DNA of 26,866 nt from a virus. The notes under the pieces are model-generated. The model saw only the letters and a list, made by a program, of their open reading frames with translations, ran no database searches and was not told where the DNA came from. This document shows positions 1 through 26,866 of the stretch, one piece after another (the stretch's first letter is position 1; each line of letters opens with the position of its first letter). Location: IMG/VR virus record IMGVR_UViG_3300043431_000350, positions 1 through 26,866 of that record. One strand, given 5' to 3'. A program made the translations under genes and the position numbers.

Positions 1-984
1 GCTGACCAGGATTGAGTCCGGAATCATCTTTTCCAGAAGGTTCCCCTCATCGTTCAGGTGGCACCAGACGAGCGCAGGCTGCCCGGTGTGGTTGACTAGG
101 TTAGCGACCTGCGAGCACCGCTCCTTGATCGTCCTGCGGCGCTCCTCGCGCTGTTCATCCAGCCCAACAGCCGGAAGTGAAAACAGCATCCCATCTGCGA
201 CCGTCTCAGACTCGACAACGTGCTCTACCTCACGCAGTGGCGGCAGGATGAAACGAGAATCATCGAACCCAAGGTCTGACGGCCGGCGAATTGCGCGCGC
301 CCACGAGCATACCCATCGCCAAAACGGGAGTTCTGCGTGGCCCTTCAGGCGCCACTTGATGACCTCTCCTGCGAACCGACCTGACGCGCTGTTGTTCAGG
401 TCGTTCTTGAAGAAGCGATTGAGCATGTCCATGTGCCCGAGGTGTCCAAGCGCCTCGCTAGACGTGCCAAGTTCCGTAAAGTCGTTCGGTGCTGCGGTTG
501 CGGTGGCCAGCAGGCGATACGGCAGCTTGCGCGCGAACGTCGTGATAGCCTGCCTGGTGGCCCCGCTGTAGCTCTTGAGAATGCTCGACTCGTCGCACGC
601 CACTCCGACGAACTGCGTAGCGTCGAACAGGTGCAGCTTCTCGTAGTTCGTTATCGTGATGCCTGCGTGTGGCACGCCATTGCGTGAGATGCGCGCCTCG
701 ATGTCGAACTTCTCTGCGTCCTTGGAGATCTGGTGCGTGACCGCTAGCGGCGTCAGCAGCAGCACGCGCCCGCCAGTCTTGCGAACGATGTTGTCGGCCC
801 ATACAAGCTCAATGGCCGTCTTGCCCAATCCGCAGTCCGCAAACACCGCAGCGCGACCCTTGCGCAGCGCCCACTCGGTAAGACTAGATTGAAAGTCGAA
901 CATCCAGCCCGGAAGTCGAACAGGATCAAACCCGTGATCGCCTCCGAGCTGTGACTTCTTGTCGAGAAAGTCGGCGTAGCTCAT
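1..984 (-). CDS. Phage SF2 (SNF2/DEAD-like) helicase, 3' end cut by window edge
   Basis: The frame is open from ATG at 984 to the window edge (328 codons), so the C-terminal part is missing. A Walker A motif, ADCGLGKT, lies at residues 49-56. A DEAD-box-like CDES follows at about 130-133, and a motif-III-like TATAAP at about 161-166. This order is that of the first RecA-like domain of superfamily 2 helicases or DNA translocases, which use ATP to unwind or move along DNA. The second RecA domain has only begun (PALVWCHLNDEG). The start overlaps the stop of the upstream 56-aa gene by 4 bp (ATGA), so it is translationally coupled and last in the leftward early operon. A replication or recombination role is inferred from the family and from the annealing protein on the other strand. 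A DNA-repair helicase or a packaging-related ATPase is less likely. Confidence 0.85.
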   Translation of the reverse strand, partial: MSYADFLDKKSQLGGDHGFDPVRLPGWMFDFQSSLTEWALRKGRAAVFADCGLGKTAIELVWADNIVRKTGGRVLLLTPLAVTHQISKDAEKFDIEARISRNGVPHAGITITNYEKLHLFDATQFVGVACDESSILKSYSGATRQAITTFARKLPYRLLATATAAPNDFTELGTSSEALGHLGHMDMLNRFFKNDLNNSASGRFAGEVIKWRLKGHAELPFWRWVCSWARAIRRPSDLGFDDSRFILPPLREVEHVVESETVADGMLFSLPAVGLDEQREERRRTIKERCSQVANLVNHTGQPALVWCHLNDEGNLLEKMIPDSILVS

Positions 985-1151
985 CCCTTGGCCTCGATCA
1001 GAGCCTTGATCTTGTTTGCCATCGCAACCGCTTCCACGATCCACGGCAGCACCAGCATCGACTCTACCGGCCCGCACTCGAGATTCGCGTCACTCAGGAA
1101 TTGAACAACCCACTCCGCATGCTGCGCCGCAGCTTTCAGGTTGTCATTCAT
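981..1151 (-). CDS. Small acidic protein, 56 aa, unknown function
   Basis: The ATG at 1151 overlaps the preceding stop by 4 bp (ATGA) and the TGA overlaps the helicase start by 4 bp. This tight double coupling is the main evidence that the gene is real. The predicted protein begins MNDNLKAAAQHAEWV and ends IKALIEAKG. It is largely helical, with a hydrophobic middle (MLVLPWIVEAVAMA) that is too short and mixed to be a clear membrane helix. I recognise no domain. Because it sits directly before the helicase it could be a helicase-associated factor, but that is only positional inference. Confidence 0.6.
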   Translation of the reverse strand: MNDNLKAAAQHAEWVVQFLSDANLECGPVESMLVLPWIVEAVAMANKIKALIEAKG

Positions 1152-1441
1152 ACGTCCATCTCCTTTGATTGCTCCCGCAGATCCGCCAGCGCAGCCATCC
1201 GCGTAGACCCGAACCCCTGCGGATCACCCGGCTCGTAGTCCTCCCAGACAGCCGTCCAGTCGTATTCCCGGCTGGCGATAGGCGGACTGCACTCATAGAC
1301 CCGCACAGGTCGGCCACCGATGCGAAAGCAGGGCGGTAGATCAGGTGCATAGTCGCCGTGCGTGCGCTGCCATTTTTCGGCGTGCGCCTTGTCGGCGTAG
1401 TATTCGCCGGCTTCGCGGTAGTCTGGTGCTTCGTGGGTCAT
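1148..1441 (-). CDS. Hypothetical phage protein, 97 aa
   Basis: I chose the ATG at 1441 because it overlaps the stop of the upstream zinc-ribbon-like gene by 4 bp. A longer in-frame start at 1504 exists but would run through that gene. The protein begins MTHEAPDYREAGEYYADK. Its C-terminal half has the pattern DWTAVWEDYEPGDPQGFGST followed by a short helix (AALADLREQ), a look I associate with small phage early proteins of unknown role. It has no cysteine pairs or membrane segment. The first 11 bases of the gene, ATGACCCACGA, are identical to those of the gene starting at 1727, which suggests shuffling of start cassettes. The function is unknown. Confidence 0.65.
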   Translation of the reverse strand: MTHEAPDYREAGEYYADKAHAEKWQRTHGDYAPDLPPCFRIGGRPVRVYECSPPIASREYDWTAVWEDYEPGDPQGFGSTRMAALADLREQSKEMDV

Positions 1442-1608
1442 GTCGGGTGTCCGTAGTGATACTTTCCGCACTTCATGCACTTGTACGCCTTCATGTAGTC
1501 CCATCGTCCGCGACGACTCGCTGAGTCCGCCTGCTCAAGAGTGTCGAATCGCTGCTTACTTCCGCAGGATTTTGAGAGCCCTCGGATTCGAGGTTTGGGC
1601 TTTCCCAT
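1438..1608 (-). CDS. Zinc-ribbon-like phage microprotein, 56 aa
   Basis: This short gene reads MGKPKPRIRGLSKSCGSKQR and ends KCMKCGKYHYGHPT. The pattern is a first Cys, then 'K-R-F-x-T-x-E-Q-A', then C-x2-C-G-x2-H, as in small phage zinc-ribbon proteins of the form 'CPxKxxFxTxExA...YxCxxCxxWHxT'. A zinc-binding nucleic-acid or protein-interaction role would follow from that fold. The TGA overlaps the next start by 4 bp (ATGA), which supports it. It shares 118 bp, out of frame, with the 3' half of the Cys-rich gene at 1491-1727, which is unusual. No strong Shine-Dalgarno precedes the ATG, so translation may depend on ribosomes already reading the upstream gene. Confidence 0.6.
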   Translation of the reverse strand: MGKPKPRIRGLSKSCGSKQRFDTLEQADSASRRGRWDYMKAYKCMKCGKYHYGHPT

Positions 1609-1727
1609 AGTTGTACAGGTCCAGTCTTAGTAAAGTTAGAGGCGTCAACGCATACGCGGGTCGAATAGCAGTGACGACTCTGGCGGAAATGCTTGCACGT
1701 CCTGCAATCTGTCAATTCGTGGGTCAT
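1491..1727 (-). CDS. Cys-rich small protein, 78 aa, possible zinc binding
   Basis: The ATG at 1727 overlaps the stop of the 106-aa gene upstream (ATGA). The N-terminal 44 residues contain CRTCKHF, a second pair CYSTRVC, and the segment TGPVQLWES. This arrangement (C-x2-C, about 10 residues, C-x5-C, then 'GPVxLW') recurs in short phage proteins that probably fold around one zinc ion. The remaining ~35 residues are Ser/Arg-rich, low in features, and overlap the zinc-ribbon gene in another frame. They may therefore be a dispensable tail, and the ancestral gene may have ended near residue 44. A longer frame reaching 1808 exists, but would overlap the upstream gene by more than 80 bp. The function is unknown. 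Confidence 0.55.
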   Translation of the reverse strand: MTHELTDCRTCKHFRQSRHCYSTRVCVDASNFTKTGPVQLWESPNLESEGSQNPAEVSSDSTLLSRRTQRVVADDGTT

Positions 1728-2044
1728 TCTTGGCCCCTGATGACTCGCGCGAAGTTTTGCGACGTCACATCCCACGCGCCCCCGTACTGCTCGACAGCCC
1801 TGGCGCACCGCTCGCGCTCTGACAAAACTGCTGCGTCACGCTCCCGAAGCAACCTGGCGCGATCTTCTATCATCAGACCAAGCGCGGCCACAGCACCAGA
1901 CGGAGCGCGACCTTCACAATTCTCGTCCCACCACCTAGCTGCATCCGCCGGCGATAGGTCTGCCAACTTGTAGTTGATGCGCCAGCAGTCCACATAGTCG
2001 TCGGTAACGATGTCTACCATTTCGCGCCAATGTTCCGTCTGCAT
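1724..2044 (-). CDS. Hypothetical phage protein, 106 aa
   Basis: The start at 2044 shares one base with the stop of the upstream winged-helix gene (TAATG), and its own stop overlaps the next start by 4 bp. The protein begins MQTEHWREMVDIVTDDYV. It contains DAARWWDENCEG, and a charged helix near the end (EDRARLLRERDAAVLSERER) followed by CARAVEQYGG. The 'ERERCAxxxE' helix resembles the one in the gene at 6722-7051 and is common in small phage early proteins that form coiled coils. There is no catalytic or membrane motif. The function is unknown. Confidence 0.65.
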   Translation of the reverse strand: MQTEHWREMVDIVTDDYVDCWRINYKLADLSPADAARWWDENCEGRAPSGAVAALGLMIEDRARLLRERDAAVLSERERCARAVEQYGGAWDVTSQNFARVIRGQE

Positions 2045-2574
2045 TACAGATACCTCCCAATTCCGAGCGAGGAAAATCCGCCGGCGATCTTCGCTTTCGC
2101 GCTAACCTGCACCTGGGCATGCTCGCCCATGAATTCAGGGCTTGGGATGATGGTTACCATGAACCCTGGCGGATAGATCACCTCGCCGCGCTTCGGGCTG
2201 GGCTTGATCGTCACGCCATCCACAGAAGGCTTCTCTGCCGGCAGCTTTTCGGCCCGTGTCTTGCGCGCAGCCTGCATCCTCGAGTACGTCGTCTTGCCAT
2301 ACTCGTTCGTGAGCGACCCGGGCTCGACCATCGCACCTACCGTCCCTCGTGTGCGCCGCTTCCACTCTCTAGCTGCTACAGCCGACGTAAACCAGCGCAG
2401 GCGCTGCCCGACATGACCGGCTTTGACCAGATGGCCGGCGGCGCGCATCTTCTCCAGTTTGCTGGACATCGACGTCGCAAGCAACTCAGTCGCTGCGGAA
2501 GCCTCGGCGCATGACACACCGTCAGGTCTAGCTGCCAGGCCCAGGATCACCTTCGATGCTTCGGACACGATCAT
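2044..2574 (-). CDS. Winged-helix-like DNA-binding protein, 176 aa
   Basis: The start at 2574 is set by AGGAGG six bases upstream of the ATG, the best ribosome-binding site of this operon. In-frame starts further up (2604, 2676) would read through the terminator-like hairpin. The first ~75 residues read like a winged helix: SEASKVILGLAARPDG, then an Ala/Ser-rich helix pair, then SKLEKMRAAGHLVKAG and a strand with RLRWF. The pattern 'MSxKLxKMxxAGxLxK' is that of MarR-like and other winged-helix wings and recognition helices. The C-terminal ~90 residues are basic, then rich in Pro and strands (PPGFMVTIIPSP). A regulatory or replication-initiation role is possible. The call is by resemblance only. 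Confidence 0.65.
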   Translation of the reverse strand: MIVSEASKVILGLAARPDGVSCAEASAATELLATSMSSKLEKMRAAGHLVKAGHVGQRLRWFTSAVAAREWKRRTRGTVGAMVEPGSLTNEYGKTTYSRMQAARKTRAEKLPAEKPSVDGVTIKPSPKRGEVIYPPGFMVTIIPSPEFMGEHAQVQVSAKAKIAGGFSSLGIGRYL

Positions 2575-2615
2575 GCCGCCCCTCCTGTTTCCGCCGTGAG
2601 TCATAGACGCTCCAG

Positions 2616-2651
2616 AAAACCCCCGACCAGTGGGACTACACCGGCCGGGGG
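2616..2651 (-). terminator. Rho-independent terminator-like hairpin in the leftward operon
   Basis: Read on the minus strand, CCCCCGGCCGG (2651-2641) can pair along its full length with CTGGTCGGGGG (2630-2620), giving 11 pairs including two G-U. The loop is 10 bases and TTTT follows (2619-2616). It lies between the stop of the 48-aa gene (2690) and the strong ribosome-binding site of the winged-helix gene (start 2574). It would therefore separate the repressor-proximal genes from the rest of the operon, ending or attenuating transcription. The T run is short, so read-through or control by an antiterminator is possible. Confidence 0.6.
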
Positions 2652-2689
2652 AAGGTCGCGCTGCCCGCAAAGACACGCGACGAGAACCC

Positions 2690-2836
2690 TCACAGCACCA
2701 CCTCTATTGCTTCGTCGATCTCCTCATCAGTCAGGTAAGGGAACGCTAACACCGCCGCAACGTAGGCAGCATCCCGCGTCAGACGCCAGTTATCGTGACG
2801 CAGGCTGCGAAGGAAAGCGAGCAGAGCTTCGTTCAT
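2690..2836 (-). CDS. Small acidic protein, 48 aa
   Basis: The gene starts with an ATG at 2836 that overlaps the stop of the HTH gene by 4 bp. The protein begins MNEALLAFLRSLRHDNWRLT and continues with DAAYVAAVLAFPYLTDEEID, ending in an acidic helix. It contains no cysteine or recognised domain. Being co-translated with the putative repressor, it could be an antirepressor or repressor partner, but nothing in the sequence proves it. A terminator-like hairpin follows about 40 bp after the stop, so this gene and the HTH gene may form a separate short transcript. Confidence 0.6.
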   Translation of the reverse strand: MNEALLAFLRSLRHDNWRLTRDAAYVAAVLAFPYLTDEEIDEAIEVVL

Positions 2837-3021
2837 TTGGCCCTCTTGCTCAGTCGTTTAGCAGCGGCAATCAACCGCTCGGCGGTCTGGAGCGTAGGAT
2901 CATTGCTGCCCCGCCTCAGCCGGAAAACTGTGCGTGTGGAGATGCCGGCCTCACGGGCCAGCGCGGATGCGCTGTACGCCCTGAGCGCACCGTCTAGAGA
3001 TAGTCGGATGTCTGTAGTCAT
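2833..3021 (-). CDS. Small helix-turn-helix regulator (Cro/repressor-like), 62 aa
   Basis: The protein has one helix-turn-helix: ASALAREAGISTRTVFRLRR, followed by GSNDPTLQTAERLIAAA. This is the usual XRE/Cro pattern in which the recognition helix is followed by 'P-T-x-x-T-x-x-x-L-x-x-A'. At 62 aa it has no room for a cleavable C-terminal dimerisation domain, so it is closer in size to Cro-type or small repressor proteins than to a full CI. It is the first gene leftward from the divergent control region, and three repeats that look like operators lie immediately upstream. A -10-like TAGGAT ends only seven bases before the ATG, so the message may be nearly leaderless. Binding to the repeats is inferred. 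Confidence 0.8.
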   Translation of the reverse strand: MTTDIRLSLDGALRAYSASALAREAGISTRTVFRLRRGSNDPTLQTAERLIAAAKRLSKRAK

Positions 3022-3027
3022 GCTTCG

Positions 3028-3056
3028 ATCCTATGCCATACATGTCTCCATTGCAA
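3028..3056 (-). promoter_or_regulatory. Candidate leftward promoter of the HTH gene
   Basis: On the minus strand a -35-like TTGCAA (3056-3051) is followed after 17 bases by a -10-like TAGGAT (3033-3028, four of six consensus bases). The expected start of transcription falls at or next to the A of the ATG (3021), so the transcript would be leaderless or nearly so. The first operator-like repeat (3033-3046) covers the spacer, which would allow autoregulation. The AGGA of the same hexamer could instead be a Shine-Dalgarno sequence of a transcript that starts further upstream. Confidence 0.4.
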
Positions 3057-3103
3057 GCCCTGGCTAATGTCATACTTGTCATGTCAACTATGCCACGCAT
3101 GTC
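3033..3103. repeat. Three operator-like direct repeats between divergent early operons
   Basis: ATGCCATACATGTC (3033-3046), ATGTCATACTTGTC (3067-3080) and ATGCCACGCATGTC (3090-3103) match each other at 12 of 14 positions for the first against each of the others. Start-to-start spacings are 34 and 23 bp. They occupy the only non-coding gap between the HTH gene and the rightward operon, the classic place for repressor operators. A consensus -35 hexamer TTGACA (3104-3109) for the rightward direction begins right after the third copy, so binding there would block rightward initiation. Confidence 0.6.
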
Positions 3104-3132
3104 TTGACAGACCGCGACATGTTCGGCACAGT
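3104..3132 (+). promoter_or_regulatory. Candidate rightward early promoter (good -35, poor -10)
   Basis: TTGACA at 3104-3109 is a perfect -35 hexamer. At 17 bp spacing the -10 position reads CACAGT (3127-3132), a weak match, so the promoter may need an activator or may be misplaced. It lies 24 bp upstream of the start at 3156 and adjoins the third operator-like repeat. Confidence 0.35.
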
Positions 3133-3155
3133 CGAGTCGTCAACAGGAGCAAAGT

Positions 3156-3452
3156 ATGGCAAAGCAAGTGATCAACGGATTCCTGACGGCCTATCACTGG
3201 CAGTTTCAGGAGCCCGGCGAAGTGTCCTGGGCGTTCAATTCCTGGGCTCCGGCCGCGGACGCGGATATGCTGCACCACTTCGCGTTCGCCCTCGAGTTCG
3301 ACGCGCCGGACATCAATGTGGTGGCCGCCCAGGTGGCGAGCCTCGAGGCGCAGAAGCTGGCTGCGCTGGCCGAGTACCAGAAGACGGTCGCGCAACTCAA
3401 CGAACGCCTGAGCAAGCTGCAGGCTATCGAGTGCAACACGGAGGCAGCATGA
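3156..3452 (+). CDS. First rightward early protein, 98 aa, C-terminal coiled coil
   Basis: The ATG at 3156 follows AGGAG with good spacing (ACAGGAGCAAAGTATG), and the gene is first in the rightward operon. Residues 1-50 are rich in aromatic residues (TAYHWQFQEPGEVSWAFNSW, then LHHFAFALEF). Residues 55-98 form a heptad-like helix (VAAQVASLEAQKLAALAEYQ, then VAQLNERLSKLQ), so an oligomer is likely. The family is not recognised. As the earliest rightward gene it could be an antirepressor, antiterminator or host-takeover protein, but the sequence does not decide this. Confidence 0.7.
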   Translation: MAKQVINGFLTAYHWQFQEPGEVSWAFNSWAPAADADMLHHFAFALEFDAPDINVVAAQVASLEAQKLAALAEYQKTVAQLNERLSKLQAIECNTEAA

Positions 3453-3727
3453 GGCTCGGGTCACCCGCCGCGATGGCTTGCGAGCCGTCGCTGTCCCCTC
3501 CCGAGTTAGACGAGGACGAGGGCCTGCTGTCGAATCAGGCGCTCGGAGAAACTACGGCCATGGTCGAGTACGAAGTCGGGCTATTCGGTTTGCCTACTGT
3601 CGCCGGCGCATGGATCGAGGGCAAGTTCGTCGAGGCCGAGGAATTCTCTCAACGCAGACTGACGGCCTGGACCGTTGCTATCACGCGCGAAATCGCCAAG
3701 GATCGGGAGATTGAGTCATGGGACTGA
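3449..3727 (+). CDS. Hypothetical phage early protein, 92 aa
   Basis: The ATG overlaps the preceding stop by 4 bp (ATGA), and GGAGG lies just upstream in the end of that gene. The protein has an acidic, disordered N-terminus (PPELDEDEGLL). A compact part follows with VEYEVGLFGLPTVAGAWIEG, KFVEAEEF and RLTAWTVAITREIAKD. No catalytic motif or membrane segment is visible. The function is unknown. Confidence 0.65.
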   Translation: MRLGSPAAMACEPSLSPPELDEDEGLLSNQALGETTAMVEYEVGLFGLPTVAGAWIEGKFVEAEEFSQRRLTAWTVAITREIAKDREIESWD

Positions 3728-3837
3728 TCGGCTTCGACGTCCTGGCCTACATCCTCGCAGGCGTCGGTGCTGCGGTCGCTGTCGTCGCGATGATGGCCTG
3801 GTGCGCAAGTGATCTTATCGACAGGGAGGATGTATGA
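3718..3837 (+). CDS. Single-span membrane microprotein, 39 aa
   Basis: The ATG at 3718 overlaps the upstream gene by 10 bp, and its TGA overlaps the next start by 4 bp. Residues 7-28 form one hydrophobic helix (VLAYILAGVGAAVAVVAMMA), followed by WCASDLIDREDV. It is probably an inner-membrane peptide. Such early phage membrane peptides often act in superinfection exclusion or host take-over, but that is inference from size and place alone. Confidence 0.6.
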   Translation: MGLIGFDVLAYILAGVGAAVAVVAMMAWCASDLIDREDV

Positions 3838-4064
3838 GCGAATGGCGCGGTGGACCGCCGCCGAGTGTTGGCTGGTGGCCGGCGAGCGTATGTCGAGCAC
3901 CGGACGCGATGCGCTGGTGGGATGGTCAGCGTTGGAGCGCCGTAGCGTGGCCCGCGATGACCGCAAGCCAGGCGGCCGCGAGGGCGGCAACCAGGGCGCA
4001 GCGGAAGGCGAACGTCAAATGGACAGACCGCCCAGCATCGTGGCCCGCCAGGAGCAAGACATGA
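3834..4064 (+). CDS. Trp-rich protein with 'RWWDG-W' motif, 76 aa
   Basis: GGGAGG lies seven bases upstream of the ATG. The protein starts MSEWRGGPPPSVGWWPAS and contains MRWWDGQRWSAVAW. 'RWWDGxxWS' is the signature of short Trp-rich modules (as in DUF2510-like proteins) that pack two Trp ladders. The rest is Ala/Arg-rich and probably helical or disordered. It overlaps both neighbours by 4 bp (ATGA). The molecular role is unknown. Similar modules in phage early regions may contact membranes or host proteins. Confidence 0.65.
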   Translation: MSEWRGGPPPSVGWWPASVCRAPDAMRWWDGQRWSAVAWPAMTASQAAARAATRAQRKANVKWTDRPASWPARSKT

Positions 4065-4210
4065 CCACCTTTCAACTCTACGCAGGAGCAGCAATCATGC
4101 GCCACGAATCCGAACAATGCCGGCGCAGCGATGCGGCCGTAGATGTGCTGTTTGCCGTCGTCCTGGGCGTGCTGGGCGCGCTCGCTCTTGTGCATTGGTT
4201 GGCATCGTGA
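4061..4210 (+). CDS. Small protein with C-terminal membrane helix, 49 aa
   Basis: The ATG at 4061 overlaps the previous stop by 4 bp, with GGAG ten bases upstream. The alternative ATG at 4097 would give a 37-aa peptide starting MRHESEQC. The C-terminus is a hydrophobic helix (VDVLFAVVLGVLGALALVHW) that should span the membrane with the N-terminus in the cytoplasm. It is the second membrane microprotein within 400 bp. The function is not recognisable. Confidence 0.55.
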   Translation: MTTFQLYAGAAIMRHESEQCRRSDAAVDVLFAVVLGVLGALALVHWLAS

Positions 4211-4317
4211 CCTGCCTGCGCCTGTATCTCTTGCTGCGGTCATACGGCTACTGCCGTCGAGCGGCCCTGCGCCGCGCCCTGTGCCTCGTGCGCCGCGACT
4301 GGCGCCGTGATTTCTGA
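4207..4317 (+). CDS. Arg-rich microprotein, 36 aa
   Basis: A GTG start at 4207 overlaps the upstream TGA by 4 bp (GTGA). The peptide reads VTCLRLYLLLRSYGYCRRAA followed by a basic helix (LRRALCLVRRDWRR) and ends DF. The motif 'LRLYLLLRxYGYxRRxALRxA' is one I associate with very short phage early proteins, which supports a real gene despite its size. It is an amphipathic, strongly basic helix and might bind nucleic acid or the membrane face. Confidence 0.5.
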   Translation: MTCLRLYLLLRSYGYCRRAALRRALCLVRRDWRRDF

Positions 4318-4567
4318 CATGGACAACTTGCAGTCAGACCCTCTTTTTTCCGCTTGGGTGGCGAATACCGTAGCTGCTTTGTCGGACTCTTTTAGCGTGT
4401 ATCCATGCGGGTTTCCAGCGAAGTTAGTGCCCACTACCGCAAAAAGTGGCGCCGCTGCTTGTCAAGGGGTTTCTGATGTTTTTTTCGACTCGACACAGCA
4501 AGCATTGGCGCGGGGTTGCTGGTTAGCGAGCACTAACTTTGAGTCTTGCAGTGAAAAACCGCATTGA
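4307..4567 (+). CDS. Doubtful ORF, 86 aa
   Basis: An open frame runs from GTG 4307 (or ATG 4319) to 4567. No Shine-Dalgarno sequence is visible. Third positions are T- and A-rich, unlike the neighbouring GC-rich genes, and the protein (DPLFSAWVANTVAALSDSF...) matches nothing I know. A 64-codon frame also exists on the other strand over 4240-4434. It may be a recently acquired gene or simply part of an untranslated leader. I keep it as a low-confidence entry because it follows the 36-aa gene with a short overlap. Confidence 0.25.
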   Translation: MISDMDNLQSDPLFSAWVANTVAALSDSFSVYPCGFPAKLVPTTAKSGAAACQGVSDVFFDSTQQALARGCWLASTNFESCSEKPH

Positions 4568-4670
4568 CAATCTGACTGGGTTGTTTCTTCGGCTTCGCCT
4601 TCGCAACACCCACACGAGTTGGGATTAACTCTCATCCCAAACCCTTCTCTCAGGAAATCCAGGGGGAACC
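4318..4670 (+). other. AT-richer gap / leader before the recombination genes
   Basis: This 353-base stretch holds no convincing gene. Three foldback elements are visible. A 10-bp perfect inverted repeat has arms AAGTTAGTGC (4421-4430) and GCACTAACTT (4530-4539). An imperfect stem has arms near 4577 and 4605 (TGGGTTG against CAACACCCA). A 7-bp stem TTGGGAT / ATCCCAA (4619-4625, 4634-4640) lies just upstream of the ribosome-binding site AGGGGG of the gene at 4671. A consensus -35 TTGACA at 4564-4569 has no good -10. It could be an mRNA leader with translational control or hold a second early promoter. Confidence 0.4.
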
Positions 4671-4796
4671 ATGAATCTACTCAGAGACATCCTCGCAGGC
4701 ATCCGCTGCGGCATCGAGCGGTACAAGCAACGCAGAGACTGGCGCAGGCGCGGCGTGTGGTTCGAGGAATCGCCAGACTGGCATAACCAATTCTGA
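4671..4796 (+). CDS. Basic microprotein, 41 aa
   Basis: A strong ribosome-binding site (AGGGGGAACC before ATG) precedes the peptide MNLLRDILAGIRCGIERYKQ, which continues RRDWRRRGVWFEESPDWHNQ and F. It begins with a short amphipathic helix and ends with an aromatic, acidic tail. The gene lies 8 bp before the annealing protein, so the two are probably co-transcribed. The function is unknown. Confidence 0.55.
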   Translation: MNLLRDILAGIRCGIERYKQRRDWRRRGVWFEESPDWHNQF

Positions 4797-4804
4797 AGGA
4801 CAAC

Positions 4805-5455
4805 ATGAGCGACTTACTGAAGATCAACGTCAACGATCACGTCGAGAAGAAGAACGGGCTCACGTACCTGTCCTGGGCCTGGGCCTGGGCCGAAGTGCTG
4901 AAGATTGACCCGTCTGCAAAATGGGAGCTTGTGGACTGGGGGGGCGGAGATAGCGCCGCTGTTCCGGTGTTCTTCTTCCCAGATGGGAGCGCAATGGTTA
5001 GCGTGAGCGTTCGCATTAAAGATGACACAAAAGCATCATTCCTTCCAGTAATGAACCACCGCAATCAGGCTATCAAGAATCCTGACGCCTTTGCTATCAA
5101 CACCGCCATCATGCGCTGCCTTGCCAAGGCTATCGCCATGCACGGGCTCGGGCTGTATATCTACGCTGGCGAGGACTTGCCGGAAGAAGACGCAACAGCG
5201 CCTGACGCAAAGACCGCTGGCGGTGTCATCAGCGCAGCGAAGGAAAGCGCCAAGGCTGTAGCGGGTGAAGTCAGCGAGGAGCGCAAGACCGAGCTTTACC
5301 GCGACCTTGACGAGGTTTTGTCGTTCGCAGAGCGCGGGCAAACAAAACCGCTGCTTTCGTGGTGGCTATCATTGACTGATAACAACGAGAAAATTCTCGC
5401 CCATGCCGAAATCCCCAGTGGGCTCCGTGCGTTCCTAAAGAAAAATGGCGGTTAA
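4805..5455 (+). CDS. Single-strand annealing protein, DUF1071/Sak3 family
   Basis: The protein is 216 aa and starts after AAGGA. It carries the hallmarks of DUF1071: NGLTYLSWAWAWAEV near the N-terminus, SFLPVMNHRNQAIKNPDAFA in the middle, and then INTAIMRCLAKAIAMHGLGL with IYAGEDLPE at about 96-126. Members of this group are phage recombinases that anneal complementary DNA strands, as RecT, Redbeta and Sak3 do. The last ~90 residues are helical and Ala-rich, a usual variable tail. The next gene is a probable single-stranded-DNA-binding protein, a pairing typical of phage recombination modules. Assignment to the family is confident; biochemical activity is inferred from it. Confidence 0.88.
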   Translation: MSDLLKINVNDHVEKKNGLTYLSWAWAWAEVLKIDPSAKWELVDWGGGDSAAVPVFFFPDGSAMVSVSVRIKDDTKASFLPVMNHRNQAIKNPDAFAINTAIMRCLAKAIAMHGLGLYIYAGEDLPEEDATAPDAKTAGGVISAAKESAKAVAGEVSEERKTELYRDLDEVLSFAERGQTKPLLSWWLSLTDNNEKILAHAEIPSGLRAFLKKNGG

Positions 5456-5771
5456 CACTATGCACATCACCATCGAACACCACAGCGGCAAATATCCGTC
5501 ATTCAACGTCAGCTTGCACAAGTCAGCCGGCCTCGAAGCCTTCCTCGTCATCAAAGGCGTGAAGATCGTCGACGGAGCGAAGGGCGAATTTCTGTCCTGG
5601 CCTGCGCGCAAGCTCGACTCAGGGAAATACTGGAATCACTGCTGGGCGAGCGATGCTTTCGCTGCGCACATCATGCAACTGGCGAAGGACACGTTGCCAA
5701 AGGACGTGCCCACGGGGCGCCCTGTTCGTGGCGGTCGAGTGGTTGATGATGACTTCGAAGCGCCGTTCTGA
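5445..5771 (+). CDS. Probable phage single-stranded-DNA-binding protein, 108 aa
   Basis: The protein has β-rich stretches (MHITIEHHSGKYPSFNVSLH, LEAFLVIKGVKIVDGAKGEF) and LSWPARKLDSGKYWNH, recalling SpoVG-like and other small phage DNA-binding proteins ('IKGxKIVDGxxGxFxxxP'). The C-terminus is acidic and ends DDDFEAPF, close in style to the bacterial SSB tail DDDIPF that recruits partner proteins. It follows the annealing protein with an 11-bp overlap if started at 5445. The ATG at 5460, just after the upstream stop, is an equally plausible start. Binding to single-stranded DNA in recombination is inferred from context, fold hints and the tail; it is not a classical OB-fold SSB by sequence. 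Confidence 0.65.
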   Translation: MAVNTMHITIEHHSGKYPSFNVSLHKSAGLEAFLVIKGVKIVDGAKGEFLSWPARKLDSGKYWNHCWASDAFAAHIMQLAKDTLPKDVPTGRPVRGGRVVDDDFEAPF

Positions 5772-5773
5772 AC

Positions 5774-5995
5774 ATGGACTACGCTTGTCTTTATACCCGC
5801 CTGAGAGCGGCTGAGTCGCAGATAAGTTCCGGCTACACATCTTCAGGATTGCGCAAACTACTGGATGACGCGGCTACTGCTGTGTTACAGGTTAGTGTCT
5901 TGACAGACGCGATATCGACCTGTCGCGCCCAGTGGATTCATAGCGTCAACGCAGAAAAGTGCCTGAAAGCTCTGGGAGAGGTGTCTGAACCATGA
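5774..5995 (+). CDS. Hypothetical phage protein, 73 aa
   Basis: The gene begins two bases after the upstream stop and its TGA overlaps the next start by 4 bp. The peptide starts MDYACLYTRLRAAESQI and is helical, with a Ser/Gly turn (SSGYTSSGLRKLL) and the end WIHSVNAEKCLKALGE. No motif is recognised. Its codon usage is less GC-rich than that of the following coiled-coil genes. Confidence 0.55.
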   Translation: MDYACLYTRLRAAESQISSGYTSSGLRKLLDDAATAVLQVSVLTDAISTCRAQWIHSVNAEKCLKALGEVSEP

Positions 5996-6384
5996 ACATC
6001 AACGACGCACTCGTCTATGCTGATGAGTTTGGTAACCCCTGGGCACCTGTAGACGTTGACGACGCTCTGACCTCACTCGCCACCGAGGTGCGCAGGCAGG
6101 CGCAGGAGATCGCAGACGCGAGCGGACTACGCGAACGGTTGTCCGCGCTGCTGACCGATACCGTCAACGCGCTGCGCGGCCCGCCACCAGAGCTGGTGCT
6201 ATGGAGTTGGCACGACCTGCCGGAACGCGCCGCTGCGATGGCGCAGGAGGTCGAGCGGCTGACGGCGCTTGCCGAGTGCAGGCTAGCCCATATCGCCGAG
6301 GACAGAAAACAGGCACTGGCGCGGCGGGACGAGCTTGCTGACGCGCGGGCGGCCATCGACGCAGCCATGAAGGACACACCATGA
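5992..6384 (+). CDS. Modular coiled-coil protein A, 130 aa
   Basis: It begins MNINDALVYADEFGNPWAPV and has two heptad-like helices, LATEVRRQAQEIADA (about 29-43) and AAMAQEVERLTALAECRLAH (about 79-98). It ends AIDAAMKDTP. The opening MNxNDAL, the helix LAxEVRR and the end AAMKDxP are shared with the next protein, so the two are paralogues or shuffled modules. Coupling is by ATGA overlap on both sides. The coiled coils suggest self-assembly or binding to a partner. No enzymatic motif is seen. Confidence 0.65.
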   Translation: MNINDALVYADEFGNPWAPVDVDDALTSLATEVRRQAQEIADASGLRERLSALLTDTVNALRGPPPELVLWSWHDLPERAAAMAQEVERLTALAECRLAHIAEDRKQALARRDELADARAAIDAAMKDTP

Positions 6385-6875
6385 ACGTCAACGACGCACT
6401 TCTGCGCGCAGACGTAGCGCATGACACAAACACATTTGGCGCAGTCGCACTCACTACCCTCGCCGCCGAGGTGCGCAGGCTGAACGCGCAGGCGCAGGCC
6501 GACGCCGACGAGATATTCAGGCTTCAGGTGTCGCACTCGGCGCTGTATGCGGATGTTGAGCGGCTACGGGCTGCGCTCAATTGGTACGCAGACGAAGCTC
6601 GCGCATGCGCGAAGAACAGCGGCAGCGCCAAGCACGGTGCGCCAGAGGCACTGCTCGCAAGTGTGACCGTGCTTGCGCTTGACGGCGGGCGCAGGGCAGA
6701 CGCAGCCATGAAGGACGCACCATGACCGAACAAACACTCCCGCGAAAGTTGCTAGACGTTGCGTGCCGCATGCGCGTGCGCGAGTCGTTGTTTCGTGACG
6801 ATGAACTAATCGACGAAGGATCACATGCGCTGAAGGCCGCGACGGATGAAGTCGCACGGCAGGCGCAGGAGATCG
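6095..6875 (+). repeat. Dispersed 18-bp repeats shared by the coiled-coil genes
   Basis: GGCAGGCGCAGGAGATCG occurs at 6095-6112 and 6858-6875. GACGCAGCCATGAAGGAC occurs at 6358-6375 and 6699-6716. Each lies in the same reading frame in its gene. The repeats mark duplicated or exchanged modules within the three-gene cluster at 5992-7051 and are not separate mobile elements. Confidence 0.65.
6381..6725 (+). CDS. Modular coiled-coil protein B, 114 aa
   Basis: It is a paralogue of the preceding gene. It begins MNVNDALLRADVAHDTN, has the helix LAAEVRRLNAQAQADADEIF and a second helix YADVERLRAALNWYADEARA, and ends ADAAMKDAP. The 18 bases GACGCAGCCATGAAGGAC near its 3' end (6699-6716) also occur near the 3' end of the preceding gene (6358-6375), showing DNA-level duplication or exchange. 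It overlaps both neighbours by 4 bp. The role is unknown. Confidence 0.65.
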   Translation: MNVNDALLRADVAHDTNTFGAVALTTLAAEVRRLNAQAQADADEIFRLQVSHSALYADVERLRAALNWYADEARACAKNSGSAKHGAPEALLASVTVLALDGGRRADAAMKDAP

Positions 6876-7051
6876 AGCGGCTGCGGGCCGAGCTTGCAGA
6901 GGCTGTGACGGCGCTGCCGCAGGTGGTGCGCAACGAGCGCGAGCGGTGTGCGAAAGAGTGTGAACGCATATCGCAGCAGTACAAGGACGCTCCCGGTGGG
7001 CACGCTCTGGAGCGAGCGGCACATGCGATCCGCGCGCAACTTCCGGACTGA
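6722..7051 (+). CDS. Modular coiled-coil protein C, 109 aa
   Basis: The N-terminal 45 residues (MTEQTLPRKLLDVACRMRV...) are unrelated to proteins A and B. The central helix VARQAQEIERLRAELAEAVT is encoded in part by the same 18 bases (GGCAGGCGCAGGAGATCG, 6858-6875) as protein A uses at 6095-6112. It continues with NERERCAKECERISQQY and ends in a helix that includes RAAHAIRAQLPD. The last region, 'ERERCAxxxExxxxxY...ALERAAxAIRA', is common at the end of small phage early proteins. The family is therefore modular: a swapped head on a shared coiled coil. Confidence 0.65.
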   Translation: MTEQTLPRKLLDVACRMRVRESLFRDDELIDEGSHALKAATDEVARQAQEIERLRAELAEAVTALPQVVRNERERCAKECERISQQYKDAPGGHALERAAHAIRAQLPD

Positions 7052-7060
7052 GGACACACC

Positions 7061-7369
7061 ATGACCACACTACGTGAAGCCGCGCAGGCAGCGCTTGACC
7101 GAATCGAGAACAGCCAGCAATTCGGCGCTCTGGCCGACGAAATTGCCACGGTCCGAGCCGCACTAGCGCCGCCTGAGCCTGAGCCGGTGGCGTGGGGCTG
7201 TTTCAAAGACGGCGCGCTGCTGGTAGATCTGGTCGGCAACGAGGCTGATGTCGACTTCTGGTGCCGCTCGACGGACGAGGAGCTGCAAGGCGTTGTAAAG
7301 GGCGCGCTCTACGCTGCTAACGTTCGAGCTAAGCCGGACGGCACGGTACGCCGTGACGGCTCGGCTTGA
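7061..7369 (+). CDS. Hypothetical phage protein, 102 aa
   Basis: The gene begins MTTLREAAQAALDRIENSQQ, with a helix then LADEIATVRAALAPPEPEPV, and a β-rich C-terminal part (AWGCFKDGALLVDLVGNEAD, then WCRSTDEELQGVVKGALYAA). The layout, a helical head ending 'LRxALAxPEPEPVA' followed by a small sheet domain, is frequent in phage early proteins of unknown role. GAGGACACACC precedes the ATG. It is not coupled by overlap, standing 9 bp after the previous stop. Confidence 0.6.
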   Translation: MTTLREAAQAALDRIENSQQFGALADEIATVRAALAPPEPEPVAWGCFKDGALLVDLVGNEADVDFWCRSTDEELQGVVKGALYAANVRAKPDGTVRRDGSA

Positions 7370-7412
7370 GCGACGAGGTTAGGCAGCACCCGACAACTGT
7401 AGGAGAGCGACG

Positions 7413-7718
7413 ATGCAACGGCAGACGACACCATACACGCTGACACAGTACCTTGCGGCCGGCTGCCAGACGCTGACCCGCGACGGGAAGCTAGACCTGA
7501 TCGGTGCGGGCATCCACGCAGTGACGGAAGGCATGCCATGCAACGGGTGCCACATGCTCAAGCTGCGGTGCGCGTCGTTCGAGAAACTGCGCGCCGCAGA
7601 TACGCCACTGCCCAAGGCCGCGCAACCTGGCGAGACTGTGCGTGCAGAGGCAGCGCGGCGCGGCTTGAGCATTGGCGAAGTACGCCGACAACGGCAAGCG
7701 GCTGTTGGTGCTGCCTAA
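7413..7718 (+). CDS. Small protein with Cys cluster and HTH-like end, 101 aa
   Basis: The ATG at 7413 follows AGGAGA with good spacing. The protein begins MQRQTTPYTLTQYLAAGCQT. The middle has C-x2-C-x6-C (MPCNGCHMLKLRC), which could bind a metal. The C-terminal AEAARRGLSIGEVRRQRQAA looks like a short helix-turn-helix of the sort that ends some phage regulators ('AAxxGLSxxEVRRxR'). It is the last of the tightly spaced early genes before the structured non-coding stretch. A regulatory role is possible but unproven. Confidence 0.65.
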   Translation: MQRQTTPYTLTQYLAAGCQTLTRDGKLDLIGAGIHAVTEGMPCNGCHMLKLRCASFEKLRAADTPLPKAAQPGETVRAEAARRGLSIGEVRRQRQAAVGAA

Positions 7719-8239
7719 CTTAAATTCGCCCGCACCCCCTGCCGCATAACACCGCCCAGCCGATGCTAGGAATTCGCAGGCATGGTTACCCTTACCCGTG
7801 TCCTCCCCGTCCCGGGGGTTCACAGCCTTTATCGCAGTGCCTTGCCTTGTGAGGGCTATCGGAGGCCGGTCCGCTCCCCGTTGAGCCTTGGGATGACGAA
7901 ACGCTGTGCTTGTCGGGCTGCCGCTTCGTGGCTCACTAAGTACGGTTCAGAAACTGCGTGTATCCATTTCGCTTGCGCTACTTTGACGGGCGGGTCACCC
8001 GGGCATCACTCCGTGATCGGTGCCTCCGTGCAGTTGAGCCCTCAGCCGTGCTATCCACGCTTTTAGCCCACCGCGCGCCTGCTGGCGGTAGAAACAGCGA
8101 AGCCCACAAGTCCGCTGTCTCGGTGGTCGCGCACCGCCCATTTCTGGGTTCGACAGCAGGCTTGTGGGCTCTGCATTGTCTGTCACTGCGCGACCAATGA
8201 CTAGATGTGATTATATACAGCACTCCTTGCATCGTCAAC
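7719..8239 (+). ncRNA. Candidate structured RNA or cis element, about 500 bp without a convincing gene
   Basis: The stretch is GC-rich and full of foldback pairs. TGAGCC (7882-7887) pairs with GGCTCA (7930-7935) outside an ACGAAACG / CGCTTCGT stem (7896-7903, 7922-7929). CCCCG/CGGGG, CGGGTCACCCG (7991-8001), ATCAC/GTGAT (8005-8017), and CGTG/CACG followed by TTTT (8047-8064) are smaller hairpins. The strongest structure is at 8101-8196. An ATG-started frame at 7782-8066 (94 codons) has no ribosome-binding site and a composition unlike the neighbours. A regulatory RNA, an origin, or an attachment or packaging site are all possible. I recognise no known RNA family. Confidence 0.35.
8101..8196 (+). 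other. Long hairpin with possible pseudoknot
   Basis: AGCCCACAAGTCCGCTGTC (8101-8119) pairs with GACAGCAGGCTTGTGGGCT (8152-8170): 17 Watson-Crick pairs, one G-U and one mismatch. The 32-base loop contains small stems of its own. Loop bases TGGTCGCGCA (8124-8133) are perfectly complementary to TGCGCGACCA (8187-8196) downstream of the hairpin, the geometry of an H-type pseudoknot. As DNA the same arms could be protein-binding inverted repeats. No T run follows, so it is not a simple terminator. Confidence 0.55.
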
Positions 8240-8686
8240 ATGCTGACACTTACCCCTATCAATCTTGATGAGGCAAACGCCTTCGTTGCGATGCACCATC
8301 GGCACCATAAGCCGGTTCCAGGGGCTAAATTCTCGCTGGCTGTCAGCGACGACGACGGAAAAGTTCGTGGGGTTGCGATAGTTGGTAGGCCTGTAGCGCG
8401 CATGTCCGATGATGGGTGGACACTAGAGGTCAACAGGGTATGCACTGACGGGGCAAAGAATGCCTGCTCAATGCTTTACGGAGCAGCATGGCGGGCCTCA
8501 AAAGCCCTAGGGTTCAAGCGCCTGATTACCTACACGCTTCCAGAAGAGGGAGGGGTTAGCCTACGAGCTGCAGGGTGGACTTTCATAGGACTAAAGGGCG
8601 GCGGAAACTGGAATGTTCCGAGCCGACCGAGAGTCGATACGGCAGAAGCACTTAGAGGACAGAAGTGCTTATGGCACGCGTCTTAG
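8240..8686 (+). CDS. XF1762-family protein (GNAT-like fold), 148 aa
   Basis: It begins MLTLTPINLDEANAFVAMHH and continues with the HHRHHKPVPG signature, AIVGRPVARMSDDGWTLEVN, RVCTDGAKNACSMLYGAAWR, ALGFKRLITYTLPEEGGVSL and RAAGW. These are the marks of the XF1762-like phage/prophage family, whose order of strands and 'S-x-L-Y-G-A-A-W-R' helix recalls GNAT acyltransferases. The actual reaction is unknown to me. I chose the ATG at 8240 because the family starts there; an in-frame GTG at 8207 adds 11 poorly fitting residues. It follows the structured region and ends four bases from the convergent lysis gene. Confidence 0.8.
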   Translation: MLTLTPINLDEANAFVAMHHRHHKPVPGAKFSLAVSDDDGKVRGVAIVGRPVARMSDDGWTLEVNRVCTDGAKNACSMLYGAAWRASKALGFKRLITYTLPEEGGVSLRAAGWTFIGLKGGGNWNVPSRPRVDTAEALRGQKCLWHAS

Positions 8687-8701
8687 ATTTCTACTTAGAA
8701 A
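8646..8701. terminator. Hairpins at the convergent gene junction
   Basis: AAGCACTT (8646-8653) and AAGTGCTT (8663-8670) form an 8-bp stem inside the end of the XF1762 gene. TTTCTA and TAGAAA (8688-8693, 8696-8701) form a second inverted repeat across the junction of the two convergent stops. Neither has a clear T run, so bidirectional termination is only suggested by position. Confidence 0.3.
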
Positions 8702-9716
8702 GCAACTCTGTCTTGCGCTGACTACTGGCCGAAGTGCCGAACCAGAACGCAGTAATCCCGCCAGTCAACAGCCCGCCGAAGATGGCGCCCAGCACCATCG
8801 CCTTGATGTCGTTGCTGAACCCTTCGCGGAATAGCGTGGCATACAGGGCGATGTATACAAGAGGCAGCAGCGCCATCGTGATCCAGAACGCGGGCGAGTG
8901 CCAGAACCTTGCCTCACCGCTAGAGAAAGCAGCGTCAGATTTGCGAGCTCCCTCTATCCCGCCTCCCCCGGCTTCTGAGATGGCGAACCATTGAGACTCG
9001 ACCGCTTTAGCCACCGCAGCAGCAGCGGCAGGATCGCTCTGGACCCGCTCGGCGACCTCTTGCTCATTGGCTGCGCCTAGCGCCTCTTTGGCAATCTCGA
9101 ACACGGCACTCGCCGCTTTCACGTTTCGCTCTGCCACCGGACTGCCGGGCTTGAATATGCTGGTGAGTCTCGGGATGGCGTCGATCAGCGTTGGCAGTAG
9201 CGCAGTGATGAGTGGGATGGCTGGCAGCATCTTCTTCTCCGGTTCGTTGTGTACACTTTCAGTCGGAAACTGTGCATTTCCTGACGATGTGTCTAGTTTT
9301 GCGCCAGAAATGAACATTGCGCGTTCGGCTTCTCTGCGCTTGACCAGCCCAGGCAACTCTCGCCCGCCGCCCTTGTTCCATCGCAGGAACTCGTCGGCAG
9401 CAGGTTCGCCAGCATTGATTTTGCGCAGTAGAGTCGACTTTGTGAACGCTCCAACGCCGATATTAAAGATCAAGGACACCAGAGCATCATGCTGCCCCTG
9501 AGTCAGTGGAACGTGTACGTTGTCAGCGATGCAACGCTCGCAGACCTCAATGTCTTCGCGCAGCAACTCCTCAGCGCGCTCGATGGTGATCGTGTTCTCA
9601 GTGGTCCGAGCGTGGCCCCAGCCGATAGTCCTGATCCCGACCCCATCGTCGTAGGCGTTGAGCCTTAGCCCTTCGTGACGCTTGATTGCGTCGATGCCGG
9701 ATTGGCTGACTCTCAC
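8691..9716 (-). CDS. Endolysin (T4-type lysozyme, GH24) fused to a holin-like membrane domain
   Basis: A GTG at 9716 overlaps the upstream TGA (GTGA), giving 341 aa in one uninterrupted frame. Residues 1-140 are a T4-like muramidase. Catalytic Glu15, Asp24 and Thr30 have the 9- and 15-residue spacing of T4 lysozyme Glu11-Asp20-Thr26, followed by GWGH and LVSLIFNIGVGAF. No signal or anchor segment precedes it. From Met163 a second unit begins (MLPAIPLITALLPTLIDAIP) with a helical part and two strong membrane helices (about 271-294 and 303-328: FWITMALLPLVYIALYATLF, VLGAIFGGLLTGGITAFWFG). The second unit looks like a separate holin-type gene in layout. Peptidoglycan cleavage is well supported; holin action is inferred. 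GGAG before Met163 suggests a second product. Confidence 0.85.
   Translation of the reverse strand: MRVSQSGIDAIKRHEGLRLNAYDDGVGIRTIGWGHARTTENTITIERAEELLREDIEVCERCIADNVHVPLTQGQHDALVSLIFNIGVGAFTKSTLLRKINAGEPAADEFLRWNKGGGRELPGLVKRREAERAMFISGAKLDTSSGNAQFPTESVHNEPEKKMLPAIPLITALLPTLIDAIPRLTSIFKPGSPVAERNVKAASAVFEIAKEALGAANEQEVAERVQSDPAAAAAVAKAVESQWFAISEAGGGGIEGARKSDAAFSSGEARFWHSPAFWITMALLPLVYIALYATLFREGFSNDIKAMVLGAIFGGLLTGGITAFWFGTSASSQRKTELLSK
9228..9240 (-). promoter_or_regulatory. Internal Shine-Dalgarno and ATG for a separate holin-like product
   Basis: On the minus strand GGAGAAGAAGATG (9240-9228) places GGAG six bases before an in-frame ATG at 9230, exactly at the junction of the lysozyme and membrane domains. 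Initiation here would give a 179-aa protein ending at 8691. The site is as strong as the ribosome-binding sites of the surrounding genes. That is what one expects if two genes have merged or if both the fusion and the free holin are made. Confidence 0.55.
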
Positions 9717-9934
9717 CGCGACACCCCAGGCAGATGCTGATGCCGATTGAGCAGCAGCATGACCTGCGCGAACCGCTGATTGATGCCCGTCTGCATCGCC
9801 ACCAGTAGGCGCAAGATGTCTCGGTTCGTCGGCTCGGCGCCAGACCTGACCGGGCAATCAGCCACGGGCCGGCCCGCCTCGGCGCCGCAGTCGTCGGCGC
9901 ACGGGCACCATTGGCAATCGCCGACCGCGCTCAT
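9713..9934 (-). CDS. Cys-rich small protein in the lysis region, 73 aa
   Basis: The ATG at 9934 overlaps the upstream stop by 4 bp and the TGA overlaps the endolysin GTG. The N-terminal half has four clustered cysteines in CQWCPCADDC plus one in VADCPV, so a metal site or disulphides are possible. The second half is a helix, NRDILRLLVAMQTGINQRFA followed by QVMLLLNRHQ, that may be a coiled coil. No signal peptide is seen. It is probably a minor lysis or accessory protein; the function is unknown. Confidence 0.6.
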   Translation of the reverse strand: MSAVGDCQWCPCADDCGAEAGRPVADCPVRSGAEPTNRDILRLLVAMQTGINQRFAQVMLLLNRHQHLPGVSR

Positions 9935-10383
9935 GTCGGCAACTCCACAAGCTTAGTCGACACCAGCCGATCACCGCACAGATGATGCGTGTAGACAACC
10001 ATGACACGTGCGCCGGCAACCGGCCAGACGCGCCATAGGCCGGTGTCTACCTCAACACCGGCCGGAATATCGCGCGGCAAGGTGTGGTCGATGCGATCGG
10101 CATTTGCCCGCAGCGCGAATCCCTCTGGAGTGACGGCGTATGCGTAGGCCGACACAAGCCTGCATCCCTGACGTTGACGGGTCACGAGCAGTCGAAATCG
10201 GATTTCCTCTCCGACCCTTTGCACATCCGCAGCCCTGGCAACGCTCACCGGTCGAAGTCGGTCCTCAATAGCGGACGCGAACTCGGCCCCCCACAAGCCG
10301 GCGAATATGCCTACCAGAGCGGCGATGATCGCCGCAAGTGGGGCGCGCGCCGGCCAGCGCATAAGTTCTCCAAATTTAGTCAT
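9931..10383 (-). CDS. N-terminally anchored membrane protein, 150 aa
   Basis: The ATG at 10383 is chosen because it overlaps the preceding stop by 4 bp; a longer frame to 10473 would run through that gene. A single hydrophobic stretch (PLAAIIAALVGIFAGLWGAE, about residues 15-36) is followed by ~115 residues with β-rich, polar character (RFRLLVTRQRQGCRLVSAYA, LWRVWPVAGARVMVVYT). This gives an N-in anchor with a periplasmic domain, the topology of inner-membrane lysis proteins such as i-spanins. It lacks the long coiled coil of Rz and has no lipobox partner nearby, so the spanin idea is weak. Confidence 0.65.
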   Translation of the reverse strand: MTKFGELMRWPARAPLAAIIAALVGIFAGLWGAEFASAIEDRLRPVSVARAADVQRVGEEIRFRLLVTRQRQGCRLVSAYAYAVTPEGFALRANADRIDHTLPRDIPAGVEVDTGLWRVWPVAGARVMVVYTHHLCGDRLVSTKLVELPT

Positions 10384-10757
10384 CGCTTGCCCCCATCGCT
10401 TGCGACGTACCACGTCACGGCAGCGATCACAACCGCTGCAGCCAGCATGCGTATCACCGTCGCGCCAATCCATTTTGACGCTCGCTCATACCATCTCGCT
10501 CCAAGATGATCGGCTCCTGCGTTCCAGTGCGGTCGACCGTAGTCGCTGTCCTCGGTCACCCGTCGCAGGACACTCTCGACTCCAGCCGCTGTTGCGCCCG
10601 GAAGGGCTAGCCGAAGCGACCTTAGCTCATCCTCTATAGCATGAAGCCTGTCGCTGAGAATCGCTAACTGCGACGCGCAGAATTGAACCGGGTCGATCTG
10701 GTCACGCGGGCCCAGCATCGGCCGCGGCGCCGCGTAGTCTGCATCGTCGGTAGTCAT
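10380..10757 (-). CDS. Tail-anchored coiled-coil membrane protein, 125 aa
   Basis: The protein starts MTTDDADYAAPRPMLGPRDQ. It has a helix with heptads (ASQLAILSDRLHAIEDELRS, then LRLAL), and ends with one membrane helix (ATVIRMLAAAVVIAAVTWYV) and a short basic tail. This N-cytoplasmic coiled coil plus C-terminal anchor is common to small phage proteins next to holin and endolysin genes. It overlaps the next gene by 4 bp (ATGA). It may help regulate or assemble the lysis machinery, but that rests only on position. Confidence 0.65.
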   Translation of the reverse strand: MTTDDADYAAPRPMLGPRDQIDPVQFCASQLAILSDRLHAIEDELRSLRLALPGATAAGVESVLRRVTEDSDYGRPHWNAGADHLGARWYERASKWIGATVIRMLAAAVVIAAVTWYVASDGGKR

Positions 10758-10772
10758 CGCGCGGGCCTCTAC

Positions 10773-12584
10773 TCAAAGCACGGTCTGCGTTGCTCGAAGC
10801 GTCGCCGACGTCCGTATCGTGTGCGCCGCCTCTCCAGTAAATCGCAGCCTCAACGCCCCATTCGTCGCGTCCGCGTCAACGGCCAGCGCCCATGTAGCCG
10901 CACCCGCATCGGCTGCAACCAGCGTCGGCGTGCAGGCAGCGACCATCGCAGTAGCTGCCGCGTTAGCACCGCGCCGGATCGCGCATGTAAACGTCCAACT
11001 CGTCGTGTCACCGGTGGCATTTTCGCGAGCGACCACCATGCCCTCAACAACATAGGCTGACGAGTTGAGCAGCACAAGCTGATTCGTCGCACTCACCGTT
11101 GACCCGTCTGCAGTGAGCGCGGTCTGGGTGGCGTCCGTGGTCTCGATGCGCAGGAACATCTCGACACGTTGGCTGTGAGCGTTCACCCCAAACCGACCTG
11201 CAGACCTGACGTCGACTCCTCGCAGGCCCATCGCGTGCGAGTAACTGCCGCCGGAAATAGACAGCACGCCGTTTGCGGTGCATCCGACACCAGACACGAC
11301 TGAGGAGTGGTACTCGCTGGCAGTGTTCGCCTCGCCGCCGCCGATGAAGGAGTAGTGCCCGCTCGCCAGGCCGCTGATCCCAGCCCCCACCCCGGAAGCG
11401 ATCCCGCTGGCAGTGTTTCCGACACCAGACCCGCCGCCGCCGCCGATGAATGCGTTGTCTCCCGTTGCGGTGTTGGCTTGCCCTCCGACGACGGCAGCAT
11501 TTGTACCGGTCGATGCTGTGTTGCTAGTTCCGCTCCCGACGAAACTGGTATTGCTCGATGCGGTGTTTCCAGATCCGCCGACGATCACCGCTCGCGCACC
11601 GCTGGCGACCTGCGTCGCTGCACTGCGCGTCGTCTGCCAATCCACCGCGCCCGCTCCGCGTTTGTTCCCGCCAGTGCTCGATGAGTCTGCTACGTGCGCC
11701 TGCACCGCTCCTGTTGATTTCGGAGATAGCACAGCATCTGCGGTCGACAACGACGACACTGCCAACAGACTGGCCGCACCGGTGACATTGTTCGGCGAGG
11801 CGATCGTGGTCGCGTCGGTCCACGACACAAGGCTAGAAACGGGCGCAGGGAGCCACTCCGTATAGACTGACTTCGCGTCAGCTATCGAGCCGCCTTGAGC
11901 CTGCAAAACAAGGCTCGTGAATTTGTAATAACCGCTCCCGGCAGTAGGCGCGGTTGACCACTTCCACATCTGCCACTTCGTTCTATCGTCAGCCTGCTGC
12001 AGATAGATGAACCCAGTAGACCCGAGCGACGCAAAAAACGTGGTCACCGTGATTCCGTCGGCGTCCGCGTTGTCTACGTAAAGCGCGGTGGCCGAAGCTT
12101 GCGTGGCGTGGTTCCACTTGAACAGCCCGGCCCCGGGGTCCGCATCGGTTGTCGAATCCGTGTCGCTGGTGAAAACAAGTCCGGTGATCGCCGTCGTCCC
12201 GCCGGCGTGCTGGGTGCCGTTCGTGCCGGCCCGGTGGTCCTCGTAGCTTGTGACTGAGGACGCTCCGGTCACCAGTTTGTACGCGCGAGCATACGTCGCC
12301 GTGTTGTTCCAGTTGGTCGCCGAGGTCGAGAAACTGACCGCTCCAGTCGTGCGCAGGACCACCATATAGGTAGTGGTCGAGGTGCCGAGAACCTGCGTCC
12401 CCTCGGCAATCGTCGACCCTCCCCAACGGCCACCGTAATAGCCCCATGTGAGGCCTGAGCACGTCGCTGCCCGTCGACCGTAGACCGATGCGGGAGAGGC
12501 GGCGTCGAACAGCGCATTGGCGGTCGTTTCCTTCGCGCTCTGCGTCTGGCTGATGGTGTCTAGGTTTGTCGTGCTATCGGCCAT
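10773..12584 (-). CDS. Tail fibre with YadA-like head repeats, 603 aa
   Basis: The ATG at 12584 follows AGGGG. Residues ~35-60 (ATCSGLTWGYYGGRWGG) and 236-250 (ADAKSVYTEWLPAPV) match modules common in phage tail fibres. Residues ~300-330 contain SSSTGGNKRGAGAVDWQTTR. About residues 326-455 are degenerate repeats of the type 'GGxxNTASGxxSFIGGG', the left-handed parallel β-roll seen in trimeric adhesins such as YadA. A trimeric, receptor-binding fibre is therefore likely. The C-terminal ~140 residues form another β domain. It is placed directly downstream of the tail-tip gene, as receptor-binding proteins usually are. The host receptor cannot be told from sequence. Confidence 0.85.
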   Translation of the reverse strand: MADSTTNLDTISQTQSAKETTANALFDAASPASVYGRRAATCSGLTWGYYGGRWGGSTIAEGTQVLGTSTTTYMVVLRTTGAVSFSTSATNWNNTATYARAYKLVTGASSVTSYEDHRAGTNGTQHAGGTTAITGLVFTSDTDSTTDADPGAGLFKWNHATQASATALYVDNADADGITVTTFFASLGSTGFIYLQQADDRTKWQMWKWSTAPTAGSGYYKFTSLVLQAQGGSIADAKSVYTEWLPAPVSSLVSWTDATTIASPNNVTGAASLLAVSSLSTADAVLSPKSTGAVQAHVADSSSTGGNKRGAGAVDWQTTRSAATQVASGARAVIVGGSGNTASSNTSFVGSGTSNTASTGTNAAVVGGQANTATGDNAFIGGGGGSGVGNTASGIASGVGAGISGLASGHYSFIGGGEANTASEYHSSVVSGVGCTANGVLSISGGSYSHAMGLRGVDVRSAGRFGVNAHSQRVEMFLRIETTDATQTALTADGSTVSATNQLVLLNSSAYVVEGMVVARENATGDTTSWTFTCAIRRGANAAATAMVAACTPTLVAADAGAATWALAVDADATNGALRLRFTGEAAHTIRTSATLRATQTVL

Positions 12585-12592
12585 GCTTACCC

Positions 12593-15514
12593 CTATATCG
12601 TGATCTGCGCGAACTCGCCTGGCCCGACCAGCGCAGACACCTGAGCCACGCGCACGATGTTTGTGGCGCTGGCCGCAACCGTTGCGCTGGTGGTGGTGGC
12701 GATGGCAGTGCTGATGAGCACTCCTGCGCTAGTGGTGACCTCGACCCTGTACTGCTCGGACTCCTCAGCCAAAGGCGCGTCGATGTAGTCCACCCAGCGC
12801 GAGCCCTTTCTGCTGCGGCGAGTCCACTCGATCAAGTAGCTACCGCCACCGACAGACCCGGCCCGCAACTCGACGACGGACAAGGGTTGAAGGCCTCGCG
12901 CGTCGTTCGTGAAGTTCTCGAAGTCAGCATCGACGAGCGCCTGGCCGAGCGTAACCGGCTTGAACCTGGCTTCGATGCCAACCTGCGCCAGCGGAGACGC
13001 GATGCGCGCCGTGGTGGTCTCGCTCAACACCACGAACCTCTCGCCGCTGGCGTGCGTCGACATGCCAGACTCTGTGCCGAACCGTCCGCGCAGCAGGCCA
13101 GTCAGGCGGTAGGTATCGGCGGCGATCAGTTCGCACGATCGAGCCTGCAATAGTTCGTCTCCCAGCACGAACAGATTGGACCCGGACAGCATCCCTGCAG
13201 CCGTGGTGCTTGACAGCGACCCGCAGACCAGCAAGACATCGACCGAGTTCGCCTCGTCGACGATGTTCCCGCCTGCGAAATCACCCAGAACCGTCGACGC
13301 CGTGCCGATGGCAGACTCCGTAGTGATGTCGGTCACTGCAGAGTAATTCGCGCCAGAGTCTGCGCTTCGGTACAGCCGCGAGCCAGTCCAAGTATCGTAT
13401 TCGCCACCGACCGCAACGTAATACCCTGCGCCGTCGTCGGTGTCGCGCACGATCGGGATGTCGAGCAATTCCATGTAGGTCGCCCCGACCACCCGTACAG
13501 CGGACCCGCCACCAGCCGTTACGCTGCCGGTCGACGTAGGCGAATAGATCGCTATGTCCTCGTCGACACACTGCAGAGTGATAACCCCGTCCTGCTCGCT
13601 GCGCGCCACGACGCGCATGACGTAGGAAAACTCGCCGTCGTCCACAGTAATGATGTCGGTCGGCTCGATATAGGCATGCGCCATCGGCACGGACACAGTG
13701 CGGCGAACGCGCGTCATCCAGGCGTCATACATCAGCACATCAGCGATCTCGGCCGCGGTCTGGTCGGCCAGCACGATGGGCAACTGGGTGTTGATGCGCT
13801 GCTGGCTCACGGTGGCCATGCGCTGCGATTGCTGGGCACCCGTCTGATGATCCGCCGAGAGCGCGAAATAGCTCACCGTAACGTGCTGCGGGAGGTCTGT
13901 TTCCTGGGCTCGTTCAACGGTTACCGGAGCAACCGCTTCGCCGTCTTTCCCGGCCCCGATGTCGTCGACGGTCAGAGTGGCGATCGACGCACCGCCGCGC
14001 TTCACGAACCGGATTTCGGCGCCGGACTCAACGGCATCGAACATATACGCCTGACGCAGTGGCTCGAGCGCCGCGCGCGCCGGCATCAGCGACGGGATGA
14101 TGTAGCCGTCCACCTCGTCGGTTAGTTCTGTCACGTCGATCTGGCCCGCGGTCAGCCCGGCCTTTACGCAGACGTCAGAGACTATTTCGGACAGCAGCAC
14201 TTTCGTCCGGCAGTAACTCATGTCGGTCACCCGCTCGACGCGAATGAACTTGTTCATGATCCCGCCAATGATCGGGAAGTACCCCGCCACCTCTGGGCAC
14301 GTCACCACGTTGGCCCCAAAGCCAAGGCCGCTTGCGTAGGTCTGGTTGTACGGATACTCGGCAAGCCCCCCTCCGTGGTACATCCTCGCAATGCCAGTGT
14401 GCCCCTCGCTCGCCGTCTGCGGAACGATGCCCTCGGGCATCTTCGTCGTCATGGTCGCCTGCCCAACGGTCGCATCTGACGTGATGCACGCCATGTCCGC
14501 ATACCACTCGGAGTCTGCTGCCCCGGTGCCGTAGCCGTTCTCGATCACAACTTCCGGAAGCTCGTAGTTATAGGCCAGATACACGTACTGCGCGCCGCCG
14601 CCAGTGTTGAGCGTGGCCAGCGCGCCGAGCGTCTCGAACGTGCTCAAGGTGCTTTCGGCCGAGGTGAAGAACCCGACATAGGTACCGTAGAACGAAGCCG
14701 TCTGCGTGATTAGCTCGGCGTAGGCGTCGTCATAGGACGTGCCCTCATAGGCCACCAGTCCAGGGGTGTCGTGTCCGCTGTCGAGCCCGCCATTGGCGAC
14801 GATGTAGGTCGCCTCGCCAAAGGCAGGCCGCGGCCCGAGCGGAGTCATTTTCCAGAACTCGCCGAACGGATCGCCAATCGTTGTCGACGTCCCCTGCGTC
14901 ACCACCTCGAACGTGAAATTCGGGACTCGATTGCCGTAGTCGCCAAGAGGAAGATCGGTGAAAACAACGTATGCCGTGCCGCGATACGCCTCAACCGACC
15001 CGACACCCTCTGCGGCCTCTATCGTCGGGTCAGGGAGTTGAGTCTGGCTGCCCGTGTAGAGCTGAAAATACTGCGCGAAGTCAAGCGACTGGTCGAATTC
15101 CAATCCCTCCTGCGCCGTTCCGCCGGACTCGAAATAACGGGCGTCATACACGAGCTTTGCGTCGGCCCAGATTCGACGTATGCCGCATATCTCGCCCTCG
15201 GCAATCGCCACCGCGCAGGAAACCGTATAGCTGTAGGTGGTCTGTGATCCTCCGCCCTTTCCGGTCTCCGTGGCGGACTCGACAAGATCGGTCGACCAAA
15301 TCACATTGCCGGCCACTCTGACCACGCCATAGGTGCGCTGCAGCGTAGACCCGTAACTGCTGATCTGGACTTTGGAGTCAGACAGTCGCGGGCCCTTGAG
15401 GTCCGGTGCGGCGATCATCCCACCGACCATCGACCCGACCATCGCGCCGAGTTGCGGATAGCCGAAGTAGCTGCCAATGACCGTGCCGGCGATCGTGAGT
15501 GCTGCCTGCGCCAT
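12593..15514 (-). CDS. Tail tip / central fibre protein, gpJ-like (GTA-type), 973 aa
   Basis: The protein begins MAQAALTIAGTVIGSYFGYP with a Gly-rich hydrophobic head that continues LGAMVGSMVGGMIAAPDLKG, followed by QISSYGSTLQRTYGVVRVAG, the usual opening of large tail-tip proteins of the phage-tail_3/GTA host-specificity type. The middle contains PARAALEPLRQAYMFDAVES and IRFVKRGG, typical of the domain with baseplate-hub-like fold. Near 804-816 is LTGLLRGRFGTES with HASGERFVVL after it, the standard C-terminal module. The last ~100 residues are fibronectin-like strands. It should form the distal tail tip that contacts the cell and guides DNA entry. It follows NlpC/P60 with a TGATG overlap. 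Confidence 0.9.
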   Translation of the reverse strand: MAQAALTIAGTVIGSYFGYPQLGAMVGSMVGGMIAAPDLKGPRLSDSKVQISSYGSTLQRTYGVVRVAGNVIWSTDLVESATETGKGGGSQTTYSYTVSCAVAIAEGEICGIRRIWADAKLVYDARYFESGGTAQEGLEFDQSLDFAQYFQLYTGSQTQLPDPTIEAAEGVGSVEAYRGTAYVVFTDLPLGDYGNRVPNFTFEVVTQGTSTTIGDPFGEFWKMTPLGPRPAFGEATYIVANGGLDSGHDTPGLVAYEGTSYDDAYAELITQTASFYGTYVGFFTSAESTLSTFETLGALATLNTGGGAQYVYLAYNYELPEVVIENGYGTGAADSEWYADMACITSDATVGQATMTTKMPEGIVPQTASEGHTGIARMYHGGGLAEYPYNQTYASGLGFGANVVTCPEVAGYFPIIGGIMNKFIRVERVTDMSYCRTKVLLSEIVSDVCVKAGLTAGQIDVTELTDEVDGYIIPSLMPARAALEPLRQAYMFDAVESGAEIRFVKRGGASIATLTVDDIGAGKDGEAVAPVTVERAQETDLPQHVTVSYFALSADHQTGAQQSQRMATVSQQRINTQLPIVLADQTAAEIADVLMYDAWMTRVRRTVSVPMAHAYIEPTDIITVDDGEFSYVMRVVARSEQDGVITLQCVDEDIAIYSPTSTGSVTAGGGSAVRVVGATYMELLDIPIVRDTDDGAGYYVAVGGEYDTWTGSRLYRSADSGANYSAVTDITTESAIGTASTVLGDFAGGNIVDEANSVDVLLVCGSLSSTTAAGMLSGSNLFVLGDELLQARSCELIAADTYRLTGLLRGRFGTESGMSTHASGERFVVLSETTTARIASPLAQVGIEARFKPVTLGQALVDADFENFTNDARGLQPLSVVELRAGSVGGGSYLIEWTRRSRKGSRWVDYIDAPLAEESEQYRVEVTTSAGVLISTAIATTTSATVAASATNIVRVAQVSALVGPGEFAQITI

Positions 15515-15966
15515 CAGACCACCCCAGGCATGCTATAGGCACCAGCGCACCGGACACGCCAGGCGCTAGTGAGTCGATGTTCGCACACGCTCCCGACGCG
15601 GGACAACGCATGCACTACAGAGTCACCACCATGGCGGTAGTCTGTCAGGATGGCGAGATGTTGCGGGTCGTCCGCGAAGCGCATCATCAGCACGTCCCCG
15701 GGCTGCGCTTGGCTGGTCGGAATTGCAGACATTAACGACTCACACACGCGCTGCATCAACCCGTGCGCTGGCATCCTGCCGTAGCCACCGAAGCGAGGAT
15801 CGAACACCTCGCGCCACCAACCGACCGGCAGAAGGCCCAGCGCGACCGCCACACCGCCCACAAGGCCGCCGCAGTCCGTTCCGACACCCTTGAGCCTGCC
15901 TTGATGCGCAAACGGCGTACCGATCCATTTGCGTGCCTCGGCGACCACTTCTAAGCGATCGGTCAT
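15514..15966 (-). CDS. NlpC/P60 tail peptidase, 150 aa
   Basis: The ATG at 15966 overlaps the stop of the upstream gene by 4 bp, so the longer open frame to 16053 is rejected. The protein has WIGTPFAHQGRLKGVGTDCG with the catalytic Cys in TDCGG, and QPGDVLMM with DDPQHLAIL, where the His would complete the Cys-His dyad. It is a cysteine peptidase that cuts peptide cross-links of peptidoglycan during DNA entry and is carried at the tail tip. It sits between the DUF2163 and gpJ-like genes, the same place as in gene transfer agents. Confidence 0.9.
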   Translation of the reverse strand: MTDRLEVVAEARKWIGTPFAHQGRLKGVGTDCGGLVGGVAVALGLLPVGWWREVFDPRFGGYGRMPAHGLMQRVCESLMSAIPTSQAQPGDVLMMRFADDPQHLAILTDYRHGGDSVVHALSRVGSVCEHRLTSAWRVRCAGAYSMPGVV

Positions 15967-16805
15967 TGCCCACCCACCAGAAGCACCTTGTCCTGGCCCG
16001 GGACGAACGAGAAGCCGCGGAAGTTCACCACGTTGGAGAACGTCGCTATGCATGTCGCTTTGGTCTTGTCGCAGCCCTTGGAGATGGTGAACGCATCGCT
16101 AGCCGCGACGTCGAACGGCATCGGCAGGTGTAGCGTCACGGTGGAAGTCCCAGCGTTGACGGTCTTGACTTCCATTTGCAGACCATCGTTCAGCCCGCTT
16201 GTCCAAGTCAGCAAGCCGCCGATGTGAGCAACGGCGAGCGTAAAGCCGCTGACCACGAACACTCGTCGACTGGTGAAACTGCTCACCGTGCCGGAACTCG
16301 TATGCGAGGCCAGATTGATCCCGCAGCGAGCATCGCCAAACGTGGCGTTGCAGCTGGGCGTGATGATGCGCAGGATGTTGTTCTGTAGCGCAGCCATCAG
16401 GCCGCGCATCTCGGCCACGTACTGCCCGTCGCGGCGCTGCACGTTGCCGAGTTCGCCCACCCGAAGGATTTCAGCGCCCATCGTCAGATCGGCCCAGTTA
16501 ACGCGCCGGATCTCGACCGCGGCGCCGTCCCACATTCCGGCCTCGATGTCCTCGGCAGTCACTCCAGAAGTGGACAGAACGCCGATAACCTCCAGATCGT
16601 CGACGTTGAGTTCCGATTTCGTCTCGATCGCCGACGCATCGAATGAGCTGGTCGGATAGTAGGTCGTGCCGGACAGCGTGAGCGCCTGGTCGTGGTCTGT
16701 GAAACCGTAGACCGTGGTGTCCTTGCGGGTAACTTTCCATAGCGTCGCGAGCGTGGTCGTGCCAGTTTCGTAGTGCGCCTGCAGACCTGCGGGGATGGTC
16801 TTCAC
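15963..16805 (-). CDS. DUF2163 / BR0599-type tail protein, 280 aa
   Basis: A GTG at 16805 overlaps the TGA of the upstream gene (GTGA). The N-terminus reads VKTIPAGLQAHYETGTTTLA, the classic DUF2163 opening, and continues VYGFTDHDQALTLSGTTYYP. A paired-cysteine segment, PSCNATFGDARCGINLA, lies near 165. The C-terminus GCDKTKATCIATFSNVVNFR plus GFSFVPG is the BR0599-type module. In gene transfer agents this protein is a hub element binding the distal tail and carrying carbohydrate or murein contacts. Position after DUF2460 and before NlpC/P60 agrees. Confidence 0.9.
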   Translation of the reverse strand: MKTIPAGLQAHYETGTTTLATLWKVTRKDTTVYGFTDHDQALTLSGTTYYPTSSFDASAIETKSELNVDDLEVIGVLSTSGVTAEDIEAGMWDGAAVEIRRVNWADLTMGAEILRVGELGNVQRRDGQYVAEMRGLMAALQNNILRIITPSCNATFGDARCGINLASHTSSGTVSSFTSRRVFVVSGFTLAVAHIGGLLTWTSGLNDGLQMEVKTVNAGTSTVTLHLPMPFDVAASDAFTISKGCDKTKATCIATFSNVVNFRGFSFVPGQDKVLLVGGQ

Positions 16806-17422
16806 AGGCGCAACTCCACGATCGGAATGGACTCCCATGACTGCATCAGCCCGCGAGCTACGGTGCGGGCTTGTACGCTGGCCTGCAGATGGTCGACGTC
16901 GAATCTCATCGGCACGTCGAACTCGCCGGCCCAGGTCAGATTGGCGGCGGTCTTCGAGGTCACCGTGGTAACGATGCCGGTCACGGTATCAAGCGTGTAG
17001 TCGGTGGTGAGCACGAGAGGCGTGCCGCTGTTCTTGATCCCGAACCCTGAAGCTATCGGCTTGGCGATCTTGCGGTCTATCGTCTGTGATCCAGACGTGT
17101 ATCGCTTGACGAGTTGGAATGTCGTGGCTGTAAGACCGGTGACGAAACCCGTGCTGTAGGTCGCCGCGAAGTCCGTCCAGTCCTTGAATCTCCACCCGTG
17201 CAGGCGCCCGCGAGCGGTCATGAAGAACGCGCGTAGGGTGTCGAAGTCGGTCGCCGACTTGATGCCCTGGCTCACGTCCCACCGGTACAGTGGCATGCTC
17301 CACGCGCCGTTGCGGTACTCCGCGCCCGAGGCCGTCTGCACGACGGTGGTTGAAAACGCCGGGCCGCCCTGGCAGCCGTAGGCGATGCGCTCTGGAAAGC
17401 GCGGGCTTTCATAGAAAGACAT
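16802..17422 (-). CDS. DUF2460 distal tail protein, 206 aa
   Basis: The protein starts MSFYESPRFPERIAYGCQGG. 'FPxxIAYGxxGGPxFxTxVV' and ARGRLHGWRFKDWTDFAA followed by FQLVKRY are the DUF2460 (GTA distal tail) signatures. Later strands (LTTDYTLDTVTGIVTTV) and the ending FDVDHLQASV... are also as expected. It would form the ring that closes the tail tube and holds the hub. Start overlaps the tape-measure stop (TGATG) and the stop overlaps the DUF2163 GTG, so translation is coupled. Confidence 0.92.
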   Translation of the reverse strand: MSFYESPRFPERIAYGCQGGPAFSTTVVQTASGAEYRNGAWSMPLYRWDVSQGIKSATDFDTLRAFFMTARGRLHGWRFKDWTDFAATYSTGFVTGLTATTFQLVKRYTSGSQTIDRKIAKPIASGFGIKNSGTPLVLTTDYTLDTVTGIVTTVTSKTAANLTWAGEFDVPMRFDVDHLQASVQARTVARGLMQSWESIPIVELRL

Positions 17423-19029
17423 CAGCCAATCCTCGCCTGAGCATTTCGCAAGCCGGCCGCAGCGGAGACAGCAATCTGCTGCTGTGTGCGGCGATCGACA
17501 GCACCGGACAGGTGGAATACGTTGGTCACCTGCATCCCGCTAGGCGTAATGGTCTGCCCGCTGCGTCCACCGAACGCCAGCTCAGGACCCCGCTCGCCGA
17601 CGACGCCCCACTTGCCCGGCGCGATGTAGCCGCCATCGGCGAACAGGCCGGCGAACAGCGACGAGAACCAAGAGCCGGCGCTGGCCATCATTCCGCTGGC
17701 ACCGCCGCCACTTCCAATCGCTCCAGTGATGGTGTTGGCCAGAGGCTCGGTAACCAACTTGCGCAGCAGGATGCGCGTGATGTCCTGATCCAGCCCCTTG
17801 AGAACGTCACGCAGGCTGCGGCCGCCGACGATCGCATCCTCGAAAGCGCTAGCGAAGGTCATGCCAAGCTCTTTGGCCGCGTCGTCGGTCTTCTTCATCC
17901 CAGCCTCAAGCGCGTCGAGAAATGCAGCGCCTTCTGCAATCGCGCGCTCCTGCTCTGCGTCGATCTCGGCGAATACCTGTTTCCACTGCAGCGCCATCGC
18001 GTCGGTGGCCTTCTTGTGCTCGTCGAGGCGATGCTTTTCCCAGAATCCCCACGCCTCTGAGGCGTCGCGCGCAGCGTCCTCTTCGGCATCCAAGAGCAAT
18101 TTTGCGATGCGTTCTGAATCGTCGCGCACTTTCGCGATTCGCGCCCCGCCGCCGCCTTTAGTCGGCTTGTCGGGAGTTGGGCCAATAGACGGCCGCGTTT
18201 CTGGCGCGTCCCACGAACCAGATGCTCCGCCGGTGTTTTCGCTAAATCCGGCCAGTTTGGCCAGTCGTCCGATCATCATGTCGGCGACTGCGGCCCAGGC
18301 CCTCATGCGACCGATTCCGCTGTTGATTCCGTCGAGCAGTGGCCCGGCGATGGCGCGGCCAGCGTCGATCGCGTTCTTCGTCAGCGAGTTCAACTGGTCA
18401 TTAAATCGCTTTGTGGAGTCGGCTTGTTCGCGAGTCACGGTCGCATTGAGCGCACCCTTCTCTGCGGTGGCCTTGAGCACTTCGTCAATCTCGATCAACT
18501 TCTTCCCGAAGATCGCATAGGTCGCCTGAGAAAGATTGGCGTCCTGCGCGAATCCCTGCATCGCCGCGGCGATCTTCAGGAACGCCTCTGCCGGGTCATC
18601 CGCTTGCAGCGACTTCGCGTCCAGCCCCAGGCGGGCGAGGATCGAGGCATTCGCTGACCCTGGGCCGGCATCGGCCATGAACGACGTCATCTTCAACATC
18701 GCGGCCGAAACTACGTCTAGCGACGATCCGGCGCGAATGGCGATGTCTTCGAGCGCCGAGATGTTCTCAACGGTAGAGCCGACCGCGCTGGCTAGATCGT
18801 CCATGCGGTCGATTGACTCGATGGTGTTGCGCGTGAATTGAACTAGGAACGTCCCGACCACGGCGCCACTCAGCATGCCGGTAAGGTTGCGCAGCGAGTC
18901 GCCCGCCTTGGAAAACGCGCGGTCCATCTGCCCGGCCTGGCGCTCGATTATTTTCGTCGCGCGGCCGAGGTCGTTCTCCAGTCGAGCGAGCTTTGCCTCC
19001 AGGTCGATTGACAAAACCGCCAAACTCAC
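17422..19029 (-). CDS. Tape measure protein, 535 aa
   Basis: I chose the GTG at 19029, where AGGAG sits seven bases upstream and which overlaps the HNH stop by 4 bp; the frame is open further, to 19203, but inside the HNH gene. The protein is long and helical (VLSIDLEAKLARLENDLGRA...), has one hydrophobic helix (MLSGAVVGTFLVQF), and a C-terminal module with GYIAPGKWGVVGERGPELAF and GGRSGQTI, which is a hallmark of proteobacterial siphophage tape measures. It sets tail length and helps DNA pass the inner membrane. At ~0.15 nm per residue 535 aa would predict a tail of about 80 nm, so a short siphovirus-like tail. Confidence 0.9.
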   Translation of the reverse strand: MSLAVLSIDLEAKLARLENDLGRATKIIERQAGQMDRAFSKAGDSLRNLTGMLSGAVVGTFLVQFTRNTIESIDRMDDLASAVGSTVENISALEDIAIRAGSSLDVVSAAMLKMTSFMADAGPGSANASILARLGLDAKSLQADDPAEAFLKIAAAMQGFAQDANLSQATYAIFGKKLIEIDEVLKATAEKGALNATVTREQADSTKRFNDQLNSLTKNAIDAGRAIAGPLLDGINSGIGRMRAWAAVADMMIGRLAKLAGFSENTGGASGSWDAPETRPSIGPTPDKPTKGGGGARIAKVRDDSERIAKLLLDAEEDAARDASEAWGFWEKHRLDEHKKATDAMALQWKQVFAEIDAEQERAIAEGAAFLDALEAGMKKTDDAAKELGMTFASAFEDAIVGGRSLRDVLKGLDQDITRILLRKLVTEPLANTITGAIGSGGGASGMMASAGSWFSSLFAGLFADGGYIAPGKWGVVGERGPELAFGGRSGQTITPSGMQVTNVFHLSGAVDRRTQQQIAVSAAAGLRNAQARIG

Positions 19030-19736
19030 AGCGCTACTCCTTGCGCACGAGCGATAGCTGCGCGCGCTTGGTCGATCGTAGAGAAAACTCCGATGTGCTT
19101 CTTCTTGTACCTGGCGCGCCACCCATCTCCGAGTTTTGATATCCCAAGGATGCCGGTAGCACTGTCTCTTCGAATGCGCCTTGGACATCCAGCGCCAAGC
19201 CAAGAAACAACCGTCTCGTCTTTTGGTTCACAAGCCGGCTGCACCCATCCGTCATGTAGTCTGGACTTCGCTGAAACGTAGGCTGCACGCGCGGCTTCTG
19301 CTGTCTCGTGATAGCCAAGGAAGTAGCAGCGGCCACGATGCCTCACGTTCGCGCTGTACACACCTCGGCTCGCGGAAAAGTGAACACCCTGAATCTGCGT
19401 AGAACTATCAGAGCGCGCAAGTTTCGTGTTCTGACGATTGGTCTCGTTCGATACGTCTCGCAGGTTATCAATCCGGTTATCAAGCCGATCGCCATTCCGG
19501 TGGTCAATGTCTTTCGATGGCCACGCACCATGCACGTACAGCCATGCAAGACGATGCGCCTGATGCAAACGCTTGACCAGACGAATGGTCAGGTATCCTG
19601 TGGCCGCAACATGCCCCATGGGCCGACCAGCCTTCCAGCGCGCATGCCGGCCTGCGTCGTTGCGCTGTGTGAAGACACCCGTCTCTGGGTCATAACTCAC
19701 CACAAGGCGCAGTTGCTCTGCTGTTAAATTGCCCAT
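19026..19736 (-). CDS. HNH homing endonuclease with AP2 domains, 236 aa
   Basis: Residues 57-105 contain HQAHRLAWLYVHG, then DIDHRNGDRLDNRIDNLRD, an HNH_3-type ββα-metal nuclease core with the conserved His and Asn residues. Residues ~116-160 (GVHFSASRGVYSANVRHRGR, FLGYHETAEAARAAY) are an AP2 DNA-binding domain. A second AP2-like piece lies at ~195-230 (GILGISKLGDGWRARYKKKH). It is a free-standing homing endonuclease that would cut phage DNA lacking it. It is inserted between the tail chaperones and tape measure, where no structural gene normally lies. Its 3' end supplies the ribosome-binding site and overlaps the start of the tape measure gene, so insertion has not broken the operon. Confidence 0.88.
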   Translation of the reverse strand: MGNLTAEQLRLVVSYDPETGVFTQRNDAGRHARWKAGRPMGHVAATGYLTIRLVKRLHQAHRLAWLYVHGAWPSKDIDHRNGDRLDNRIDNLRDVSNETNRQNTKLARSDSSTQIQGVHFSASRGVYSANVRHRGRCYFLGYHETAEAARAAYVSAKSRLHDGWVQPACEPKDETVVSWLGAGCPRRIRRDSATGILGISKLGDGWRARYKKKHIGVFSTIDQARAAIARAQGVAL

Positions 19737-19740
19737 TCGT

Positions 19741-20031
19741 CTACGCTCCGAGTCCGCCCTCGGGCGGTTTGTGCAGCTTGATGGTCAGCATGCGGTCGAC
19801 CAGTGCCTCAACATCATCAACGCCGAGCATCGCCACGACAAGCGGCAGGCCCGCCCAGTCGATTCCACCCATGCCGTTTCCCAGCATGTTCCACGCGCGG
19901 ATCGCGATCGAGTCGTCATGACTGGCCGTCGGTGATTCCTCGCCCTCATACTCGACCCCGGCCTGACGATCGAGCAGGGCCCTCAGTTTCCCCGGGCGGC
20001 CTCGCGTGCCTCTAGGTGCGCGGTGACGCAA
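19741..20031 (-). CDS. Tail assembly chaperone C-terminal extension (gpT-like), made by -1 frameshift
   Basis: This frame lies -1 to the upstream chaperone and is open from before the slippery site to TAG at 19741. Translation by frameshifting at GGGAAAC (19992-19986) joins the 116-aa upstream protein to ~81 residues from LRALLDRQAGVEYEGEE to HKPPEGGLGA, total about 197 aa. An ATG at 20031 exists in this frame, but the first residues overlap the upstream gene and have no good ribosome-binding site, so independent initiation is less likely. In lambda the G and GT proteins assist tail tube polymerisation on the tape measure protein; the same role is inferred here. Confidence 0.75.
   Translation of the reverse strand: MRHRAPRGTRGRPGKLRALLDRQAGVEYEGEESPTASHDDSIAIRAWNMLGNGMGGIDWAGLPLVVAMLGVDDVEALVDRMLTIKLHKPPEGGLGA
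19951..19992 (-). promoter_or_regulatory. Programmed -1 frameshift site with possible pseudoknot
   Basis: In the zero frame the codons read CGG GGA AAC TGA, giving the canonical heptamer G-GGA-AAC just before the stop. A slip back gives GGG AAA CTG, the frame of the extension. Four bases after the heptamer, GGCCCTG (19981-19975) can pair with CAGGCC (19965-19960, one bulge) and the CTCGA next to it (19974-19970) with TCGAG (19955-19951). That crossing pair order is a pseudoknot, the usual stimulator of -1 shifts. Confidence 0.75.
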
Positions 20032-20333
20032 GCAATGATCGCATCGGCCACTAGGCCAACCCAGTCGAGCCGGTCGCGCAGCACCTCAAGCCACAGACCA
20101 GCATCGAACTGCACCGCGTCCTGTGCGCCTTGCGACGCTCCGAGTAGATCGGCCTCTGTGAAACCGTCCCACCCAACGCATGCCGAGGCGACGTGCTCTA
20201 CAGACATTCCACCGCGGAATTTCGCCATTTCGGCCTCAGCCGGGCGACGTAGTTTGACTCGCTTGCCGGGCGCCAAGTCAACCCACTGCTCGCGCAAAGC
20301 GAGCATGCGGGCGGTGAGGTCAGCGGCCGACAT
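19983..20333 (-). CDS. Tail assembly chaperone (gpG-like), 116 aa
   Basis: The protein starts MSAADLTARMLALREQWVDL. It has KLRRPAEAEMAKFRG, SVEHVASACVGWDGFTEADL, and QFDAGLWLEVLRDRLDWVGL before the end HLEAREAARGN. 'RPxExE...VVGWxGxTEADL' and 'WLxDRxxWxxxLxxAI' are the usual marks of tail chaperones placed between the tail tube and tape measure genes. The last codons carry the slippery heptamer. It overlaps the tail tube gene by TGATG. Confidence 0.8.
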   Translation of the reverse strand: MSAADLTARMLALREQWVDLAPGKRVKLRRPAEAEMAKFRGGMSVEHVASACVGWDGFTEADLLGASQGAQDAVQFDAGLWLEVLRDRLDWVGLVADAIIACVTAHLEAREAARGN

Positions 20334-20983
20334 CAGGCCAGCGATACGTTAGGCTTCGATACCCAGGCCGGGCAGATCACGTTGAACTGGCCCGAAGCCA
20401 GCCCGCCAGATTGCACCGACTCGCCGGGGATTGACGGCACGCCGTAGGCGACGCGCAAGACCGTCGAGCCGCGCGTGATCTTGAACAGGCACGACGTGCC
20501 ATTCTTCGCAGCCGCTTCGATGAACGCCATCGCGGCCGAATCCTCCTCGCCGTTCTTGATGTCGATGGTCAGATCCTGCGGCGCGAGCAGGCCAGCGACG
20601 TTGCGAGTCTTCAGGTCCATCAGCCGCGTGTCGTCAAGTTGGTTCGCCGCGCCACCACCGACAGCGTAGGACGCTGCCTCGCTGACAGTGCCCCAGGTAG
20701 CAGCAGCGGTGAATGTTCCCGCACTCCACGTCGAGTAGCCGCTGGTGTCGATCGACGCTAGGTCGAATGCGTCAGTCGTCTTATCGTCGACGACGACTGC
20801 CTGCTGGTCGAGTTCGACCGTGCCTGCTGTGACGCTGAAATATCCGACGTCGCCGTTGTTGAGTCCGTGCGCGGTAGCCGAAGCAACGCCAGGATTCGCG
20901 AGCGTCACGGCAGTGACGGTATCAGGGCTGGCAAAAGTGAGGGCAACCTGCACTTTGACATTGCGCCCGACGATGGTGGTCAT
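20333..20983 (-). CDS. Major tail tube protein, 216 aa
   Basis: The ATG at 20983 follows AAGGA. The protein starts MTTIVGRNVKVQVALTFASP, has a β-rich body with 'VANPGVASATAHGLNNGDVG'-type insert, QLDDTRLMDLKTRNVAGLLA, and IDIKNGEEDSAAMAFIEAAA, ending with LASGQFNVICPAWVSKP. This layout (N-terminal 'GRxVxV', mid 'DxT..D', 'DxxxxAxxxFxxA') is that of lambda gpV-like tube proteins. It would polymerise into the tail tube. The position just upstream of the chaperones agrees. The internal HGLNNGDV... module is an insertion often seen in tail proteins. Confidence 0.85.
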   Translation of the reverse strand: MTTIVGRNVKVQVALTFASPDTVTAVTLANPGVASATAHGLNNGDVGYFSVTAGTVELDQQAVVVDDKTTDAFDLASIDTSGYSTWSAGTFTAAATWGTVSEAASYAVGGGAANQLDDTRLMDLKTRNVAGLLAPQDLTIDIKNGEEDSAAMAFIEAAAKNGTSCLFKITRGSTVLRVAYGVPSIPGESVQSGGLASGQFNVICPAWVSKPNVSLA

Positions 20984-21027
20984 GGGTAAGTCCTTTCGGT
21001 GTTATCGGGCGGCGCCCGTGGGAGAAA

Positions 21028-21378
21028 TCAGGCCCACCAGTCAACGGTGAGCATCGTTGCGTCGAGTTCCAGCTCGGGATCGAAGCCGCTGGCGCGATCG
21101 GTGACGACGTAGCCGGCGCCGAATACCGCCGTCTGCACGGCATCAGCCACAGCGTCAGCAGCTGCTGCGGTGAGCGCCCAGCACTGCACTTGCAGCGTCA
21201 CGCCGGTCGCGAGAATCGTGTTGTCAAGGCCGAGGTCGTGCGTCGTCGATGAGGTGAACACCACCAGCGGCAGATCAGCGCCCTGCGGCGCTCCGTTCTG
21301 AGCGATGCGGGTTCCGACGAGCGCGGCTACGCTGGCGTCTGCGGCGAGCAGCGCCCGAAAATCAGTCTCGACGGTCAT
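21028..21378 (-). CDS. DUF3168 tail completion protein, 116 aa
   Basis: The protein begins MTVETDFRALLAADASVAAL, continues TRIAQNGAPQGADLPLVVFT, and has LQVQCWALTAAAADAVADAV later. This is the pattern of DUF3168 (gpU-like tail terminator/minor tail) proteins: 'DFRALLxAdaxVaALVGtRIxxxxaPQGaxxP'. It should cap the tail tube and join it to the head completion ring. It overlaps the HK97-gp10 gene stop by 4 bp. Confidence 0.85.
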   Translation of the reverse strand: MTVETDFRALLAADASVAALVGTRIAQNGAPQGADLPLVVFTSSTTHDLGLDNTILATGVTLQVQCWALTAAAADAVADAVQTAVFGAGYVVTDRASGFDPELELDATMLTVDWWA

Positions 21379-21947
21379 GGTGCTGGCGCTTTGGGACGGT
21401 TGAGCTTTTCGATGGCCGGGCCGATCGCGGCCTTGAACGCGTCGAACGCGGCCTGTAGCTGGGCGGCGCCGGCCTCAAGGAACCGAGCGCCAATGCGCCG
21501 CTTGGCGGTGCCGGCCTTGTTCATTCCGCGTCGCACGCGCGCACCGGCCGAACCCATGCCGCCGGTGGCGTTGCTCGCCGGGTTCCATCCCCAGTTGATC
21601 CAGCGCCAGTAGAAGGGGTCGTGAGCCGAGTTCGCGCCGCGCTTGCCGCGCGAGGCAGGACGGACATTGACAAACACACCGACATCGCCGCGGCGCTTGC
21701 TCATCTTGCTGGTGCGGACGCTGATCGCGCGCTTGAGCGTGCCGGGCTTGCGCTGGCCTCGTCGGTACATCGCAAGACTGAAAGCGTTGGCCAGGCTCAG
21801 GGTAGGCGTAGCGGATCTGGCAGCGCGCTGCACCAGCCGCGCCCCGGTGCGCAGAGCATTCAACAGCGCCCGCTTGCGCAACTTGTCTGGGATCGAGCGC
21901 AGCGCCTCGCGCACGTCGTCAAGTCCGGTGATCTTCGCTTCGATCAT
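21375..21947 (-). CDS. HK97 gp10-family protein, 190 aa
   Basis: I take the ATG at 21947, which has GAGG seven bases upstream and lies 8 bp after the preceding stop; the open frame extends to 21974 into that gene. Its start MIEAKITGLDDVREALRSIP and following DKLRKRALLNALRTGARLVQ are classic for the HK97 gp10 group. A basic middle part (RRGQRKPGTLKRAISVRTSK) and FYWRWINWGWNPA follow. The family is needed for tail completion or head-tail joining. It is slightly longer than average, with an Ala/Arg-rich C-terminus. Confidence 0.88.
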   Translation of the reverse strand: MIEAKITGLDDVREALRSIPDKLRKRALLNALRTGARLVQRAARSATPTLSLANAFSLAMYRRGQRKPGTLKRAISVRTSKMSKRRGDVGVFVNVRPASRGKRGANSAHDPFYWRWINWGWNPASNATGGMGSAGARVRRGMNKAGTAKRRIGARFLEAGAAQLQAAFDAFKAAIGPAIEKLNRPKAPAP

Positions 21948-21954
21948 GTCGCCC

Positions 21955-22299
21955 TCACGTCGGCTGCCGCGCATCGCGCACGCCTGCCAGGCACATCAGC
22001 TCGAGAGCGGTCTGCGCGCCGGCGAGCTCGATCACCGACTCAACATCGTGAGCCACACCGCGCCAGAGCACGCGCATGGTCGAAGTCACGTCGTCGCGGT
22101 GGCGGATTCGGAACCGGATCGCCACCTCGCTCTGCGTCTGGCCGGCAGCGAAGAACTCGCGCCCTCGCAGCGGCTGGGCCTGCGCCCACACCGTCGCCAC
22201 GTCTGACCATGTGACCGCCTCCTGACCGAGCGCATCAACACCCGCGACACGGCTTTGCAGCGTGATGCGCTGGTCGAGTTGGCCAGCGTTGAGCATCAT
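21955..22299 (-). CDS. Head-tail joining / head closure protein (SPP1 gp16-like), 114 aa
   Basis: The ATG at 22299 overlaps the TGA of the connector gene by 4 bp; a GTG at 22305 is possible. The protein reads MMLNAGQLDQRITLQSRVAG, then ALGQEAVTWSDVATVWAQAQ, LRGREFFAAGQTQSEVAIRF and RIRHRDDV, the common pattern of phage_H_T_join (HK97 gp9 or SPP1 gp16) proteins. They close the connector after packaging. Gene order connector, closure, gp10, DUF3168, tail tube is standard. Confidence 0.9.
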   Translation of the reverse strand: MMLNAGQLDQRITLQSRVAGVDALGQEAVTWSDVATVWAQAQPLRGREFFAAGQTQSEVAIRFRIRHRDDVTSTMRVLWRGVAHDVESVIELAGAQTALELMCLAGVRDARQPT

Positions 22300-22868
22300 G
22301 CCCACACCCGATATGGGTCAAGAAGACGGTCGACGTATCCGCTTGGCAGCTCGGCCACGCTGACCCCGGCCGAGATCTCCTCGCGGTGTTTGTAGAGGGT
22401 GCCGATGCGCAGCAAAATCCACGAACGGATGCCGGCCGGAACGTCGGCCGCCGCACCGTAGCCGGCGACGAACCGCACGCGCACGGCGTTTGTGGTATCG
22501 AGCGTGTTGGGCCAGTCCTCACCGTAGGCCGGCAACAGCCAACCCGGCAGGCGATCGGCGTCGAGCGTGTAGTCGGCCGAATCCATCACCTGAGATGCCG
22601 CGGCCGTGTCGATGTAGGTCACGCTGCTGATGCCAATCACCGGCGGCATGCCCAGCTCGATCTCTGCCGGCGGGAATGCATCCAGAACGCGCTCCCATGT
22701 CTGCGTGATGAGCGCCCGGCCGACCTGATGCTCGGCCTGCTCGCGCGCCGCCTGGATCAGCGCGGTGATCAGGGTGTCGTCGTCAGTGCCGTCCACCCTC
22801 AGATGCAGTTTGGCCTCGGTGATCGTCACGGGCTCAGACGCCGGGGCGGTGATCAGTGTCAGGCTCAT
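22296..22868 (-). CDS. Head-tail connector protein (phiE125 gp8 / HK97 gp6 type), 190 aa
   Basis: AGAGG precedes the ATG at 22868, which overlaps the upstream stop by 4 bp. The protein starts MSLTLITAPASEPVTITEAK, then LHLRVDGTDDDTLITALIQA, AREQAEHQVGRALITQTWER and VRVRFVAGYGAAADVPAGIR, all typical of the phiE125 gp8 group. These form the adaptor ring bound to the portal. A longer frame to 22985 lies inside the upstream repeat gene and is rejected. Confidence 0.92.
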   Translation of the reverse strand: MSLTLITAPASEPVTITEAKLHLRVDGTDDDTLITALIQAAREQAEHQVGRALITQTWERVLDAFPPAEIELGMPPVIGISSVTYIDTAAASQVMDSADYTLDADRLPGWLLPAYGEDWPNTLDTTNAVRVRFVAGYGAAADVPAGIRSWILLRIGTLYKHREEISAGVSVAELPSGYVDRLLDPYRVWA

Positions 22869-23902
22869 CGGATCCTCTCGCTCAAATTTGCCCCGCGCCG
22901 GGCCGACTGCACGTTGCTGCGCTTGCCCTGCGCGGGGCCGTGCCCGATCGCCGAGGCGCTGTTCGAGCCAAGCGTCATCAGCCATGCGCTAGTCAGAACA
23001 CGCGCGGCCGAAGCACCCGCTGCAGGCGTGATCGCCGAAGCACTCACGCCCTCAACAGATCCGACAAGCGCCGCCGCGACAGACGACCCTCCTGCCGCCG
23101 CCATCACCGTCGCAGCGAACGACGATCCGGTCAGGATCTGCGCGGTCGACGAACCGGCAGCAGGGCTGATTGCGGACCCTGCAACGGACCCGACCAGCAC
23201 TCCCGCCGTGGATGATCCCGCCGCTGCACCGATGGCCGCTGCGCTTGTGGCCGCTCCCGCGAACGTGGCAGCCGTCGCTGTGCCGGCGGCAACACCGAGC
23301 GCGCTGGCAGCCGTGGATGCGCCAGCCAGGGTCGATGCGATAGCCGCACCGGCGGCAGGGACGATCGCGCCAGTGTCGGGATCGGCTGTCGAGCCAACCA
23401 GCGTGCTGGCTGTGGACGTGCCCGCCGCGGCGGTGATCGCTGCGGCTGAAGTGGCGGCACCGACCAGCGCGCTCGACGTGGCCGCGCCGCTGGCAGAACC
23501 AATCGCAGTGACGGCGGTCGACGCGCCAGCCAATGCCGTGGCTGTCGACGTTCCGGCCGCTGCGGTGGGCGTGGATGTGGCGGTTGATGCGCCGGCAAGT
23601 GCAGAGGCAGTGGCCGTTCCGGGCGCTGCGGTAATCGCTGCGCCCGTCGTCGTGATCGTCGCAGTGACCACGCTCGAATACGTCGCCACCCCGTCGAACG
23701 CCACCCACGCCTGTTCGTAGGCCGTGTTGGCCGACAGCCCAGTGATCGCCGACGCCTCAGAGTAGTCCCCCGCTGCGGTGTACGCCTCACTGCCAGAGGC
23801 CAGTGCAGCCGCCCCGGCGCCGTCCTGCCCGGCAACTATCTGCGCGCCAGTGGGCGTGGCCGTTGCATCGGCCTGGACGATCCAGTAAAGGGTAACTGCC
23901 AC
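22865..23902 (-). CDS. Ser/Thr/Ala-repeat virion protein with fibronectin-like head, 345 aa
   Basis: A GTG at 23902 starts MAVTLYWIVQADATATPTGA, two bases after the upstream stop region. Residues ~1-88 look like a fibronectin-type domain (SEASAITGLSANTAYEQAWV then TYSSVVTATITT). Residues ~90-310 contain about ten degenerate repeats of about 22 residues, such as AAAGTSTATALAGASTAVTA, consensus xAAGTSTAxxLxGAxTAxAI. The C-terminus is basic (RRGANLSERIR). It is probably a surface or decoration protein, since similar low-complexity repeat proteins are found in phage structural regions. The many Ser/Thr side chains could be glycosylated. Every opposite frame is open here because of the repeats and high GC content. 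The function is inferred. Confidence 0.7.
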   Translation of the reverse strand: MAVTLYWIVQADATATPTGAQIVAGQDGAGAAALASGSEAYTAAGDYSEASAITGLSANTAYEQAWVAFDGVATYSSVVTATITTTGAAITAAPGTATASALAGASTATSTPTAAAGTSTATALAGASTAVTAIGSASGAATSSALVGAATSAAAITAAAGTSTASTLVGSTADPDTGAIVPAAGAAIASTLAGASTAASALGVAAGTATAATFAGAATSAAAIGAAAGSSTAGVLVGSVAGSAISPAAGSSTAQILTGSSFAATVMAAAGGSSVAAALVGSVEGVSASAITPAAGASAARVLTSAWLMTLGSNSASAIGHGPAQGKRSNVQSARRGANLSERIR

Positions 23903-23903
23903 G

Positions 23904-24725
23904 TCAGCTCGCGGTGATCTGAGGGCGCCAGCCGGTGCTGGTCAGGCTGCCGGGGACGTAGGTACTGGCGGAGAGGGTGGGGACGCCACCAGCCCCCGCG
24001 CTCGGCCCCCAGATGCGGCGGGTCTGGGGGGCGAAGAGTTGCCAGGGGTTATCTAGCACAGAAAACATAGCACTGTCAGACAAAACAGTGCTCGTAACTG
24101 CTGAAAGGTACGTTCTGGCGAAGGCAGAACCGGAGTTATACCCAATACCGGACCCAGCCGAACGGCGTATTCCCCCGTTACCACTTGATGTAGATGCGCT
24201 CTGCTTATTGAAAAACACCCTGATGGTGTTCCCTTTTTTCGTCAGTCCTATCGCAAAGGGGTAATCAACTCCGATTGTGACACCGGATAAAGTCGCTGTG
24301 TACGCTGCTGAAGTCGGGTTGTCTACGTATTGAGCTACTGCTGTAGTAGTCGTTACTTGAAGGGAAAGGCCCCACGAAGCGCCACCGTAATCAAGCAGAG
24401 TTCCATACGCGGTGTTGGTCCACTCTCCAAACCAGATCATGGACCCGTCTGGCCCAATATCGATGTCCCCAGTTATCCATTTATATGCCTCACCGAAGGA
24501 CGTACTGCTATTCGGCCTATACCCAAAAACTCTGCCTTTAGACCTGATTATTGAAAACGGGGCGTTGGGGTTGTCGGCCGTTAACGTCTCAACCCCACCA
24601 ATAACACCCGCATATTGAAGCGATGGTAGAAATACCTGTGACTTCCCAGGCCAGATGGCTCGGTTTACCTGAACGCGGGTCTGCGGCTGGCTGGTCCAGG
24701 GTACGCGAGTGGTGATCGCGGTCAT
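23904..24725 (-). CDS. LamG/concanavalin-like virion protein, 273 aa
   Basis: The ATG at 24725 follows AGGG. Residues ~80-240 read like a jelly-roll lectin domain: SMIWFGEWTNTAYGTLLDYG, ASWGLSLQVTTTTAVAQYV, GVDYPFAIGLTKKGNTIRVF, FNKQSAS. The protein then has FSVLDNPWQLFAPQTRRIWG; 'NPWQLFxPxxRRIW' is a common phage motif that closes such domains. It would bind carbohydrate on the virion surface. Hand-counted GC for two 60-base lines (24061 and 24301) is 47%, much below the flanking genes, suggesting recent acquisition. It is adjacent to other putative surface proteins. Confidence 0.72.
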   Translation of the reverse strand: MTAITTRVPWTSQPQTRVQVNRAIWPGKSQVFLPSLQYAGVIGGVETLTADNPNAPFSIIRSKGRVFGYRPNSSTSFGEAYKWITGDIDIGPDGSMIWFGEWTNTAYGTLLDYGGASWGLSLQVTTTTAVAQYVDNPTSAAYTATLSGVTIGVDYPFAIGLTKKGNTIRVFFNKQSASTSSGNGGIRRSAGSGIGYNSGSAFARTYLSAVTSTVLSDSAMFSVLDNPWQLFAPQTRRIWGPSAGAGGVPTLSASTYVPGSLTSTGWRPQITAS

Positions 24726-24742
24726 GGGCGATCCCTGCCGGA

Positions 24743-25231
24743 TTAGGCTGTGGCGCCCACATCGGCCTTCGGGTACACCGTGAGCGACCACGAATTCGCC
24801 GGCATGGTGTTTGTCAGGTTGTTCTGGATGTAGAACTCGCAGTCTGTGTTCCCGCCCGGCAGGGGGATATCTTCGGCGAGCATGTAGTAAGTGCCTGTCA
24901 CAGACGCAATCGGCATATTGAAACTGCCAACATACTTATTGCTGTGCAGCGCCCCCGGAAGCCCCACATCCGCCGATGTGTCCCCGCCGATGTTGATGTC
25001 GCGCCGGTAGAGCGGGATGTTCATTGCCGTCGAAGACGTGGTGTTCGTGTTTGCTGTGCGCAGCACGACATCGCAGCGTGGGTAGCTCGACGCATTCCCA
25101 GTCCCGACCACAGCAGCAATTGCGCTCGACTGCGCGCTGCTGATTGCCGCTGCTGCAAGAGACACTGCGGCAGACGACGCGACGACGGCGATTGACCCGC
25201 CGTGCACGACTTTTGTAGTTGCATCAGCCAT
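24743..25231 (-). CDS. Probable virion protein, 162 aa
   Basis: The ATG at 25231 overlaps the glycosyltransferase stop by 8 bp. The N-terminal ~40 residues are an Ala/Ser/Val helix (GGSIAVVASSAAVSLAAAAI) that could be a membrane or oligomerisation segment. The rest is β-rich: YPRCDVVLRTANTNTTSSTA, IPLYRRDINIGG, YYMLAEDIPLPGGNTDCEFY, IQNNL. I know no family name. The context (surface proteins on both sides) suggests a decoration or fibre-associated protein. Confidence 0.6.
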   Translation of the reverse strand: MADATTKVVHGGSIAVVASSAAVSLAAAAISSAQSSAIAAVVGTGNASSYPRCDVVLRTANTNTTSSTAMNIPLYRRDINIGGDTSADVGLPGALHSNKYVGSFNMPIASVTGTYYMLAEDIPLPGGNTDCEFYIQNNLTNTMPANSWSLTVYPKADVGATA

Positions 25232-25877
25232 ATTTCACCTCTTTCCAATTCCACACCTTCGGCCCGACATGCGATACCAGTTTGCTCGCGTCGTGATCCA
25301 AATACACCGGGAATCCAGCCTCCCGAGCGCGACGAAAGAACGGGTTGTCCTCTGTCGTGTACTCGCCGCCGTCCTTGTCCGAGAAGTCGGGTAGGAACCA
25401 CGGCTGCGCGGTCTTCTTGAAGACCTCGACCTCGATCAGCGACACCCCAAAACCGGAGTACAGAATCGGCTCGATGCCAACGCTGCTATCCCTGGTCGGA
25501 AGGCGTTGCCCGTTCATCCCCACCGCCACGAATTCGGCGCTGCAGGCCGGCTCAGTCTTGATGAGGTAGTTCGTGCAGACGATTGGCTGGCGTCTACCCA
25601 TCAACATCTCAAGCACCTGCGGCTCGAAGAGCATGTCGTCGTCGAGAAACATCAGGTGCGTGTCTCCGTTCTCGATTGCCATCCGAGCCAGCTTCTCGCG
25701 GTTCGTGATCCAGTTGCTCGACTCAAGCACGCTGATGTGCATTGTTATCTCGGCTTCTGGAACCGTGGGCACTTTCCGCCCAGCGAACGACGCGATCAGC
25801 CCGCACAGCGAGTAGGCGAACGACATCCTCACCGTCCCCGCAGTGGGGATCGCGACGGCAATCTGGATCTTGCTCAA
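25224..25877 (-). CDS. GT-A fold glycosyltransferase in the late operon, 217 aa
   Basis: A TTG at 25877 overlaps the previous TGA (TTGA) with GGAG eight bases upstream, so an unusual start codon is likely. The start MSKIQIAVAIPTAGTVRMSF is typical of family-2-like glycosyltransferases. NREKLARMAIENGDTHLMFL then DDD at 79-81 gives the DxD metal/nucleotide-sugar site. Later PFFRRAREAGFPVYLDHDAS carries the acceptor-side residues, and LVSHVG resembles the C-terminal His motif. It transfers a sugar from a nucleotide donor. Its place among virion genes suggests it modifies a structural protein or host surface glycan; the substrate is not known. Confidence 0.82.
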   Translation of the reverse strand: MSKIQIAVAIPTAGTVRMSFAYSLCGLIASFAGRKVPTVPEAEITMHISVLESSNWITNREKLARMAIENGDTHLMFLDDDMLFEPQVLEMLMGRRQPIVCTNYLIKTEPACSAEFVAVGMNGQRLPTRDSSVGIEPILYSGFGVSLIEVEVFKKTAQPWFLPDFSDKDGGEYTTEDNPFFRRAREAGFPVYLDHDASKLVSHVGPKVWNWKEVKYG

Positions 25878-26389
25878 CTGAACATCTCCGCGACTTCAGA
25901 CAGCGTGAGACTGCCCTCAACCACCAGCATGCCAGGGGATGCTGTCGACCCGTTGCCCGTGGAGAAAACACGTTCCATTCGGTTCGCCTTGCGACGACTC
26001 ATGCCCGAGATGTGGGCGCGATTCGCAACCGCGCCCGCACCGGCCCCGCTGAAAATGTCAGCGAATGCCGCCTGGATGTTTGTCAGTGACGGGTTCACCG
26101 TTCCCGTGTCGTTGAACATCTCTCGGAATGCGTCGCGCTCGCCTTGGCTGCGGTTGATGTAACCGCCAGTGCTACCACCCCACGTAAAAGTCGTTGCGTC
26201 AGGACCGACACCGACCAGAACCTCGTGCCGTGTGAGTGTGGTTTTGTAGACCCACCAATCCGGAGAGAAGTCGAGCGCCATCAGCGCGATCAGGCCGTTG
26301 TAATCCGTCGTCGGGCCGCTGGTCAGCGGCACCAGCGCCGGATCGGCCAGGATGGCGGCCTTGAGGGCGGTCAGTTGGGTGGGGGTCAT
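25874..26389 (-). CDS. Conserved phage structural-region protein, 171 aa
   Basis: The protein starts MTPTQLTALKAAILADPALV, then WWVYKTTLTRHEVLVG and INRSQGERDAFREMFNDTGT. It ends RRKANRMERVFSTGNGSTAS and PGMLVVEGSLTLSEVAEM. The combination 'MTPxQLxxLKAAIxADPxL... ERxFxTGxGSxAxPxxLxxEGxLTxxEV' is a pattern I have seen in proteins of many proteobacterial phages, near virion genes. Its role is not known to me. It overlaps the glycosyltransferase by 4 bp (TTGA), so is co-translated with it. Confidence 0.75.
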   Translation of the reverse strand: MTPTQLTALKAAILADPALVPLTSGPTTDYNGLIALMALDFSPDWWVYKTTLTRHEVLVGVGPDATTFTWGGSTGGYINRSQGERDAFREMFNDTGTVNPSLTNIQAAFADIFSGAGAGAVANRAHISGMSRRKANRMERVFSTGNGSTASPGMLVVEGSLTLSEVAEMFS

Positions 26390-26428
26390 AGGGCGCTCCT
26401 TATGGGATGTACTCGTAGTCGACGCGGA

Positions 26429-26866
26429 TCAAGCCTCGGTCACCACAGTGCCGGCCGTGAGCTTCGGCGTGACCCCGTTGCCGCACACGATGTTTGGGCT
26501 GATCGTGCCGTAGTACAGCAGCAGCGTTGCTCCCGACGACTCGGTCCCGAGGCCCCAGTGCGTCGCCGTGCCAGTTCCGCCAGTACCGGCCGGGAACGTC
26601 ACGTCGGCATCCACTGCCACGGCGTCATTCGTGACCGTCCAGCCGGCCGCGCTGCGGGCCACAGCCACACGGGCATAGCTGGTGTAGGCGATCTCATTCG
26701 TGGCCTGGGTGCCCGCCTCGCCAGGGTCCGCTGTGTGCAGGCTGAAGTACAGGCTGCCCGCGACGGTCGATCCACGAATGCCCGTGGCGTCGCCCACCGT
26801 GGCAATGTTCGCGTTCTCGAACAGGTGGCTCAGAAATGCAGTTTCAAACGCATTGCTTTTCGACAT
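26429..26866 (-). CDS. Phage tail-fibre-like virion protein, 145 aa
   Basis: The first codon, ATG, is at the window edge (26866), so a longer N-terminus cannot be excluded. The protein reads MSKSNAFETAFLSHLFENAN, then GSLYFSLHTADPGEAGTQAT, NEIAYTSYARVAVARS, and the end ILLYYGTISPN-like segment LLLYYGTISPNIVCGNG. 'NAFExxLLxHxFxN...LHTxDPGExG.Q.TxExxYxxYARVAV' is a common β-sandwich phage virion protein, often called tail fibre or decoration protein. No ribosome-binding site can be checked. Confidence 0.78.
   Translation of the reverse strand: MSKSNAFETAFLSHLFENANIATVGDATGIRGSTVAGSLYFSLHTADPGEAGTQATNEIAYTSYARVAVARSAAGWTVTNDAVAVDADVTFPAGTGGTGTATHWGLGTESSGATLLLYYGTISPNIVCGNGVTPKLTAGTVVTEA

Follow-up and report, generated by a model that had tools for sequence, protein, structure and literature searches.

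Gene order and coding content around the gap

Why does a stretch of about 500 bases in a gene-packed phage genome carry no gene? The question arises in a viral record 26,866 bases long, which was analyzed over its whole length and is called the window below. Its genes run leftward over positions ~1–3020 and rightward over ~3104–8686; a second leftward block extends from the right end to 8691 and consists of head and tail genes with the endolysin as its final member. The gap lies in the rightward block, between a gene ending at 7718 and a gene for a Mom-like DNA-modification protein, in the following setting:

4805–5455, rightward block: Sak single-strand annealing protein, accompanied by small early genes and then the Mom-like gene
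7314–7386, plus strand: attC-like integron recombination site upstream of the next gene
7413–7718, plus strand: small gene bounded by a 13-nt perfect inverted repeat that carries attC-type R boxes (GTTAGGCAGCACC at 7378–7390, GGTGCTGCCTAAC at 7707–7719)
7719–8091, minus strand: rest of the gap outside the structured element described below, non-coding and of ordinary folding, no terminator seen; possible 3' part of a transcript
8240–8686, plus strand: Mom-like gene of the XF1762 family (DNA modification), with its leader opposite the candidate non-coding RNA

The initial annotation had recognized no convincing gene in these roughly 500 bases, and this holds for 7719–8205. Codon usage in none of the six frames reaches that of the window's own genes, the open reading frames (ORFs) of the gap have no match in Pfam or PHROGs, a 94-aa ORF retrieved nothing from phages by tblastn, and tblastx of the gap against 2.6 Mb of related loci gave no match above noise. 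With all of these analyses against it, a coding or frameshifted gene was rejected, as was a 37-aa minus-strand ORF (8176–8063) that lies wholly inside the structured region and has no Shine-Dalgarno sequence, family or relative. Searches of the window for tRNA and tmRNA genes found none. The gap thus exists as described, but it is not unique in this genome, because a second gene-poor stretch occupies ~4320–4670. The latter contains a 10-nt perfect inverted repeat (AAGTTAGTGC ... GCACTAACTT) and T-runs, and its folding is at the level of shuffled sequence.

Fold and promoter on the minus strand

Compared with shuffled sequences, the whole gap has a z-score of −0.21 on the plus strand and a weakly better one of −1.25 on the minus strand. 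The nested inverted repeats at 7882–7935, which had been put forward as the structured part of the gap, are present in the letters, but the region containing them (7815–7945) is no more stably folded than its shuffled versions (z +0.97/+0.32), and these stems were therefore discarded as a structured element. What stands out is a hairpin at 8085–8185 that had been overlooked (plus strand z −5.05, minus strand z −5.89, 200 shuffles). When the whole window was scanned in 110-nt segments on both strands (1,338 segments), the minus strand at 8081 had the lowest z-score of all (−6.4; runner-up −4.7). The structured element comprises 8092–8201 on the minus strand, where a 7-bp hairpin (H0) is followed without a linker by a two-headed, Y-shaped hairpin that ranks first among the window's inverted repeats. 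An enclosing inverted repeat (7761–7771/8224–8234) was considered as possible transposon ends and rejected, since by our own estimate about as many are expected by chance. From the right, the features are:

8233–8238, minus strand: −35 hexamer TTGACG of a leftward sigma70 promoter match
8210–8215, minus strand: −10 hexamer TATAAT, with a 17-nt spacer to the −35 hexamer
8182–8201, minus strand: H0, 5'-terminal 7-bp hairpin, loop GUCGCG (8194–8189), pair probabilities 0.92–1.0 for any assumed 3' end
8092–8181, minus strand: Y-shaped hairpin with two apical hairpins on a stem of 11 bp plus 8 bp, A-U rich in its outer 7 bp
8137–8148, minus strand: apical hairpin 1, CCCA-GAAA-UGGG, a GNRA tetraloop on this strand only
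8121–8136, minus strand: apical hairpin 2, loop CGCGAC (8131–8126), perfect complement of the H0 loop

Taken together, H0 and the main Y-stem have pair probabilities of mostly at least 0.9, wherever the 3' end is placed. The putative promoter, likewise overlooked at first, is a match to sigma70 by sequence: TTGACG-17-TATAAT on the minus strand from 8238 to 8210 agrees with the consensus at 11 of 12 positions, and no other site in the window reaches 10/12. In random sequences with the window's composition, matches of at least 11/12 occur 0.017 times per window length, and none of 500 random sequences of the gap's size contained such a promoter. From the usual distance between −10 and +1, the RNA is predicted to start at about 8202 (A8202), which puts H0 (8201–8182) at +2 and the Y-hairpin (8181–8092) directly after it. 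Neither the promoter nor the lowest-z fold was picked on account of the other. That the best promoter and the best fold of the window lie in register on one strand indicates a leftward non-coding RNA gene. Our preferred reading, to which we assign a probability of about 0.42, is that the gap holds such a gene and that it acts by antisense or convergent repression of the Mom-like gene. The product is most likely a small untranslated RNA of at least ~120 nt opposite the start of this gene and, judging from the promoter match, is probably made from the leftward promoter.

The energy of the Y-hairpin alone does not tell the strands apart, because it is nearly equal on both (−51.8 kcal/mol on the plus and −49.9 kcal/mol on the minus strand); for the span 8083–8202 the values are −58.7 and −59.0 kcal/mol, respectively. 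One U.G pair in H0, which is a mismatch on the plus strand, and the GAAA tetraloop suggest that minus is the RNA strand. A functional RNA was among the explanations offered by the initial annotation, and the promoter, the position of H0 at +2 and the register of the Y-hairpin speak for it, albeit in another part of the gap and on the opposite strand. Testing promoter and fold together on both strands pointed to a candidate RNA gene, whereas the listing of inverted repeats had given the wrong place and strand.

The same hairpin could instead be a bidirectional terminator or insulator that separates the rightward early operon from leftward late transcription, the promoter being incidental or belonging to a separate unit. 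Transcription does converge here, with the late leftward genes ending at 8691 and the early rightward ones reaching 7718/8686, and the hairpin, bordered to the left and right by moderately T-rich sequence, is stable on both strands. We nevertheless consider this function rather unlikely: a search of 7000–9000 for intrinsic terminators found no T-run and 0 terminator-like sites, the two-headed loop and the stem are unlike those of usual terminators, and the promoter, the register of H0 and the complementary loops would all be left as coincidences.

Integron-like surroundings and search for relatives

The left neighbor of the gap has features reminiscent of integron cassettes. The boxes around gene 7413–7718 read GTTAGGC and GCCTAAC, with 0.25 such 13-nt pairs expected by chance per window. 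The site at 7314–7386 folds with R and L helices and resembles three repeated sites in phage contig L268, although its score alone does not exceed chance. Contig L268, which is otherwise unrelated to the window, carries its attC-like sites at ~2889–2957, 3290–3372 and 3949–4003 around small genes. The one viral relative of gene 7413–7718 is encoded there, flanked by these repeated sites, and searches of genome contigs found no relatives of the gene. A cluster of attC sites without integrase (CALIN) in phages is a possible explanation for the sites in both contigs. Integron cassettes and such clusters do occur in phages (PMC9892861), and ORF-less cassettes can have promoters on either strand and antisense-strand activity, with sRNA-Xcc1 cited as cassette-encoded (PMC6557892).

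The gap might accordingly be the leftover of a phage-captured integron array, either an ORF-less cassette or decaying DNA with a promoter, that is now functionless. The attC-type boxes bounding gene 7413–7718, the position of its sole relative between attC-like sites and the precedents cited above agree with such a remnant, a reading that we nevertheless regard as unlikely. Neither a scan nor inspection by eye of 7719–8240 found a right attC half (L'/R'), that is, a GTT with a matching L box; thus, no right boundary is present and the gap is not established as a cassette. Moreover, decayed DNA would not be expected to keep both of the window's best signals in register. The GTTGAGCC repeats at 7880 and 8033 were rejected as cassette boundaries, being attributable to chance by our own estimate. 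It is plausible that DNA was captured or rearranged at 7719. The proposed leftward RNA gene resembles sRNA-Xcc1 and ORF-less cassettes in that a non-coding segment with its own promoter adjoins a cassette-like gene, and differs from them by the incomplete right-side attC and by matching no Rfam family.

Consistent with the earlier failure to recognize a known RNA family, Rfam covariance models, including those of GOLLD, ROOL, OLE and phage pRNA, gave chance matches only (snoU13, below threshold and elsewhere; mir-462; MAT2A), and no family matched the segment. No homologue of the gap or of the candidate RNA was found in phage and plasmid records (word size 11), in the related loci (nhmmer and blastn), with a single-sequence covariance model in the related loci and five records, or by DNA search of 399 + 299 + 369 genomes (~1,000), drawn blindly with respect to the host. 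Two short matches in genomes of the order of an Achromobacter record (32–37 nt, 84–88%) were judged to be chance, as were exact 17–18-mer and stem-pattern matches in IMG/VR and GTDB, which had no likeness beyond the pattern. Relatives of the endolysin and the helicase were abandoned as a path to syntenic gaps for want of synteny. With no homologue from these searches, the case for a non-coding RNA is based on one sequence.

Across 80 relatives, the Mom-like gene as a rule abuts its upstream gene (median distance −1), and in none does an antisense promoter scoring 10/12 or better lie near its start. A conserved antisense promoter upstream of Mom genes was therefore rejected, and antisense control of Mom is not a family trait. 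Given these relatives and the cassette-like left neighbor, the segment looks acquired and particular to this phage.

Possible action on the Mom-like gene

The Mom-like gene scores above curated cut-offs (29.3 versus 27.1, and 210 bits versus 50 for NF045478). No Shine-Dalgarno sequence precedes its ATG at 8240, and the leftward promoter lies inside its leader. Unusually tight regulation is a known trait of the Mom of phage Mu, and Mu mom is controlled after transcription. By comparison with the Com/mom leader in Mu, the hairpin could be a plus-strand structured leader of the Mom-like mRNA that controls translation in cis. Its end lies 26–59 nt before the possible starts GTG 8207 and ATG 8240, and the missing Shine-Dalgarno sequence and the post-transcriptional control in Mu would fit this role. 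A leader of this kind appears improbable, however, as the start codon is outside the hairpin, no Com-like gene was recognized, the minus-strand promoter would be unexplained, and most relatives of the Mom-like gene have no room for it. A DNA-level site (replication origin, packaging or attachment), as also envisaged initially, is very improbable although the gap is non-coding and has the best inverted repeat of the window, because neither iterons nor direct repeats above chance level occur, GC is ~0.60 except in the −10 region, and no adjoining integrase or terminase was recognized.

For the preferred leftward RNA gene, the following mechanism can be proposed. The near-consensus sigma70 promoter (8238–8210) would start an RNA at ~8202, and the first ~120 nt of this RNA would form the 5'-terminal hairpin stacked directly on the Y-shaped hairpin. 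Running against the rightward early operon, the RNA would be fully complementary to operon transcripts that read into the Mom-like gene, which makes antisense or convergent repression its likeliest mode of action. If constitutive, it could hold the Mom-like gene low by antisense pairing, convergent transcription or both. RNA polymerase at the promoter, whose −35 box is located directly before the mom ATG, may add to this repression, and stronger expression later would override it. Provided that the RNA is made, the odds that it acts on the Mom-like gene are even or somewhat better, the remainder falling to targets in trans or a role as RNA scaffold. If it is transcribed, the small set of known antisense or structured phage RNAs would gain an orphan small RNA, and the finding would suggest that an RNA controls a Mom-like anti-restriction modification gene.

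By analogy, the best reading of this RNA is an antisense or structured small RNA similar to lambda OOP, with a putative target and function. OOP RNA opposes cII (PMC5869508). Like lambda OOP and P22 sar, the RNA would be short and leftward, driven by a strong host-type promoter against a rightward early operon, and would adjoin a gene whose product harms if mistimed (for OOP and CII, PMC5869508). Unlike them, it would lie opposite the leader of the next gene instead of the 3' end of a gene, and it has a two-headed structure, no terminator and no sequence relation to either. Of the OOP-type features, the strong promoter aimed against the early operon is present as a sequence match, and an intrinsic terminator giving a short discrete RNA is absent in 7000–9000. 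Because a terminator was sought and not found, and repression is inferred, we use OOP versus cII as the nearest working model and do not claim membership in the OOP kind. As an orphan phage small RNA the locus is a good candidate: its kind is known, its sequence is new and its function is putative.

The two complementary loops invite a further comparison. GUCGCG in H0 and CGCGAC in the second Y-loop are exactly complementary and belong to a 10-nt perfect inverted repeat; the chance of two random loops of the same composition matching in this way is 0.00075, before allowing for the few loops inspected. Since H0 on the Y-stem is predicted to point away from the Y-head, intermolecular loop pairing seems easier than intramolecular pairing. 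A new self-assembling phage RNA, in which the H0 loop would bind the Y-loop of the next molecule by 6 perfect pairs to form dimers or rings as in phi29 pRNA, is nonetheless a long shot. The likeness to phi29 pRNA consists in a ~120-nt phage RNA with mutually perfectly complementary hairpin loops; the differences are the missing Rfam match, the other type of phage, the lack of a terminase link and the single sequence available here. Such a self-assembling RNA class could possibly have been spread by integron-type capture. Kissing loops occur in the non-coding RNAs GOLLD, ROOL and OLE of phages or bacteria (PMC12286853). GOLLD and ROOL measure ~650 to >800 nt, covary and are often found near tRNA islands; in contrast to these RNAs and OLE, only ~120 nt fold unusually in the present case, with no tRNAs and no Rfam match.

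Elsewhere in the window, divergent promoters occupy ~2833–3150, where the minus strand encodes a small HTH-like protein and ATGTC-type half sites recur; this region looks like a repressor/early-promoter switch, i.e., that of a temperate phage. The endolysin (8691–9857) comes last in the late operon, and in the related contig L087 it precedes homologues of the genes at 26389–25224. Judging from this gene order, the lysis gene may have moved within the late operon between the window and contig L087.
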